Shown here piece after piece: positions 1 to 64,000 of a DNA stretch of 64,000 nt. Position 1 is the first letter of the stretch, and the number at the start of each line of letters is the position of its first letter. The stretch comes from Chelativorans sp. J32. Lineage in GTDB: Bacteria; Pseudomonadota; Alphaproteobacteria; Rhizobiales; Rhizobiaceae. The stretch spans positions 62,001 to 126,000 of the forward strand of contig NZ_JAEQ01000008.1 in NCBI RefSeq assembly GCF_000518985.1, in the 5' to 3' direction. The position numbers were made by a program, and so were the translations under genes. The notes under the pieces are model-generated. The model saw nothing but the letters and a program-made list of their open reading frames with translations. It was not told the DNA's origin and searched no databases.

Positions 1-92
1 GGCTCGCTCCCGGCTATCGTCGCGTTTTCGCCCGCTGTCGCCTTGTCGAAACGTTCGTGGCGTATCGAAGCGATATCCGGCGACGTCTTCAT
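1..92 (-). CDS. 5' end of an unidentified gene, cut by the window edge
   Basis: An open frame starts with ATG at 92 and runs leftward off the window without a stop (about 30 codons). The sequence just before the start contains GAGGTGATC, an almost perfect anti-Shine-Dalgarno complement, 8-12 bases upstream, and third codon positions are mostly G or C. Both suggest a real gene. The visible N-terminus (MKTSPDIASIRHERF...) is polar, has no signal peptide, and I do not recognise it. Its position beside exoK makes another exo gene plausible, but this is inference only. Confidence 0.4.
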   Translation of the reverse strand, partial: MKTSPDIASIRHERFDKATAGENATIAGSE

Positions 93-119
93 CTAGTGAT
101 CACCTCAACTGCAGTTACA

Positions 120-130
120 CTGCGGTGCAG
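120..130. promoter_or_regulatory. CTGC-N3-GCAG element (PhaR/AniA-like)
   Basis: CTGCGGTGCAG is an exact instance of CTGC-N3-GCAG, the form described for sites of the PHB-responsive repressor PhaR. It lies 28 bases upstream of the left-edge gene start. Assignment to PhaR is inference. Confidence 0.4.
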
Positions 131-378
131 CAAAACCGACTTCACACATCTTTACTAGCCTGGTTGTAGAATAATGAGGATCGTTCATTCGCAACCTAAG
201 GTCGTTATGTACGTGGAAACAATAAAGCCTCAACTTTTGTGGCAAAGAGAAGACAATAAGATCTTGTATCAATCACTTTATTCGACCGCTGTTCACATAA
301 ATTTCGAGAATGAGGTCGATCATTTTCCTGGAATTGAGGTTTTGCAGGTTGCTCCCGCGGCGGCCCGGTGCCATCCTA

Positions 379-395
379 TATTGCATTGCAGCATA
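379..395 (+). promoter_or_regulatory. exo-type motif upstream of exoK
   Basis: ATATTGCATTGCAGCAT, ending 50 bases before the exoK start codon. It differs by only one base from the copy upstream of exoL (8578-8594) and is closely matched by the one upstream of exoY. The core TTGC-ATT-GCAG is a near-palindrome of the YTGC-N3-GCAR type. A shared regulator binding site is likely; its identity is inferred. Confidence 0.55.
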
Positions 396-445
396 CGGAA
401 GTCGCTTCCTGATTGGTATACCCTACAGAAAGATGAGGTCCCGAT

Positions 446-1210
446 ATGGCAGAAAATTGTTTCCCGCGAATCTCGACGCTTGTCGCAACTCTCCTGATCG
501 GGGGGACATGGCCGGCCTTCTCGCAGACGACGGGAACCTCTTTTTTTGATGATTTCGACAATTTCGACCGGTCACGCTGGTACGTGTCCGATGGCTGGGC
601 CAATGGCGAGTGGCAGAACTGCACCTGGTCGAAAGGCCAGGTGAGCGTTGCCAATGGCATCGTCACGCTCGGATACGAGAAGAAGCCCTACAACAATCGG
701 GAATATTCATGTGCGGAGATCCAGACGACCGCCCGTTTTGGATACGGTGTCTATGAAGCCCGGATGAAGACGGACGAGGGTTCGGGCATCAACGCCGCCT
801 TCTTCAGCTATACGAACTCGCCCCATGACGAGATCGATTTCGAGGTGCTGACGAAGGACACTTCCAAGGTGAGCCTCAACACCTATGTTTCCGGCAAGCC
901 GCACAACGGGGCGACTGTGGAGGTGCCGTCAGGCACGACGCAATTCAACCATTATGCCTTCGTATGGGAGCAGGGTCGACTGCGCTGGTATATCAACGGC
1001 AAGCTCGTCCACGAGGCAACCGGGGCGAATCTGCCGACCAATCCGCAGAAGATTTTTTTCAGCCATTGGGGGAGCGGCACCTTCACGGATTGGATGGGAG
1101 CCTTTGCAGACCCGGGCCGAAAGCTGAAAATGGAAGTGGACTGGGTGGCCTATACGGCTCCGGGCGATGCGTGCCAGTTTCCGGAATCGGTGGCCTGCAA
1201 TCTGAACTAG
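446..1210 (+). CDS. exoK: GH16 endo-beta-1,3-1,4-glycanase ExoK
   Basis: A secreted glycoside hydrolase family 16 enzyme, 254 residues. ExoK proteins cut nascent succinoglycan-type polymer to lower its molecular weight. The N-terminus (about residues 1-26, ending PAFSQ) looks like a signal peptide. The family signature EIDFE lies at 129-133, with Glu129 the expected nucleophile and Glu133 the acid/base. Trp-rich substrate-cleft segments precede it. The start is supported by GATGAGG about 7 bases before ATG 446. It is the first of three plus-strand genes (exoK, flippase, exoV) and has its own upstream interval carrying the exo-type motif, so it may be transcribed separately from the other exo blocks. 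The identification rests on the GH16 signature plus exo context. Confidence 0.9.
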   Translation: MAENCFPRISTLVATLLIGGTWPAFSQTTGTSFFDDFDNFDRSRWYVSDGWANGEWQNCTWSKGQVSVANGIVTLGYEKKPYNNREYSCAEIQTTARFGYGVYEARMKTDEGSGINAAFFSYTNSPHDEIDFEVLTKDTSKVSLNTYVSGKPHNGATVEVPSGTTQFNHYAFVWEQGRLRWYINGKLVHEATGANLPTNPQKIFFSHWGSGTFTDWMGAFADPGRKLKMEVDWVAYTAPGDACQFPESVACNLN

Positions 1211-1261
1211 GAATTCTGCCGCGTACCCTTTGCCGGATGCGGCTCTAGATTGAGGTAAAGC

Positions 1262-2761
1262 GTGCTCGCCGAAGGTGAGAAGCACCAGCAAGAAGACGGC
1301 GCATTCAGCCATATGCGTTCCGGGCGGGCGCAGGCCGCAGTGCGCGGCGCGCTGTGGGCCGGACTGAACAGCTTTGCGCCAGCCGTGGTGGCGGCCGGCG
1401 TTTTCACGGTCACGTCACGGTATCTCACGCCCGCCGAATATGGCCTTGTGATGCTCGCCGCCAGCATTTCGTTCTTTGCTTCCGCGATCGCTCCGGCGGG
1501 CTTTGGCGAGGCGCTGATTCAGCGCCGCGATGTCACCAAGAAGCATGTAGATGCGGTGTTCTGGCTCTGCGTCGGCAGCGCGCTTCTGATTTATGGCGGC
1601 CTTTTGCTGCTTACGCCGCTGCTGGCAAAGTTCCTCGGGCAAGCAGGCCTGCTGACGCTTCTTCCGGCGGTGGGTTTGCGCGTTGTCTTCGACCAGGCGG
1701 CGATCGTTCCCAGTTCGCTTCTGGCGCGGTCCATGTCGTTCGACAAGATCGCCCTGCGCACAACCATCGCTTCCCTGGTGGCTGCGGCGGTCTGTGTTCC
1801 GCTTCTGCTCATGGGGTACGGGGCTTGGGCCCTGGCGCTTTCCTTTGTTGCGGGCTCGATCGCCACCTTCTCCGCCGCGTTCCTCTCCGTCGCCTGGAAG
1901 CCGGGATTGAATTTCAGCCTCAACTCGTTGCGTGAGGTGGCCCGCTACGGCGTGTTCGCCTCGGGCAACCGCACGATCCAGCTCCTCAATTCAGATCAAC
2001 TGCTGATCGGCTGGCTGCTGGGTACTGCGCCGCTCGGCATTTTCAGCTTTTCGCGCCGCATATACCAGCTTCTCAACGACCTGATCGCAGGTGCGCTGAG
2101 AACGGTTTCCTTCACCATGCTGTCTTCGCTACAAACCGAACACGAGAAGCTGAAGGAAGCCTTCCTCTTTGCCACATTCGCCTCTTCGGCCTTCTCATTT
2201 CCCATCTTTGTCGGGCTTGCCGCGGTGGCAGGCGATCTCGTCCCGCTTGTTTTCGGCAGCCATTGGGCCGAAGCCGTGCCCTCGCTCCAAGCCTTTTGCG
2301 CCCTGGGGTTGATAAGCTGTATCGGCGTGCTGCAATCCTCGTTGATCACCAGCCAGGGGAGGGTGGGCTGGTGGATGTCATACCAGGCCGCCCAGCAAAT
2401 CCTTTCCGCGGTGGTGATCCTCGCCCTCTATCGGTTCGGCATTACCGTCGTGGTCGTCGCCATGGCCGTAAAGACCTTGATCACCTGGCCGATATCGGTG
2501 GCGCTCACGCTGCGCATCCTGCGGCTCGACGTCCTTTCCTATGCCCGCCAGTTCCTCGCGCCGGTCGTGGCGTCGGTCGTGATGTTTGCGAGCGTGCTTG
2601 CGGTCAGGAGTGCGATGCCGGAGGCGCATCCGGTCGTCACTTTGACGTTAGAGGTGCTCACCGGAGCCCTTATCTACGGAGCGGTGCTTGCGGTCCTGGT
2701 CGGCCGACAGCTCCTGCGCATGCGAGATCTGATCCTGAAGAGGGGTGCTGTTGCCTCATGA
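1262..2761 (+). CDS. exoT: Wzx-type oligosaccharide flippase (ExoT-like)
   Basis: An integral membrane protein of 499 residues, hydrophobic throughout, with about 12-14 predicted transmembrane helices, of the polysaccharide transport/MATE-like (Wzx) superfamily. It should flip undecaprenyl-linked EPS repeat units across the inner membrane before polymerisation by ExoQ. Start: GTG 1262 has TGAGGT six bases upstream; an in-frame ATG at 1313 is an alternative that removes 17 polar residues. Its stop codon overlaps the exoV start (ATGA at 2758-2761), indicating translational coupling. Family membership is clear; the name exoT comes from the operon context, and other rhizobial flippases of the same family would look similar. 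Confidence 0.8.
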   Translation: MLAEGEKHQQEDGAFSHMRSGRAQAAVRGALWAGLNSFAPAVVAAGVFTVTSRYLTPAEYGLVMLAASISFFASAIAPAGFGEALIQRRDVTKKHVDAVFWLCVGSALLIYGGLLLLTPLLAKFLGQAGLLTLLPAVGLRVVFDQAAIVPSSLLARSMSFDKIALRTTIASLVAAAVCVPLLLMGYGAWALALSFVAGSIATFSAAFLSVAWKPGLNFSLNSLREVARYGVFASGNRTIQLLNSDQLLIGWLLGTAPLGIFSFSRRIYQLLNDLIAGALRTVSFTMLSSLQTEHEKLKEAFLFATFASSAFSFPIFVGLAAVAGDLVPLVFGSHWAEAVPSLQAFCALGLISCIGVLQSSLITSQGRVGWWMSYQAAQQILSAVVILALYRFGITVVVVAMAVKTLITWPISVALTLRILRLDVLSYARQFLAPVVASVVMFASVLAVRSAMPEAHPVVTLTLEVLTGALIYGAVLAVLVGRQLLRMRDLILKRGAVAS

Positions 2762-3657
2762 AGCTCGTCTATTTCCGTGGCCATGTGCCGAACTTCGGCG
2801 ACGAACTGAACACCTATATGTGGCAGCACCTGTTGCCCGCCGGTTTTCTTGACGAAGACGAACGCGATCTCTTCATCGGCATCGGCTCGATCCTATGGGA
2901 CACCTTTCCCCGGTCGGCACGAAAATATGTCATGGGCTCTGGCTATGCGGGCTACACCGGCCTGCCGGATGTGCATGACGGGAGCTGGGACATCGTGTTC
3001 GTGCGCGGTCCTGAGACGGCGCGGGTTCTGGGCATCGAGCCGGAAAAGGCCATTTGCGATTCGGCGGTCCTTTTGCGGGCTCTTCAACTGCCGGCAGCTG
3101 CTCCCACCTTCGATGTCGGCTTCATGCCCCATTATGAGAGCCTGGACCGGGGGCTTTGGGAGGAGGCTTGCCGCCTCGCCGGCATCCCGCTGATCGATCC
3201 GCGTGACGACGTGGAAAAGGTCATTTCCCAGATTCGCGGCGCTCGCATGATCATCACCGAAGCGATGCATGGTGCGATCGTGGCCGACGCCTTGCGCACG
3301 CCATGGGTGGCGGTAAAACCCATCAATCCGGGCCATCATGCGAAGTGGAAGGACTGGTCCGGTGCACTTTCCATGGATGTCTGCTTCCACGATCTCCGTC
3401 CTTCGAGCCTTCTCGAATTTTATGTCGGGTTGACCGGCGGCCGAGGAGATCCGAACGGCCGCGCCGGGCGGCTCAGCAGAAGCGCGCTGGCGACGCCCGC
3501 AAACAGGGTGCTTGTCAATCTCGCGGCTCGGCACCTGCGGCAGATGGCAACCGCCGCGCCACAGCTGAGCCGTGACGAGAAGATCGCAGAGGTGACCGAG
3601 CGTGCGTTGGAGGCGCTGCACGGTTTCGTCCGTGCGCGCCAGCTGAGCTTCACCTGA
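2758..3657 (+). CDS. exoV: Polysaccharide pyruvyl transferase ExoV
   Basis: A 299-residue polysaccharide pyruvyl transferase family protein, expected to ketalise the terminal sugar of the EPS repeat with pyruvate from phosphoenolpyruvate. It opens with the family-typical MKLVYFRG...NFGDELN segment, and the later ITEAMHGAIVADALRTPWV segment matches the conserved substrate-binding core. The same frame is open from 2263, but the true start is ATG 2758, which overlaps the flippase stop. Pyruvylation makes the polymer acidic, fitting a succinoglycan-like product. It ends 10 bases before the convergent exoQ. Confidence 0.88.
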   Translation: MKLVYFRGHVPNFGDELNTYMWQHLLPAGFLDEDERDLFIGIGSILWDTFPRSARKYVMGSGYAGYTGLPDVHDGSWDIVFVRGPETARVLGIEPEKAICDSAVLLRALQLPAAAPTFDVGFMPHYESLDRGLWEEACRLAGIPLIDPRDDVEKVISQIRGARMIITEAMHGAIVADALRTPWVAVKPINPGHHAKWKDWSGALSMDVCFHDLRPSSLLEFYVGLTGGRGDPNGRAGRLSRSALATPANRVLVNLAARHLRQMATAAPQLSRDEKIAEVTERALEALHGFVRARQLSFT

Positions 3658-3666
3658 CGACGCCGG

Positions 3667-4953
3667 TCACCGCGACCGGCTACTGACTCCAAGCATCGTG
3701 CCTCCCGGAATCGACTCCGGCTTCCGCACCGGTGCGCCAGCGCGCACCGTATAGATGAATGCGCAGATCACGATGATCGAAGTAATGCTGAACTGGAAGA
3801 ACACGGCCACCTCGATGAAACTGCTGCAAACCACATAGGTGAGGAAGGAAGCGAAGAAGGCCGTCTCCGGCGCGGGTGCCTTAAATGCCCACAGATAGGC
3901 TCTGGCGAGGGCGCCATAGAGAAGCAGAATCTGCAGACCCACGCCAATCATGCCGATCTCGACGGCGTTGTTCACATAGGTGTTGTGGAAGTTGAAGCCG
4001 GCGCGTGCGTTGATGCCGAAGACGGCCCAGAGCAATTCGGCGGGTGGATAACCCTGTACCCAGAATGCACGATAGCCAAGACCGAGCCATGGATGCTCGC
4101 GGATGAACTGGGCTGCGAAGTGCCAGAGTTCCGTCCGTCCAGTCAGCGTGACGTCCTTGCCCGAGGCATCGAGCAGATTCTGGAGCAGGTAATCGGAATA
4201 TTGCAGCACCAGGATCACCCCCGCCAGGCCGAGGCAGGCGACTAACCCGCCCAGAAAGAGCTTCTGCCAGTGGGTAAGGCGTCGGCTGAGGAGGATGGCG
4301 AGCGCCAGACCTGCGGCGGGAAGGATGAAGAGAATGGCGCCCGTCGATTGGGCGCTGATGAGCAGGGGGCCGGCGGCAGCGATTCCGGCGAGCGCTGCGA
4401 AGCGCATCAGGCGGGGCGCCGTGCGGTCGAACAGCATGGCGATCGAGGCGAGCGTAAATGCACAGATCACGGCGGCAAAGGCGTTCTTGCTACCGAAGAT
4501 CCCGATCCACGCGCCGATATCGTCACGTATCCGGCCGAAGAGGATGCTGCCGACAATGCCGATGCCATAGATGCTGAAAAGAAAGCGTATGAAGGTCGTC
4601 GGCGAAATCCGCGTGGCGATGGCAATGGCGATCACCACAGTGATGGTGAACTGCAGTCCATAGCGAAAAGAGAGCCCGGGAAATTGCGACCACAGAATCG
4701 AGAGCAGGCAGAACCCGGGCAGGATCAGGAGATACCAGAAGCGCAGGATAGCCTGCAGGCTTGCAGCAGGCCGTATCGCAAGCAAAAGGCATCCTGAAAC
4801 GAGGAACAGAAGCGCGCTAAGCGAGCCGAAAAAGGAATCGAAGATCAAAGCCGCGAGCGCAGTGAAGCTCAGGCTCGCGGCGACACCGATCTGCAGCCGT
4901 CTGCGGCCCACGCTGGCGGCAACATGCGGGTGCGACAGCCCTAAGGCCGACAT
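3667..4953 (-). CDS. exoQ: EPS polymerase ExoQ (Wzy/O-antigen ligase family)
   Basis: A polytopic inner-membrane protein of 428 residues with 10-12 hydrophobic segments, typical of Wzy/WaaL-type polymerases. The long periplasmic loop before the C-terminal helices contains the family-like stretch HPWLGLGYRAFWVQGYP, around residues 285-300. In succinoglycan systems ExoQ is needed for high-molecular-weight polymer. It is the third gene of the minus-strand set exoY-exoF-exoQ, 28 bases after exoF, so it is probably co-transcribed with the export and priming genes. GGAGAG lies upstream of ATG 4953. Confidence 0.85.
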   Translation of the reverse strand: MSALGLSHPHVAASVGRRRLQIGVAASLSFTALAALIFDSFFGSLSALLFLVSGCLLLAIRPAASLQAILRFWYLLILPGFCLLSILWSQFPGLSFRYGLQFTITVVIAIAIATRISPTTFIRFLFSIYGIGIVGSILFGRIRDDIGAWIGIFGSKNAFAAVICAFTLASIAMLFDRTAPRLMRFAALAGIAAAGPLLISAQSTGAILFILPAAGLALAILLSRRLTHWQKLFLGGLVACLGLAGVILVLQYSDYLLQNLLDASGKDVTLTGRTELWHFAAQFIREHPWLGLGYRAFWVQGYPPAELLWAVFGINARAGFNFHNTYVNNAVEIGMIGVGLQILLLYGALARAYLWAFKAPAPETAFFASFLTYVVCSSFIEVAVFFQFSITSIIVICAFIYTVRAGAPVRKPESIPGGTMLGVSSRSR

Positions 4954-4981
4954 CCATTCTCTCCGTGCGTCCGATCACGCT

Positions 4982-6268
4982 TCATTGGCCGGCGGAGAAC
5001 TGGAGGGCAGGGGGCAATTCCTGTTCCACTTTGATCACATCGCCGGGCCAGACGGTTGAACTCTCGTCGGCAAGCAGCATCGTCGCCTTTCCGTTCACGA
5101 CGCGCACAATGGTGATCTTCGGTTCCGGCAAGCCGCTGCGGCTCGCTGCTGCCGGTGCTTGTGCCAAAGCTTCCGCCATCAGCCCGCGCTGGGTCTGCAT
5201 CGTGATGCGGTTCTCCTCCAGCTTGGCCTCGATCTCCTGCCGTTCAACAGCCAGCTCCGAGACGGCGGTGTTCTTCAGGTTTATGGCGTCCTGCTCCGCC
5301 TTGCTGATATCCTGGCGTGCCGTCAGGATCGCCGTTTCGAAATCGAGCAGCTTGCTTTCCATATCGGCGATGTTGCGCTCCGAGGTAAGCACGCGCGTAT
5401 TGACCACAAGGCCCTTATCCGCCAGCGAGCCGACGCCTTCGAGTTCTTTCCTTGCAAGCTCCACCTGGCGGGTCTGCGTGGCAACCTTCTTCTCCAGGGA
5501 GGAGATCTCCTGCTGAAGCAGTTCCTTGAGATCGTCCAGGGCCTGGAGTTGGAGTGTAAGCTGCTTCTGCCGCGCATCCATGATCGCCTTCTCATCCGCA
5601 AGGATGCTGGGAAGCTTGGGGTCGGAGGCGATCTCGTCCGGCACCTGGATTTCAGCCTGACCCTGCAGTTCCGCCTCGATGCGAGCGCGCTTCACGAGCA
5701 GCCTTATGCGTTCGTCGGCGAGCGCATCGGCATTGCCCTGTGCGCTGATGAGATCGCGTTCGGCTCGGCCGCCGCTTGAATCGCGCCGCATCCCGCCGGC
5801 AATGCTCACGGCCTTAAGCACGGTCATGTCCGGCACATAGGGGTATTGTCCGGGCGAGTTGACGTCACCAGCCATATAGAATGGCCGGTACTCCGCCAAT
5901 TCCACCGCCGCCTCCGGACGGTCAGCCAGGCCGAATTTCTGCTGCAGTGTCGTCTCCACCGTCTCCGAAATTTCCGCGGTGGTCTTCCCCGCCGCTTCGA
6001 TCTCGCCCACGAAGGGGACCGATAGCTTGCCGGACGCACTGATCACATAAACGCCACTGACCGCCGACCATTCGCGGAAGGCGCCCTCCACGGTCTGCCA
6101 TTCCACCACGCGGATGTTCAGCTTGTCCTGGCTGCCCAGACGATACTCTTCCGCCGCTGCGTGGGCGGCCGGTAAAGTTCCGATGACGAGGGCGACAAGC
6201 GCGCCGTACAACCGCAAAGCCATGGGCATGGATTTGCTGCCGACGCAGAAGTGGTTGGATTCCAGCAA
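4982..6268 (-). CDS. exoF: Polysaccharide export protein ExoF
   Basis: A periplasmic/outer-membrane-associated export protein of 428 residues. After a hydrophobic signal segment (ending near AAHAAAEE, residues 34-41) come a poly_export domain (YRLGSQDKLNIRVVEW) and an SLBB-like part (YMAGDVNSPGQYPY). From about residue 175 to 375 a long, charged coiled-coil region follows, as in ExoF rather than short Wza lipoproteins. No lipobox cysteine follows the signal peptide. Start: TTG 6268 has AAAAGGA six bases upstream; ATGs at 6229 and 6223 would shorten only the leader. It should work with ExoP and ExoQ in polymer export. Confidence 0.88.
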   Translation of the reverse strand: MLESNHFCVGSKSMPMALRLYGALVALVIGTLPAAHAAAEEYRLGSQDKLNIRVVEWQTVEGAFREWSAVSGVYVISASGKLSVPFVGEIEAAGKTTAEISETVETTLQQKFGLADRPEAAVELAEYRPFYMAGDVNSPGQYPYVPDMTVLKAVSIAGGMRRDSSGGRAERDLISAQGNADALADERIRLLVKRARIEAELQGQAEIQVPDEIASDPKLPSILADEKAIMDARQKQLTLQLQALDDLKELLQQEISSLEKKVATQTRQVELARKELEGVGSLADKGLVVNTRVLTSERNIADMESKLLDFETAILTARQDISKAEQDAINLKNTAVSELAVERQEIEAKLEENRITMQTQRGLMAEALAQAPAAASRSGLPEPKITIVRVVNGKATMLLADESSTVWPGDVIKVEQELPPALQFSAGQ

Positions 6269-6357
6269 GTGCAGTCCTTTTCTGTACCAGGAGCCCGGGC
6301 ACAGCCCGGATTCATCGATTCAGCCCCCGCTGCCCAGCCGCACTCTGCGGCCCCTTT

Positions 6358-7047
6358 CTAATAGCTTCCGCGCGATAGACAGACGGCCGGAACGGTCTTG
6401 GCTATGATGCGGATGTCCTGCGCCAGCGACCAATTCTCCACATAATACCGGTCAAAGGCGACGCGGGTTGCATATGAGACGTCATTTCGTCCGCTTACCT
6501 GCCACAGGCCCGTCAAGCCGGGCCGCGACTTGAGGTAGAAGACTGCGGCACTCCCATATCGTTCCAGCTCTTCCTGGACGACCGGCCGCGGACCCACAAT
6601 GCTCATCTCGCCGGCAAGAATATTGAGGAATTGTGGCAGCTCATCGAGGCTGAGCTTGCGCAATACCGCCCCGACGGGCGTGACGCGTGGGTCGTTCTTG
6701 AGCTTGCGCGTGGCCTCCCATTCCGCCTGTGCTTCGGGATTCTCGCTCAGATAAGCCTGAAGCACAGCGTCGGCATCCTGGCGCATCGTCCTGAATTTCA
6801 AGCAACGGAAACGACGCCCGCCTCTGCCGATCCTCGCATGCCCGTAGAAGACGCTTCCGCCGTCGGAAAATTTCACCAGAGCGGCGAGGAGAAGCAACAA
6901 AGGACTGAAAAGAATGAGCGCGCAGAGCGCTCCCGTTATGTCGAACCCGCGCTTCAGCACCCCTCCGAGAGGGGTGGAAAGATCAAAATCCACCTCTGTC
7001 CCGGCGAAGTTCGCAGATTTGGCGATTTCCCGCATGAAAAGCCCCAT
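6358..7047 (-). CDS. exoY: Undecaprenyl-phosphate galactose phosphotransferase ExoY
   Basis: The priming enzyme of repeat-unit assembly, 229 residues, which moves galactose-1-phosphate from UDP-galactose to undecaprenyl phosphate. The sequence shows the bacterial sugar transferase fold. A membrane hairpin (about residues 30-60, [18 protein letters not shown]) is followed by [18 protein letters not shown] and IVGPRP, with the catalytic DE pair in SLDELPQ. It lacks the N-terminal four-helix domain of WbaP-type enzymes, as is usual for ExoY. Start ATG 7047 has GAGAGG eight bases upstream. It heads exoY-exoF-exoQ, and its promoter lies in the AT-rich interval shared with exoX. ExoX proteins are known to inhibit ExoY post-translationally. 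Confidence 0.92.
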
Positions 7048-7084
7048 CCAGCAACCTCTCAGATTACGCTTAGGTTAGCAGACT

Positions 7085-7101
7085 ATGTTGCGCTGCAATA
7101 T
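7085..7101 (-). promoter_or_regulatory. exo-type motif upstream of exoY
   Basis: Read on the minus strand it is ATATTGCAGCGCAACAT, about 40 bases before the exoY start. The core TTGC-AGC-GCAA is near-palindromic and closely resembles the copies before exoK and exoL at a similar distance from the start codon. Confidence 0.5.
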
Positions 7102-7366
7102 GACTTCTTTGGGAAACTCAAATTATTTTTGTGCTCAATTTATAAACACGAATTGCACAAAAATTGATATTCCTGGTACTTATATGACCCGGCTAATATA
7201 ACTGAGTGCTTCCATGGGGTTCTTGTATGGGTAAGTTAGATGAAGAAATGCTATTCACAAAGATGTAATATTCGGAAACATTAGTGATATATATTTGAAG
7301 TATAAGGATTAGTCTAAGCGAAAGTCGCGAATAGCGCGTCATAGAGCGGATTTGTCTACTGGGGTT

Positions 7367-7390
7367 CCAGGCGGTATGAGCCTGGTTTTT
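7367..7390 (+). terminator. Orphan terminator-like hairpin in the exoY-exoX interval
   Basis: CCAGGC (7367-7372), a seven-base loop, GCCTGG (7380-7385) and five Ts form a compact intrinsic terminator on the plus strand. No plus-strand gene precedes it. It could end a small RNA made from about 7100-7360, or attenuate a long exoX leader. Confidence 0.5.
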
Positions 7391-7414
7391 GCAGAAAATG
7401 CAGTTCTTTTGAGG

Positions 7415-7425
7415 TTGCAGCGCAA
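7415..7425. promoter_or_regulatory. TTGC-AGC-GCAA element upstream of exoX
   Basis: TTGCAGCGCAA is identical to the core found before exoY, 136 bases upstream of the exoX start. The flanks differ from those of the exoK, exoY and exoL copies, so it may be a weaker or different site. Confidence 0.4.
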
Positions 7426-7561
7426 TCGAGCAATCTCATGTGACTTTGCTGGTGGAGTCTGCGCGGGTATATTTTTATGGAATGCGGCCGGCGATCGGGC
7501 TAGGGTACTGACTGAACTCGTCAGTTAACGACTGGGAATGGGCCGCAGGACCGATAACAAT

Positions 7562-7828
7562 ATGTCTCTGCCAAAATTCGCAATTGGCATGATCTTCGTT
7601 ATCTTCGCGGTGGCGCTATGGTCGGCCATAGACACCGCTTCATTCGGCATGATTATCTTGCGCGCAATTATTTGCGCTATTGTCTTGCAGGTTGGCTATT
7701 TCATTTACGTGCTTGGGAAGGTGGCGATGCACTCCCGGGCGAAATCGAGGGGAAAAGCCGTCGAACCCGTCGCATCTGGTGCGAAGGGGAAAGCTGATCT
7801 TCCCTTGCAGCGCCCTCTGTCGCGCTGA
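7562..7828 (+). CDS. exoX: Exopolysaccharide production repressor ExoX (SyrA family)
   Basis: A small membrane protein of 88 residues with two hydrophobic helices (about 5-26 and 30-52) and a basic, polar C-terminal tail. This is the architecture of ExoX/SyrA/PsiA proteins, which lower EPS output by acting on the priming enzyme ExoY. Placement directly opposite exoY supports the call. I chose ATG 7562 because GCAGGA lies about 8 bases upstream and helix 1 then starts right after MSLPKF. An upstream in-frame ATG at 7538 adds eight polar residues. Its own upstream region has a TTGC-AGC-GCAA element and the orphan terminator hairpin, so ExoX dosage may be separately controlled. Confidence 0.8.
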   Translation: MSLPKFAIGMIFVIFAVALWSAIDTASFGMIILRAIICAIVLQVGYFIYVLGKVAMHSRAKSRGKAVEPVASGAKGKADLPLQRPLSR

Positions 7829-8057
7829 CCTCGTAGAAACTTAGGGATTTCTCAGAGAGTGTAGACTCGGGTATCAACCTCGCCCTAGGTCACATTCGTA
7901 TTTCGCAATGAAAACATATTTTCCTCGCGCCCGGGGCTATCGCTTTTTTTCAGGACACAATTTGTTTCTATAAACTTATTCGCCGGCGTGAGTATCTTGC
8001 TCGGCGGGCTACCTTTATGCTGTTGGCGCATCAAGATTGCAGCGAACGGAGAAGACA

Positions 8058-8393
8058 TTGGCATCGCTTTTCGGCTTCAAGACGCGCAGCCCTGAGCGGG
8101 ACCGTGATACGGATCGTGAGAGACTTGCGCGGCTGAGTGCGTTCCTCGGGGAAATGGCCGACCAGATAGCGGCGGAGAGGAGCGGTCTGGAGCGGCGCTA
8201 CCGGGAGGCGTCGACGAATGCGGGTTTCCTCGCGGATGCCATGGAAAATGAGGAAGTCTCCGCAGGTTCCTCTCACCGGCTCGACGCAATGACCGACGAT
8301 ATGCTCAATTACGAGCGCCGTCTCGCGGCGCTTTCGCGTCAGATCGGGGTGGTGGAAGATCTCCGTGCACGTGCACAGGCGCTTCTGGATTAG
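8058..8393 (+). CDS. Small unknown coiled-coil protein in the exo cluster
   Basis: A 111-residue acidic/basic heptad-rich protein without signal peptide or membrane helix, probably cytoplasmic. I see no catalytic motif and do not recognise a family; the residue pattern (LARLSAFLGEMADQIAAERS and later helices) predicts a long alpha-helical hairpin. The frame opens at TTG 8037, but TTG 8058 has GGAGAAG about 5 bases upstream and gives the N-terminus LASLFGF, so I prefer it. It sits alone between exoX and exoL with over 200 bases on each side, so it is probably transcribed alone. A role in EPS regulation is only suggested by location. Confidence 0.6.
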   Translation: MASLFGFKTRSPERDRDTDRERLARLSAFLGEMADQIAAERSGLERRYREASTNAGFLADAMENEEVSAGSSHRLDAMTDDMLNYERRLAALSRQIGVVEDLRARAQALLD

Positions 8394-8577
8394 GCTTCTA
8401 AGGTCTTAACGGCAATAACGGAACATTTCAGCATAAATGAAGAGGTGATTGCATAGTTTTGTCAAATCTTCGTCACATGCCGTCTTCATAATTTTACTGA
8501 TTGCGTAGGAAAGCTTTACGGCAAAGATTGTGCAGCGCGGCACAATTTGGCCGAATTTATTCGTAAATTGAATTCCA

Positions 8578-8594
8578 TATTGCAGTGCAGCATT
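8578..8594 (+). promoter_or_regulatory. exo-type motif upstream of exoL
   Basis: ATATTGCAGTGCAGCAT, ending 43 bases before the exoL start. It differs from the exoK copy at one base. It should control the exoL-exoA-exoM run. The surrounding 8398-8637 interval is AT-rich and otherwise empty. Confidence 0.55.
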
Positions 8595-8637
8595 AGCTGC
8601 TATACTGTTTCCAGTTGCGGGTAGTCGTGGGTGCCAG

Positions 8638-9813
8638 ATGCTGCATGTGCTTTATCTCGTCTTCAATCTAACGGACCCGGCCGTTCGTCGCCGAGTCATG
8701 ATGTTGAAGGCGGGTGGCGCGACTATCACGCTTGCGGGCTTCCGCAGGACTGAGGAGCCGCCTGCCGATATCGAAGGCATCCGCCCTATCGATCTTGGCA
8801 TCAGTCATGATGGCCGGTTTACGCAGCGGGCATTTGCGATTCTGAATGCGACCATGGCGCTTCGATCTGCTCTGAAGAGCGTTTCCAAGCCGGATTTGAT
8901 CATTGCGCGGAACCTGGAAATGCTGGTGCTTGCTTCGCGGGCTAAGCGGGTTTTCGGGGCCAATGACCTGCCATTAGTCTATGAGAGCCTCGACATCCAT
9001 CGCTTGCTTTTGCGGCGGGATCCGTTCGGCCATGCGCTGCGCTTCCTTGAACGTTATCTCGCGCGGAATGCGGGGCTCCTCATAACCAGCTCGCCTGCCT
9101 TTGTACACAATTACTTCGCGCCGCGCGGCCAAGTGAGTGCGCCCGTAAAGCTCATCGAAAACAAGCACTTGGAGTTGGTCTCGACCGAGGGTGTGGAGAG
9201 GCCGGCCCAAGAGCAGTCGCCACCTTGGAAAATCGGTTGGTTCGGCGCGCTGCGGTGCAGACGCTCACTTGCGATCCTGTCGGAGTTTTCCCGCCGTTCC
9301 CAAGGCCGGTTCCTGATAACGCTGAGGGGGAAACCCGCCCTTCGCGAATTCGAAGACTTCAGCGGAGCGGTCGCATCCGAGCCGTATCTTTCCTTCGAGG
9401 GTCCGTATCGCAACCCCGAGGACCTGGCTGCCATCTACGGAAAGATCCATTTTTCATGGGTCATCGACTTCTTCGAGGAGGGGCAGAACTCGAAATGGCT
9501 CCTGCCCAACCGCCTTTATGAAGGCTGCCGCTTCGGTGCAGTACCGATCGCAATGCGTGATACGGAAACGGCGCGTTTTCTGGAGGAGCGCGGGATCGGC
9601 ATTATCTTGCCCGAACCTACGGCTGATGCCTTGGAACGGGTCGTCGGCGGCATGAGTCCCGAGCGCTACCGGGAACTTCGCGGCCGGGTGTTGGAGCTCG
9701 ACCGCAAGACATGGACCTGTGACCGCCAGGATTGTGTCGACCTTGTAAGCCAGCTCCGGCGGCTTGTCGCCGAAACGCAACCCGTCATCGTCAAGGGATT
9801 TGCTCAAGCATGA
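8638..9813 (+). CDS. exoL: Succinoglycan glycosyltransferase ExoL
   Basis: A cytoplasmic GT-B-type glycosyltransferase of 391 residues. ExoL proteins add a beta-1,4 glucose to the growing lipid-linked repeat unit. The N-terminal segment MLHVLYLVFNLTDPAVRRRVMML and the downstream IIARNLEMLVLA and VYESLDIHRLL stretches are characteristic. The second domain contains IGWFGALRCRRSL and SWVIDFFEEG...NRLYEG, the donor-binding side. Its stop overlaps exoA (ATGA at 9810-9813), coupling translation. No strong Shine-Dalgarno is visible before ATG 8638. It is the first gene of exoL-exoA-exoM and lies behind the exo-type motif. Confidence 0.85.
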   Translation: MLHVLYLVFNLTDPAVRRRVMMLKAGGATITLAGFRRTEEPPADIEGIRPIDLGISHDGRFTQRAFAILNATMALRSALKSVSKPDLIIARNLEMLVLASRAKRVFGANDLPLVYESLDIHRLLLRRDPFGHALRFLERYLARNAGLLITSSPAFVHNYFAPRGQVSAPVKLIENKHLELVSTEGVERPAQEQSPPWKIGWFGALRCRRSLAILSEFSRRSQGRFLITLRGKPALREFEDFSGAVASEPYLSFEGPYRNPEDLAAIYGKIHFSWVIDFFEEGQNSKWLLPNRLYEGCRFGAVPIAMRDTETARFLEERGIGIILPEPTADALERVVGGMSPERYRELRGRVLELDRKTWTCDRQDCVDLVSQLRRLVAETQPVIVKGFAQA

Positions 9814-10826
9814 CCGATGGAGATGCCGGCCGGATGGCGGATCACTGGCCTCCTTCCTGCCTGATCGTCATTCCCTGTCTCAACGAGGCTGCCCATATCG
9901 GCAGTCTTCTGGACCTGCTGGAACCCTCGGCCCGCCGACTCGATGCCAGGATCGTCGTCGTGGATGGCGGAAGCTCAGACGGCACCCAGCAGATCGTGTC
10001 CGAACTCGCGAAGGAATATCCTGCGCTTATCCTGCTGGAGAACAAGAAGCGCATCCAGAGTGCAGCCGTAAACCTCGCAATCGAGCTGTTGGGAGAGGGG
10101 GTCGAATATCTGATCCGGATCGATGCCCATGGCGGGTATCCCGAGGATTATTGCGACAGGCTTCTGGAAGAAGCATTGGCGACCGGAGCGGATTCCGTGG
10201 TCGTCTCGATGGAAACCACCGGCTCGGGGCTCGTTCAGCGGGCGGCCGCGGCAGCGCAGAATTCCAAGTTGGGTACCGGGGGTTCAAAGCACCGTCATCA
10301 GGCCGCCGGCGAGTGGATCGACCACGGCCATCATGCCCTCATGCGGATCAGCGCCTTCGAGGCGGTAGGAGGCTATGACGAAAGCTTCAGCCACAATGAG
10401 GATGCAGAGCTCGATCACAGGCTTCGGCAGGCCGGGTTTCGCATCTGGCTCACCGCCAGGACGCAGATGACCTATTACCCGCGTTCGACCTTCAAGGGGC
10501 TTTATCTGCAATATTTGGGCTATGGCCGGGGCAGGGCGCGCAACATCCTCAAGCATCGGGTCGTCCCGAAAGTGAGGCAGATGGCGCCGCTCATGATTCT
10601 GCCCTTTGCGATCTTGGCCACTCTTTCATTCCTGCACTGGGCGGCAGCGCTTCCGTTTCTGCTTTGGGCTGCCACCTGCCTCGTCTACGGCGCGTTGCTC
10701 GCGATCAGAGGACGGGACCTGAACCTCCTTCTGGCCGGGCCTTCCGCCATGGTCATGCATTTCGCCTGGTCTTTGGGCTTCTGGCAGCAGCTCCTTTCGT
10801 CCGGACTGAGCGGGGAGGCGACATGA
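9810..10826 (+). CDS. exoA: Succinoglycan glycosyltransferase ExoA
   Basis: A family 2 glycosyltransferase (GT-A) of 338 residues. ExoA adds the beta-1,3 glucose to the galactose primer. CLIVIPCLNEAAHIGSLLD and VVVDGGSSDGTQQI form the nucleotide-binding half, IRIDAHGGYPEDY the DxD-like metal site, and HNEDAELDHRLRQAGF the ED acid-base motif. Two C-terminal hydrophobic segments (about residues 250-310) anchor it in the membrane. Start ATG 9810 overlaps the exoL stop, and its own stop overlaps exoM (ATGATG at 10823), so exoL-exoA-exoM is a tightly coupled set. Confidence 0.88.
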   Translation: MTDGDAGRMADHWPPSCLIVIPCLNEAAHIGSLLDLLEPSARRLDARIVVVDGGSSDGTQQIVSELAKEYPALILLENKKRIQSAAVNLAIELLGEGVEYLIRIDAHGGYPEDYCDRLLEEALATGADSVVVSMETTGSGLVQRAAAAAQNSKLGTGGSKHRHQAAGEWIDHGHHALMRISAFEAVGGYDESFSHNEDAELDHRLRQAGFRIWLTARTQMTYYPRSTFKGLYLQYLGYGRGRARNILKHRVVPKVRQMAPLMILPFAILATLSFLHWAAALPFLLWAATCLVYGALLAIRGRDLNLLLAGPSAMVMHFAWSLGFWQQLLSSGLSGEAT

Positions 10827-11776
10827 TGGAAAGTACAGTTCTGCCTCGGACGATCGACATCTGCATCTGCACCTTCAGACGGCCTGAGCTTGCGGCGACC
10901 CTTCGTTCTCTGGCGGTTTTGGAACCGCCTCAGGCGTATAAGGTTGGCGTCATAATTGCCGATAACGACGACGAGCCCAGCGCGCGGGACCTCGTGATCG
11001 CGATGATGGACGAGTTGCAGATACCCGTTCACTACATCCACGCGCCCGCCCGCAACATCTCGCTTGCACGCAACGCCTGCCTCGACGCAAGCCGTGCCCG
11101 CTTCGTCGCCTTCATAGACGATGACGAGACGGCCACGAAGGAGTGGCTGGTGCGTCTCGTCAAGGCAGCAGAAGGAAGCCGTGCCGACGTGGTGCTCGGC
11201 CCGGTACGCGCTGGTTATGGGGAGGACGCACCGGTGTGGATGCGCCACGGCGACTTCCATTCAACCTTCCCGGTCTTGGCGGGCGGAGAAATCCGAACCG
11301 GATATACCTGCAACGTCCTGATGCGCATGGATGCTAAGGCGATCTGCGGCCGGCGCTTCAGCCTTGACCGCGGGCAGACGGGCGGGGAGGACACCGCCTT
11401 CTTCGACGAGGTCTACCGGGCGGGCGGCAGAATCGTTTACGCGCCCGATGCCTGGACTGAAGAAGTCGTGCCTCCGAACCGCGCCACCTTCAGATGGCTC
11501 GTGCGCCGGCGCTATCGTGTCGGCCAGACCCACGGACGGTTGGTGGCAAGTCGCAAATCCGGAATCGGTGTTGCAGGACAACTCGCATTGGCGGGTGCAA
11601 AGATCGCCTACTGCACCGTCGCAGCCACACTCACGGCGCCTTGGGCCACACGGCGCAACCGCAACATCCTTCGAGGGGTGATGCATATGGGCGCGCTGAG
11701 CGGATTGCTCGGCGCGGATGAACTTCGCCAGTACGGCATGAAGCAGACCGGTCAGGGGCAGGGGCATGCAACCTGA
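10823..11776 (+). CDS. exoM: Succinoglycan glycosyltransferase ExoM
   Basis: A family 2 glycosyltransferase of 317 residues; ExoM adds a beta-1,4 glucose after ExoL. IDICICTFRRPELAATLRSL and FVAFIDDDETATKEWL (metal-binding DDD) are diagnostic, followed by GGEDTAFFDEVYRAGG with the catalytic ED. A weakly hydrophobic region lies near the C-terminus. The frame stays open upstream to 10664, but ATG 10823 overlaps the exoA stop and begins at the conserved N-terminus. Together ExoY, A, L and M can build a Gal-Glc3 unit; side-chain enzymes ExoO, ExoU and ExoW are not in this window. Confidence 0.88.
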   Translation: MMESTVLPRTIDICICTFRRPELAATLRSLAVLEPPQAYKVGVIIADNDDEPSARDLVIAMMDELQIPVHYIHAPARNISLARNACLDASRARFVAFIDDDETATKEWLVRLVKAAEGSRADVVLGPVRAGYGEDAPVWMRHGDFHSTFPVLAGGEIRTGYTCNVLMRMDAKAICGRRFSLDRGQTGGEDTAFFDEVYRAGGRIVYAPDAWTEEVVPPNRATFRWLVRRRYRVGQTHGRLVASRKSGIGVAGQLALAGAKIAYCTVAATLTAPWATRRNRNILRGVMHMGALSGLLGADELRQYGMKQTGQGQGHAT

Positions 11777-11905
11777 GGGCCGGTATCGCTTTTCCAGGAT
11801 AACGAAACAGCGGCAGAAAAAACCGCGATTAGTTGGGTTGGGGGATTACGCCGCACCGCTTTCGAAAGGCGGCTGCTCAGTTCTAATGCCTCAAGGGATT
11901 TTGAG

Positions 11906-12802
11906 ATGAAGAAAGTTAGGAAGGCCGTCATTCCCGTTGCCGGACTTGGAACGCGGTTTTTGCCCGCGACCAAGGCGCTGCCTAAGGAGATGCTTACGAT
12001 CGTCGACAAACCCGTCGTCCAATATGCAGTGGACGAGGCATTGGAGGCCGGCATCGAGCACATCATCTTCGTCACCGGCCGCAACAAGGCCGTCATCGAG
12101 GATTACTTCGATCTGCAGCCGGAATTGGTCGGAACCCTGGAAAAGGCGGGTAAGACCAAGGAGCTGAAGCTGCTTGAGGAGATGATGCCGCTTCCGGGGT
12201 CGGTGAGCTTTACCCGCCAGCAGGCACCGCTCGGGCTCGGCCATGCCGTCTGGTGCGCTCGCGACATTGTCGGCGACGAGCCCTTCGCGGTGCTCCTGCC
12301 GGATATGGTTTCCTTCGGAAAAAAGGGTTGTCTGGCCGAGGCGATGGAACTCTATAACCTGACAGGTGGTAATGTGTTGGCGGTGGAGCAGTGCCACCCG
12401 CGGGAAACCAGCAAATACGGCATCGTCGGTCGTGGAGCCGAGGTGGTGCCGGGATTCGAGATCACCGGCATGGTTGAAAAGCCTTCACCCGAAAAGGCCC
12501 CGTCGAACTTCTATATCAATGGGCGCTATATCCTCCAGCCGCAGATATTCGAGCTTTTGAGCCGTCATGAACGTGGCGCCGGCAATGAGATCCAGATCAC
12601 CGACGCGATGGCGCATCTCCTGAAGGAGCAGCCGTTTTACGCGCGGCCGTTCACAGGCCGCATGTTCGACTGCGGTTCCAAGTCGGGTTTCATCGAAGCC
12701 AATGTCGCTTTCGCCCTCGCGCGTGAGGACATCCGCGACAGCGTCTTCGAGCCGATCCGCGCGATGGTCGGCCTGGATCGAAGAGCAGAGCAGGCAGCCT
12801 GA
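11906..12802 (+). CDS. exoN: UTP-glucose-1-phosphate uridylyltransferase (ExoN/GalU)
   Basis: Makes UDP-glucose, the donor for ExoA, ExoL and ExoM, from UTP and glucose-1-phosphate; 298 residues, the usual GalU length. The N-terminal nucleotidyltransferase signature reads [24 protein letters not shown] with the activating Lys, followed by [13 protein letters not shown] and LPDMV for metal binding. It lies between exoM and exoP with its own leader of about 130 bases. As UDP-glucose is also needed for other glycans, a housekeeping galU role is possible; only the location argues for the exoN name. Confidence 0.92.
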
Positions 12803-12895
12803 GCCGAGCGGTGCTTGCAGCAGCCTATCAGGGCTGCATTTGGGGGCTCTGTCATGCAGGGCCCCTGCTGAATAACGAGGACAAGAGGAGCAGCT

Positions 12896-15235
12896 ATGAA
12901 CCACGCCGGATTTCCCGTGACGAAGCCTGTTCCCCTACCTGCCAGTGAGCCTCAGGAAACGGATACTTTCATCGATATCGAGCGCCTCCTGGCGATGGCG
13001 TACCGGCAGGCTCGCGTCCTGATCCTCTGCGCTTTGATCGGGCTTGGTCTGGGCATCCTCTATCTGGCCACGACGCCCCCCACCTACACCGCGATAAGCC
13101 AGGTGCTCATCGATGAGAGCCTGCGCAAGATGGTCGACAGCACGTCATCCTTCACTTCTGAGATGGAGACGGACTCGGCCATGCTGAGCCAGCTCGAGAT
13201 CGTAAGATCGGCCCGGCTTGCAGAAGCGGTGGTGGACGCGGAGGGGCTCGACCGGGACGAGAACTTCATGAACCCGCCGGAATCGCTTCTCTCGCAGATC
13301 ATCGGCTACGCGCGTTCCATCGTGCATTCTCTGCGCGGCAACGTGACGGTTTCCGACGGTGCAGACGCTGCTGCTACGCGCAGAGCCGCCATCCTAACGC
13401 TGCAGCGCAATGTGATCGCCCAGCGTGCCGGCCGCAGTCTTGTGATTTCCATAGGCTTCCGCTCACATGATCCAGAACTTGCCGCAAGGATCACGAACGC
13501 GTACGCGAAGGCCTATGTGGCCGACCAGCTCAATGCGGGTTTCGAGGCTACGGAGGAAGCGGCGGTATGGCTTGAAGGCCGGCTGGCGGAGCTGCGCCAG
13601 AGTTCTCAGGCCGCCGCGCTCGCCGTCGAGCAGTACCGGGCCGAGAATGGGCTTTCCGCCGCAAGCGGAGAGCTGATGGCCGACCGCCGCCTTTCCGATT
13701 TGAATAGCCAGCTTGCCATCGCCAAGGCCGACACGGCGCGCGCCTATGCGCGTTACCGTCAATATCAGGAGATCACTGAAGCCGGACCGGACGAAGCCGT
13801 CCGGAACGCGACCGTGTCGGAAGACCAATCCGGCAATTCCGTCCTTACGGAGCTCAAGACGCGTTATCTGAACATCAGCCGGCGCGAGCAGGAGATCTCC
13901 ACGCAATATGGGGAGGATCACCCCCAGGCGGTGGCGCTGCGCCGCGAGCAGGCGGAAGTCGCGCGGCAGGTCCATAATGAGCTGACACAGCTCGCGGTGA
14001 GCTACCGCAACGAATATCAGGTGGCGCTTTCGCGCGAGAAGGCGTTGCAGGAAAGCGTAACCGCGGCGAGTGGCGAGAGCTCCGAAGCGAAGCAGTCACA
14101 GGTGCGCCTGCGTGAGCTGGAGCAGCAGTCGAACGCTCTCAGCTCGTTGTATCAATCCTTTCTGACCCGCTATGAGGAGGCCACGCAGCAGAGTACTTTC
14201 CCGATCTCCGGTGTGCGGATCATCTCGGCTGCCAGTCTTCCGCGGGGACCGTCGAGCCCGAGCACGACGCTTGTCCTGGGGCTGGGACTGGTGCTCGGTC
14301 TGATGATGGGAGGCGCCTTTGCCGGGCTCAATGAGTTCAACGAACGATTCTTCCGCACCGGCGATGATGTGCGCGACAGGCTTGGCGCACGCTTCCTTGG
14401 CTATCTGCCGACTTTCAGTAGCGAGGAGAGCAGGGCGCGCCGGCGGCGTAGCCGTAAGGATCCTCCCCTCCAGCCTGCTACAGCCGCGGGTATCGACCCT
14501 CAGGCGAGGCGTCAGACGCGGATCGCGATCAAGGCACCGGCCTCGATCTTCGCGGAAACCCTGCGCAGCGCCAAATACGCCGCTGATGTCGTGCTTCAGG
14601 AAAAGCAGAGCAAGGTGCTTGGCGTCATCTCGGCCCTTCCTGGAGAGGGGAAGTCGACAGTTGCGGCGAACCTCGCTCATCTTCTTGCCGCCAACGGCCA
14701 GAAGACTCTGCTGATCGATGCGGATCTGCGGAACCCGACCTTGAGCCGTGCGCTCGGCATGAGCAGCGAACAAGGTCTTCTCGAAGCGGTGATGAACGGC
14801 TTGTCCTGGCGCGCGGTTGCGAAGATGGACCCCGAAACGCGCCTTGTCATCGTGCCGGCCATGGTCCGCGCGCGGTTTTCACATACCAGCGAGCTTCTCT
14901 CTTCGGCCGGTATGGACAGCTTTCTGCAAGAAGCGCGGAACAGCTTCGATTACATCATCGTCGACTTGCCGCCGCTTGGGCCGGTGATCGACGCCAAGGC
15001 ATTTGCGCCGCAGGCGGATGGGCTTTTGGTCGTGGTCGAATGGGGACGCACGCCACGCGCGCTTGTCCGCTCCGTCCTCGGCTCCGAGTCCGTCGTGACG
15101 GAGCGCATTCTCGGCGTCGTGCTCAACAAGGTAAATATGAAGGCGCTCTCGCGCTACGGCGGTTTCGGAAGTTCAGAAAAATACCTGGGCGAGTATGTGA
15201 GCTACTACAACGACGCGCAGAAGAAGGCGGCTTAG
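12896..15235 (+). CDS. exoP: ExoP: EPS chain-length regulator and BY-kinase
   Basis: An inner-membrane polysaccharide co-polymerase fused to a bacterial tyrosine kinase, 779 residues. A Wzz domain begins near residue 25, with the first membrane helix at about 41-62, a long periplasmic coiled-coil part (about 200-430) and the second helix near 455-480 after a Pro-rich segment (SLPRGPSSPS). The cytoplasmic half carries Walker A GEGKST (583-588) and Walker A' LLIDADLRNP, and ends in a Tyr-containing tail (RYGG...KYLGEYVSYYND), the usual autophosphorylation cluster. It should control polymer length and export with ExoF and ExoQ. AGAGGAG lies before ATG 12896. Confidence 0.92.
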   Translation: MNHAGFPVTKPVPLPASEPQETDTFIDIERLLAMAYRQARVLILCALIGLGLGILYLATTPPTYTAISQVLIDESLRKMVDSTSSFTSEMETDSAMLSQLEIVRSARLAEAVVDAEGLDRDENFMNPPESLLSQIIGYARSIVHSLRGNVTVSDGADAAATRRAAILTLQRNVIAQRAGRSLVISIGFRSHDPELAARITNAYAKAYVADQLNAGFEATEEAAVWLEGRLAELRQSSQAAALAVEQYRAENGLSAASGELMADRRLSDLNSQLAIAKADTARAYARYRQYQEITEAGPDEAVRNATVSEDQSGNSVLTELKTRYLNISRREQEISTQYGEDHPQAVALRREQAEVARQVHNELTQLAVSYRNEYQVALSREKALQESVTAASGESSEAKQSQVRLRELEQQSNALSSLYQSFLTRYEEATQQSTFPISGVRIISAASLPRGPSSPSTTLVLGLGLVLGLMMGGAFAGLNEFNERFFRTGDDVRDRLGARFLGYLPTFSSEESRARRRRSRKDPPLQPATAAGIDPQARRQTRIAIKAPASIFAETLRSAKYAADVVLQEKQSKVLGVISALPGEGKSTVAANLAHLLAANGQKTLLIDADLRNPTLSRALGMSSEQGLLEAVMNGLSWRAVAKMDPETRLVIVPAMVRARFSHTSELLSSAGMDSFLQEARNSFDYIIVDLPPLGPVIDAKAFAPQADGLLVVVEWGRTPRALVRSVLGSESVVTERILGVVLNKVNMKALSRYGGFGSSEKYLGEYVSYYNDAQKKAA

Positions 15236-15248
15236 GCCGGCGCTGACG

Positions 15249-16025
15249 TCAGGTGGACAGGAAATGCGCGCGCCCGGCGCCCAACTGCACCGCCGTGAGC
15301 CGGCCGCTCATATAGGCGCCCGTATCGATGTTCAGCCGGCGGCCACTGAGCTCAGGCTTTTTGACGGGGGTGTGGCCATGGATCACCCAGCGATCCAACT
15401 GGGCTGCGCCAGCGAAGAACTCCTTGCGGATGAAAAGCAGGTCGCGCTCGTCCTGATCTTCAAGCGGGATTCCGGGGCGGATGCCCGCATGTACAAATGC
15501 CACCTGGCGCGAATAAGCCATGATTGGCAATGCACGCAGAAAGGCCACATGGGACGACGGCACGCTGCTTCGCACCATCTGGTCGAGCTCTGACGCCGAA
15601 TAGAGATTGGCAAGATAGGTAAGGTCGATACCGTAGGAACGCAGCGTGTTTTCACCGCCGGTGGCGAGCCACGCGTCACGCGGAAGGTTACCCTCCAGAT
15701 AATCCAGGAATGCCGTCTCATGATTCCCGGCCAGGCAAATGCGCTGAAATCCTTCCGGCGGCGGCTGTATCAAATGCTCGATCACCTGGGCCGATTCAGG
15801 TCCGCGGTCGACATAGTCCCCCAGCATGATGATGAGCTTGCGGCCGCTGAAACCGGTCGCATCCGCGATAATTTTCTGCTCCAGAACCTGCAGCTGGTCA
15901 AAGCAGCCATGGACATCGCCGACCGCATAGACAAGCGTGCCGCCGAGCTCGATTTGCAGCCGCGCGCGCGTTCCCTGGCGTTTTCCCCCGCCGAGCAAAC
16001 TGAGAAATTTCTGCCTCAGCGCCAA
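15249..16025 (-). CDS. PPP-family metallophosphatase (Ser/Thr or Ap4A type)
   Basis: A cytoplasmic calcineurin-like phosphoesterase of 258 residues with all PPP metal-site motifs: GDVHG (about 36-40), GDYVDRG (68-74), GNHE (99-102), then late His residues in FVHAG and VIHGHTP. It could dephosphorylate proteins (Ser/Thr, possibly Tyr) or dinucleotides; sequence alone cannot decide. It converges on exoP with only 13 bases between the stops, and no Wzb-type phosphatase is visible nearby. Start is uncertain: TTG 16025 follows an in-frame stop closely and its Shine-Dalgarno spacing is poor; an internal TTG nine codons on is possible. Confidence 0.8.
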   Translation of the reverse strand: MALRQKFLSLLGGGKRQGTRARLQIELGGTLVYAVGDVHGCFDQLQVLEQKIIADATGFSGRKLIIMLGDYVDRGPESAQVIEHLIQPPPEGFQRICLAGNHETAFLDYLEGNLPRDAWLATGGENTLRSYGIDLTYLANLYSASELDQMVRSSVPSSHVAFLRALPIMAYSRQVAFVHAGIRPGIPLEDQDERDLLFIRKEFFAGAAQLDRWVIHGHTPVKKPELSGRRLNIDTGAYMSGRLTAVQLGAGRAHFLST

Positions 16026-16139
16026 ATCCTTTCATGGCGAGCCGAAAGGCTCGTTTAAGCCTTTCGGCAGAGCTTTGGAATCAGGCTGCTATTCGAGGCA
16101 ATTTTGCCGGGCTTGCAACCCCCACGGCGCAGGAGACTG

Positions 16140-17462
16140 TCACTGTGGGGGGGTTCCGTTTTCGGCCAGCACCTCGCCCGCGAGGTAGAGAGAGCCGCTG
16201 ATGAGGATTCGCGGAGGTGTCGGGTCGTCCCAGGTGTCGCGCAGAAGCTTCAGCGCGTTCGGCACGGAGTTGACGGGCTCCGCCGAAAGACCGGCTGCGA
16301 TGGCGCGCGCAGCAAGCTCGCTGTTCGGCACCCCCGCTTCGCTCGAATTGACCGGAACGGTATAGACATGCCGCGCCATCCCTTGGAAGGCGCTGAAATA
16401 GCCCTTCTGGTCCTTGGTATTGATCATCCCGGTGATCAGCACCAGAGGCTTCGGGCGCTTTTCCTCCGCCTCGGCCATGCTTTCCGCGATAACGGCACCA
16501 GCACCGGGATTGTGGCCGCCGTCGACCCAAATCTCCGCATTGTCCGGCGCAAGCTCTACCAGCCGTCCCTCGGTGAGCCGCTGCATGCGGCCAGGCCACG
16601 AAACCGTGAGCATTGCCTCCTCGGCGATGCGGTCGCTCACGGGAAATCCGGCCGCCTTCACTGCGGCGATGGCCGCTGCGGCATTTGCCAGCTGATGACG
16701 GCCGACGAGACGGGGCAAAGGCAGGTCCATCAGGCCGTTTTCGTCCTGGTAGACCATGCGGCCATTTTCTTCCACGGCAATGAAATCCTGGCCATAGATG
16801 GCAAGTGGCGCGTCCAGGCGCTCCGCGGTCTCGATGAGCACCTCGCGCGCCGCATCCCATTCCTGCTGCCCGATCACCACAGGCGACCCAGGCTTGATGA
16901 TCCCTGCCTTCTCAGCTGCGATCAATTCCACCCGGTCGCCAAGATAGGCTTCGTGGTCGAGCGATATCGGCATGATGAGGCTGACGGCAGGCTGACGGAC
17001 GACATTGGTGGCATCGAACCGGCCGCCAAGACCCACTTCCACGACGGCGGCATCTGCGGGGTGTTCGGAGAAGAGCAGGAACATCACCGCCGTGAGCAAC
17101 TCGAACACCGTGATCTGCTCGCCGCGATTGGCTTCGGCGACACGCTCGAGGGCATCGGCGAGAACCTCGTCCTCAACAAATCTGCCGCCGCCCGCCTTTC
17201 CAATGCGGAAGCGCTCGTGCCATCGAACCAGGTGAGGCGAGGTGTGAACGTGAACGACCTTGCCCGATGCCTCAAGCAAGGCACGGGAAAAGGCGGCTGC
17301 GGACCCCTTGCCGTTCGTACCGGCGATGTGGATCACCGGCGGCAGCTTCTCCTGCGGATCGCCAAGTCGATGAAGCAGCCGGCCGATGCGTTCAAGAGAA
17401 AGGTCGAATCCCTTGGGGTGAAGCGCCATTAGGCGGTCGATGGCGCGCTCGGCGGCACTCAT
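16140..17462 (-). CDS. folC: Bifunctional folylpolyglutamate/dihydrofolate synthase FolC
   Basis: A cytosolic Mur-ligase-family enzyme of 440 residues that joins glutamate to dihydropteroate or folate. The P-loop IHIAGTNGKGSAAA lies near residues 44-57, followed by VHVHTSPHLVRWHERF, the omega-loop region, EVGLGGRFDATN and the C-terminal VDGGHNPGA motif. It is the last gene of trpF-trpB-cutA-trpA-accD-folC, an arrangement common in Rhizobiales. Length and motifs are complete. The ATG at 17462 has a GAGG placed rather far upstream. Confidence 0.93.
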   Translation of the reverse strand: MSAAERAIDRLMALHPKGFDLSLERIGRLLHRLGDPQEKLPPVIHIAGTNGKGSAAAFSRALLEASGKVVHVHTSPHLVRWHERFRIGKAGGGRFVEDEVLADALERVAEANRGEQITVFELLTAVMFLLFSEHPADAAVVEVGLGGRFDATNVVRQPAVSLIMPISLDHEAYLGDRVELIAAEKAGIIKPGSPVVIGQQEWDAAREVLIETAERLDAPLAIYGQDFIAVEENGRMVYQDENGLMDLPLPRLVGRHQLANAAAAIAAVKAAGFPVSDRIAEEAMLTVSWPGRMQRLTEGRLVELAPDNAEIWVDGGHNPGAGAVIAESMAEAEEKRPKPLVLITGMINTKDQKGYFSAFQGMARHVYTVPVNSSEAGVPNSELAARAIAAGLSAEPVNSVPNALKLLRDTWDDPTPPRILISGSLYLAGEVLAENGTPPQ

Positions 17463-17492
17463 GGAAGTGTTGGACCTCGTAGGTAGGTAGGA

Positions 17493-18410
17493 TCACGCGC
17501 TGACGGCAGCGGGTTCGGCTTCTTCAGGTGCAGGAAGTCTCGGTGCTTCCTCTAGCGCCACCTGCTTCTTGAGCAGGATCTTCAGCAACCGTGCCACGGT
17601 CGCCTTCATCTCGGTGCGCGGGACGACCATATCCACCATTCCGTGCTCCCTCAGATATTCGGCGCGCTGGAACCCTTCGGGCAGTTTCTCCCGGATGGTC
17701 TGCTCGATCACGCGCGGGCCGGCAAAGCCGATGAGGGCGCCGGGCTCGGCGATATGCACGTCGCCAAGCATGGCGTAAGAGGCGGTGACGCCGCCGGTCG
17801 TCGGATTGGTGAGCACGACGATATAAGGCAGGCCCGCTTCCTTGAGCCTGTCTACAGCCACCGTCGTGCGGGGAAGCTGCATCAACGAGAGGATGCCCTC
17901 CTGCATACGCGCGCCGCCGGAGGCTGCGAAAAGGACGAGCGGCAACCGGCGCTCCACCGCGGTCTCGAAGCCGCGGACGATGGCTTCGCCCGCCGCCATG
18001 CCCAGCGAGCCTCCCATGAAGGCAAAATCCTGTACTGTCGCCATGACCTCCAGGCCCTCGACGCTGCCGATCCCGTTCAGAACCGCATCTTCCAGATTCG
18101 TCTTGGCCTTGGCATCGCGCAGGCGGTCGATATAGCGACGCTCGTCGCGGAATTTCAGCGGATCGACGACGACTTTCGGATTCTCGAGCGTCTCATAGGC
18201 ACCACCATCGAAGAAGTGCTTCAGCCGGTCCTTGGCGGAGATCTTCATATGGTAGCCGGAGGAGGGGATCACCCACTGGTTCTCCTCCAGATCCTTATGA
18301 AAAACCATTTCGCCCGTCTCCGGATCCTTGATCCAGAGATTTTCCGGCATCTCGCGACGGCCGAGCATGGAGTTGATTTTCGGCCGGACGTAGTTGGTGA
18401 TCCAGTTCAT
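17493..18410 (-). CDS. accD: Acetyl-CoA carboxylase carboxyltransferase subunit beta
   Basis: The beta subunit of the carboxyltransferase that passes CO2 from carboxybiotin to acetyl-CoA in fatty acid synthesis; 305 residues. [12 protein letters not shown] and [17 protein letters not shown] form the crotonase-like core and oxyanion holes. The N-terminal segment corresponding to the Cys4 zinc ribbon of the E. coli protein (here about residues 22-55, [19 protein letters not shown]) contains no cysteine, and the whole protein has none. The frame extends upstream past 18410, but ATG 18410 gives the family N-terminus [12 protein letters not shown]. It sits between trpA and folC. Confidence 0.95.
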
Positions 18411-18456
18411 GAGCGATACTCCTTCCTCTCCGAATACTACCGGGAGAAATTGTCCG

Positions 18457-19302
18457 TTATTCGGCGGGAGCCGAGACGCGCGCTTCGCGCACCCCGTCGG
18501 CCAGCCCGCGCACGAGGGTCGCCACCGCTTCCGCCGGGTCGGCCGTGGTTTTGCCGTCCGCGCCCAGCACATTGGCGACAGCATTGACGATAGCCGTACC
18601 GACCACCACGCCATCGGCCGCCGCACCGATCGCGCGCGCCTGGCTTGCCGTCTTCACGCCGAAGCCGACGCAAACCGGCAGCTCCGTATGGCCCTTGATG
18701 CGGGAGACGGCCCCTGCCACCTTGGACGTATCGGGGAGGGCAGAACCGGTGATGCCCGTCATCGACACGTAGTAAACAAAGCCGGAGGTGTTTTCGAGAA
18801 CCTTGGGCAAACGCTTGTCGTCGGTCGTGGGCGTGGCAAGGCGGATGAAGTTGATGCCGGCCTTCAGCGCCGGCACGCACAGTTCCTCGTCCATCTCCGG
18901 CGGCAGGTCGACGATGATCAGCCCGTCGATGCCGGACTCTTTCGCATCGGCCAGGAAGCGATCGACGCCATAGATATAGATCGGATTGTAGTATCCCATC
19001 ATGACGATGGGCGTATGGTCATTCTCCTGCCGGAAGCTCCGAGCCATCTGAAGCGTCTTGGCGAGCGTCTGGCCGCCTTTAAGCGCGCGCAGACCGGCAG
19101 CCTGGATGGCCGGTCCGTCGGCCATCGGATCCGAGAAGGGCATGCCAAGTTCGATGATATCGCTGCCGGCTTTCGGCAACGCCTTCATGATGGAAAGCGA
19201 GGTCTCGTAATCCGGATCGCCGCCCATGAAATAGGTGACGAGCGCAGGCCGGTTCTCGGCCTTGAGATTGGCGAAAAGCCTGTCGATACGGGTGGTCGTC
19301 AT
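18457..19302 (-). CDS. trpA: Tryptophan synthase alpha chain
   Basis: Cleaves indole-3-glycerol phosphate to indole and glyceraldehyde-3-phosphate; 281 residues, a TIM barrel. Catalytic Glu51 lies in [16 protein letters not shown] and Asp62 in the same stretch; [14 protein letters not shown] is the second hallmark. The start (ATG 19302) overlaps the stop of cutA by four bases, so the two are translationally coupled. It works as a complex with TrpB, which here lies upstream of the inserted cutA. Confidence 0.96.
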
Positions 19303-19628
19303 GCAGGTTCTTTCGTTTCCGCGCGCAGCCAGTCGGCATAGGCCTGATCGACCTGGCTGATCTCCGTCGCTGTGATGAACGGTACTTCATAGGAATGGAG
19401 CGTGCGCACTGCCTCGCAGACTGCTTCGAAATGCTCGCTCCGGGTTTTCAGGAGGAGCGGCACCTCGGTCGCCGTCTCGATCGCGCCCTTCCAGCGATAG
19501 CGGCTTGCAATCGGGGGGAAGATATTGGCGCATGCAGCAAGCTTTTCGGCGATGCAGGCGTCGGCGATCTTCTCGGCCGTCTTCTGATCGGGGCAGTTCA
19601 CCCAGATATCGATGAACCGGAGCGGCAT
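19299..19628 (-). CDS. cutA: CutA-family protein inserted between trpB and trpA
   Basis: A 109-residue member of the trimeric CutA1 family, linked to divalent-cation tolerance in E. coli but without an agreed biochemical role. The sequence has the family core: [26 protein letters not shown], then [16 protein letters not shown] and [14 protein letters not shown]. It starts three bases after the trpB stop and overlaps trpA by four, so it is a full member of the trp transcription unit. trpB and trpA are usually adjacent, so this placement is notable. Confidence 0.92.
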
Positions 19629-19631
19629 GGC

Positions 19632-20852
19632 TTAGATATCCATGTTGAGGTGTTTCGCCACGGCGAAGATATCCTTGTCACCCCTGCCGGACAGATTCAT
19701 GACGATGATCTGATCCCTGCGCATTTTCGGGGCGCGCTTGATGACCTCGGCCAAGGCGTGGGACGGTTCAAGCGCCGGAATGATGCCTTCGAGGCGGGTA
19801 AGGAGTTGAAAGGCCTCCAACGCCTCATGGTCCATGATGGGCACATACTCCACGCGACCGGCATCCTTCAGCCAGGAGTGCTCGGGCCCAATGCCCGGAT
19901 AGTCCAGGCCGGCCGAGATCGAGTGGCCTTCCTTGATCTGGCCGTCGTCGTCCTGCAGGAGGTAGGTACGGTTGCCGTGCAGAACGCCCGGCTTACCCGC
20001 GGTGATGGAAGCGCAGTGCTCGTCGCCTTCAAGGCCCTTGCCGCCGGCTTCGACACCCACCATGGCCACGTCTTTATCGTCCAGGAAGGGATGGAAAAGC
20101 CCTATGGCATTGGAGCCGCCGCCGACCGCAGCCACGAGGAGGTCCGGCAGACGCCCCTCGGCTTGGAGCATCTGCTCCTTGGTTTCTTGCCCGATGACGG
20201 ACTGGAAATCTCGTACGAGTTCCGGATAGGGATGAGGACCTGCGGCCGTGCCGATCAGGTAATACGTGTTCTCGACATTGGTCACCCAGTCGCGGAGCGC
20301 CTCATTCATCGCATCCTTGAGCGTCCCGTGGCCGGACGTCACCGGCTTCACCTCCGCACCCAAAAGCCGCATGCGAAAGACGTTCGGCGCCTGCCGTTCC
20401 ACATCCGTCGCGCCCATATACACGATGCAGGGCAGCCCGAAACGGGCAGCCACGGTGGCCGAGGCCACTCCGTGCTGGCCAGCACCGGTCTCGGCGATGA
20501 TGCGCGTCTTGCCCATGCGCCGGGCAAGCAGGATCTGGCCGAGGCAATTGTTGATCTTGTGGCTGCCCGTATGGTTGAGCTCGTCGCGCTTGAAATAGAT
20601 CTTTGCGCCGCCGAGATGCTCCGTCAGCCGCTCGGCGAAATAGAGCGGCGAGGGCCGGCCCGTGTAATGCGCATTGAGGTGCTGAAGCTCGGCTTTGAAA
20701 GCCGGATCGTTCTTGGCTGCGTTCCAGTGCTCCTGGAGATCGAGGATGAGCGGCATCAGCGTTTCCGCGACGAAGCGGCCGCCGAAAATGCCGAACATGC
20801 CCTGCTCGTCGGGTCCGGTGCGGAAGGAATTGGGTTCAACCGGCTTGTTCAT
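19632..20852 (-). CDS. trpB: Tryptophan synthase beta chain
   Basis: The PLP enzyme that condenses indole with serine to give tryptophan; 406 residues. The PLP lysine is Lys99 in [12 protein letters not shown]; the phosphate-binding GGGSNAIG loop and [10 protein letters not shown] are present. It lies downstream of trpF (10 bases) and is followed by cutA and trpA. The start ATG 20852 is preceded by GGAGG. This is the TrpB1 type expected to pair with TrpA. Confidence 0.97.
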
Positions 20853-20862
20853 GCCGCCTCCG

Positions 20863-21519
20863 TTACTCGCGCTCGCCCCGTGCGGCCTGCACGGCGGTGA
20901 AGAAGGCGCGTATCAAATCCGGGTCCTTTTCGCCCGGCGCGCGTTCCACGCCGGAAGAAATATCGATACCGCGCGGCCGGGCTATGGCAAGGGCCTCAGC
21001 GATATTGGCCGCGTTGAGACCACCCGAAAGCATGTAATCCACTTCGCCGTCAAGGGAGGCAAGCAACGACCAGTCGAAAGGGATGCCGTTGCCGCCCGGA
21101 AGCTGTGCACCAACCGGCGGTTTCGCGTCGAGCAGGAAACGGTCTGCCACCTCACGATAGGCCGACAATGCCAGAAGGTCTTGCGCCTCCCGCACTGAGA
21201 TCGCCTTCATCACCGGCAGCCCGTAACGCTTCTTGATGTCATCCAGACGCTCTGGGCTTTCGCTCCCATGGAACTGCAGCACGTCAGGCTGCACAATGTC
21301 GACGATACGCTCGAGCGTCTGGTCGTCGGCATTCACAGTCACGGCCACCGCTTTCGCGCGGCCACTGGCCAATCTCCCAAGTCGCGCAGCCGTTTCCACG
21401 TCGACATTCCGCGGGCTCTTCGGAAAGAAGATGAAACCGATATGGCTCGCCCCGCCGCTGAGCGCGGCGGTAACGGCTTGCTCAGTCTTCAGGCCGCAGA
21501 TTTTGATCTCTAGTTCCAT
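20863..21519 (-). CDS. trpF: Phosphoribosylanthranilate isomerase
   Basis: Carries out the Amadori rearrangement of phosphoribosylanthranilate in tryptophan synthesis; 218 residues, TIM barrel. The general base Cys8 is in [11 protein letters not shown], followed by [23 protein letters not shown] holds the expected acid and [14 protein letters not shown] the phosphate site. The frame is open for 13 more codons upstream, but ATG 21519 gives the normal family length. First gene of the trpF-trpB-cutA-trpA set. I see no leader peptide rich in Trp codons upstream. Confidence 0.95.
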
Positions 21520-21624
21520 GCGCGTGGGAGTGGCACGAATAGGGCGGTAGGGCAACAAGACAGTCGCGTGTATGCCGGATTTGGGCGAAATACATACTGC
21601 CCGGACGCTCTATCCCTTACTGCC

Positions 21625-22377
21625 CTATCCAAACCGTATTGCCTGCAGTGCGGTTCCGTTCCTTTTTAGCCAGGCCTTGCATCGTTCCGTGTCCGGGCAG
21701 AGTGTCTCGCACAGGTCCCAGAAGCGGGGGCCGTGGTTCATTTCCTTCAGATGCGCCACCTCATGGGCGACGAGATAGTTGATGACCGGCGACGGCGCCA
21801 TCATGATGCGCCAGGAAAAGGAAAGCACCCCGTCCGACGTGCAGGAGCCCCAGCGGCTCGACGTGTCCTTATAGCGGATCGATTTGGCGCGCCGGCCTAC
21901 ATGTGCCGTGTGGCGGGCCACGAGCGGTTCGATCTCCCGTTTCGCTTCACGCTTCAGGAAATCCGCCAGCCGGCGCGGCAGGTGCCTTGTATCGCCACTG
22001 ATGACGAGGGCTGGCTGGCCGTCGATCGTTACCGCCGTCACCGTCCCTCGGGTACCCGGCTCATGCACTATGAGATGCGGCACGCCGCGCAGCGGAATCT
22101 TGATCCCGGGGCGCACGAGCGGCTCTTCGGGAATTTTTCTGAGCTTCTCTTCAAGCCAGCCCCGGTGACGTTCCAGGAAACGGTCCACCTCGCGCGACGA
22201 AACGCCGGGGGGAATGGTGACGCGAAGGCTTTCGCCGCCCGGCCCGATGCGGAGCGTGAGCCGCCGGGCCCGCTCGTTTTCCACCACTTTCAGCGGCAGT
22301 TCACGTCCGGCGACGATGTGCGTTCGCGCGGCTGGGGATGCTTTTGGCGAGGCGCGCTTCAGGAGACGAGGGAACAT
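21625..22377 (-). CDS. YgjP-like M48-type metalloprotein
   Basis: A 250-residue protein of the DUF45/YgjP family. The zinc motif HEVAHLKEMNHGPRFW near the C-terminus supplies HExxH plus the third ligand, and YKDTSSRWGSCTSDGVLSFSWRI just before it is the family signature. E. coli YgjP has been reported to hydrolyse UTP, while the family is usually annotated as a metallohydrolase or peptidase. The N-terminal third is basic and variable. It lies alone between trpF and the DUF2852 gene on the same strand; a terminator separates it from the latter. Confidence 0.85.
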   Translation of the reverse strand: MFPRLLKRASPKASPAARTHIVAGRELPLKVVENERARRLTLRIGPGGESLRVTIPPGVSSREVDRFLERHRGWLEEKLRKIPEEPLVRPGIKIPLRGVPHLIVHEPGTRGTVTAVTIDGQPALVISGDTRHLPRRLADFLKREAKREIEPLVARHTAHVGRRAKSIRYKDTSSRWGSCTSDGVLSFSWRIMMAPSPVINYLVAHEVAHLKEMNHGPRFWDLCETLCPDTERCKAWLKRNGTALQAIRFG

Positions 22378-22421
22378 TCGAACAAAATATGTGATTCGTC
22401 CGGCATTGATCAGGAGCTTGC

Positions 22422-22449
22422 AAGAAAAACGGCGCCCTTGTGGGGCGCC
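22422..22449 (-). terminator. Terminator after the DUF2852 gene
   Basis: On the minus strand GGCGCCC, a five-base loop and GGGCGCC are followed closely by a T-rich tract (complement of AAGAAAAAC at 22422-22430). It is placed between the DUF2852 stop and the YgjP-like gene, both minus-strand. Confidence 0.7.
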
Positions 22450-22474
22450 GGAGGAACAAAGTCGGTCGGTCCGC

Positions 22475-22891
22475 TCAGCCGAGATCGGTCACCGGCGGAG
22501 CGCTCGGCCCGCGGTTCTCGCGTTCGCGCATAAAGCGGTCGAACTCTTCCTGGTCTTTGGCGCGGCGAAGCTCGTGCGCATACTCGTCGAACTCGTCGCG
22601 CATGGCGTCGAGCCTGCGGCGCTCTTCTTCAAGACGCTCGAGCTCCTTCTGGCGCCACTCGTCGAAAGCGACGTTACCGGTCATGGAATAGCTGCGGCTC
22701 GCCTTGCGGCAATTCGCAAACAGTCCGTCGGTCTTGCGGTTGACACCGCGCTTGAATTCGGGGAGCCGGTCGCCCCACAGGATATAGGCCAGCATGGCAA
22801 GGCCAAGCGGCCAGAACAGCATGAAGCCGACCACCATCAGGGCGATCGTCGCCGGTGTCCAAGCCGGGCGTATCAGGGCAGAATTGGTCAT
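22475..22891 (-). CDS. DUF2852 membrane protein
   Basis: A 138-residue protein widespread in Rhizobiales, function unknown. One or two closely spaced hydrophobic helices (about residues 11-36, TIALMVVGFMLFWPLGLAML) precede a soluble, highly charged helical tail with a long Glu/Arg coiled coil (about 75-125). The open frame extends to 23011, but ATG 22891 has GAGGAA nine bases upstream and matches the usual N-terminus (NSALIRPAWTPAT). It is followed by an intrinsic terminator. Confidence 0.82.
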   Translation of the reverse strand: MTNSALIRPAWTPATIALMVVGFMLFWPLGLAMLAYILWGDRLPEFKRGVNRKTDGLFANCRKASRSYSMTGNVAFDEWRQKELERLEEERRRLDAMRDEFDEYAHELRRAKDQEEFDRFMRERENRGPSAPPVTDLG

Positions 22892-23011
22892 CGTCACCAG
22901 TTCCTCATCGAGGGTTGAAAGTCGGGGCGCGGCCGCTTTTTGTGACATGGGAAAGTGCCGAAGGCCTTTCAAGGTATGAACAACCAAAAATCGTAAGACG
23001 GCCGCAACCAA

Positions 23012-23809
23012 CTATCCTTCAGGGCGAGTTTGCCGCGCCCGTTCCACCAGCGCCGCAGCTACCCTGAGCATCAGATCGATGTCCTGCGGGCGGGAGAGAC
23101 GATGATCGCCGTCCCGGACGAGGGACAGCGTCACGTCATCCGCCGGAAGGTGCTCGACGAGCCGGAGAGCGTGCGTATAGGGCACGTCAGGGTCTGCCAT
23201 TCCCTGCAAAATGTGAACGGGGCAATGGGTGTCGATGATGCCTTCGAGGACCCGGTTGCTCCGTCCATCGTCAATCAGCGCTTTGGTATAGATGTAAGGC
23301 TCCGGCGAATACTCAGACGGCTCTTCGAAATAGCCCTGTCTTTCCAGCGCTTCGCGTTGCTCCTCATTCAGTTCGGGCTCCACCAGCTCCATGGTGAAGT
23401 CCGGAGCCGGCGCCAGAAGCAGAATGCCGCCGACGCGCCCGCCTTCTCCGGCTTTCTGCAATTCCTGCACCATGCGGAGCGCGATCCAGGCGCCCATGGA
23501 TGAGGCGACGAGGATTTGTTTTCCCTCCGTGAAGCGGCGGAATACGGCGAGGCTCTCGGCAAGCCAACGGGAAATCGTTCCCTCCTCGAAGGCGCCGCCC
23601 GATTCGCCATGCCCGGAATAGTCGTGCCTCGTGCAGGCGACGCCGCGCTCTTCCGCCCAGCCGTCCAAGGCCTGAGCCTTGGTCCCTTTCATGTCTGAGC
23701 GGTAGCCTCCAAGCCAGACGAGACCTGGGGCGGTTCCTGGCCGATGCCGCACCGCGACCATGTTTCCCTCAACTTCGACGAGGATCGGCTGGCTTTTGTC
23801 CATTGGCAC
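23012..23809 (-). CDS. Alpha/beta hydrolase
   Basis: A cytoplasmic alpha/beta-hydrolase fold protein of 265 residues. The nucleophile Ser lies in VASSMGAWIAL (a GxSxG variant with Ser at the first position), a late Asp in GMADPDVPY and a catalytic His in DGDHRLSRP. The short lid and the HDYSGHGESGG stretch resemble ABHD10-like thioesterases/esterases; the substrate cannot be read from sequence. No signal peptide. It is divergent from infC, with about 170 bases between them. Confidence 0.85.
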   Translation of the reverse strand: MPMDKSQPILVEVEGNMVAVRHRPGTAPGLVWLGGYRSDMKGTKAQALDGWAEERGVACTRHDYSGHGESGGAFEEGTISRWLAESLAVFRRFTEGKQILVASSMGAWIALRMVQELQKAGEGGRVGGILLLAPAPDFTMELVEPELNEEQREALERQGYFEEPSEYSPEPYIYTKALIDDGRSNRVLEGIIDTHCPVHILQGMADPDVPYTHALRLVEHLPADDVTLSLVRDGDHRLSRPQDIDLMLRVAAALVERARQTRPEG

Positions 23810-23896
23810 CTCCTGTTCAACTTTCAGGCGAATTTTTTCTGCTCATTTCCGCCCGATATTGCTCTTCCGGCGTGATTCTTCTGCCGGGTTATGCTA

Positions 23897-23925
23897 TTGA
23901 CACTTCGCCCTGCAAGCCCACATAG
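23897..23925 (+). promoter_or_regulatory. Probable sigma-70 promoter of infC
   Basis: TTGACA (23897-23902), 17 bases, then ACATAG (23920-23925). The -35 box is perfect and the -10 weak. Start of transcription would fall near 23932, about 50 bases before the infC start. Confidence 0.45.
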
Positions 23926-23982
23926 CCGGCGGCTTGTTCCTTTGGGCGCAAGCTGTTTCGTCAACAATTGGAGATAACGACC

Positions 23983-24519
23983 ATTCGCAGACCATTCAAA
24001 GCCGCGCCTGTCGTAAAGGAAGGCCCGCGCTCCAACCGGGATATCCGGGTTCCCCGGGTTCAGCTTATCGATGACGAGGGCAATAACCGCGGAATCGTGT
24101 CCACCGACGAGGCCTTGAGGATTGCCGAGGAGGCAGGACTCGATCTCGTAGAGGTATCGCCGAACGCCGATCCGCCCGTCTGTAAAATCACTGATCTCGG
24201 CAAGCTCAAATACCAGAGCCAGAAGAAGGCCGCTGAGGCTCGTAAGAAGCAGAAGACCATCGAGATCAAAGAGATCAAGATGCGCCCGAACATCGACACC
24301 CATGATTATGAGGTGAAGATGCGTTCGGTTCGCCGCTTCTTCGAGGAGGGGGACAAGGTCAAGCTGACGCTTCGCTTCCGTGGCCGCGAGATGGCGCACC
24401 TGGAACTTGGTATGAAGCTGCTCAACCGCGTCCGTGAGGACGTCGAGGGGATCGCCAAGGTCGAGGCCGAGCCGAAGCTCGAAGGCCGTCAGATGATGAT
24501 GGTGCTTGCCCCGAAATAG
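23983..24519 (+). CDS. infC: Translation initiation factor IF-3 (AUU start)
   Basis: IF-3 binds the 30S subunit and checks initiator codon pairing; 178 residues with the normal two-domain layout (IF3-[21 protein letters not shown]; linker rich in Lys; IF3-[30 protein letters not shown]). No ATG or GTG stands at the expected N-terminus. ATT 23983 begins the conserved (M)RRPFKAAP sequence and has GGAG nine bases upstream, so AUU is the likely start, as in E. coli infC, where it lets IF-3 autoregulate. A TTG at 23968 is the only upstream alternative, but it overlaps the Shine-Dalgarno. Confidence 0.93.
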
Positions 24520-24576
24520 CCGAAGTGCCACCCGAACCATCCTGCCTGTCAGGTTTGGAGACGGTGCGAGGTTTTG

Positions 24577-25197
24577 ATGAGTGGCGAGACTGCAAAGGCG
24601 ATGGCGGCATTTCAGTCGTCACGCCGTTACGTGTTGGCGTTGCTGATCGGCGTCATCGGCATCCTGCTTGTCTTCGGAAGCTCGTTGCAGAACGAAATGA
24701 TGCACGAGCTGATCGAAGCCTACGGTCTCGTCCTCATCCTGATTGGCATCGGCGGGCGATTGTGGTCGATACTTTATATCGGCGGGCGAAAGTCCGCCGA
24801 ATTGGTTTCCGCCGGCCCTTATTCGGTAACGAGAAACCCGCTTTATTTTTTCTCCACGGTTGCGGCAGTCGGTGTGGGCGCGCAGACCGGCAGTCTTGTC
24901 ATTTCGGCGCTGGCGGGCCTCTTTTGCGCGGTGGCCTTCTACTTTGTCGCACTTCGTGAGGAGCGCTACCTGAAGGCGACGCTCGGGGCGCCTTATCTAG
25001 CCTATGTCGAACGGGTGCCGCGATTCCTGCCGATTCCCTGGCTTTACAGGGATGAGGAAAGGGTCACCTTCAAGCCCCAGATCTTCAATCGCACATTGGT
25101 CGATGGTCTCGTTTTCCTGAGCGCCATCCCATTTTTCGAGCTCGTCGAGATGGGGAGGGACATGGGATTGATCCCGGTCCTGTTCCAGCTCTACTGA
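24577..25197 (+). CDS. ICMT/PEMT-family membrane methyltransferase
   Basis: A 206-residue integral membrane protein with four or five helices. The C-terminal half carries the isoprenylcysteine carboxyl methyltransferase/phospholipid methyltransferase pattern: [22 protein letters not shown] with the SAM-binding RNP-Y, followed by [27 protein letters not shown]. Bacterial members mostly have unknown substrates. It lies between infC and rpmI, so it may be read through with the ribosomal genes. ATG 24577 follows GCGAGG; a TTG one codon earlier is possible. Confidence 0.82.
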
Positions 25198-25354
25198 ACA
25201 GCTCGGCGCTATTGCGCAGGCGATGACTTGCTGGTATGAGGCGCCGTTCCTTCTGAGCCGTCCGGCAGGGCATGCCGTGGCGGCTCGTAATGCTTCCGGG
25301 GAAAGCCCGGTGAGAAAACAGGCGTTAAGCGCCACAAGAAGTTGGAGAAGCAAA

Positions 25355-25555
25355 ATGCCCAAGCTGAAGACCAAATCGGCGGTCAAGAAGCGGTTCAAGG
25401 TGACCGCGACCGGCCGTGTGAAGGTGCAGGCCGCTGGCAAGCGCCACGGCATGATCAAGCGTTCCAATAAGTTCATCCGCGATGCGCGGGGCACGATGGT
25501 TCTTTCCGATCCCGATACGAAGATCGTGAAGAAGTTCATGCCCTACAGCTTCTGA
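25355..25555 (+). CDS. rpmI: 50S ribosomal protein L35
   Basis: A basic 66-residue ribosomal protein with the typical sequence [20 protein letters not shown] and an RGT...D...KF end. It heads rpmI-rplT; the infC-rpmI-rplT order is conserved, here with a methyltransferase gene inserted. TTGGAGAAG lies before the ATG. The 150-base leader could hold L20-dependent control, but I cannot identify the pseudoknot. Confidence 0.96.
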
Positions 25556-25589
25556 TCGGCGGTTAAGGACAGTTTAAGGAGATCATGCC

Positions 25590-25991
25590 ATGGCACGCGT
25601 GAAGAGGGGTGTTACCGCCCACGCCAAGCACAAGAAGGTCCTGAAAGCCGCCAAGGGTTTCTACGGCCGTCGCAAGAACACCATTCGTATCGCCAAGCAG
25701 GCGGTCGAGAAGTCGCTGCAATACGCCTATCGCGACCGCAAGAATCGCAAGCGCAATTTCCGCGCGCTGTGGATTCAGCGCATCAATGCCGCCACGCGCG
25801 AACACGGGCTTACCTATGGCCGCTTCATCGACGGCCTGAACAAGGCAGGCATCGAGATCGACCGCAAGGTGCTGGCGGACATGGCCGTGCACGAGCCCCA
25901 GGCTTTTGCCGCGCTCGTGGCCAAGTCCAAGGCAGCGCTCGAATATCTCAAGAACACCACTCCCAACGCTTTTGAGAGCGCTGTCGCTTAA
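25590..25991 (+). CDS. rplT: 50S ribosomal protein L20
   Basis: A 133-residue, very basic protein that is essential for early 50S assembly. The family opening [28 protein letters not shown] is intact, as is the RLWIxRINAA-type segment ([15 protein letters not shown]). It is 34 bases downstream of rpmI and followed by a strong terminator. Confidence 0.97.
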
Positions 25992-26029
25992 AGACCAGCG
26001 CTCCCGAAGCAAAGGAAGCATATCTCGGG

Positions 26030-26065
26030 AACCCGCGCTGGCAGGGCTGGCGCGGGTTTTCTTTT
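26030..26065 (+). terminator. Terminator of rpmI-rplT
   Basis: AACCCGCGC (26030-26038) pairs with GCGCGGGTT (26050-26058), followed by TTTTCTTTT. A strong intrinsic terminator. Confidence 0.85.
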
Positions 26066-26095
26066 GAACCTAAGGACATTTGCACGAGATCCGGA

Positions 26096-26986
26096 ATGAT
26101 GCGCGGGGAAAGGGCAGTGGAAGGGGGGCTTCCATCGTCTCAAATAGGGGAGGCGCTTTTGCGCCTGCTGCTCCTGAGCGAGGAGAAGCGTATCTCCTCG
26201 GCGATCCTCGACGGCCGCACTGTTTGGATCAAGCGCTACGATGCCGAAGCCCGGCATTGGGGAAAGCGGCTGCACGAACTCCTCTCGCCTGTCATGCCAA
26301 AATCCTTCCTGCGCGCGTCCAGGCGCGCGGACGCCTCCGGCATGGTCGATCGGGAGATCCGCAAAATGGAAGCTTTCCGGCAGGCAGGCTTCGACGTTCC
26401 TGATCTCGTCTATCGCGGCAGAACGGTGATCGTACTCTCCCATGTGGCCGATATCGTGGAGCATGAATTGCGAAGACTGAGGTCGGTTGATCCCGATGAG
26501 CATGACGAGCTTCTGGTCGGCGCTGCCGGTGCGCTCGGCCATGTCCATGGAGCCGGGCTTTGCCACGGAAGACCGCACCCGCGCGACATGTTCATGAGCG
26601 GGGGCCGCTGGGGCTTTGTGGATTTCGAGGAGGAGCCGGAGGCAGCGATGCCTTTGCGGGCCGCGCAGGGGCGCGACATATGGTTGCTCTTCATGCAGAT
26701 CTCGGCCAATGCAATGCTTCAAGACACGGAGGAGAGGGCTCTCGCTGCCTATGCGCAGGCCGGCCCCAAAGGGGCTCTGGAGCAGCTCGATTCCATTGTC
26801 AGCTTCTGTTCGCCCTTGTTGCCCCCGCTGGGGCTGCTCGAAAATGCCGTCCTTGGGAAGGATCTGCGACGCCTTCTGAAGGCAACCCGATATTTGAAGC
26901 GCGCCCTGGTATCCATTGGTGCGCATTCTGACGCGTCCGCATCGTCCCGAAAGACGAAAGCGATTTTCGGAAACCGCGATGCCTAG
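26096..26986 (+). CDS. Kinase-fold protein with an altered catalytic loop
   Basis: A 296-residue cytoplasmic protein with a layout like the small WaaP/Kdo kinase or RIO/Bud32-type kinases. VWIKRY (Lys46) fits the ATP-anchoring Lys, DREIRKMEAF (Glu88) the helix-C Glu, HGAGLCHGRPHPRDMFM (about 151-167) the catalytic loop, and GFVDFEEEP (about 173-181) the DFG-equivalent metal site. In the loop the usual HGDxHxxN pattern reads HGRPHPRDM, so the catalytic Asp is Arg. Either it uses a shifted Asp or it is a pseudokinase. It lies between the rplT terminator and pheS on the same strand, apparently with its own promoter. The fold assignment is by motif reading and not certain. Confidence 0.6.
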   Translation: MMRGERAVEGGLPSSQIGEALLRLLLLSEEKRISSAILDGRTVWIKRYDAEARHWGKRLHELLSPVMPKSFLRASRRADASGMVDREIRKMEAFRQAGFDVPDLVYRGRTVIVLSHVADIVEHELRRLRSVDPDEHDELLVGAAGALGHVHGAGLCHGRPHPRDMFMSGGRWGFVDFEEEPEAAMPLRAAQGRDIWLLFMQISANAMLQDTEERALAAYAQAGPKGALEQLDSIVSFCSPLLPPLGLLENAVLGKDLRRLLKATRYLKRALVSIGAHSDASASSRKTKAIFGNRDA

Positions 26987-27081
26987 GCCCGATATTTCAC
27001 AGCGTCCTTGGGGCGCCCAGGTGGACGCCTGCGATGTAAGTCAATGCGGCTCGGTGAGACCGAGGAGGTAAAGGAAAGACA

Positions 27082-28167
27082 ATGAACGATCTGGACCGGC
27101 TCGAAAAAACGATCATGGACGAGATCGCCGCCGCTGGCGATGAGCAGGCAATCGAGGCCGTCCGCGTGGCTGCCCTGGGCAAGAAGGGCTCGATCTCGGA
27201 AAGGCTGAAGACGCTCGGTTCGATGTCGGCCGACGAGCGGCAGGTCATGGGCCCCGCGATCAACGGGCTCAAGAACCGCGTGACAGAGGCGCTCACCGCC
27301 CGCCGCACCGAATTGCGCGATGCGGCGATTGCGGCACGGCTGGAGCGCGAGAAGGTGGACGTGACGCTCCCCGTCGCACGGCCCCCGGCGGAGCGCGGCC
27401 GCATCCATCCCATCACGCAGGTGATCGACGAGATCGCTGCCATCTTCGGCGATCTCGGATTCTCCATTGCGGAGGGGCCGGACATCGAGACGGACTACTA
27501 CAATTTCACGGCCCTGAACTTCCCGGAGGGTCATCCGGCACGCGAGATGCACGACACCTTCTTCTTCGAGCCGGATGAGAAGGGAGAGCGCAAGCTTCTG
27601 CGCACGCACACCTCACCGGTGCAGATCCGCACCATGGAGGCGCAGAAGCCGCCGATCCGCATCGTGATTCCCGGCAAGACCTATCGCGCGGATTCGGACG
27701 CGACCCATACGCCCATGTTCCACCAGCTCGAAGGTCTGGTGATCGACAAAACGGCCAATGTCGCCAACATGAAATGGGTGCTCACCGAGTTCTGCAAGGC
27801 CTATTTCGAGGTGCCGTCTCTCAATATGCGCTTCCGGCCGAGCTTCTTCCCCTTTACGGAGCCGAGCCTGGAAGTGGACATCCAGTGCGACCGCTCGAAA
27901 CCCGGCGAGGTGCGCTTCGGAGAGGGGAATGACTGGATGGAGATCCTGGGCTGCGGCATGGTGCATCCCAATGTACTGCGCGCCGGCGGGCTCGATCCCG
28001 ACGAATACCAGGGTTTTGCCTGGGGCATGGGCATCGACCGCATCGCCATGCTGAAATACGGTATGCCGGACCTGCGCGCCTTCTTCGATGCGGATGTCCG
28101 CTGGCTCCAGCATTACGGCTTCCGCCCGCTCGACCTGCCGACACTGTTCGGCGGGTTGAGCAGCTGA
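27082..28167 (+). CDS. pheS: Phenylalanyl-tRNA synthetase alpha chain
   Basis: The catalytic subunit of the alpha2-beta2 enzyme that charges tRNA-Phe; 361 residues. An N-terminal coiled coil is followed by the class II core: motif 2 around [19 protein letters not shown] and motif 3 in [24 protein letters not shown] lies just upstream of ATG 27082. pheT follows after 23 bases. I found no Phe-rich leader peptide, so attenuation is not evident. Confidence 0.97.
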
Positions 28168-28190
28168 TTTCTCCTGGTAGGCTGATTACG

Positions 28191-30596
28191 ATGAAATTCA
28201 CACTCTCCTGGCTCAAGGATCATCTCGAAACCGAGGCAACGCTCGCCCAGATCGTGGAAACGCTCACCATGATCGGTCTTGAGGTCGAGTCCGTCGACGA
28301 CAAGGCGGCATTGAAACCCTTCGTCATCGCCAAGGTTCTGACGGCGCAAAAGCACCCCGATGCTGACAAGCTCCAGGTCCTTACGGTCGACAAGGGCGAC
28401 GGCAAGCCGATCCAGGTCGTTTGCGGTGCACCCAACGCGCGCGCTGGCCTTATCGGCGCGTTTGCCGCGCCGGGGACTTACGTGCCTGGGATCGACGTCA
28501 CGCTTTCCGTGGGAAAGATCCGCGGCGTGGAAAGCCACGGCATGATGTGCTCGGAACGCGAGCTGCAGCTTTCCGATGAGCATACGGGCATCATCGATCT
28601 GCCGGAGGATGCGCCCGTGGGTGAATCCTTCGCCAGATGGGCCAAGCTCGATGACCCGGTGATCGAGATCGGACTCACGCCCAACCGGCCCGACTGCACG
28701 AGCATCTATGGCATCGCGCGTGATCTTGCCGCGGCCGGCCTCGGCACGCTCAAGAACGGCGCTGTGGCGCCCGTCGCAGGGCAGGGCGCCTGCCCTGTGG
28801 ACGTGAAGATCGTGGCGCCCGAGCTCTGCCCCGGCTTCGCGCTCCGACTCGTCCGCGGTGTGAAAAACGGTCCGTCGCCAAAATGGCTGCAGCAGCGCCT
28901 CATCGCCATCGGCCTGCGTCCCATCAACGCGCTGGTCGACATCACCAACTATATCACCTTCGACCGCGGCCGCCCGTTGCACGTGTTCGATGCTGCCAAG
29001 GTGAAGGGCAATCTCGTGATCCGCCGCGCGGAAGCGGGAGAGAAAGTGCTGGCTCTCGACGGGCGGGAATATGAGCTCAATCACGAGGTCTGCGTCATCG
29101 CTGACGAGAGCGGGGTGGAATCCATCGCCGGCGTCATGGGCGGTGAGCATTCCGGCTGTGACGAGAACACGACGGACGTGCTGATCGAGTCGGCTCTCTG
29201 GGATCCGCTCAACATCGCCCGCACCGGCCGCACCTTGGGCATCATCACGGATGCGCGCTATCGGTTCGAGCGCGGAGTCGATCCCGAATTCATGATCCCG
29301 GGCCTCGAGCTTGCGACCCGCATGGTCATTGATCTCTGCGGCGGCGAAGCTTCCGAAGCGCGGGTGGTAGGCTATCAGGGGCACACGCCCAAGGTGGTCT
29401 CTTTCCCGACTTCCGAGGTGAAGCGTCTCACCGGCCTTGATGTGCCGGCGTCGGAAAGCCTCTCGATCCTTTCGCGTCTCGGGTTCGTGCCCGACGGCTC
29501 CGGCGAGGTCGTGAACGTGGCCGTCCCCTCATGGCGGCCGGACGTCGACGGCAAGGCGGACCTGGTCGAAGAGGTTATGCGTATCCATGGGGTGAACGAG
29601 ATCGCACCCCAACCCATGATATCGAAGGAGGCCGTGGGCGGCCGCATCCTCACCGCTGCGCAACTTCGCACACGCCAGGCAAAGCGCGCGCTCGCCGTCC
29701 GCGGCATGATGGAGGCCGTCACCTGGTCGTTCATCCCGGAAGAACAAGCGCGCCTCTTTGCCGAAAACCGGAAGCTCATCAGGCTCGCCAATCCGATCGC
29801 GGCCGACATGTCGACCATGCGGCCTTCGCTGCTGCCCGGCCTGCTTGCTGCCGCGCAACGGAATGCAGACCGTGGCTTTGCCGACGTAGCGCTGTTCGAA
29901 GTGTCCGGGACCTATGAGGGAGACCGGCCGGAGGATCAACGCCGCGTTGCCGCCGGTGTCCGCCGCGGCACCGCCCGGCTTGAAGAGCAGGGCCGTCACT
30001 GGTCGGGCAATGCCGCGCCCGTCGACGTTTTCGAGGCAAAGGCCGATGCCCTTGCGGTGCTCGAGGCCTGCGGTGCACCGGTGGACAAGCTGCAGATCGA
30101 GGCTGGTGGACCGAGCTGGTATCATCCCGGCCGCTCCGGCACGATCAAACTGGGGCCCAAGAACATTCTCGGCACCTTCGGCGAGTTTCATCCGAAGACG
30201 CTCGAGGAGATGGACGTCTCCGGCCCGCTTTGTGGCTTCGAAGTGTTCCTCGATGCCATTCCCGAACCCAAGGCGCGGGCGACGCGCACCAAGCCGCGCC
30301 TGGACCTCTCGCCCTTCCAGGCAGTGAAGCGCGATTTTGCCTTCGTGGTGGATAGAAAGGTCGAGGCGGCAACCCTCACGCGTGCCGCAGCGGCGGCCGA
30401 CAAGAAGCTGATCGCGGATGTGAACGTCTTCGACGTCTTTGAAGGCGCCGCGCTCGGCCCCGACAAGAAATCCATCGCCATCGAGGTGACGATCCAGCCC
30501 CTGGAGCGTACGCTGACGGACGAGGATTTCGAGGCACTCGCGGGCCGGATCGTGGAGAATGTCGGCAGGCAGACCGGGGGTGTGCTGAGGAGCTGA
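28191..30596 (+). CDS. pheT: Phenylalanyl-tRNA synthetase beta chain
   Basis: The 801-residue beta subunit, with an N-terminal tRNA-binding domain (about 39-150, [19 protein letters not shown]), the B3/B4 editing domain (about 200-390), the B5 domain (about 400-475), the inactive synthetase-like core and a C-terminal anticodon-binding RNP-like domain (about 705-801, [13 protein letters not shown]). Full length. It forms an operon with pheS; a MocA-type gene follows after 17 bases. Confidence 0.97.
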
Positions 30597-30613
30597 GGCA
30601 AACGGAGGAGAAG

Positions 30614-31600
30614 ATGTTCCGCTGGGGTATTCTGTCCACGGCCAAGATTGGCCGTGACCACGTCATTCCGCAGCTTCTGGATGCGGAGAACGGTGTCGTA
30701 ACCGCCATTGCCAGTCGGGATGAGGCACGAGGCAGGGCGGTCGCCTTCCGTTTCGGGATCCCAAATGTCTTCTCCTCATACGAGGCCTTGCTTGCCTCGC
30801 CAGAGGTGGATGGCGTCTATATTCCCCTCCCCACCTCGCAGCATGTTGAATGGGCCGTGAAGGCGGCAGACGCCGGCAAGCATGCGCTGGTGGAAAAGCC
30901 CCTCGCGCTAAAGGCCGAGGACATCCGGCGTGTGATCGAAGCACGCGATCGCAACGGGGTGCTCGTTTGCGAGGCCTTCATGGTCACCTATCATCCTCAG
31001 TGGCTGAAGGTGCGCGAGCTGATCGCCGATGGCGCGATCGGCCGGCTGCGGCACGTACAGGGCGCGTTCACCTATCACAATGTCGACCCTTCCAACATGC
31101 GCAACAGGGTGGAACTGGGTGGCGGGGGCCTGCCTGATATCGGCGTTTATCCGACGGTGACCACACGCTTCGTTACCGGGCAGGAGCCTGTCCGCGTGCA
31201 GGCGACGGTCGAACGCGATCCGGGCTTCGGCACCGACATCTATGCAAGTGTGAAGGCTGAGTTCGACGGCTTTGACATGAGCTTCTATGTCGCCACGCAG
31301 ATGGCTGCGCGCCAGCTGATGGTTTTTCATGGAGACAAGGGCTTCATTGAAGTGGAGACGCCCTTCAATTCACGAGTCTACGGCGATGACCGCGTCACGC
31401 TGCACAATGTGAACCATGCGCAGTCAAACGTCTTCCGCTTCGCAGACACGCGCCAATACCGCCTGCAGGCGGAAGCCTTTGCCAAGGCTGTCGCCGGGGA
31501 GAGCGCGCAGGTCTTCACGCTTGAGGATTCGTTCAAGAACCAGAAGGTGATCGACGCGATCTATCGGGCTGCCGGACATGAAGGCTGGGAGCCGGTCTGA
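30614..31600 (+). CDS. Gfo/Idh/MocA-family oxidoreductase
   Basis: A cytosolic NAD(P)-dependent dehydrogenase of 328 residues. The Rossmann start is [18 protein letters not shown], the EKPLA motif is [14 protein letters not shown], and the C-terminal domain has [12 protein letters not shown]. Members act on sugars, inositols or related polyols (dTDP-sugar and 1,5-anhydro-fructose reductases among them); the exact substrate is not readable. It is probably co-transcribed with pheST by spacing (17 bases), though functionally unrelated. Confidence 0.88.
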
Positions 31601-31636
31601 TCGCCCGGGTTCCGGTGAACAACGGATAGATGCTGC

Positions 31637-31668
31637 CTTGCACCAAAAATTCCTGGTTCTTATATACG
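31637..31668 (+). promoter_or_regulatory. Sigma-32 (RpoH) heat-shock promoter of dnaK
   Basis: CTTG (31637-31640), an 18-base spacer, then CTTATATACG (31659-31668). This matches the published alphaproteobacterial heat-shock consensus CTTG-N17/18-CYTATNTNNG at every defined position. Transcription would start near 31675, about 110 bases before dnaK. Confidence 0.85.
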
Positions 31669-31785
31669 CCGCATGTTTCGGAACTGCGCTCGCGAATGGG
31701 TGTGTTCGGAAAAATCCAATGAACAGGGGCTGTTGCCTGGAGCGCCGAAATGGGTCCTAACAGTCTGCTAAGCGGAGAAGAATAA

Positions 31786-33702
<1,917 letters not shown>

Positions 33703-33722
33703 CCGATCCTGAAGATGAACCG

Positions 33723-33751
33723 AAGGTCCGGGCCTAGGCCCGGACCTTTTT
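33723..33751 (+). terminator. Terminator between dnaK and dnaJ
   Basis: A perfect palindrome, AAGGTCCGGGCC/GGCCCGGACCTT (33723-33748), running into five Ts. It should end most dnaK transcripts. Confidence 0.88.
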
Positions 33752-33896
33752 CATTGCTCGTGGACGCACTCTGCCTCTTAGCGGCACTGGCAAAATCCAG
33801 CGAACTATGGCATTCGCTGAAAAGAATAACTAAATAGCGGGCACCGATCGGGGACCTTGCTGTGCCCCCTTTATTTGTGAATGCGGGATCTCTTGT

Positions 33897-35018
33897 ATGA
33901 AGGCTGATTTTTACGAGACGCTCTGCGTGTCGAGAAACGCCGATGAAAAAGAACTGAAGAGCGCTTTCCGCAAGCTCGCCATGAAATATCATCCGGACCG
34001 CAATCCGGGCGATATGGAGGCGGAGCAGAAGTTCAAGGAAATCAACGAAGCCTACGAAACCCTGCGCGATCCGCAGAAGCGGGCGGCCTATGACCGCTTC
34101 GGCCATGCGGCTTTCGAGAATGGCGGGATGGGTGCGCGCGGCTTCAATGGCGGCGGCTTTGCGGATATCTTCGAGGATATCTTTGGCGACATCATGGGCG
34201 GGGGCCGGCAGCGCCGCTCCGGCGGCCGCGAGCGCGGGGCCGATCTCCGCTACAATATGGAAATCACGCTTGAAGAGGCGTTTACCGGCAAGACGGCACA
34301 GATCCACGTACCCACCTCAGTCACCTGCGACGAGTGTGCCGGCTCCGGCGCCAAACCCGGCTCCTCGCCGGTCCAGTGCCCCATGTGCCACGGGGCCGGC
34401 CGCGTCCGAGCCGCGCAAGGCTTCTTCTCCATCGAACGCACGTGCCCGCAATGTCAGGGGCGCGGCCAGATCATCGATGATCCCTGCCGCAAGTGCTCCG
34501 GTCAGGGCCGGGTCACGGAAGAACGTTCGCTCTCGGTCAATATCCCTGTCGGCATCGAGGACGGCACGCGCATACGGCTGGCGGGTGAAGGTGAAGCGGG
34601 TCTGCGGGGAGGGCCTCCCGGCGACCTCTATATTTTCCTGTCGATCAGGCCGCATGAGTTCTTCCAGCGCGATGGCGCGGACCTCTATTGCAAAGTCCCC
34701 ATTTCCATGACGACTGCCGCCTTGGGCGGTTCCTTCGAAGTCACGACGCTCGACGGCACCCAAACCCGCGTGAAGGTACCGGAAGGCACGCAAAGCGGCC
34801 GCCAGTTCCGACTGCGCGGCAAGGGCATGCCGGTGTTGCGCCAGCCGCAGGTCGGCGACCTCTACATCCAGGTCGCCGTCGAAACGCCACAGAATCTGAC
34901 CAGAAAGCAAAGAGAGTTGCTCGAGGAGTTCGAACGGATTTCCTCGAACGAGAACAGCCCGCAGTCGACGGGTTTTTTCGCGCGCATGAAGGATTTCTTC
35001 GAATCCTTCGGCGAGTAG
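33897..35018 (+). CDS. dnaJ: Hsp40 co-chaperone DnaJ
   Basis: Stimulates DnaK ATPase and delivers clients; 373 residues. The J domain has the HPD triad in [10 protein letters not shown], then a Gly-rich linker (about 73-120). Four zinc repeats follow ([42 protein letters not shown]), and the C-terminal client-binding domains are complete. It is separated from dnaK by 194 bases that include a terminator; I see no second clear RpoH box there. Confidence 0.97.
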
Positions 35019-35090
35019 GGGCGGCACGGTCATCGCGTCGACCCACATTATGGGTGGCAAATATTGGCGCCATCCAAGGAGGAGTCGAGC

Positions 35091-35699
35091 ATGGGAAGAC
35101 CTTTCGACGTTCGCAAGGCGATCGTCTCGCGCTTTGATGAGGAGCTGCGCTTTTTCCGCGGCTGGATAGACAAGCCGAAGGCGGTGGGCTCAATCGTGCC
35201 CACGAGCAGCATCACTGCGCGGCGCATGGCCTCGGTCGCGCGGCCGGAACGCAATGACCTCGTGCTGGAACTCGGTCCGGGAACGGGAGTGATCACCCGT
35301 GCGATCCTGGACCGGGGCATCAAGCCGGAAAACCTCGTCTCCGTCGAATATTCCCTCGATTTCGTCGAGAAGCTGCGCGAGGACTTCCCGGGCGTGAACA
35401 TCGTCCACGGAGATGCCTTCGATCTCGACACGGTCCTGGCGCCGTGGAAGGGGCGGGTCTTCGACAGCGTAATCTCGGCCATCCCGCTTCTCAACTTCCC
35501 GGTGCCGAAGCGGATCGAGCTTGTCGAGAGGCTGCTCGATCTTCTTCCTTCCGGCCGGCCCGTCGTGCAGATCACTTATGGCGCCCTCTCGCCGGTGCCT
35601 GTCGGCCGCGGCACCTATTCGGTCGAACGCTTCGATTTCGTGATCCGTAACATTCCGCCGGCACATCTTTGGATCTACACCCGTCGGGTCGGCGCTTGA
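35091..35699 (+). CDS. pmtA: Phospholipid N-methyltransferase PmtA
   Basis: A SAM-dependent methyltransferase of 202 residues of the Sinorhizobium PmtA type, which methylates phosphatidylethanolamine three times to phosphatidylcholine. The N-terminal FDEELRFFRGWIDKPKAVGS and PTSSITARRMA are characteristic, the SAM site is LELGPGTGVIT (59-69), and SAIPLLNFP and VRNIPPAHLWIY close the match. It acts at the inner membrane surface. AAGGAGGAG precedes ATG 35091. It lies 72 bases after dnaJ, so co-transcription with the chaperone gene is possible. Confidence 0.9.
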   Translation: MGRPFDVRKAIVSRFDEELRFFRGWIDKPKAVGSIVPTSSITARRMASVARPERNDLVLELGPGTGVITRAILDRGIKPENLVSVEYSLDFVEKLREDFPGVNIVHGDAFDLDTVLAPWKGRVFDSVISAIPLLNFPVPKRIELVERLLDLLPSGRPVVQITYGALSPVPVGRGTYSVERFDFVIRNIPPAHLWIYTRRVGA

Positions 35700-35720
35700 G
35701 CCGAGGCTGAGGATTTTTCC

Positions 35721-36314
35721 ATGACGCCGCGAATACTGGTTTTCGCCGGATCGACGCGCACGGGCGCCTATAGCGGCAAGACTGCCGATGCGGCGATGAA
35801 GGAATTGGCGCTTCAGGGTGCCGATGTCACACGCATTTCCCTCGCCGATTATCCCCTTCCGATCATGAACCAGGATCTGGAGCGGGAAAAAGGCGTGCCC
35901 GAGAATGCCGTCAAGCTTGCTTATATGATCGGTGCGCATGTGGCGGTCCTGATCGCCACGCCGGAATATAATGGCTCGATCCCGCCGCTCCTCAAGAATA
36001 CGATCGATTGGGTGAGCCGCGTGAAGGCCGATGCGCGAGGGCAACCGTTCCGGGCCTTCAACGGCCGGCTCATAGCTCTCTGTTCTTCTTCCGACGGGAT
36101 GTATGCTGGCATTCGGGCGATCAACCATCTTCGGGCCGTTCTCGTTCAATGCCAGGCCGAGGTGATTTCGGCGCAATGCTCTGTGCCGCGCGCAGGAGAC
36201 GCATTCGATGAGAATGGCGATTTCCGCGAGGAGCGTCTGAGGAAGGCGATGTCCAAGGTCTGCCGCAGCCTGATCGAGCACGCGCGGCTGTTCTCTACCC
36301 GGATCGAGCCGTAA
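35721..36314 (+). CDS. NAD(P)H-dependent FMN reductase
   Basis: A flavodoxin-fold reductase of 197 residues. FMN-phosphate binding is in [14 protein letters not shown] and the family signature is [19 protein letters not shown]. Members reduce flavins, quinones, azo dyes or chromate; the physiological substrate is unclear. It lies 21 bases after pmtA and may be in the same transcript. Confidence 0.88.
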
Positions 36315-36399
36315 CCCTCACGGTGTGATCTCGTGCAGGATTGCGAGCCAGGGGTTCTTATGCCAGTGGACGCCAATGGATATCTTTGAGGAGTCGTCG

Positions 36400-37107
36400 A
36401 TGCCGGCTGACGAAATTCGCGAGCGCCTGATCGTCGCCCTGGACGTGCCGACCCTGGATGATGCGAAGAGGGTGGTAAGCACGCTGGGCGACACGGTTGG
36501 TTTCTACAAGATCGGCTATCAACTGGTTTTCGCCGGCGGCCTAGACTATGCGGGGGAGCTCATCCGGTCGGGCCGAAAGGTCTTCCTCGACATGAAGCTG
36601 CTCGACATCGACAATACGGTGGCGAAGGGCGTGGAGAACATCGCCCGCATGGGCGTCACCATGCTCACGCTCCACGCTTATCCGAAGGCGATGCGGGCGG
36701 CGGTTGCCGCAGCGGAAGGTTCCGGCCTTTGCTTGCTCGGCGTGACGGTGCTGACCTCCATGGACGAGCAGGATTTGCGTGACGCGGGCTATGCATATGA
36801 TCCTCAAAGCCTGGTGCAGCGCCGCGCGGAACAGGCACGCGATGCCGGTATGGGCGGCATCGTTTGTTCTGCCGCGGAAGCTGCCCTGGTGCGCGGCGTC
36901 GTCGGCCCGGATATGGCGGTGGTGACGCCCGGCATCCGCCCGGCGGGGGCAGCTCATGGGGACCAGAAGCGTGTGACGGCGCCAGCAGATGCCATTCGCG
37001 CAGGCGCGAGCCATCTCGTCGTCGGTCGTCCGATCATAGCTGCGGAAGATCCCAAATCGGCCGCCCAGTCAATTTTGCAGGACATGAAGGCAGCGGTTGC
37101 CGACTAG
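36400..37107 (+). CDS. pyrF: Orotidine 5'-phosphate decarboxylase
   Basis: Makes UMP from OMP, the last step of pyrimidine synthesis; 235 residues, TIM barrel. The active-site motif is [13 protein letters not shown] with the Asp-Lys-Asp charge network, and [11 protein letters not shown] is the phosphate site. The frame is open from 36325, but GAGGAG before ATG 36400 and the family length support this start. A DUF1330 gene follows after 21 bases. Confidence 0.95.
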
Positions 37108-37128
37108 CCGAACGAGAGGGAGGAAGAT

Positions 37129-37422
37129 ATGCCGAAAGCCTACTGGATCGCCCGTGTGGATGTTCGCGATCCCGAGCGTTACAATGACTATATCGCGACG
37201 GCAAAGCCCGCCTTCGAAAAATATGGCGCCCGTTTTCTGGTGCGTGGCGGCGCTTATGAACCTTTGGAGGGGAAGGCGCGCAGCCGCAATGTGGTGATCG
37301 AGTTCCCCTCGCTTCAACACGCGAGGGACTGCTACGACTCACCCGAATACCAAGCCGCCAAGGCGATCCGCCAGGAAGTCGCCGATGCCGAGCTTATCCT
37401 GGTGGAGGGGCATGAGGGCTGA
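37129..37422 (+). CDS. DUF1330 protein
   Basis: A 97-residue dimeric alpha/beta-barrel-type small protein (DUF1330), with the family opening PKAYWIARVDVRDPERYNDY and VVIEFPSLQHARDCYDSPEYQ. Function is unknown. GGGAGGAAG lies before the ATG. Its end overlaps the start of the acetyltransferase gene (37412), so the two are coupled; pyrF-DUF1330-GNAT looks like one transcript. Confidence 0.9.
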   Translation: MPKAYWIARVDVRDPERYNDYIATAKPAFEKYGARFLVRGGAYEPLEGKARSRNVVIEFPSLQHARDCYDSPEYQAAKAIRQEVADAELILVEGHEG

Positions 37423-37969
37423 GGAGGCAGCGAATGCGGGCTTACCGGACGGCTATGTTATTCGCGCCTACCGGCGTGAAGATGCGGCCGCCCTTGCCTC
37501 GGTCGAGACGCGCGCATCCCGTCTTTTTGCCGAGCATGGCTTTCCCAGCCTGGTGCCGAACCCGCCGACGACGGCGCGGGCCCTACACGGCTTTGTCTCC
37601 GCTTTCGAGACCTTCGTCGTCTTGAATGCGGAAGCTCGCCCGGTCGGCTACGCCGTGCTGCATCCGCTCGACCGCTTTCTTCATCTTCGGGAACTGGCGG
37701 TGGATCCCGCTCATAGCCGCCGAGGCCTTGGCTCGGCACTCGTCAAGCTCGCCATAGCGCGATGTCTCGAGGAGGGGCGCGCCGGCGTCTCCTTGAGCAC
37801 ATTCAGGAAAATTCCCTTTAACGAACCCTTTTACGCCGCCCTCGGCTTTATCGAGTGCCCGGTGAACGAGGCTCCACCAGCACTCGCCCAACAATTCTTC
37901 GCCGAACTGCCGCCGCGTATCCCGCCGGAGACGCGACTCCTCATGCTGCGTCCTGTCGAGGCCCGTTGA
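37412..37969 (+). CDS. GNAT-family N-acetyltransferase
   Basis: A 185-residue acetyltransferase. The acetyl-CoA loop is RELAVDPAHSRRGLGSALVKLAI (motif A, R/Q-x-x-G-x-G/A form), and FYAALGFIE is motif B. The substrate is unknown. Start ATG 37412 overlaps the DUF1330 gene and has GGTGGAGGGG upstream; the open frame reaches back to 37385. Confidence 0.87.
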   Translation: MRAEEAANAGLPDGYVIRAYRREDAAALASVETRASRLFAEHGFPSLVPNPPTTARALHGFVSAFETFVVLNAEARPVGYAVLHPLDRFLHLRELAVDPAHSRRGLGSALVKLAIARCLEEGRAGVSLSTFRKIPFNEPFYAALGFIECPVNEAPPALAQQFFAELPPRIPPETRLLMLRPVEAR

Positions 37970-37989
37970 GGTTGTTTTTGGCTTGATTC

Positions 37990-38004
37990 TGCTGCGCTGC
38001 AGCA
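37990..38004. promoter_or_regulatory. Perfect TGCTGC-GCT-GCAGCA palindrome upstream of phaZ
   Basis: A 6-3-6 inverted repeat containing CTGC-N3-GCAG, the form described for PhaR (AniA) operators of PHB genes. It lies 143 bases before phaZ. Because phaZ degrades PHB, PhaR control is a reasonable inference. Confidence 0.6.
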
Positions 38005-38147
38005 ATAGCTTATTCGTCGGGTAATCGTTGATGCCTAGATATTTCAAGGCGATGCTATAAGTCGGGTTTCTATCGCATTGCACCAGAAGCGCGTCATTCT
38101 GCCAGGGCACCTGCCGTCCGCCTGAGTTCTCGCCGGAAAGGTCTGCA

Positions 38148-39410
38148 ATGTATTATCAGCTTTACGAGCTTCATCACGCCGCGCTTCAGCCCGCGCGGGT
38201 CTGTGCGGACGCGATCAGACTTTTTTACTCAAATCCGCTGAATCCTGTCTCGACCACTGCCTGGGGGCGGTCGATCGCCGCGGCCGCCGAGATGTTCGAG
38301 CGCACCACACGCCGTTACGGGAAGCCTGAGTTCGGCATCGCCTCGACCGTGGTGGACGGCAAGAAGGTGAAGATACGCGAAAAGGTCGTGTGGTCGCGCC
38401 CGTTTTGCCGCCTTGTACATTTCGAGCGCGCGCTGCCGTCCAAGCGGCAGCCGGATGCAAAGCTCCTGATGGTGGCTCCCATGTCGGGCCATTATGCAAC
38501 CTTGCTACGCGGCACAGTCGAGGCCATGTTGCCCCATGCGGATGTCTACATCACCGATTGGACAGATGCGCGGATGGTGCCGTTGTCCGATGGCTCTTTC
38601 GACCTCGATGATTACATCGACTATCTCCTCGAGATGTTCCGTCTGCTCGGTCCCGGTGCAAGCGTGATGGCGGTCTGCCAGCCATCGGTCCCGGTTTTGG
38701 CGGCGGTTGCACTGATGGAAGCGCGTGGGGATCAAAACCTTCCCTCATCGATGATCCTCATGGGCGGCCCGATCGATACGCGCAGGAATCCGACCGCGGT
38801 GAACCGGCTGGCTCAGCAGCATGGCATCGACTGGTTCCGCGACAATGTGGTCATGCAGGTACCGTGGCCCAATCCCGGCTTCATGCGGCAGGTCTATCCG
38901 GGCTTTCTCCAGCTCTCCGGCTTCATGAGCATGAACCTCGACCGGCACATCGTCGCGCACGAGGACTTCTTTTTGCATCTGGTGAAGGGGGACGGGGATT
39001 CCGCGGAAAAGCACCGCGAATTCTACGACGAGTATCTGGCGGTGATGGATCTCACGGCAGAATTCTACCTGCAGACCGTCGACACGGTGTTCATTCGCCA
39101 TGCCCTTCCAAAGGGCGAGATGACGCATCGGGGCGAACGGGTTGACCCGGCCGCGATCCGGTCCGTGGCTCTGCTTACGATCGAAGGCGAGAACGACGAC
39201 ATCTCCGGGATCGGGCAAACGCAAGCTGCGCATGATCTTTGCATCAACATACCCGCTGGAAAGCGCGCTCATCATCTGCAGCCCTCGGTGGGGCATTATG
39301 GCGTGTTCAACGGGTCGCGGTTTCGCAAGGAGATCGTGCCACGCATTGCCGGGTTCATCGCCGACAACCGTGGCGTGAGGGCTACACCTCGCCGCAAACC
39401 TGCGCCATAA
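38148..39410 (+). CDS. phaZ: Intracellular polyhydroxyalkanoate depolymerase PhaZ
   Basis: Degrades stored poly-3-hydroxybutyrate granules; 420 residues of the native-PHB (Ralstonia PhaZ1-type) family without signal peptide. The nucleophile is Cys177 in AVCQPSVPVLA, in place of the Ser of typical lipase boxes; GENDDISGIGQTQAAHDLC supplies the Asp and SVGHYGVFNGSRF the His. N-terminal MYYQLYELHHAALQPAR is highly typical. It is monocistronic by spacing, with a PhaR-like palindrome upstream. Its presence shows the host stores PHB. Confidence 0.94.
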   Translation: MYYQLYELHHAALQPARVCADAIRLFYSNPLNPVSTTAWGRSIAAAAEMFERTTRRYGKPEFGIASTVVDGKKVKIREKVVWSRPFCRLVHFERALPSKRQPDAKLLMVAPMSGHYATLLRGTVEAMLPHADVYITDWTDARMVPLSDGSFDLDDYIDYLLEMFRLLGPGASVMAVCQPSVPVLAAVALMEARGDQNLPSSMILMGGPIDTRRNPTAVNRLAQQHGIDWFRDNVVMQVPWPNPGFMRQVYPGFLQLSGFMSMNLDRHIVAHEDFFLHLVKGDGDSAEKHREFYDEYLAVMDLTAEFYLQTVDTVFIRHALPKGEMTHRGERVDPAAIRSVALLTIEGENDDISGIGQTQAAHDLCINIPAGKRAHHLQPSVGHYGVFNGSRFRKEIVPRIAGFIADNRGVRATPRRKPAP

Positions 39411-39478
39411 GCGCGCGGCTCGGTAACCATAACTGGAAAACGAGTCATTACTAATTGACAGAACCCCATAAAAGTTCG

Positions 39479-39493
39479 TTAACTTTCCATTAA
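39479..39493 (+). promoter_or_regulatory. CtrA box upstream of the transglutaminase-like gene
   Basis: TTAA-CTTTCCA-TTAA followed by C is an exact TTAA-N7-TTAA CtrA consensus, 27 bases before the start codon. Such placement close to the promoter fits direct cell-cycle control, by repression or activation. Confidence 0.55.
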
Positions 39494-39520
39494 CGACCAT
39501 AAATAAATGGGGAGCGGCTT

Positions 39521-40135
39521 ATGGCTGCTAAGCGGGCGGGTTTTATCGCCGCACTCGGTATTCTTGTGTCTTCCGTCAGCGTCGGGCAGAGCCCGGCTGT
39601 CGGTTCCGGACTCATGGCCACAGGATCGGTCACCTCGCAACCGATCGGCCACTATGAGTTTTGCCAGACCAATCCGAAAGAGTGCTCAATTCGTTCTCGC
39701 GATAGGGGCCCCCTAATCGTGAACGATGCGCTCTTGGCCAAGATCTCGGCCGTCAACCTGGCGGTGAACCAGGCTGTCAAGCCTCGCAATGATATCGACA
39801 TCTACGGCAAGGAAGAAGTCTGGGTCTATCCCGACAACGGCGAAGGCGATTGCGAGGACTATGTCCTGGAAAAGCGTCGCCGGCTGCACGCCGCCGGCAT
39901 CTCCTTTTCCAACCTTCTGATCACGGTTGTCCGCAAACCTGACGGGGAAGGCCACGCCATCCTCACCGTGCGCACCGACCGCGGGGACCTCATCCTCGAT
40001 AACCTGAACGATGAAGTAAGGCTCTGGAGCCACACGCCTTATCGTTTCCTCAAGCGGCAGGCGACCACTCATACGGGCCAGTGGGTGAGCCTGCGTGACG
40101 AGAACAACCTGCTGGTTGGCGCGGTCAAGAAGTAA
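39521..40135 (+). CDS. Transglutaminase-like cysteine peptidase (BTLCP family)
   Basis: A 204-residue exported protein. After a signal peptide (about residues 1-22, AALGILVSSVSVGQS) comes the bacterial transglutaminase-like cysteine proteinase domain: GEGDCEDYVLEKRR with the catalytic Cys, EGHAILTV with His and LILDNL with Asp. Members in other bacteria (LapG) cleave periplasmic adhesins under c-di-GMP control, but many Rhizobiales paralogues have no known target, and no LapD/LapA partner is visible here. GGGGAG lies upstream of the ATG. Confidence 0.87.
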   Translation: MAAKRAGFIAALGILVSSVSVGQSPAVGSGLMATGSVTSQPIGHYEFCQTNPKECSIRSRDRGPLIVNDALLAKISAVNLAVNQAVKPRNDIDIYGKEEVWVYPDNGEGDCEDYVLEKRRRLHAAGISFSNLLITVVRKPDGEGHAILTVRTDRGDLILDNLNDEVRLWSHTPYRFLKRQATTHTGQWVSLRDENNLLVGAVKK

Positions 40136-40183
40136 GCTTATTCCGGACCCGTTGGTCGGCGTCATCGAGCGTACTTGCGCTCG

Positions 40184-40402
40184 TCAGCCGGCCGAGTCCG
40201 CAAGGATGTCGTCACCCATGCTCAGGGTGATCCGGCGATTGGGGTGATCGCCTTTGGCTGCTTGGAAGATCGCATGCGCCAGCTGGGCGTTTAACGCGCG
40301 CGCAAGTACCCGTTCCACCTCACCGCGGCCTGCTTCGTCCCAGAGCTCGATCCTGTAAGGAAGCTCTTCGGAAGCGCTGGTCGGGAGGGCAGTCCGAGAC
40401 AT
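40184..40402 (-). CDS. Small unknown protein, paralogue of its upstream neighbour
   Basis: A 72-residue protein with no recognised family. Its core ELPYRIELWDEAGRGEVERVLA...AAKGDHPNRRITL aligns with the C-terminal half of the next minus-strand gene (40417-40740). It is predicted to be a small alpha/beta domain without signal or membrane segment. The start is uncertain: ATG 40402 follows no clear Shine-Dalgarno, and a GTG at 40438 overlapping the upstream gene is possible. Confidence 0.6.
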   Translation of the reverse strand: MSRTALPTSASEELPYRIELWDEAGRGEVERVLARALNAQLAHAIFQAAKGDHPNRRITLSMGDDILADSAG

Positions 40403-40416
40403 CGGTGATGATGTGC

Positions 40417-40740
40417 CTAGTGTGCGGGGCCGTTCCACCTTGAGACAATGCTATTCTTGTGGCGCAATGTAATGTAGCGATCAGGGTGCTCACGGGTAGC
40501 GGCGAAATATGCGGCATAGCCAATGCTTCCATTGGCAGTCACCGCGAGCACTTGAACTACGGTTTTCTTTGCGGCGTCCCAGAGCTCGACCTTATAGGGC
40601 AGGTCCTCACGTTCCGCTGCACTGTGATCGGGTGCGGTCGGGTCTTTCGAATCGTCCTGACCATTCCCGTCAGAAGCAAAGCTGAAGGGAGTGTTCGCGA
40701 TCTCAAGGTTATACGCAAGGGCGGTTTGATAGCTGGCCAT
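40417..40740 (-). CDS. Small unknown protein, tandem paralogue
   Basis: A 107-residue protein. A variable, polar N-terminal part (about 1-45) precedes a 60-residue core, LPYKVELWDAAKKTVVQVLA...REHPDRYITLRHKNSIVS, shared with the gene just downstream. I do not recognise the family; similar small proteins occur in other Rhizobiales. ATG 40740 has a weak GGAT upstream, and the frame opens at 40797. The pair is probably one transcript. Confidence 0.6.
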   Translation of the reverse strand: MASYQTALAYNLEIANTPFSFASDGNGQDDSKDPTAPDHSAAEREDLPYKVELWDAAKKTVVQVLAVTANGSIGYAAYFAATREHPDRYITLRHKNSIVSRWNGPAH

Positions 40741-41187
40741 AGATCCGCGACTGTTGAACAAAATCCGCCATACCTTCGTGCGTCGGTTTCCCTGCACGTC
40801 ACCCAGGCACCAAATCGCTCATAAGAGGTTGGGCAGCCATTGTCTACGGCTTGCTTGCAACACTCCTGCAGAATTGCGCGGGTCGGTTCCAAGTGTAAGC
40901 CGGCACGCAAGAAGTCACGGCAAAGCTGCGATTTGCTGCAAAAACAAATGCCGGCCCTTGTTTTCCACGCTTCTTCTGGATAGATGTCCCGCTACCAGAC
41001 CGGGCCCCTCTGGCAGTCTTTCCCAGGCTGTGATGTCGGACTGGATGTCCAAATCGGATGGCCCGATGTTCGTGGAGCTCCATCGACATTGGTATGCAAG
41101 ATTCGCCCACGCAGCGCGGTTTGCTGCGTGTCCGATCCCTTGTCGATGTCCCTCGAATCGGGCGCCTTCGTCAACATTGGGTGCTAA
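40741..41187. other. Unassigned interval upstream of terC
   Basis: About 450 bases with no gene I can support. A perfect 8-bp hairpin, CACGCAGC/GCTGCGTG (41108-41130, 7-base loop), lies 58 bases before terC. I looked for the yybP-ykoY manganese riboswitch common before terC-type genes and could not recognise it. Confidence 0.5.
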
Positions 41188-41844
41188 ATGAGCGAAATGT
41201 TCAGCACGGAAGTCCTCTCCGCCTTCCTCCAAGTCATAATGATCGATCTGGTGCTTGCGGGCGATAACGCAATCATCATCGGTCTCGCCGCCGCCGGCCT
41301 TCCCAAGGAGCAGCGCGCCAAGGCAATCATCATAGGTATCGTTGCGGCGACCATGTTGCGTATCGGATTTGCCGCCGTGACCACGCAGCTCCTGCAGATC
41401 GTCGGCCTTCTTCTTGCCGGTGGCATTCTGCTCTTGTGGGTGTGCTGGAAGATGTGGCGCGAGCTCCGCGCAAATCATGCGCATGAGCTGGAGGGCGCGG
41501 AGGCTCTCGAAGGCAAGGACCTGAATGCGGACGGAACGGTTGCCGGTGGAGCCCCGCGCAAAACTTTTGCACAGGCAGCCTGGCAAATCGTCGTGGCAGA
41601 CGTCTCGATGTCCCTCGACAACGTGCTGGCGGTGGCCGGCGCCGCCCGCGAACACCCCTATGTACTGGTGTTCGGGCTTGCTCTTTCCATCGCTCTGATG
41701 GGCCTTGCGGCATCCTTCATTGCCCGCATTCTGCAAAAGCATCGCTGGATCGCCTATATCGGCCTTCTGGTCATCCTCTATGTGGCGTTGGAGATGATCT
41801 ACCGGGGCGGTTTCGAGGTGTTCGGCTACCTGAACGGCGCCTGA
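41188..41844 (+). CDS. TerC-family membrane protein
   Basis: A polytopic inner-membrane protein of 218 residues with seven predicted helices, of the TerC/Alx family. The metal-site motifs are VLAGDNAIIIGLAA near residue 25 and DVSMSLDNVLAVAGAA near 140, each with the conserved Asp-Asn pair. The family is linked to Mn2+ export/homeostasis and tellurite resistance. A charged cytoplasmic loop of about 45 residues separates the repeats. It is apparently monocistronic, followed by a GC-rich hairpin. Confidence 0.9.
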   Translation: MSEMFSTEVLSAFLQVIMIDLVLAGDNAIIIGLAAAGLPKEQRAKAIIIGIVAATMLRIGFAAVTTQLLQIVGLLLAGGILLLWVCWKMWRELRANHAHELEGAEALEGKDLNADGTVAGGAPRKTFAQAAWQIVVADVSMSLDNVLAVAGAAREHPYVLVFGLALSIALMGLAASFIARILQKHRWIAYIGLLVILYVALEMIYRGGFEVFGYLNGA

Positions 41845-41852
41845 TTCCAGAG

Positions 41853-41876
41853 GGCGGCGCAGAAGCGCCGCCTCTT
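41853..41876 (+). terminator. Terminator-like hairpin after terC
   Basis: GGCGGCGC, AGAA loop, GCGCCGCC, followed by TCTT. The stem is very stable but the T tract is poor. Confidence 0.55.
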
Positions 41877-41988
41877 CCCCATGGACGCGTCCATAGCCCG
41901 TAATCAACTCCGTGGACTTCAAGCCTGTGACGGCTTAAATCAGAGGTGGTGATCGCGCCGCCTCATGCGGCTTCTCCTGGGGAACACC

Positions 41989-43521
41989 ATGAACGATCTG
42001 TCGGGCCGTCCACCCTTTCTCCGCCTCTCCGATGAAGACAATGTGGCGGTGGCGGTTCGTGCGCTGGCGCCCGGCACGGTGTTATCCGGCGCGGTGCAAA
42101 CCACAAGCCGCATTCCCTTCGGCCATAAGGTGGCGCTGGAGCCCATCGCGCCGGGTGAGGCCATCCGCAAATTCGGTCAGATCATCGGCTTCGCCAAGGT
42201 CGCCATAGAGCCAGGCGAATGGGTGCACGAGCACAATGTGGAAATGGGGGATTTCGAGCGCGATTACCGGTTCTGCGAGGAAGCCAGGCCGGTCAACATT
42301 CTGCCCCCCGAGGAGCAGGCGACGTTCAACGGTTTCCGCCGCGCGAATGGGCGCGTCGGCACGCGCAATTACATCGGCATCCTCACCAGCGTGAACTGCT
42401 CGGCATCCGTCGCGCGCTTTATCGCGGAAGCCGCCAACCGGTCCGGAATTCTGGATGGTTATCCCGATATAGACGGCGTCGTCGCCTTCACCCATGGCAC
42501 CGGCTGCGGCATGGCGGGGAAGGGCGAGGGGTTCGATATCCTGAAGCGGACCCAGTGGGGCTATGCTGCCAATCCCAATCTGGGAGGAGTGCTCATGGTA
42601 GGGTTGGGCTGTGAGGTCTTCCAGATCGCCCGGCTGAAGGAGCTCTACGGTATCGAGGAGAGCGACACTTTTCGTTCGATGACGATCCAGGATACCGGCG
42701 GAACGCGCCGCACCATCGAAGCGGGTCTGGCGGTGGTGAAAGAAATGCTTGGCGCCGTGGCGGCCGCGAAACGCGAGGCCGTCCCTGCCTCGGAGATCAA
42801 GCTCGCGCTCCAGTGTGGTGGTTCGGACGGCTATTCGGGAATCACGGCAAATCCCGCTCTGGGCGTGGCTGCCGATATCCTTGTGCAAAATGGCGGCACG
42901 GCGGTGCTTTCGGAAACCCCAGAGATCTATGGCGCCGAGCACCTCCTCACCCGTCGGGCAATCAGCCGCGAGGTGGGAGAGAAACTCGTTGAACGCATCC
43001 ATTGGTGGGAAGACTACACGGCACGTCTCGGCGGCGAGATGAACAACAATCCCTCGCCGGGCAACAAGGCCGGCGGTCTCACGACCATCCTGGAAAAATC
43101 CCTGGGTGCGGCGGCAAAGGGCGGGTCAACGCCGCTTACCGCCGTTTATGAATATGCTGAGCCCGTTACCGAGAAAGGGTTCGTTTTCATGGACACGCCG
43201 GGTTACGATCCGGTGTCGGCAACCGGTCAGGTTGCCGGGGGCTGCAATGTGATCTGCTTTACCACTGGCCGCGGCTCGGCATATGGCTGCAAGCCCACGC
43301 CCTCGATCAAGCTTGCTACCAACACACCCATGTACGAGCGCATGGCAGAGGACATGGACATCAATTGCGGGGATATTCTTGAAGGCGTTTCGCTTCAGGA
43401 AAAGGGCCGTGAGATATTCGAGGAGATATTGGCTGTCGCTTCCGGCAAGCGAACCAAATCCGAGCAACTCGGATACGGCGACAATGAGTTCGTGCCCTGG
43501 CAACTCGGCGCCGTGATGTAG
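41989..43521 (+). CDS. Altronate/galactarate dehydratase family (UxaA)
   Basis: An iron-dependent sugar-acid dehydratase, 510 residues. An N-terminal SAF domain (about 10-90, DNVAVAVRALAPGTVL and HKVALEPIAPGEAIRKFGQIIG) is joined to the altronase core with VGTRNYIGILTSVNCSA, FTHGTGCGMAGKG, VGLGCEV, LQCGGSDGYSG and NNNPSPGNKAGGLTT, as in single-chain UxaA/GarD enzymes. Whether the substrate is altronate or galactarate is not resolved. No other uronate genes are nearby. GGGGAA precedes ATG 41989. Confidence 0.9.
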   Translation: MNDLSGRPPFLRLSDEDNVAVAVRALAPGTVLSGAVQTTSRIPFGHKVALEPIAPGEAIRKFGQIIGFAKVAIEPGEWVHEHNVEMGDFERDYRFCEEARPVNILPPEEQATFNGFRRANGRVGTRNYIGILTSVNCSASVARFIAEAANRSGILDGYPDIDGVVAFTHGTGCGMAGKGEGFDILKRTQWGYAANPNLGGVLMVGLGCEVFQIARLKELYGIEESDTFRSMTIQDTGGTRRTIEAGLAVVKEMLGAVAAAKREAVPASEIKLALQCGGSDGYSGITANPALGVAADILVQNGGTAVLSETPEIYGAEHLLTRRAISREVGEKLVERIHWWEDYTARLGGEMNNNPSPGNKAGGLTTILEKSLGAAAKGGSTPLTAVYEYAEPVTEKGFVFMDTPGYDPVSATGQVAGGCNVICFTTGRGSAYGCKPTPSIKLATNTPMYERMAEDMDINCGDILEGVSLQEKGREIFEEILAVASGKRTKSEQLGYGDNEFVPWQLGAVM

Positions 43522-43543
43522 GCGGCCAAAACCGGCAAGAAAA

Positions 43544-43567
43544 AAGGCTGGTGCGAGCCCCAGCCTT
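43544..43567. terminator. Hairpin in the convergent interval (first of two)
   Basis: AAGGCTGG pairs with CCAGCCTT across an eight-base loop, directly after the dehydratase gene. It is flanked by an A-tract (43536-43545), so on the minus strand it reads as a terminator with a T run. Confidence 0.6.
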
Positions 43568-43580
43568 CATTTGCAAAATG

Positions 43581-43607
43581 AATGCCCGCTGACCGGGCAT
43601 TTCTTTT
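43581..43607. terminator. Hairpin in the convergent interval (second of two)
   Basis: AATGCCCG and CGGGCATT with a five-base loop, followed by TTCTTTT on the plus strand; an intrinsic terminator for the dehydratase transcript. Confidence 0.75.
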
Positions 43608-43610
43608 AAC

Positions 43611-43877
43611 TCAGTAGCCGCGCGGGCAAGCAGCCGTGTAGCGGCGGCCGTATTCGTCGCGATAGACGCACTGATTCGATCCCTCGGCCGCGCGACCGAC
43701 CAGAGCGCCTGCAACCGCGCCGACGGCGCCACCAATGACCGCGCCCTCAACTTCGTTGCCCGCGACTGCCGCACCAACTGCCGCCCCACCCAGGCCACCG
43801 ATTGCCGCACCCTGCTGGGTGGGTGTGCAAGCGGCCGCAGCAAGAAGGAACGGAATCACAACAATGAGCTTTTTCAT
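43611..43877 (-). CDS. Glycine-zipper lipoprotein (YMGG-like)
   Basis: An 88-residue lipoprotein. The signal peptide ends in the lipobox LLAAAAC (Cys17). It is followed by a Gly/Ala zipper (about 24-63, AAIGGLGGAAVGAAVAG and a second similar helix) and a short C-terminal tail with two Cys (CVYRDEYGRRYTAACPRGY), perhaps a disulfide. Similar small outer-membrane lipoproteins are abundant in Rhizobiales; function unknown. AGAGACC before ATG 43877 is a modest ribosome site. Confidence 0.85.
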   Translation of the reverse strand: MKKLIVVIPFLLAAAACTPTQQGAAIGGLGGAAVGAAVAGNEVEGAVIGGAVGAVAGALVGRAAEGSNQCVYRDEYGRRYTAACPRGY

Positions 43878-44068
43878 GGGGGTCTCTCCAAAATGGCATT
43901 GCACCGGCACAATTCGCCACGCGGCAATTCGTTCCGGGTTCTCTACGCGCGCGATGGTCCACTGTCGCGCTTTCCGCGTCAAGCGTCGGGGGTTACAAAA
44001 CCGCCCGTTAGGTTGCTGCGCGGTATTCGGCATAAACACCTATTGATGCAATGAAGAACCAAAGGGGC

Positions 44069-45061
44069 TCATCCATTGGCGCTTTCACGGAGCCCGGCAG
44101 AGTGTGCACCGGTCTCGCCGAGGAATTGTTGATAACTCACGCAGCGCACATCTGGCTTCACGCAAACTTCCTCCGCGAAGCGCTCGAGAGCATCCCAATA
44201 TGCCCCGTTGTTCATGAGGGTGAAATGGAACCCGAGCTGGAGGGGGATGCGATCGCCGGCGTATTCGCGGTCAAAGGCTGCGCGAAAGGCATTGAAGGTG
44301 CGCTCGGCAAAGATTGCCGCGTCGTCCGGTTGCTCCGATCCGCCTGAGTGGCGGACATAAAGATTGTAGTCCATTGCGATCACACGCTTTTTTGCTGGTC
44401 CTTCCGGAATGAGCGGAAGCGAGAAATGCGTGATGCCACCCTTGTGAAGCGGCTCTGCCGGCCCCCTCGACACGGTGCTTGCATCGTAGTCGAACCCGTT
44501 TTTGGCAAGTGCGGTGGAGAGCGCCGGCCCGACGGAAAGATACGGCGCGCGAAAGCCCTTGATCCCGTTCTCGGAGAAATCCTTCCAGCCTTCCGGCTCG
44601 CCCGGAATCGCATTGATTGTCCAGGCGTCTCGCAAGATGGTGCGAAACTGGCCAAATTCCTTGTTCCACTCTGCTGCGCTCCATTTGCCCCCGTCATAAT
44701 GCCCGCAGGCATGGCTGGCGATTTCGTGACCCTCCTGCCGGGCGGCCCAGATCTGGTTGAGGCGCGCCTCCACATCCTCGCCTGAAGCGGCGAACCCGAT
44801 ATTTGACCGACCGGCTTTCATGCCGGGCGCCTGGTAAAGCCCCTTCGTCTCCGGGGAGAGTAGATAGACGCAGGAAAGGAAATAGGTGAAACGGGCGCCG
44901 GTGCGCTTGCCGAGCGCGCGGCTTCGTTCCCACTGGGAAATGAAGGAAGCGCTGTCGAAGGAAATGATCACATATTGCGGCTGGCGCGGCAGGTCTTCGG
45001 CAAGAGCAGGAAAAGAAAAGACGAAAAGCGCGAGCGCGGCGAGACGCGAAAAAAACGGCAT
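44069..45061 (-). CDS. Exported polysaccharide deacetylase-like protein
   Basis: A 330-residue secreted NodB-homology-type protein. The signal peptide is cleaved after PALA (about residue 21). VIISFDSASF gives the metal-site Asp and EIASHACGHYDGGKW the HxxxH pair; FRAPYLSVGPAL matches the RAPY-type motif 3. Members remove acetyl groups from peptidoglycan, chitin-like or other N-acetylated glycans; the target here is unknown. It is divergent from the next gene and single. Confidence 0.83.
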   Translation of the reverse strand: MPFFSRLAALALFVFSFPALAEDLPRQPQYVIISFDSASFISQWERSRALGKRTGARFTYFLSCVYLLSPETKGLYQAPGMKAGRSNIGFAASGEDVEARLNQIWAARQEGHEIASHACGHYDGGKWSAAEWNKEFGQFRTILRDAWTINAIPGEPEGWKDFSENGIKGFRAPYLSVGPALSTALAKNGFDYDASTVSRGPAEPLHKGGITHFSLPLIPEGPAKKRVIAMDYNLYVRHSGGSEQPDDAAIFAERTFNAFRAAFDREYAGDRIPLQLGFHFTLMNNGAYWDALERFAEEVCVKPDVRCVSYQQFLGETGAHSAGLRESANG

Positions 45062-45195
45062 ACCGAAACCATCGATTGAACCAACCCACCTTGCCGGTAG
45101 TAAGCAAATATGGCGACCTATGGACTCGCGGACGGATGTGCACAGTTTTGATGAAGGGTGGGAGGCATTGGGCTCCTTAACGATTGGAGGATCGT

Positions 45196-45534
45196 ATGAT
45201 CGATGCTGTTTCGAAACGCCCGGCCATCGCCCGGATTTGGCGGGGTAGAACCACGCGCGACAGAGCGGACGAATATGAGGCTTATCTGCATGAAGTCGGC
45301 ATCAAGCCTTTGATGGAAAAGGCACTGGGCGTTCAGAATCTGCGCGAGGATCGGGAAGACGAGACGGAATTCATGACCATTTCCTATTGGGAAAGCGTGG
45401 ATGCCATGAGCGTTTTTGCCGGGCCGGACCCGACGCGGATCCACCACCTTCCGCGCGATCCCGAATTCCTGATCGAGCTGCCGAGGCAGGTGCAAATCCT
45501 CCGTATCCTTGCAAGTAATGGTAGGACCGGTTAG
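45196..45534 (+). CDS. Antibiotic biosynthesis monooxygenase-like domain protein
   Basis: A 112-residue ferredoxin-like-fold protein of the ABM/dimeric alpha-beta barrel type: RIWRGRTTRDRADEYEAYLHEVG... and FMTISYWESVDAMSVFAG are typical strand-helix elements. Function unknown; some members are small oxygenases or heme/lipid handlers. GGAGG lies six bases before ATG 45196; an in-frame GTG/ATG at 45184 is less likely. Confidence 0.78.
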   Translation: MIDAVSKRPAIARIWRGRTTRDRADEYEAYLHEVGIKPLMEKALGVQNLREDREDETEFMTISYWESVDAMSVFAGPDPTRIHHLPRDPEFLIELPRQVQILRILASNGRTG

Positions 45535-45674
45535 CGGGTTTGCCCGCACTTCCCCGACCCGAGCGGCTTGCAGAACCCGTTGGCAACTGCAAAGGGATTT
45601 CTTTCGCCCCTTCCATGTGCTGGAAATTCGGTTAAAAGCCGTGGGCGGGGCTAAGGCCGGGATAAAGGGTTTAG

Positions 45675-46346
45675 ATGTCCGACGACAGTTTCATTCGCGA
45701 AGTCAATGAAGAGCTTCGCCAGGAGCAGATGAGGGCGCTGGGGCGCCGCTATGGCCCCATCGCCATCGTGCTTGCGGTTTTGGTTGTGCTGGCCACGGTT
45801 GCCTGGGTGGCCTACGACCATTGGTCGACCTCGCGTGCGAATGCGTCGGGTGACCGCTTCGCGCAGGCCCTTGAGCTTGCCGAAGAGGGAAACAGCGACG
45901 AAGCGCTCAAGATCCTGGACGAATTGGAGACTTCCGGCTTCGGCGCTTATCCGGTGATGGCGCGCCTGCGTGCCGCGACAACCCTGGCCGACAGCGGCGA
46001 CACCGAAGCGGCAATAGCCAAATTCGACGAGGTCGCGAACAGTTCGTCCGTGCCTGCCGCGATCAGGGATATGGCGCGCCTTCGCGCAGCTCTGCTGCTT
46101 GTCGACCACGGTTCCTATGCGGACGTGGCCGCTCGTGTGGAGACGCTCTCCGCCGATTCCAATCCGATGCGTCACCTTGCGCGCGAGGCGATGGCGCTGG
46201 CCGCATGGAAGGAAGGCAATCGTGAGAATGCGCTTTCGCTCTTTGGCCAGGTCGCCGATGACGAGCAGGCTCCTGCAGGCGCACGCCAGCGCGCGGAGAT
46301 GATGATGGATCTGATCTCAGGCTCCACCCCCGGCGAATCCGGATAA
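45675..46346 (+). CDS. YfgM-like TPR membrane protein
   Basis: A 223-residue protein with a cytoplasmic N-terminus (about 1-27), one transmembrane helix (28-48, [20 protein letters not shown]) and a periplasmic TPR_21/YfgM-like domain. E. coli YfgM is an ancillary SecYEG subunit that hands proteins to periplasmic chaperones. It is four bases upstream of der, the same neighbourhood as yfgM-bamB-der in gammaproteobacteria, though bamB is absent here. Confidence 0.85.
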
Positions 46347-46350
46347 TCCT

Positions 46351-47775
46351 ATGTCCTTCAAGGTCGCCATTGTCGGCCGGCCCAATGTCGGCAAGTCGAC
46401 CCTCTTCAACAGGCTGGTCGGGCGCCGAATTGCGCTTGTCGATGACACTCCCGGCGTTACGCGTGACCGGCGCGTCCATCCGGCCCGCTTGCTCGACCTT
46501 CGTTTCGACGTCATCGACACGGCCGGTTTCGAGGAGGCTGCGGCGGCAAGTTTGGCCGGCCGCATGCGCGCGCAGACGGAAACGGCTATCGATGAAGCCG
46601 ATCTCGTCTTGTTCATGATCGATGCGCGCGCCGGTCTGATGCCTGACGATCGCGCCTTCGCCGATGTGGTGCGGCGGAAGGGCAAGTCCGTGGTGCTGGT
46701 CGCCAACAAGACGGATGTGCGGGGAACCGATGCCGGCGTGCTGGAAGCGTTCGCGCTGGGTCTCGGCGAACCCATCGCTATCTCGGCGGAACACGGCCAG
46801 GGCATGGTGGAACTTCGCGACGCGATCGCCGAGGCTGCAGGAGAGTTCGAGGAAGAGGAGGCAGCCTCCGAAGAGAGAGCGGGAGAAACGGCTGCTCTCA
46901 TCGGCGAGGACATCGATCCGGATTCGGAGGAGACGCCATACGATCCGACCAAGCCCATAAGGATTGCGGTGGTCGGTCGGCCCAATGTGGGGAAATCGAC
47001 CCTCATCAACGCCCTCATTGGTGAGGAGCGATTGCTGACAGGCCCCGAGGCTGGAATCACCCGGGACTCCATTTCGGTCGATTGGCGCTGGCGCGGCAGG
47101 GAAATAAAGCTTTTTGATACGGCCGGCATGCGGCGCAAGGCGCGCGTGCAGGAAAAGCTGGAGAAGCTGTCCGTAGGCGAGACCTTGCGAGCCATCCGTT
47201 TCGCAGAGGTCGTCATCATCGTTTTCGACGTGACGATGCCCTTCGAGAAACAGGATCTCCAGATCGCGGATCTCATCATCCGCGAGGGCAGGGCGCCGGT
47301 GATCGCTTTCAACAAGTGGGACCTGGTCGAAAACCGCCAGGAAAAGCTTGCCGAGTTGCGCGAGAAGACGGAAAGGCTGCTTCCGCAGGCCCGCGGCTTG
47401 CGCTCGGTTCCCATCTCTGCGGAAACCGGCCGGGGCCTCGACCAGCTTCTGGAAGCGGCCGTCAACACTCATGTGGTGTGGAATCGGCGTATCCCGACCG
47501 GCCCCCTGAACCGCTGGTTGGAAGCGGCCACCGCCCAACATCCGCCGCCGGCCGTCGCTGGCAGGCGGCTGAAGGTCAAGTATATGACTCAGGTCAAGAC
47601 ACGACCGCCCGGTTTCGTGCTTTCCTGCTCACGCCCCGAGGCGATGCCGCAATCCTATATCCGCTACCTGGTGAACGGGCTGCGCGAGAGCTTCGATATT
47701 CAGGGCGTGCCGATCAGGATTTCCCTGCGCACATCCGAAAATCCTTATGCGGGCCGGGGCCGGAAGCGCACTTGA
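46351..47775 (+). CDS. der: Ribosome-assembly GTPase Der (EngA)
   Basis: A double-GTPase of 474 residues required for 50S subunit maturation. Two G domains with P-loops GRPNVGKST (residues 8-16 and about 209-217), DTAGF/DTAGM G3 motifs and NKTD/NKWD G4 motifs, followed by the C-terminal KH-like domain (about 375-465, [29 protein letters not shown]). An acidic linker joins the G domains (about 165-200). Translationally close to the YfgM-like gene. Confidence 0.97.
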
Positions 47776-47866
47776 CCGGCCGTAGCGTCGGGCATTCACC
47801 TGAGTGAAGGACGCCCCATCGTTCGCATTGAACCAGGCTCTGATGAGCAGGCTATTCCCAATTTCT

Positions 47867-47883
47867 AATTGGGACTCGCAAAT
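47867..47883. repeat. Inverted repeat CCCAATT-TCT-AATTGGG
   Basis: A perfect 7-3-7 palindrome in the der to wall-hydrolase interval. It may be an operator or RNA hairpin; no T tract follows. Confidence 0.5.
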
Positions 47884-47900
47884 ACCAACGATGAATCTCA

Positions 47901-47916
47901 GAGCTTGATCAAGCTC
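47901..47916. repeat. Perfect palindrome GAGCTTGATCAAGCTC
   Basis: A 16-base uninterrupted palindrome in the same interval, consistent with a dimeric regulator site. Confidence 0.5.
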
Positions 47917-47979
47917 CTCGCGCCCCGGTCCGGCGACCTACGCAAACCGGTACGGCATCAATCCGCCCATCGCTCCCCG

Positions 47980-48004
47980 CGTTAACCGGTGATCAAGGTT
48001 AACG
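47980..48004. promoter_or_regulatory. Inverted repeat CGTTAACC-N9-GGTTAACG
   Basis: A perfect 8-base inverted repeat 48 bases before the SleB-type hydrolase gene. The two TTAA halves are 13 bases apart, so it is not a normal CtrA box. A candidate operator. Confidence 0.5.
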
Positions 48005-48051
48005 AAATAATCTCGAAACAGTTGGCGTTTTAAGTTTCGAGAGGGGTACGA

Positions 48052-49212
48052 GTGGTTGCGTCAGGTGTAAGGCGGCGTCACGCGCCGGGGCAGAAGCGCT
48101 CTCGATTTCCTTCCATAGTTCTTGCTTTCGGCTTTCTGTTCGGCTTCCCGACGGTCGGCGCTTATCAGGACATGGTGAGCCTCGTTGCCGGACAGGGGAC
48201 CCATGCCCGCTGGACGGCTGTCGTCGAACGCTCCGTTGCTGGGTCGGTTCACAAGGCGGAGATGCCGTTTCTCAATTCCGATGCGCCGGCCGCAGCTGTC
48301 TCGGGCGCGGGGCGCCTGATACCAGGCATCGGCGACGTCGCCTTCCGCACCCATGGCAAGGCTAAGGAAGGATCGGACGAAAAGAACATCGCCCGCGAAT
48401 CCAAGCAAGGCCGGCTGGTGAAAACCTTGCCGATGGCTCCGCCGCGGCTCTTCAATGCGGGTACGATCTTCGAGCAGACCAGTCTGCTGAAAGCGGCGCC
48501 TCTCGGCGAGAAATTGATGGCGTTTGCAGAGCCGGAGATTCAAGGCAAGGAGGTCCAGATCGCCTCTGCCTTCTACCTTAAGAAGGAGCAGGACCTCGGA
48601 TTGGCCCCGGCGGTGGCCGAACTGGTGAACAATGAAGAGGGCGACATTCTCGCGACCGCCTATGCACCGGCCGAACCGGACTACGCAAGAGCGTCCCCCT
48701 TCGCCAGCATCTTGCGGGACGAGAATGCCGGCCGGTTCATTCCCCCTGTTCCGCCGAGCGATCATCCATGGGCACGCACGCCGCTTCCGCCCGAGGTCTT
48801 TTCGGAGCGCGAACAGCAATGTCTGACCGCCGGTGTTTACTTCGAAGCCCGCGGCGAGCCTGTTCGCGGCCAAGCCGCGGTGGCCCAGGTCATCTTGAAC
48901 CGGGTCCGCAACCCCGCCTATCCGAAAAGCATCTGCGGTGTGGTTTATCAGAACGAGAAGTGGCGCAATCGCTGCCAGTTCTCCTTCGCTTGCGACGGCA
49001 TCAAGGATCGTGTGGCAAGCCCCAAGCATTGGCAGACCGCGAAGGAGGTCGCGTTAGCCGTGACCGCGGGCAAGATTTGGCTCGACGAAGTGGGGACATC
49101 GACCCATTACCACGCCACCTATGTGCATCCGCGCTGGGCGAAATTCATGGAGCGGACGAAGAAGATCGGTCAGCACATCTTCTATCGCACCTATGGCGGC
49201 GGCTGGGACTAA
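48052..49212 (+). CDS. Cell wall hydrolase, SleB family
   Basis: A 386-residue protein. The N-terminus has a hydrophobic segment (about 20-40) that should export or anchor it. A long low-complexity periplasmic stretch follows (to about 255), and the C-terminal Hydrolase_2/SleB domain (about 258-386) starts at EREQQCLTAGVYFEARGEP. That domain's catalytic Glu lies in YFEARGEP, and CQFSFACDG and HYHATYVHPRWA are typical. Such proteins cut peptidoglycan as lytic transglycosylase-like enzymes. GTG 48052 follows GAGAGGGG. The upstream interval is unusually rich in inverted repeats. Confidence 0.86.
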   Translation: MVASGVRRRHAPGQKRSRFPSIVLAFGFLFGFPTVGAYQDMVSLVAGQGTHARWTAVVERSVAGSVHKAEMPFLNSDAPAAAVSGAGRLIPGIGDVAFRTHGKAKEGSDEKNIARESKQGRLVKTLPMAPPRLFNAGTIFEQTSLLKAAPLGEKLMAFAEPEIQGKEVQIASAFYLKKEQDLGLAPAVAELVNNEEGDILATAYAPAEPDYARASPFASILRDENAGRFIPPVPPSDHPWARTPLPPEVFSEREQQCLTAGVYFEARGEPVRGQAAVAQVILNRVRNPAYPKSICGVVYQNEKWRNRCQFSFACDGIKDRVASPKHWQTAKEVALAVTAGKIWLDEVGTSTHYHATYVHPRWAKFMERTKKIGQHIFYRTYGGGWD

Positions 49213-49358
49213 ACGAACCCCAATCCCCGCTTTAAAGGCGCTCGGAAGCGCGATTCCACCGCCGGAATTCTTCCTGCGGTGGAAGACGCTTTGTCGCACC
49301 GCGATAAGCAACTGTTTTTTCATGGAAAACCTCCTGGCTTTCACAGTCGTTGGGCGGC

Positions 49359-49387
49359 TTGACTGCCGCTGCCCTGCTCACTATGTT
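49359..49387 (+). promoter_or_regulatory. Sigma-70 promoter of the atp F0 operon
   Basis: TTGACT (49359-49364), 17 bases, TATGTT (49382-49387). Transcription would start near 49394, about 48 bases before atpI. Confidence 0.6.
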
Positions 49388-49441
49388 GCGCGCGACTTCG
49401 AGGCGGGTATCCGCAGGCCGAAAACGGGCGTGGAGGCTCTG

Positions 49442-49795
49442 ATGGGCAATCGCGAGGAGCCGGATGGTCTGGAGAAGCGGCGGCGTGATCTCGAGGCAGC
49501 CCTGGCGGCGCGACGGCCGAAAGAGCCGAGCAACGCAGGGGGCGCGAAGACGGGCGGTGTTAGCGGCTACGGGAATGCGCTGAGGCTTTCCAGCGAATTC
49601 ATCGCAGGCATCCTTGTCGGAGCAGGCTTGGGGTGGTTCATCGATGAGATGGCCGGCACTTCGCCTTGGGGATTGATCATTTTCCTGCTCCTGGGTTTTG
49701 GGGCAGGAGTCCTAAACGTCCTGCGTTCCGCAGGGCTGGTTGCAGAATTTGGGGCGAAGCTGTCGAAAGGCGGCGACGACCCGCAAGGAAAATAG
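49442..49795 (+). CDS. atpI: ATP synthase F0 accessory protein AtpI
   Basis: A 117-residue protein with a charged cytoplasmic N-terminus (about 1-45) and two membrane helices (about 50-70 and 77-97, [17 protein letters not shown] and [22 protein letters not shown]), the AtpI/AtpQ-type layout. It helps assembly of the c-ring and may affect Mg2+ supply. The frame is open from 49121, but ATG 49442 starts at the family N-terminus. First gene of atpI-atpB-atpE-atpF'-atpF. Confidence 0.88.
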
Positions 49796-49826
49796 CGCAG
49801 CAGCGCGTGAGAGTAAGGGGATCCCA

Positions 49827-50576
49827 GTGGCCAACGATCCGATCCACCAGTTCCAAATCGCCAAGTGGATTCCGATCGAAATCGGCGGGCTCGATTTCTC
49901 TTTCACCAATTCGTCTGCCTTCATGGTGGCTACGGTGGTTGCCGCCGGCGCTTTTCTTTACCTGACCACGTCAAGTCGCGGCCTCGTTCCGAGCCGGCTG
50001 CAGTCCGTCTCGGAGATGTCCTACGAGTTCATCGCTTCGATGTTGCGGGATGCGGCCGGCAATCATGGGATGCGCTTCTTCCCCTTCATCTTTACGCTTT
50101 TCATGTTCGTGCTGGTGGCAAACCTGCTCGGCCTGTTCCCCTACTTCTTCACGGTTACAAGCCACATCATTGTAACCTTTGCACTGGCGCTGCTCGTTAT
50201 CGGGACGGTGGTCGTCTACGGCTTCTACAAGCATGGGCTTGGATTTCTGAAGCTCTTCGTGCCGTCCGGCGTTCCTGTTGTCATCGCGCCGCTTGTGGTG
50301 GCAATCGAGGTCGTGTCCTTCCTCTCGCGCCCGATCAGCCTCTCAGTTCGTCTCTTCGCGAACATGCTGGCCGGCCATATCGCCCTCAAGGTTTTTGCCG
50401 GTTTCGTCACCTCGATGACCGCGCTCGGCATTGCCGGCGCAGCGGGCGCTGTCCTGCCGTTGGCGCTTACCGTAGCGATCACCGCACTCGAATTGCTCAT
50501 GGCGTTCCTGCAGGCATATGTCTTTGTCGTTCTCTCCTGCATGTACATCAACGACGCGATACACCCGAGCCACTAG
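49827..50576 (+). CDS. atpB: ATP synthase F0 subunit a
   Basis: The stator proton-channel subunit, 249 residues, five to six helices. The essential Arg lies in [47 protein letters not shown] is the conserved C-terminal helix. GTG 49827 follows TAAGGGG and gives VANDPIHQF, the family start. It forms the proton path with the c-ring (atpE). Confidence 0.95.
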
Positions 50577-50636
50577 TCTTCACTCGCGGTGTTGCCGCGG
50601 GCCGAAATCACCTGAAGTTCCACAAGGAGTTTGGAA

Positions 50637-50864
50637 ATGGAAGCACAAGCAGCAGCATATCTCGGCGCTGGCCTTGCCTGTCTGGGAATGGCCGGAGCCG
50701 CGCTCGGTCTGGGCAATATCTTCGGCAGCTATCTCTCGGGCGCGCTGCGCAATCCTTCCGCCGCTGATGGCCAGTTCGGCCGCCTCATCTTCGGCTTTGC
50801 CGTGACGGAAGCGCTCGGCATCTTCTCGCTGCTCATCGCTCTTCTCCTCCTGTTCACCACCTGA
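50637..50864 (+). CDS. atpE: ATP synthase F0 subunit c
   Basis: The rotor-ring proteolipid, 75 residues, a two-helix hairpin. Helix 1 has [17 protein letters not shown], the polar loop RNPSAADGQ, and helix 2 the proton-carrying Glu in [26 protein letters not shown] lies before ATG 50637. Confidence 0.96.
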
Positions 50865-50927
50865 TCGCGAACACGAGTGAGCGGCTGGCCGCGCCGCGGC
50901 CAGCTTTGATGAGCAGAGGAAAAGGCC

Positions 50928-51512
50928 ATGTTCGTCGCATCGGCATTTGCACAAGAGGCGGCTGACCAGGCCGCTGGAGAAATACACACGGAGACGGGCG
51001 TAGCGGAGCACGGCAGCGAAGGCGGCTTTCCTCCCTTCCTCGTTGAGACTTATCCCTCGCAGCTTCTTTGGCTCGCGATCACGTTTGGTCTTTTCTATCT
51101 TTTCCTGAAGCGGGTGGTTCTGCCGCGCATCGGGGGCATTCTGGAGGTACGGCGCGACCGTATCGCCCAGGACCTCGACCAGGCGGCCCGCATGAAGGAA
51201 GAGGCGGATGCAGCTGTCGCTGCATACGAGCAGGAGCTTGCCGAGGCCCGTAAAAAGGCGGCGTCGATCGCCCAGGAGGCGCGCGACAACGCCAAGGCCG
51301 AAGCGGAAGCTGAACGCCGCAGGGTTGAAGCAGGGCTCGATTCCAAGCTCAAGGAAGCCGAGGCCAGGATTGCTCTGATCAAGGACACGGCACTTTCCGA
51401 CGTCGGCACAATTGCCGAAGAGACGGCCGCTGCCATCGTCCAGGAGCTTGTGGGCGGCAAGGTCGACAAGGCTTCGCTCTCGGCGGCGGTAAAAGCCGCC
51501 CAGCAGCAGTAG
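50928..51512 (+). CDS. atpF': ATP synthase F0 subunit b'
   Basis: One of two different peripheral-stalk subunits, 194 residues. It has a longer N-terminal extension (about 1-45) before the membrane helix (46-66, [22 protein letters not shown]), then a long helical coiled coil. Alphaproteobacteria that evolved from phototrophic lineages keep b and b' as a heterodimer, as here. It lies between atpE and atpF. Confidence 0.93.
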
Positions 51513-51521
51513 GAGAGGCGC

Positions 51522-52001
51522 ATGGACGCGACATTCTGGGCACTGGTGGCGCTTGTCATCTTCGTGGGCATCCTGCTTTACATCAAGGTGCCGGCGAAGT
51601 TGGCGGGTTCGCTGGATGCTCGCGCCGACCGCATCCGCAACGAGCTTGAGGAGGCACGTCGCCTTCGCGAGGAGGCCCAGCAGCTTTTGGCCGAGTACCA
51701 GCGCAAGCGGCGCGAGGCCGAGGAAGAGGCGAGGGATCTCGTCGAGGCCGCCAAGCGTGAGGCGAAGGTCATCGTCTCCGATGCCAAGTCTAAGACCGAG
51801 GAATATGTTTCCAGGCGCACCGCACTGGCCGAGCAAAAGATCGCTCAGGCCGAGCGGGATGCAGTGAACGAGGTGCGGGCTCGCGCCGTCGATGTCGCTG
51901 TGGCTGCGGCCGGCAAGCTTCTGGCGGAGAAGGTCGACAGCAGGACTGGCGAGGAGCTCTTCAAGGCTTCTCTGCAGGACGTCAAAACGCGACTGAACTG
52001 A
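51522..52001 (+). CDS. atpF: ATP synthase F0 subunit b
   Basis: The second peripheral-stalk subunit, 159 residues: a short N-terminal membrane helix (about 4-22, TFWALVALVIFVGILLYI) followed by a charged coiled coil that reaches F1. It ends the F0 operon; no F1 genes follow, since they form a separate operon in these bacteria. GGAGAGGCGC lies before the ATG. Confidence 0.94.
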   Translation: MDATFWALVALVIFVGILLYIKVPAKLAGSLDARADRIRNELEEARRLREEAQQLLAEYQRKRREAEEEARDLVEAAKREAKVIVSDAKSKTEEYVSRRTALAEQKIAQAERDAVNEVRARAVDVAVAAAGKLLAEKVDSRTGEELFKASLQDVKTRLN

Positions 52002-52020
52002 ACGCCTGTAATGAACTTTG

Positions 52021-52054
52021 AAAAATGCCGCCCTCTGGGCGGCATTTTTCTTTT
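52021..52054 (+). terminator. Terminator of the atp F0 operon
   Basis: AAAAATGCCGCCC, loop TCT, GGGCGGCATTTTT, then CTTTT. A 13-bp perfect stem that works in both directions. Confidence 0.9.
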
Positions 52055-52481
52055 GCGGGCTCTTGGATGAGGAATTTATCTCGAGCTTGCCTCCTCCAAG
52101 ATGCAGCCTGCCGTCGCTTTGCCGAGTTCGGCGGCTCCGTGAAGAGATTTCTTCAATGGGCCATCGAGATAATGGGTCATCGAGATGCCCTCCCAGGAGC
52201 TATCAAGCTGTTGAAGCCGCGCTGCAATCATTGCCTTTTTTTTAGATAATGCGCATTTCCCGGAACGGCACGGCTCCCTCTGGTACGCCTCTCGCTCCGC
52301 GCGGAGGACGAAATCTCGTTCGCAAATCCTGCCAAGCGAGCTCGGCACCATCAATATGCTGGACGCTGCCTGAGTGAGCGGACTTCGTAATTCGGGCACG
52401 CTGTCGACGAGAGTAGGAGGAGCGCCTTGGCGAATTTGGCGCGAGCCTCGACCGCTCTGGATGAAATCCTTGTCTATGCAG
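52055..52481. other. Unassigned interval between atpF and the TetR gene
   Basis: About 430 bases with no gene I can support. Open frames exist (minus 52076-52399; plus 52427-52828, which has a good AGGAGGAG before a TTG but then runs antisense through the TetR gene), but neither shows recognisable sequence. Confidence 0.5.
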
Positions 52482-53285
52482 TCAGCCCATCTCGCTTTCG
52501 CGTGTCGGCTCTGCTGATAAAGTCGGCGCGGCTTTCACCGGGGCGTCATAAGGGATATCCAGGAGCCTGCAGAGCTCCTGCAAGCATTCCTCGAAAACGG
52601 GTTCCAGGTTGTTATAGGCAAAGCCGATCTGATTCAGGACTTCCATGCAGAGCAGCCCGTATAGCCGCATCCAACAGGAAAGAAAGATATAGGCGGCCTC
52701 AGGGGGCAGCACGCCGTCCAGCCTTTCCGAATAGGTCCTCAACTGCTCCGCAAGCGCAGGGTCCATGTCTTCCAGACTTGGGATGGGAAATCGCTTCGTG
52801 CGCCAGATCTGGACGATCTCTTCCATGAAGACTTGGCCGAATGCCCTGCCTGACTGGCTCAGGTTCGTGCATCTTTCGTGGCCGTCAGGCGCCGGAGTGG
52901 CAAAGAGGCAGCCGAACTCGGCTGGATGAGCAACCGCCCACTGACGCAAGGCACGGCAGATCGCGAGAAGGCGGCAGTCCGGGTTCGCTGCGCCGCTGCG
53001 GTCACGCGCGGATGTGAGCGCATTCACGAGTTCGCAATAAAGATCGTGCCGGAGCGCTTCGGTGAGTTCGCCTTGGCTGGAATAGTATCGGTAGAGGGCA
53101 GGACCGCTCATCCCCATCCGTCGCGCCACCGCGTTGACCGTCACGGCCGCGGCACCCTGGCTGACAAGGAGTTCGCGTGCAATGCTCCTCATCTCAGCCA
53201 TGGTGGCTTCGCGAAGCTTCTCCCTGCGGCTCGTCTTCTTCGGTCCAGTTCCGTCGCTCATCGGCATATTGACATGATAGCCCAC
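52482..53285 (-). CDS. TetR-family regulator
   Basis: A 267-residue (or 261 from the ATG at 53267) DNA-binding repressor. The N-terminal HTH lies near residues 35-75: ELLVSQGAAAVTVNAVARRMGMSGPALYRYYSSQGEL, the typical TetR recognition helix. The C-terminal ligand domain (about 85-240) resembles the WHG/TetR_C group. The ligand is unknown. It is divergent from nnrU. A perfect inverted repeat (AGTTAG-N5-CTAACT) overlaps its own upstream region and probably mediates autorepression. Confidence 0.85.
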   Translation of the reverse strand: MGYHVNMPMSDGTGPKKTSRREKLREATMAEMRSIARELLVSQGAAAVTVNAVARRMGMSGPALYRYYSSQGELTEALRHDLYCELVNALTSARDRSGAANPDCRLLAICRALRQWAVAHPAEFGCLFATPAPDGHERCTNLSQSGRAFGQVFMEEIVQIWRTKRFPIPSLEDMDPALAEQLRTYSERLDGVLPPEAAYIFLSCWMRLYGLLCMEVLNQIGFAYNNLEPVFEECLQELCRLLDIPYDAPVKAAPTLSAEPTRESEMG

Positions 53286-53293
53286 ATAACGAT

Positions 53294-53310
53294 AGTTAGA
53301 CTATCTAACT
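53294..53310. promoter_or_regulatory. Operator-like inverted repeat AGTTAG-N5-CTAACT
   Basis: A perfect 6-5-6 inverted repeat, 8 bases upstream of the TetR gene's longest frame and 26 before its ATG. The position fits an autoregulatory TetR site. Confidence 0.65.
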
Positions 53311-53371
53311 TTTGTGAATGGGGCAAGTTCAGCACTTCCATGATTCCGCCCGGAAGCGCTGCTGCACCCCG

Positions 53372-53397
53372 CCATCCTTTGAGACGTACAAGGATGG
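53372..53397. repeat. Inverted repeat CCATCCTT-N10-AAGGATGG
   Basis: A perfect 8-base inverted repeat about 95 bases before nnrU. It may be a second operator in the divergent interval or a leader hairpin. Confidence 0.45.
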
Positions 53398-53491
53398 ATG
53401 CAAGTTATTGAATCTAAGCGCTGCTGGCGAAACCGTTCCGGTGGTCGCGGCTATGCGCTAGAATGGGCGGAGGGTGGATTGGAGGAGCCGC

Positions 53492-54064
53492 ATGCTGGTC
53501 CTTGTTCTTGGTCTCGTTATCTTCCTCGGCACGCATTCGGTCCGGATTGTGGCGCCGCAATTGCGCGAGGGTGTCATACGCAGCCGCAGCTTGGGCGCCT
53601 GGAAAGGCATGTACAGTCTCGCGGCATTCCTCGGACTGGTGCTGATCGTCTGGGGCTATTGGCTCGCTCGGCAGGACCCGGTCATCCTCTATACGCCGCC
53701 TGTCGGGATGCGCCACCTGACGCTAGCCCTCATGCTCCCGGTCTTTCCCCTCATGGCCGCATCGCATCGGCCGGGGCGCATCAGCGCAGCTGTCGGACAT
53801 CCAATGCTGCTCGGCACGGTGCTTTGGGGCGTTGCCCATCTATTGGCCAACGGCACGCTGGCCGACTTGCTTCTGTTCGGCGGCATTGCAGCTTGGGCCG
53901 GCATAGACTGGGTTTCTTCCGTTCGGCATCCGCGCGAGCCTGTGTTCAAGGGCAAACCGACGCCGAGAAATGATGTGATGGCGATCGTTGCGGGGCTGAT
54001 TATCTACGCGATCTTTGTTGGTGGGCTACACCGGCTTCTTTTCGGTGTCTCACCCATTGGCTAA
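53492..54064 (+). CDS. NnrU-family membrane protein
   Basis: A 190-residue inner-membrane protein with five or six helices. The opening MLVLVLGLVIFLGTHSVRIVAP and GYWLARQDPVILYTPP are NnrU-like; heme-ligand-type His residues occur in the helices. NnrU is linked to nitric oxide/nitrite reduction in Rhodobacter and is related to isoprenoid-cyclising MAPEG-type membrane proteins; no denitrification genes are nearby. ATG 53492 has GGAGGAG four bases upstream. Confidence 0.85.
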   Translation: MLVLVLGLVIFLGTHSVRIVAPQLREGVIRSRSLGAWKGMYSLAAFLGLVLIVWGYWLARQDPVILYTPPVGMRHLTLALMLPVFPLMAASHRPGRISAAVGHPMLLGTVLWGVAHLLANGTLADLLLFGGIAAWAGIDWVSSVRHPREPVFKGKPTPRNDVMAIVAGLIIYAIFVGGLHRLLFGVSPIG

Positions 54065-54074
54065 GCGGTGAGCA

Positions 54075-54779
54075 CTAGGTGGCGAAGAACTCTGCGGCCT
54101 CCTCGGCCGGTGCAGCGATGCCGTCTTCGGGCGTTTTGAAAGGCGAGAAGCTCATCCGGTGAAGCCGCGTTACAGGGCCATAGGCGGTGATGGCTTCGCG
54201 GTGGCGTTCGGTTGCATAGCCGACATGGCTGTGAAAGCCATAGTGGGGCATCAGCATGCCGGTCCTCACCATCATCCGGTCCCGCATGACCTTGGCAACG
54301 ATCGAAGCCGCGGCGATGGACTGGGATCGCTGGTCGCCTTTGACGACAGCCCGGCATGGGCAGGGGAGGCCCGGAGGAATATCCCTTCCGTCAGCAAGCG
54401 CATAGGCCGGCTGCACGCAAAGCCCGTCAAGGGCGCGCCGCATGGCTTCCAGACTGGCTCTGAGGATGTTCGATTCGTCTATGCTGGAGGCGCAAACAGA
54501 TGCGACGGACACGGCGATCGAAGCGCTGAAGATCTCCTGCACCAGCGCCTCGCGCGCTTCCGCGGTGAGCCGCTTCGAATCGTCCAATCCATTCGGAATC
54601 CGATCCGGGTCGAGGACAACCGCTGCCGCCACCACAGGCCCGGCAAGGGGGCCACGTCCCGCCTCGTCCAACCCCGCCACGGGCGCCAGACCGTCGCGCA
54701 TAATCCCCGCCTCCAGCGTGAAGTCGGGACGCACGGGCAGATCGAAGAGGGGCGGAGAATCGGACTGCGAGGAAGCCAT
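54075..54779 (-). CDS. rnhB: Ribonuclease HII
   Basis: Removes RNA from RNA-DNA hybrids and misincorporated ribonucleotides; 234 residues. The catalytic DEAGRG motif is at 38-43 ([17 protein letters not shown]), with later acidic residues in ALADGRDIP and [13 protein letters not shown]. The N-terminus is extended by about 30 residues, as in many Rhizobiales. Ends 10 bases before nnrU, convergent. Confidence 0.95.
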
Positions 54780-55035
54780 GGCGGCATGCTTGCATCGCTG
54801 CCGATTCTCCGCAAGCCTTTCCCAACGCTTCGGACAAAAAGCGGGGAAGGCTGCCGTCGGCCCGGGGGCGAAGGGCTACGACGGTCGCTCCGGAGCGGCA
54901 TGGGGCGAGACCGCACCGGAATTGCAAACTTCGATCGACGCAGGAGAATCCGGCAGCTGCCGGTACTCACCTGGCGTCGTCATCGCTTCAACTGATCCGT
55001 CCTTGGAAGGATATGCCGGACCTGGCGCTTCTTTC

Positions 55036-56136
55036 CTAAAGAAGGCTCAGCTGCTCTCCTTCGCCTTTTCCGGCCTTGAAAAGATCGGTGCGCAGCTTTC
55101 GCCGCTCGGCATTGAGCCCGATCCTCCGAGCCGCAATCTCAAAACGCCGTCCGATCTGCCAGGCATAGGGGCCAGTACCCTTCATTCGCTTCCCCCATTC
55201 GGAATCATAATCCTTGCCTCCGCGCATCGAACGCACGAGCGACATCACATGCCTGTAGCGATCGGGATAATGGCGCAGGAGCCAGTCCTTGAAGATCGGG
55301 CTCACCTCCAGTGGCAGACGCAGGATCACATAACCTGCCTCCTTGGCACCCACCGCATGGGCGGATTCCAGGATACGCTCGATCTCGCTGTCGTTCAGGC
55401 CGGGGATGACCGGCCCTATCATCACTGAAGCGGGAATGCCGGCCTCGTTCAGCGCCCGCATCGCCTCCAGCCTGCGTGTCGGCGTTGCCGCCCTGGGCTC
55501 CATGGTCCGTGCAAGCCGCCGGTCAAGCGTGGTTACGGAAAGGGCTACTTTAGCCAGGCCGCGTTCAGCCATGCGCGACAAAATATCTATATCGCGCATG
55601 ACCAGTGCGGATTTCGTGACGATGCCGACCGGGTGGTTATGGGCATCTAGAACCTCGAGGATCTCGCGCATAATGCGCCACTTCTTCTCGATCGGTTGAT
55701 AAGGATCCGTGTTGGTACCGATCGCGATCGTCCGTGGCTCGTATCCCGTTTTGGCGAGTTCCTTTTCCAGCAGGCGCGGCGCGTCGGGTTTTGCGAACAG
55801 TTTCGATTCGAAATCAAGCCCGGGCGACAAACCCATGTAACTATGCGTCGGGCGAGCGAAGCAGTAGACACAACCGTGCTCACAACCGCGATAAGGATTT
55901 ATCGAACGGTCGAAGGAGATATCCGGTGAGGCGTTGCGCGTGATGATCGTACGCGGTTTTTCGACCTGCACTTCGGTCTTGAAGGGCGGCAGTTCCTCCA
56001 GCGTCTCCCATCCGTCATCGAACACATGACGGGTGAGCGGCTCGAAGCGTCCCGTGGGATTGATGCCGGCGCCGCGTCCTCTTCGGCGATCGTCGCCGAC
56101 CCGGACGCCTGCCTCATCGATGATCGCGTTTGCCAT
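55036..56136 (-). CDS. Radical SAM protein, PA0069/SplB-like family
   Basis: A 366-residue radical SAM enzyme of the COG1533 group, related to spore photoproduct lyase and often labelled DNA repair photolyase, though the reaction of the PA0069 branch is unproven. The 4Fe-4S motif is CEHGCVYC (Cys85, 89, 92 from this start), in NPYRGCEHGCVYCFARPTH. IAIGTNTDPYQPIE and GIVTKSALVMRD follow the SAM barrel. I use ATG 56136, which has GGAGG seven bases upstream; the frame is open to 56190. An SOS-like box (GAAC-N7-GAAC) lies 126 bases upstream. Confidence 0.88.
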   Translation of the reverse strand: MANAIIDEAGVRVGDDRRRGRGAGINPTGRFEPLTRHVFDDGWETLEELPPFKTEVQVEKPRTIITRNASPDISFDRSINPYRGCEHGCVYCFARPTHSYMGLSPGLDFESKLFAKPDAPRLLEKELAKTGYEPRTIAIGTNTDPYQPIEKKWRIMREILEVLDAHNHPVGIVTKSALVMRDIDILSRMAERGLAKVALSVTTLDRRLARTMEPRAATPTRRLEAMRALNEAGIPASVMIGPVIPGLNDSEIERILESAHAVGAKEAGYVILRLPLEVSPIFKDWLLRHYPDRYRHVMSLVRSMRGGKDYDSEWGKRMKGTGPYAWQIGRRFEIAARRIGLNAERRKLRTDLFKAGKGEGEQLSLL

Positions 56137-56261
56137 GGCAGAACCTCCATCGCTGTAAGCGGCAATGTCTGCCCGTACGATCTGTTCCATCGTCCTGCCT
56201 CCGCGCTGCCCGGCCGGCGCGCTGATGTCTTGAGATGAATCTATTCCTATTCGGCTATAAG

Positions 56262-56276
56262 GAACAAATCAAGAAC
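56262..56276 (-). promoter_or_regulatory. SOS-like (LexA) box upstream of the radical SAM gene
   Basis: On the minus strand, GTTC-TTGATTT-GTTC is an exact alphaproteobacterial LexA consensus (GTTC-N7-GTTC). It overlaps a TTGATT -35-like hexamer facing the radical SAM gene. Chance occurrence in 64 kb is possible. Confidence 0.5.
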
Positions 56277-56338
56277 ATTTTACGCGAGGGAAGAACGTGG
56301 CCAAAGGCGCGGCTGTGAAGAAGCTGTGGAATAAGGAA

Positions 56339-56881
56339 TCAGCGCGAGGTGGCGCCGCGCTTCAGGTGCTCATCGAGACGCGGCATGATTTCCACGAAAT
56401 TGCAGGGCTTGTGCCGGTAGTCGAACTGATCCTTCAGGATGGAATCCCAAGCATCGCGACAGGCGCCGGGCGAACCCGGGAGAACGAAGACGAACGTCTG
56501 GTCGATGAGGCCGGCAGTGGCCCGGGATTGGATCGTAGAGGTTCCGATCTTCTCAAAGGAAATCCTGTGGAAGACCTGTGAAAAACCGTCCATCCGTTTT
56601 TCGAACAGCGGCTCGAGGGCTTCCGGTGTCACGTCGCGTCCCGTGAAGCCGGTGCCGCCGGTGGTGATCACGGCATCGATCCCGGGATCGGCGCACCAGG
56701 CGCGAACGAGGCTGCGGATATGCCGGATCTCGTCTGGCGCTATGCTGCGGTCCGCCAATTCGTGGCCCGCTTCCTTGATGCGTTCGGCAAGCGTCTGCCC
56801 CGATTTGTCATCGGCCAAGCTACGCGTATCCGAAACGGTGAGCACGGCAAACCGCACGGGAATGAACTGCCGCTCAGACAT
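56339..56881 (-). CDS. moaB: Molybdopterin adenylyltransferase-type protein MoaB
   Basis: A 180-residue MoCF-domain protein acting in molybdenum cofactor synthesis, probably adenylating molybdopterin. The conserved AVITTGGTGFTGRDVTPEAL and VFVLPGSPGACRDAWD segments are present, as is the N-terminal RFAVLTVSDTRSLADD. The frame opens at 57049, but ATG 56881 matches the family start and overlaps the end of ispE by eight bases, so the two are coupled. Confidence 0.92.
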   Translation of the reverse strand: MSERQFIPVRFAVLTVSDTRSLADDKSGQTLAERIKEAGHELADRSIAPDEIRHIRSLVRAWCADPGIDAVITTGGTGFTGRDVTPEALEPLFEKRMDGFSQVFHRISFEKIGTSTIQSRATAGLIDQTFVFVLPGSPGACRDAWDSILKDQFDYRHKPCNFVEIMPRLDEHLKRGATSR

Positions 56882-57755
56882 TGACCAACTCCCCCGTTGA
56901 AGCCGATGTTTCGGTGGCGCAAACAAACCAATGGGGATGCTTTTGGGCGATCGCCTGGCGGGTTCGTTCCGCCGCCTCTTGATGCTCGAAAATACCGAAG
57001 CAGGTGGCGCCGGAGCCCGACATGCGGGCGATAAGCGCTCCCTCGGCACGCAGCAGCCCGAGAACGCTGCCGATCTCGGGCACGAGTGAAAGCGCGGCCG
57101 GCTCCAGGTCGTTGCGTGTGAGCCGCATCCATTCCAGGAGTTCCGCCGGGTCGCTCTTCGAGGGCAGGGCAGGAAGGGGCGCGTGCTCGCGCTTGATCAG
57201 GGCTGAGAACACTTTTGGAGTGGCGAGCGGCAGGCCGGCATTGACCAGGAGGATGGGAAGCCGGGGCAGGGCGGGAAAGGGCTCCAGCATCTCGCCGATA
57301 CCGCGCGCGATCAGGGGACGTCCGTAAAGGCACATGGGCACATCGGCTCCGAGCATCAGCCCGATCTGGGCAAGCTCCTTGGGAGGGACCTGGATCTCCC
57401 ACAAGCGGGTCAGCAGCTTCAGCACCGCCGCGGCGTCGCTTGATCCGCCTCCTATACCCGCAGCGACGGGCAGGTTCTTTTCAAGCGTGATCGCCACGGG
57501 TGACTTTGCTTGAGCACCAAAATGCAGCCGGAGGATGTCCCGCGCCTTGAGCACCAGGTTGGCCCCGCCTTCCAGGCCGTCGCGGAAAGGTCCCGTCACC
57601 TCGAAGTGATCCCGATCCGATGGTCGGACGGAAAGCCGATCCCCGAAAGCAGTGAAGGCTACAAGGGATTCCAGCAGGTGATACCCGTCGGCACGCCGGC
57701 CGATCACATGCAGCGCGAGATTGATCTTTGCCGGGGCCGTATTTTCAAGTTTCAT
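56874..57755 (-). CDS. ispE: 4-diphosphocytidyl-2-C-methyl-D-erythritol kinase
   Basis: A GHMP kinase of the MEP isoprenoid pathway, 293 residues, that phosphorylates CDP-ME at the 2-hydroxyl. The N-terminal APAKINLALHVIGRRADGYH has the catalytic Lys and substrate contacts, the GHMP phosphate loop is PVAAGIGGGSSDAAA (about 91-105), and RMSGSGATCFGIF is motif 3. Complete. It makes precursors that the polyprenyl synthase at 60.8 kb later elongates. Confidence 0.94.
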   Translation of the reverse strand: MKLENTAPAKINLALHVIGRRADGYHLLESLVAFTAFGDRLSVRPSDRDHFEVTGPFRDGLEGGANLVLKARDILRLHFGAQAKSPVAITLEKNLPVAAGIGGGSSDAAAVLKLLTRLWEIQVPPKELAQIGLMLGADVPMCLYGRPLIARGIGEMLEPFPALPRLPILLVNAGLPLATPKVFSALIKREHAPLPALPSKSDPAELLEWMRLTRNDLEPAALSLVPEIGSVLGLLRAEGALIARMSGSGATCFGIFEHQEAAERTRQAIAQKHPHWFVCATETSASTGELVNV

Positions 57756-57767
57756 TCGTTGCGGCGC

Positions 57768-57953
57768 TTAGTCCTTCGCCAAGCGGTACTCGCCGGTCCG
57801 CGGATCCTTCACAAGCGTGCCCATACTGCCCGTGGCGGCTTCCTTCCGAACGCGCTCCATCCGCTTTGTGACGCGTTCAGCCTCGCGAAGGAAAAGTCGA
57901 TAGCCGGCAAGTGCCACGGCGGCGACAAGAGCGAGGAAAATGAGTTGCGGCAT
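57768..57953 (-). CDS. Small membrane protein of unknown function
   Basis: A 61-residue protein. One N-terminal membrane helix (PQLIFLALVAAVALAGYRLF) is followed by a basic amphipathic helix and a short VKDPRTGEYRLAKD tail that looks like a small beta hairpin. Similar proteins occur next to S49 peptidases in rhizobia. Function unknown. It lies 62 bases downstream of the S49 peptidase gene. Confidence 0.72.
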   Translation of the reverse strand: MPQLIFLALVAAVALAGYRLFLREAERVTKRMERVRKEAATGSMGTLVKDPRTGEYRLAKD

Positions 57954-58015
57954 GGCCGAGTGCCTCCTTTGGCGATGTTCCTCATTCTATGGCGGTTTGC
58001 GACAGCAGCAAGGCG

Positions 58016-58876
58016 CTAGAATCCGAAACGGCGCCAGAGCGCCTGGTCTTCAAGGGTTTGAATAAGGCCGGCTGCCGCAGCCGCTGCGATTTCGGTCTCC
58101 CGGCCTTCAATTCCGAAGAAGCCCAGCCTTCGGCCCAATAGGCCGCGAGGGGCGCTGACGAGCTTAAGGCGGGTCTTCGGTCCGTAGCGCTGCTTAAGAA
58201 AGGATCGCATATCGCCGATCGCATCGACAAGGCCCAGCGCAAGACCTCTTTCACCTGTCCAGAAAAGGCCGGTGAAGAGATCGTCGTGATCGGCAAGCTT
58301 TGCGCCACGCCGCTGCCGGACGAGCGAAATGAACGTCTGGTGAACCTCTTCCTGCAGGGCTTTCAGCCGTTCCACGTCTTCCTCTTTTTCCGGCTGGAAA
58401 GGATCGAGGATCGCCTTGTTGCGTCCGGAGGTATGAACGCGGCGCTCCACACCGATCTTCTTGATGAGATCCTGAAAGCCGAAACCCGCTGAAACGACGC
58501 CGATCGAGCCGACGATGGAGGAGGGGTCGGCGATGATCTCGTCACCGGCAAGGGCGATCATGTAACCACCGGAGGCGGCAACATCCTCGACGAAGACAAA
58601 AACGGTCCTTTTCTTTTCTTCCGCCAGATCGCGGATGCGCCTGTAGATCAGACGTGACTGCACCGGTGATCCGCCAGGCGAGTTGACCGAGATTGCGACA
58701 GCAGGGCTGGAGATGGAGAATGCCTTCTCCAGGAGACCAGCCGTGGAGGCCAGTGACAGCGACTGCCGCATGGGGCCGGCGCCCGCCATGATCGTCCCGT
58801 GCAGCCTGACGACGGGAATGGTGATGGCATCGGAACGAAGGGATTTCGGCAGGAGGCGTGCCAGCGATTCTTTCAC
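58016..58876 (-). CDS. S49-family serine peptidase (SppA/SohB-like)
   Basis: A 286-residue half-length (single-domain) S49 protease. The Ser-Lys dyad is Ser102 in DVAASGGYMIAL and probably Lys154 in SGRNKAIL; ISVNSPGGSP and IVGSIGV are family hallmarks. There is no clear signal anchor, so it may be cytoplasmic or peripheral, degrading signal peptides or membrane fragments. GTG 58876 has GGAG nine bases upstream. Confidence 0.9.
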   Translation of the reverse strand: MKESLARLLPKSLRSDAITIPVVRLHGTIMAGAGPMRQSLSLASTAGLLEKAFSISSPAVAISVNSPGGSPVQSRLIYRRIRDLAEEKKRTVFVFVEDVAASGGYMIALAGDEIIADPSSIVGSIGVVSAGFGFQDLIKKIGVERRVHTSGRNKAILDPFQPEKEEDVERLKALQEEVHQTFISLVRQRRGAKLADHDDLFTGLFWTGERGLALGLVDAIGDMRSFLKQRYGPKTRLKLVSAPRGLLGRRLGFFGIEGRETEIAAAAAAGLIQTLEDQALWRRFGF

Positions 58877-58950
58877 TTAGGAGGTCTCCGCGACTGGTTA
58901 TCTTCATGTAGGCATTGGTATGCAGGACGCAATGGCAATCACACCAACGC

Positions 58951-59772
58951 TCAGTCGGGGAAAAGTGTTTCCCTGCCGTTTATGATAGCGTCCGCACGTT
59001 CCGTGAAGGCTCGGCCGTCCTGCTCATGCAATATGAGGGGCGGTACGATGCTCAAGGCCCCCCGGGCACCCTTGCGCGCCCTGAGAACGATGCGGATCGC
59101 ATCGGCTTCCGGACGTGGATGGACCGGAAGACAGCGTGGGCTGCCAAACCGGCCTTCTAGTGATGCGATGATTTCGGCAAGCGAAGCTGGCCGAGCGATG
59201 ATCGCCACTTCCGCTTTCGACCGCGCGATCGCGGAGGCTGTCCGGAGCCATCGGTCGAAGAGGCCATCGGTCAGAACGTGGGCATCCCGCCGAAGCAGGT
59301 CTGGCGTCGCGCGGTCCCGTGCCGAGTTGAAGGGCGGGTTCATAATGATGAAGTCGAAGGAACGGTCCGGCAGGCCGGCACGAACCCGCTCCGGGCCGGA
59401 AAGCTCGACGTCTGCCTGCGCCACCTTGATGCGGGCGGCGAGCCCCGCATTTTCGGAAAGGCCACAGCTTTGCAGCGCACAATCCGCCATGGTGGCAACT
59501 TTCTCGACCAGCAGCACCTGCGCCCTCAAGCAGCGCGCCGCAACCGCGAAGCCGGCGGCGCCCGCTCCAGCGCCTAGATCCGCCAGATCGCCATGGAAGC
59601 CGTTGGGAACGGCTGCAGCCAGCAGCATTGCATCGAGCCCCGCGCGATGACCCTTGCCGGCGGGCTGGACGAGATGGAACGCGCCGCGATGGAAGGCATC
59701 GATGGTGAAGGGGGGCGGCTCGGTGTTCATGACCTCTGTATATCGCAGCCGAGCGTGGAGGATGTCGCTCAC
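58951..59772 (-). CDS. TrmN6-like N6-adenine methyltransferase
   Basis: A SAM-dependent methyltransferase of 273 residues resembling the tRNA1(Val) A37 N6-methylases. The SAM loop is LADLGAGAGAAGFAVAARC, the catalytic motif FIIMNPPFNSARD (NPPF), and the HRAGLDAMLLAAAVP opening is typical. An internal ATG at 59730 could be the true start. The exact RNA target is inferred from the family. Confidence 0.83.
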   Translation of the reverse strand: MSDILHARLRYTEVMNTEPPPFTIDAFHRGAFHLVQPAGKGHRAGLDAMLLAAAVPNGFHGDLADLGAGAGAAGFAVAARCLRAQVLLVEKVATMADCALQSCGLSENAGLAARIKVAQADVELSGPERVRAGLPDRSFDFIIMNPPFNSARDRATPDLLRRDAHVLTDGLFDRWLRTASAIARSKAEVAIIARPASLAEIIASLEGRFGSPRCLPVHPRPEADAIRIVLRARKGARGALSIVPPLILHEQDGRAFTERADAIINGRETLFPD

Positions 59773-59790
59773 GGAAAATTCAACGCTGGC

Positions 59791-60426
59791 CTAACTGCGC
59801 TGCTCCAGCCAGCTCTGAAATTCGGCGAGGTTGCTTACCTTGTGCTCTAACACTGCATGGTAGACAAGGAAACTTGGAAGAGGTTCGGCTTGTGCTGGCG
59901 GGCTCGCCGCCAGATCCGTCTTGATCAAAAGGATGGTCTCGCGAATATGAGGCGTTAGACGCCGGCCGATCGTTTCCAGATGGCCCAAGTCGGGCTGTCT
60001 GGCCGGCTCGTCCACGAACCAGATGTCGAAGGTCCATTCGTCATCTGCTGCCGATAGGCAGGTGATACCGATATACAATCCATCAGGATATGCCTCGGGT
60101 GTCTTGTTCCAGAAGCCGCTGTCATTCCTGAACCGCACCGAGCCCACGCGCGGATGAGCGGCCAATTCCCTTAGAAGTTCTGCGATCGCCGCGTGAGTGG
60201 GCGAATCCAGTTTATCGCAGACGACGGTGATGTCGATATCGCGGCGGACCATGAGTCCCAAGGCGGAACTGCCGACGCGGATTGGATTTCCGATCGCGCG
60301 GAGCCTGTTCTCGATATCCATCAGCTCCACGATCGAATCAGCTTCTGCCTGCAATGCAGCCTGCCGATCCAGGAGGTCAGCCCTTCCCACGATTAACCAC
60401 CCCTGTTCGTCCAGCAGGCCACGCAA
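59791..60426 (-). CDS. Nucleotidyltransferase-like protein of unknown role
   Basis: A 211-residue protein. GSSALGLMVRRDIDITV (52-68) gives the NTase-fold GS...DxD pattern with Asp63 and Asp65, but the rest does not match a resistance, CCA or antitoxin family that I know. FDIWFVDEP could supply a third acidic residue. It lies 11 bases before the DUF2007 gene's end on the same strand and next to trmN6-like. Possibly a metabolic nucleotidyltransferase; function unknown. Confidence 0.65.
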   Translation of the reverse strand: MRGLLDEQGWLIVGRADLLDRQAALQAEADSIVELMDIENRLRAIGNPIRVGSSALGLMVRRDIDITVVCDKLDSPTHAAIAELLRELAAHPRVGSVRFRNDSGFWNKTPEAYPDGLYIGITCLSAADDEWTFDIWFVDEPARQPDLGHLETIGRRLTPHIRETILLIKTDLAASPPAQAEPLPSFLVYHAVLEHKVSNLAEFQSWLEQRS

Positions 60427-60437
60427 AGCTGATCACG

Positions 60438-60659
60438 TCAGGAGCCGTCCCCGGTGGTCACGCCGGCGTCTACAAGCAGTTTCCTTGCATCCGCGACCTG
60501 GTCTTCCGCAACCAGCACGCGGCGGGGCAATACGCCCAAAGAACCTTCCAGGATGCTCATATTCTGATCGGCTATGATGTAATCGATCCCTGCATCGCGC
60601 AGCAGGCTTTCGATGAAGGAGATGGCGACGGCGTCATTGGTGCGGATAAGTTCGATCAT
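60438..60659 (-). CDS. DUF2007 protein
   Basis: A 73-residue ferredoxin-like small protein of the DUF2007 (putative signal-transducing) family: ELIRTNDAVAISFIESLLRDAGIDYIIAD and RRVLVAEDQVADARKLL. Function unknown. It is divergent from the polyprenyl synthase gene and commonly found beside it in Rhizobiales. Confidence 0.88.
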   Translation of the reverse strand: MIELIRTNDAVAISFIESLLRDAGIDYIIADQNMSILEGSLGVLPRRVLVAEDQVADARKLLVDAGVTTGDGS

Positions 60660-60719
60660 GACTAGACGTTCGCAGGTCCATGTCTACTTGTAAATGCGCC
60701 CCGCTTGCCTTACCCCCAA

Positions 60720-60746
60720 CCCCGCGCCAACTCGCCGCTTGCGGGG
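60720..60746. repeat. REP-like GC-rich palindrome
   Basis: CCCCGC and GCGGGG enclose 15 bases in the DUF2007/ispB interval. The surrounding C-rich and G-rich tracts resemble short dispersed repeats of Phyllobacteriaceae intergenic regions; no second copy is visible here. Confidence 0.3.
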
Positions 60747-60797
60747 AGGTGGGCTGCGGCCATACACTTCAGAGGCTGTTAGGAAGGAGAAGCACTG

Positions 60798-61814
60798 GTG
60801 GGTGTCGTATTGAATCTTGAAGACGGCAAGCGCGGTGCGGCCTCCATCGAGGGCCTGATAGCGCTGACCAAGGACGATATGGCGCGCGTCAACGAGTTGA
60901 TCCTTTCGAAAGCGGGTTCGGATGTGGATTTGATTCCCCAACTTGCCCGCCATCTGATCTCATCCGGCGGCAAGCGACTGCGCCCCATGATCACCCTGGC
61001 GGCAGCGCAGACCTTCGGCTATTCCGGCGAGGGGCATGTGAAGCTCGCCACGAGCGTGGAATTCATGCACACCGCCACGCTGCTCCACGACGACGTGGTC
61101 GATGAAAGCGACCTGCGGCGCGGCAAGAAGACGGCACGCACGATCTGGGGCAATCAGGCGAGCGTGCTGGTAGGGGATTTCCTCCTGGGGCAGGCCTTCC
61201 GCATGATGGTCGATGTCGGGTCACTCGATGCCCTCGACGTGCTTTCTACCGCCGCCGCCATCATCGCCGAGGGCGAGGTGATGCAACTTGGCGTTTCGAA
61301 GAACCTGGAGACCACCGAAGACGAGTATCTGGCAGTCATCAAGGCCAAGACGGCGGCCCTCTTTTCCGCCGCGGCGGAGGTGGGGCCGATCATAGCCGAG
61401 GCGTCGCGCAACGACCGGGCGGCGCTGCGCTCATTCGGCATGAATCTGGGCCTTGCTTTCCAACTTGTCGATGATGCACTTGATTATGGCGGCAGCAGCC
61501 GTGATCTCGGCAAGAATGTCGGTGACGATTTCCGCGAGGGCAAGGTGACGCTGCCGGTGATCCTGAGCTACCGGCGCGGCTCGGACGAGGAGCGGCTTTT
61601 CTGGAAGCGTGCCATCGAGGAGAACCAGAGCGACGATGACGCGCTGCAGAAGGCGATCGGCCTCATGAGCCGCCATGGTGCGATCGGAGACACGATCGCG
61701 CGCGCCCGACATTTCGGCGAGATCGCTCGTGACGCGCTCGCCCCGTTGAAGAGTACGCCGCAGAAAGCGGCGCTTTTCGATGTCATCGATTTCTGCATCA
61801 GCCGGGTTTCGTAG
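60798..61814 (+). CDS. ispB: Long-chain polyprenyl diphosphate synthase
   Basis: An all-trans prenyl chain-elongating enzyme of 338 residues, probably making the ubiquinone side chain (octa- or decaprenyl). The first aspartate-rich motif is LLHDDVVDESDLRRG (about 96-110), the second FQLVDDALDYGG (about 222). GTG 60798 is preceded by AAGGAGA. Alphaproteobacteria with Q-10 need decaprenyl synthase, but the chain length cannot be read here. Confidence 0.92.
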   Translation: MGVVLNLEDGKRGAASIEGLIALTKDDMARVNELILSKAGSDVDLIPQLARHLISSGGKRLRPMITLAAAQTFGYSGEGHVKLATSVEFMHTATLLHDDVVDESDLRRGKKTARTIWGNQASVLVGDFLLGQAFRMMVDVGSLDALDVLSTAAAIIAEGEVMQLGVSKNLETTEDEYLAVIKAKTAALFSAAAEVGPIIAEASRNDRAALRSFGMNLGLAFQLVDDALDYGGSSRDLGKNVGDDFREGKVTLPVILSYRRGSDEERLFWKRAIEENQSDDDALQKAIGLMSRHGAIGDTIARARHFGEIARDALAPLKSTPQKAALFDVIDFCISRVS

Positions 61815-61931
61815 GCGGGACAGGCCGCAATTGCCGATTGCGACACAATCGCAAAAAGGCCATGCTCTGCAGCTAGCGAGACTCCGTGGCAATTTCCGTA
61901 AGGGAAGGGCCGAACCGACGGAAGGGATAGT

Positions 61932-64000
61932 ATGCGGCTAACCAGGGCAACACTCAACGCGACGGCGGCACTCGCGGTTTTCATGGCGTTTTCCGCGCAG
62001 ACGGTCGGCGCCAAGGATGCTGAAAAGGCGGCCGGGCAGGTTCCCACCAGTACGTTTTCGGGTGCTTACCTGGCCGGAAGGGCGGCCGAGTTTGAGGATG
62101 ATCTGAAGAGCGCGGTCACCTATTACGAGCGCGCGCTGGCACTCGATCCCGACAATGCCGATCTGCAGCAGACACTGCTGCTCGCGCTGGTCTCCCAAGG
62201 CGAAATAGACAAGGCACTCCCTTACGCGGATCAGTTGAAGGCCGTTCCCGAGGTCGAGCGCTTCTCTCGCCTTACATTGGCGATCGACTCTTTCCGCAAG
62301 AAGGATTTTGCCGCCGCTGAACGATGGCTCAATCTGGTTCTGGAATCCGATCTCGACCGCCTTATCACCGGCATCATGACAAGCTGGGCAAAGGTGGGGC
62401 AGGGCGATACCGAAGCCGCGCTGACCAGCCTCGACAATCTCCAGGGCCCGCAATGGTACGATCTTTTCAAATCCTATCATCGCGCCCTCATCCTGGCTAA
62501 TGACGGGCAGGCTGAGGAAGCCGACGCAGCCTTTGACGAAGTGGTCACCGAGCTGGCTCCCCGTTCCGTCGCCCCCGACACAATGGGTCGTCTCGCTGAA
62601 GTGTATGCTTCCTATCTGTCGAGCCGTGGCGAAAAGGAGCGCGCGCTCGCCGTGCTCCAGCAGGCGGAGCAGACGGGAGGCGGCATAGCCACCATTCCCG
62701 AACTTCGCGCCAAGATCGAAGGCGGCGAGAAGCTCGACTCGGTGGTGGCGAATGCGCCCGACGGGGCAGCCGAAATCCTGCTCAACATTGCCACCGAGCT
62801 TGCAAGCGGTGGGGGTGATTCTTTCGTCCGCGTCTATCTTCAGCTTGCGCGGGCTCTGCGCCCGCATGGCGACGCCGTTCTCGTGCAACTCGCCCATGTC
62901 GCCGAGCGGCAGCAGGATGGCGAGGAGGCGATCGCGATTTACCGCCAGATCCGAAAGGGCTCGCCCTGGGCGCGGTTCGTGGATTTCCAGATCGGCCTCA
63001 ACCTTGCCGACCTGAAGCGGAACGACGAGGCGATCGCGCACCTGAAAAAGGTGCTGGAGGCCGACCCGAAAGACATGCGCGCCTACCTGGCGCTGGGCGG
63101 TGTTTATGCGAGCCAGAAGAATTACCGCGACGCGGCCGAACTCTATGATCGTGCAGTGGCGCAAATCCCGGAGCCCGGGCGTGAGCACTGGAACATCTTC
63201 TATCAGCGCGGCATCGCCTATGAGCGCCTGAAGCAATGGCCCAAGGCGGAGCCAAATTTCAAAAAGGCGCTGGAGCTTTATCCCGACCACCCGCAGGTGC
63301 TGAATTATCTCGGCTATTCCTGGATCGACATGAACATGAACCTCGAAGAGGGCATGGAACTGATCAAGAGGGCCGTGGAACTCAGGCCCAGCGACGGCTA
63401 CATCGTTGATTCGCTCGGATGGGCCTATTACCGGCTCGGTCAGTACGATCAGGCGGTCGAGCATCTGGAGCGAGCCGTGTCGCTGCGTCCCGAAGATGCG
63501 GTTCTGAACGACCACCTCGGCGACGTCTATTGGCGCGTCGGGCGTAAGCTCGAGGCGCGCTACCAGTGGTCGCAGGTCAAGTCTCTCGAGGCCGAACCCG
63601 ATCTCCTCGCACAGGTGGAAGAGAAGCTGAAGAACGGCCTGCCGCCCGTGGATGGCGAAAAGGTGGCCGATGCTGCAGGCAACGCGCGGACGGCGAATGA
63701 CAGCACTCCCGCCGCTCCGGCCAAACAGCCCGAAGAACAGCCTGCTGCTCAACCCTCCCAACCGGCCGAGGAGCCCGAGCAGCCACAGGCCCAGCCTGCA
63801 ACGCCGGAGGAGCCGGCGGATACAGGCGCGAGCGCCGAGACCGACGCGACTTATAAGGTGAAGCCTGGTCAGTCCCTTTGGTCCATCGCCGTTGAAGAGC
63901 TGGGCGACGGCAAGCGCTTCCGCGAAATCCTGAACCTCAACCCGGTGCTCAAGGGCGATCCGAACCGCATCCGCCCGGGTCTGGAGCTGAAACTGCCGCG
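61932..64000 (+). CDS. Exported TPR protein with C-terminal LysM domain, cut by the window edge
   Basis: At least 689 codons from ATG 61932 to the window end. A signal peptide (about 1-27, ending VGAKDA) is followed by a solenoid of TPR repeats (about 45-560), with typical helices such as YYERALALDPDNADL and AVEHLERAVSLRPEDAVL. A Pro/Gln/Glu-rich linker (about 590-638) leads to a LysM-like peptidoglycan-binding domain from about residue 640 (YKVKPGQSLWSIA...LNLNP). The end and stop lie outside. It probably works in the periplasm at the wall; no partner is evident. Confidence 0.85.
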   Translation, partial: MRLTRATLNATAALAVFMAFSAQTVGAKDAEKAAGQVPTSTFSGAYLAGRAAEFEDDLKSAVTYYERALALDPDNADLQQTLLLALVSQGEIDKALPYADQLKAVPEVERFSRLTLAIDSFRKKDFAAAERWLNLVLESDLDRLITGIMTSWAKVGQGDTEAALTSLDNLQGPQWYDLFKSYHRALILANDGQAEEADAAFDEVVTELAPRSVAPDTMGRLAEVYASYLSSRGEKERALAVLQQAEQTGGGIATIPELRAKIEGGEKLDSVVANAPDGAAEILLNIATELASGGGDSFVRVYLQLARALRPHGDAVLVQLAHVAERQQDGEEAIAIYRQIRKGSPWARFVDFQIGLNLADLKRNDEAIAHLKKVLEADPKDMRAYLALGGVYASQKNYRDAAELYDRAVAQIPEPGREHWNIFYQRGIAYERLKQWPKAEPNFKKALELYPDHPQVLNYLGYSWIDMNMNLEEGMELIKRAVELRPSDGYIVDSLGWAYYRLGQYDQAVEHLERAVSLRPEDAVLNDHLGDVYWRVGRKLEARYQWSQVKSLEAEPDLLAQVEEKLKNGLPPVDGEKVADAAGNARTANDSTPAAPAKQPEEQPAAQPSQPAEEPEQPQAQPATPEEPADTGASAETDATYKVKPGQSLWSIAVEELGDGKRFREILNLNPVLKGDPNRIRPGLELKLP

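Follow-up and report, generated by a model that had tools for sequence, protein, structure and literature searches.

A palindromic motif upstream of EPS genes in Chelativorans sp. J32 is very probably an operator of the PHB-sensing repressor PhaR

The region analyzed here, a 64,000-nucleotide stretch of the Chelativorans sp. J32 genome that we refer to as the window, contains the EPS genes exoK, exoY and exoL, an exoX-like gene, a divergently oriented gene for a family-2 glycosyltransferase, and, further along, phaZ (Table 1). The exoX-like gene scored below the cut-offs of both profiles that it matched. The product of exoL had no match to an NCBIfam profile, and the gene name was taken from an earlier interpretation of this DNA, made from the sequence alone (the sequence-only reading).

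Table 1. Genes and candidate PhaR-type sites of the window, with matrix scores and their ranks.
Feature	Position	Strand	Location	Matrix score	Rank	Remarks
Divergent glycosyltransferase gene	L033:14575-16092:-	-	ATG at window 92			PF00535
exoK, endo-beta-glycanase	446..1210	+				NF052392, 363.2 bits (cut-off 350)
exoY, sugar transferase (priming step)	6358..7047	-				PF02397, 214.9 bits
exoX-like, EPS repressor protein	7538..7828	+				NF052519, 37.3 bits (cut-off 140); PF11089, 21.3 (cut-off 25)
exoL, glycosyltransferase	8638..9813	+				51-65% identity to 37 family relatives; PF13579 just under cut-off
phaZ, intracellular PHB depolymerase	38148..39410	+				TIGR01849, 664.3 bits; PF06850
Candidate operator, divergent glycosyltransferase gene	115..135		22 bases to ATG	18.5	5	palindromic core
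Candidate operator, exoK	376..396		49 bases to ATG	18.9	4	palindromic core; 17-mer 378-394 (+)
Candidate operator, exoY	7083..7103		35 bases to ATG	18.3	6	palindromic core; 17-mer 7085-7101 (-); near-start class
Weak core between exoY and exoX	7410..7430		gap of 362 to exoY start	8.6	22
Second, weaker PhaR-type site, exoL	8525..8545			14.5		palindromic core
Candidate operator, exoL	8575..8595		42 bases to ATG	19.9	2	palindromic core; 17-mer 8577-8593 (+)
PhaR-type site, dnaK	31628..31648		137 bases upstream of dnaK	18.9	3
Best PhaR-type site of window, phaZ	37987..38007			21.6	1
Second PhaR-type site, phaZ	38068..38088			14.9

We found three exact matches to the 17-base motif ATATTGCANYGCARCAT in the window, one each preceding exoK, exoY and exoL. 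The sequence-only reading had reported all three, placing two of them one base too high (at 379 and 8578 instead of 378 and 8577), and was right that the exoK and exoL copies differ at a single base. It had put the motif about 37-50 bases before the start codons, in agreement with the 51, 37 and 44 bases that we measured for exoK (ATG at 446), exoY (ATG at 7047) and exoL (ATG at 8638). Because these distances differ, the spacing is not fixed, as had been proposed. With up to three mismatches allowed, there were eight matches in the window, three of which are opposite-strand readings of the same three palindromes, compared to a mean of 1.10 (largest, 4) in 100 shuffled windows.

The motif is rare in the 4.7-Mb genome; in the genome-wide check that the sequence-only reading had proposed, its locations included exo genes and PHB genes. 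The only exact copies are the three in the window; there were 5 copies with at most one mismatch and 15 with at most two, and none for a reversed-pattern control. Strict palindromes numbered 24, compared to 2 in the control, and 4 of the 24 had matrix scores below 14 (see below). They include sites before the genes for phasin, gltA, ppdK and 3-hydroxybutyrate dehydrogenase, and before exo genes. Among PHB genes of this genome, sites of the same type were present at phasin (two), phaZ (two) and 3-hydroxybutyrate dehydrogenase (one). A looser core, TTGCNNNGCAR, was dropped as too common (272 forward and 271 reverse matches, compared to 145 and 155 in the control). Three near-identical copies within 8.2 kb could reflect chance, or repeats inherited inside the exo cluster. 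The lack of exact copies elsewhere in the genome, the empty reversed control, and the fact that 37 of 39 exoY promoters retain a site despite their divergence (see below) make this explanation extremely improbable.

To compare the motif with proven operators, we used a matrix made from 20 gel-shift-positive (EMSA) PhaR sites of Sinorhizobium meliloti located outside EPS genes (reported in PMC12542648). These 20 sites score 14.0-26.4 with their own matrix, and a score of at least 14 was our working cut-off for a site. The sites at phaZ (the best one), exoL, exoK, 115-135 and exoY all scored above 17.7, the highest value reached in any of 100 shuffled versions of the window. The core TGC(R)N(Y)GCA, a palindrome flanked by AT-rich arms, was present at exoK, exoY, both exoL sites and 115-135. 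The second exoL site, both phaZ sites and the dnaK site were not listed in the sequence-only reading. Of two additional cores pointed out in the sequence-only reading, the one at 120-130 is present and lies within a high-ranking site. The one at 7415-7425, before exoX, is also present but is not a strong site, and its score is too low for it to count as a palindromic operator (Table 1). From its position, which matches that of distal sites in other species, it may be read as a decayed distal operator. The site at 115-135 is also 310 bases upstream of exoK; because it is so near the start codon of the divergent glycosyltransferase gene, its target may be this gene and not exoK.

The genome encodes PhaR, with matches above the cut-offs to PF07879, PF05233 and TIGR01848 (an equivalog) that cover DNA-binding and PHB domains. 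Recovery of the exo sites by a matrix derived from non-EPS PhaR sites, the PhaR gene, the sites at phasin, gltA and ppdK, and the S. meliloti data all support the earlier proposal of a common PhaR/AniA-type regulator of EPS genes. Very probably, then, the repeated motif is where PhaR (AniA), a PHB-sensing repressor, contacts the DNA before EPS genes. The sites match proven PhaR sites and are conserved; PhaR binding in this organism, and the direction of its effect, are inferred. PhaR free of PHB would bind the palindromic operator (core TGC-R-N-Y-GCA, AT-rich arms) and lower transcription of exoY, exoL, exoK and the divergent glycosyltransferase unit. As PHB granules form, PhaR would be sequestered, and the EPS genes would be derepressed along with those for phasin and PHB depolymerase. 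Near-start sites, such as that of exoY, would presumably act by promoter occlusion. Our confidence in this explanation is high. If correct, one repressor links carbon storage to surface-polymer production in a further genus.

The motif could instead be a conserved, -35-like core-promoter element of the exo genes, as the near-start sites are located roughly where a -35 element is expected. Assuming the same exoY start as in S. meliloti, 18 nt upstream of the ATG (Table 3 of PMC12542648), the exoY site would span about -18 to -38, and visual inspection shows a short CTGCTA after the exoL and exoY sites alike. However, when positions 1-500 and 7000-8700 were scanned for sigma-70 -35 and -10 hexamers with a spacer of 16-18, nothing at the sites matched the consensus. 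In addition, the sites are palindromic, unlike a -35 element, and the same palindrome occurs before phaZ, gltA and ppdK and at many distances from start codons. We therefore regard a promoter element as very unlikely.

The motif before exo genes is conserved in sister species. A site scoring at least 14 was present before exoY in 37 of 39 family genomes (matches at E 2.6e-91 or better, including this genome and setting aside 50 weaker family matches) and before phasin in 30 of 30 (the best 30 of 125 genomes with a phasin match). Such sites were found in 39 of 1560 shuffled exoY regions and 9 of 1200 shuffled phasin regions, and, with column-permuted matrices, in 10 of 780 and 4 of 600, respectively. 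Background segments of 450 bases had sites in 0 of 120 cases inside genes and 9 of 355 downstream. Paralogues of exoY were rejected as a negative control because 7 of the 20 tested (from the 50 weaker matches) carry sites, mostly at clustered distances; the in-gene segments, downstream segments and shuffles replaced them. The sites are 14-43 or about 300-370 bases before exoY and 44-141 bases before phasin genes. In a later sample, consisting of 8 of 10 newly met family genomes (all but G284 and G029), an exoY site was found in all eight, six from one genus and two from another; in one of these (G526) the exoY orthologue is doubtful and the site is 428 bases away. Only 3 of the 12 genomes from other families, all of which were tested, had a site at an exoY-like gene. 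The 39 genomes with an exoY orthologue all encode PhaR. Together, these findings suggest that PhaR and EPS are generally linked in those family members that have exoY.

The motif does not track PhaR tightly, since the 17-mer (at most one mismatch) was found in 11 of 17 family genomes with no detected PhaR, compared to 115 of 134 with PhaR (p 0.04). This persistence could indicate that the exo genes are controlled by another palindrome-binding regulator, whose site resembles that of PhaR. Against this, the exo sites were recovered with a matrix from non-EPS PhaR sites, the homologous promoters are bound by PhaR in S. meliloti (PMC12542648), and every genome with an exoY orthologue encodes PhaR. 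One genome in the PhaR-less set (G110) is only 68% complete and several are under 2.1 Mb. Another regulator seems slightly less probable, even, than a promoter element, and we favor PhaR.

Two operator layouts were apparent at exoY. A distal site only was found at 16 exoY genes, which a 100/100 branch of the tree separates from the others, and a near-start site was found at all 23 of the remaining exoY genes, including that of the window. There is perhaps an even chance that PhaR control of the EPS priming enzyme was a founding trait of the succinoglycan-type clusters of the family. The early exoY promoter would have had two operators, one near the start and the other distal, about 350 bases upstream. 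One group (to which S. meliloti would belong by site position) would have kept only the distal operator, and others, such as this organism, would have kept the near one while the distal one decayed; EPS clusters with exoY paralogues would have gained PhaR sites separately. If so, the mechanism of repression should differ between the two layouts, which allow a direct test of PhaR repression of exoY from about 350 bases away compared to beside the start codon.

Sites at exoL and exoK were less frequent. A site scoring at least 14 was directly upstream of exoL in 17 of 38 genomes and absent in 21 (3 weak matches among 41 genomes, G023, G088 and G129, were set aside), and was upstream of exoK in 5 of 30 and absent in 25 (30 of 37 genomes were scored). 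Where exoL is apart from exoK or at least 105 bases after it, 17 of 19 genomes have an own exoL site, compared to none of the 18 with a shorter gap, with the 105-base limit picked after viewing the data. One genome (G086) was outside this test because of a contig edge. In 14 of the 18 genomes with closely set genes, a site scoring at least 14 is present either at exoK or at an ORF in the place of exoH, which in relatives was assigned from position and length only. Sites at exoK are rare in relatives because exoK is mostly internal to an operon headed by this ORF. By a hand-compiled count, the head of the exoL operon has a site in about 33 of 37 testable genomes: at exoL itself in 17, at exoK in 4 (G104, G148, G107, G125) and at the exoH place in 12, of which 2 (G128, G054) fall within the longest reading of the ORF. 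Two others (G108, G060) have only a weak site (12.6) at the operon head, and two (G033, G131) have none there; other hits in G033 were set aside because their coordinates show them to be its exoY sites. In G011 and G107 there is room before exoL, yet the site is only found further upstream. Operon position explains most, but not all, of the exoL and exoK upstream regions that lack a site.

Regulation of this kind is already known. In Bradyrhizobium diazoefficiens, the reported PhaR consensus is TGCRNYGCASMA, phasin and phaZ are targets, and EPS production is raised in a phaR mutant; the EPS target named in that report is an exoZ-containing operon rather than exoY, exoL or exoK (PMC6201568). 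The S. meliloti regulon, as described in PMC12542648, is closer. PhaR binds (EMSA) and represses (reporter data) the exoH, exoL and exoY promoters, and exo expression is increased without PhaR and depends on PHB. The palindrome is the same, exoL and exoY have sites in both organisms, a site is at the head of the exoK unit (at exoH there and at exoK here), and phasin, phaZ, gltA and ppdK, listed in the target table, are common targets. The systems differ in that the exoY site is 369 bases from the ATG in S. meliloti and 35 bases here, that exoK here heads its own unit with no exoH seen upstream, and that Table 3 of that report lists neither dnaK nor the divergent glycosyltransferase unit. Compared to these systems, what is added here is the further genus, the reach across the family, and the operator layout at exoY.

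The window holds three exact copies of the 17-mer ATATTGCANYGCARCAT, namely 378-394 (+), 7085-7101 (-) and 8577-8593 (+), and we found no other exact copy in the whole 4.70-Mb genome. With up to two mismatches there were 15 matches in the genome, compared to none for the reversed pattern used as a control. The sequence-only reading had located one of the three copies correctly and the other two off by one, and its observation of the motif is sound. It had also described the distance from motif to gene as fixed; the gaps measured from the end of the 17-mer to the start of exoK, exoY and exoL were 51, 37 and 44 bases, which are similar, not fixed. Judged by eye, the exoL and exoY operators are each followed, at equal spacing, by a short CTGCTA (8577-8610 and 7068-7101), which is perhaps part of a -10 region.

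The window was scored with a 21-base palindromic matrix made from 20 S. meliloti sites for PhaR (AniA), the PHB-sensing repressor, with EPS genes excluded (PMC12542648 Table 3); the gel-shift evidence for these 20 sites is graded efficient or weak (PMC12542648). In 100 shuffles of the 64-kb window, the top score was 17.7 and the mean of the highest scores was 13.8. The sites before exoL, exoK and exoY all scored above every shuffle with this matrix from non-EPS genes, in support of the earlier proposal that the motif is a PhaR/AniA site. There is a high likelihood that the PhaR reading of the exo motif is right.

Candidate PhaR-type sites in the window and their matrix scores
Site	Position	Matrix score
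Before phaZ (top of window)	37987-38007	21.6
Second site before phaZ	38068-38088	
Before exoL	starts 8575	19.9
137 bases before dnaK	31628-31648	18.9
Before exoK	starts 376	18.9
22 bases before glycosyltransferase start	115-135	18.5
Before exoY	starts 7083	18.3

The phaZ gene (38148-39410) encodes a PHB depolymerase (TIGR01849, 664 bits), and the family-2 glycosyltransferase gene starts at window position 92 on the minus strand and extends beyond the window. Between exoX and exoL there is a 118-aa ORF (8037-8393) with no Pfam or NCBIfam matches.

The genome has a single PhaR gene (PF07879; TIGR01848, 140.8 bits; PF05233). The strict palindrome WTNNTGCRNYGCANNAW was found at 24 places in the genome, compared to 2 for the reversed control; 20 of the 24 scored at least 14.0 with the matrix and 4 scored below. 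The genes for citrate synthase, pyruvate phosphate dikinase and 3-hydroxybutyrate dehydrogenase are among those downstream of such sites in this genome, as is the phasin gene, which has two. Other sites lie inside ORFs or before genes without a profile-based identity. Phasins, gltA, ppdK and phaZ are entries in the S. meliloti PhaR-site table (PMC12542648). Two strong PhaR-type sites elsewhere in the genome, with ORF names assigned by eye, are L298 (G000:C9:67920; score 24.2), between trigger-factor-like and trmFO-like ORFs, and L221 (G000:C2:355668; score 24.0), before a MarR-like regulator ORF.

Across the family (Rhizobiaceae), the 17-mer with at most one mismatch was present in 126 of 151 genomes, with 5 matches in total for the reversed control. 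It was found in 115 of 134 genomes bearing PhaR versus 11 of 17 without, a weak difference. Two near-complete genomes without detected PhaR or phasin, G026 and G126, still have 4 and 2 near matches, some with core mismatches. We scored 450 bases upstream of each gene, with a threshold of 14. Sites were detected before exoY in 37 of 39 family genomes (the other two scored 13.9 and 12.1; shuffles, 39/1560) and before phasin genes in 30 of 30 (shuffles, 9/1200). Frequencies were 17/38 for exoL (shuffles, 12/1520) and 5/30 for exoK (shuffles, 4/1200), and background segments gave 0/120 within genes and 9/355 downstream. Of ten further family genomes, eight were scored, and a site was present before exoY in every one of them. 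These eight represent two genera only and include G526, a genome in which orthology is doubtful and the site is 428 bases out. Outside the family, 3 of 12 exoY-like genes had a site.

The presence of an exoL site varied with gene arrangement. Where exoL is apart from exoK or at least 105 bases behind it, 17 of 19 genomes had a site of its own, versus 0 of 18 where the distance is less than 105 bases, a cut-off chosen post hoc. Twenty testable genomes lacked a site at exoL itself; in these, the site at the head of the unit was before exoK in 4 and before an ORF in the place of exoH in 12, was weak in 2, and was absent in 2.

The exoY sites fell into two groups, near (14-43 bases upstream of the nominal start codon) and far (approximately 300-370 bases). 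All 23 exoY genes of one set had a near site (21 scoring at least 14, two at 12.7 and 12.1), and 9 of these additionally had a far site that reached the threshold of 14. The other 16 had no near site above 6.7; their far site scored at least 14 in 15 genes and 13.9 in the last. These 16 genes are together on one side of a 100/100 branch in the ExoY tree, in which the midpoint root serves for drawing only and the bootstrap is not fully settled. The weak core at 7415 noted in the sequence-only reading (matrix score 8.6) is 362 bases before the window exoY, the far place, and we infer that it is a decayed far operator. Directly before the weak 7410 core, between exoY and exoX, is a terminator-like stem with a T run (7367-7385, +), from a scan that yielded 3 such structures versus 2.0 expected.

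Seven of 20 exoY paralogues also had a site (L305, L306, L308, L312, L314, L315 and L317), before sugar transferases other than exoY. Six of the seven are at clustered distances: four at 181-190 bases and two at 138-139, with one at 398. These matches suggest that further EPS clusters are under the same control.

Among the literature matches listed, we found no family-wide survey or account of two layouts, and none of those listed for EPS in Nitratireductor contained the genus name. A word search of the main text of PMC12542648 gave no Nitratireductor, Agrobacterium or Rhizobiales.

The kind of system is already known, having been established experimentally in a relative. S. meliloti PhaR binds efficiently to the exoH, exoL and exoY promoters and represses these genes, linking EPS to PHB (PMC12542648). 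In B. diazoefficiens, the PhaR consensus is TGCRNYGCASMA and a phaR mutant makes more EPS (PMC6201568). What is added here is the probable reach of PhaR control across exoY-bearing family members and the split in operator position at exoY, which is moderately interesting and open to direct test. For S. meliloti exoY, the published site and the ATG are 369 bases apart (PMC12542648), and we therefore group this gene, by position alone, with the far class; the window exoY has a near site.
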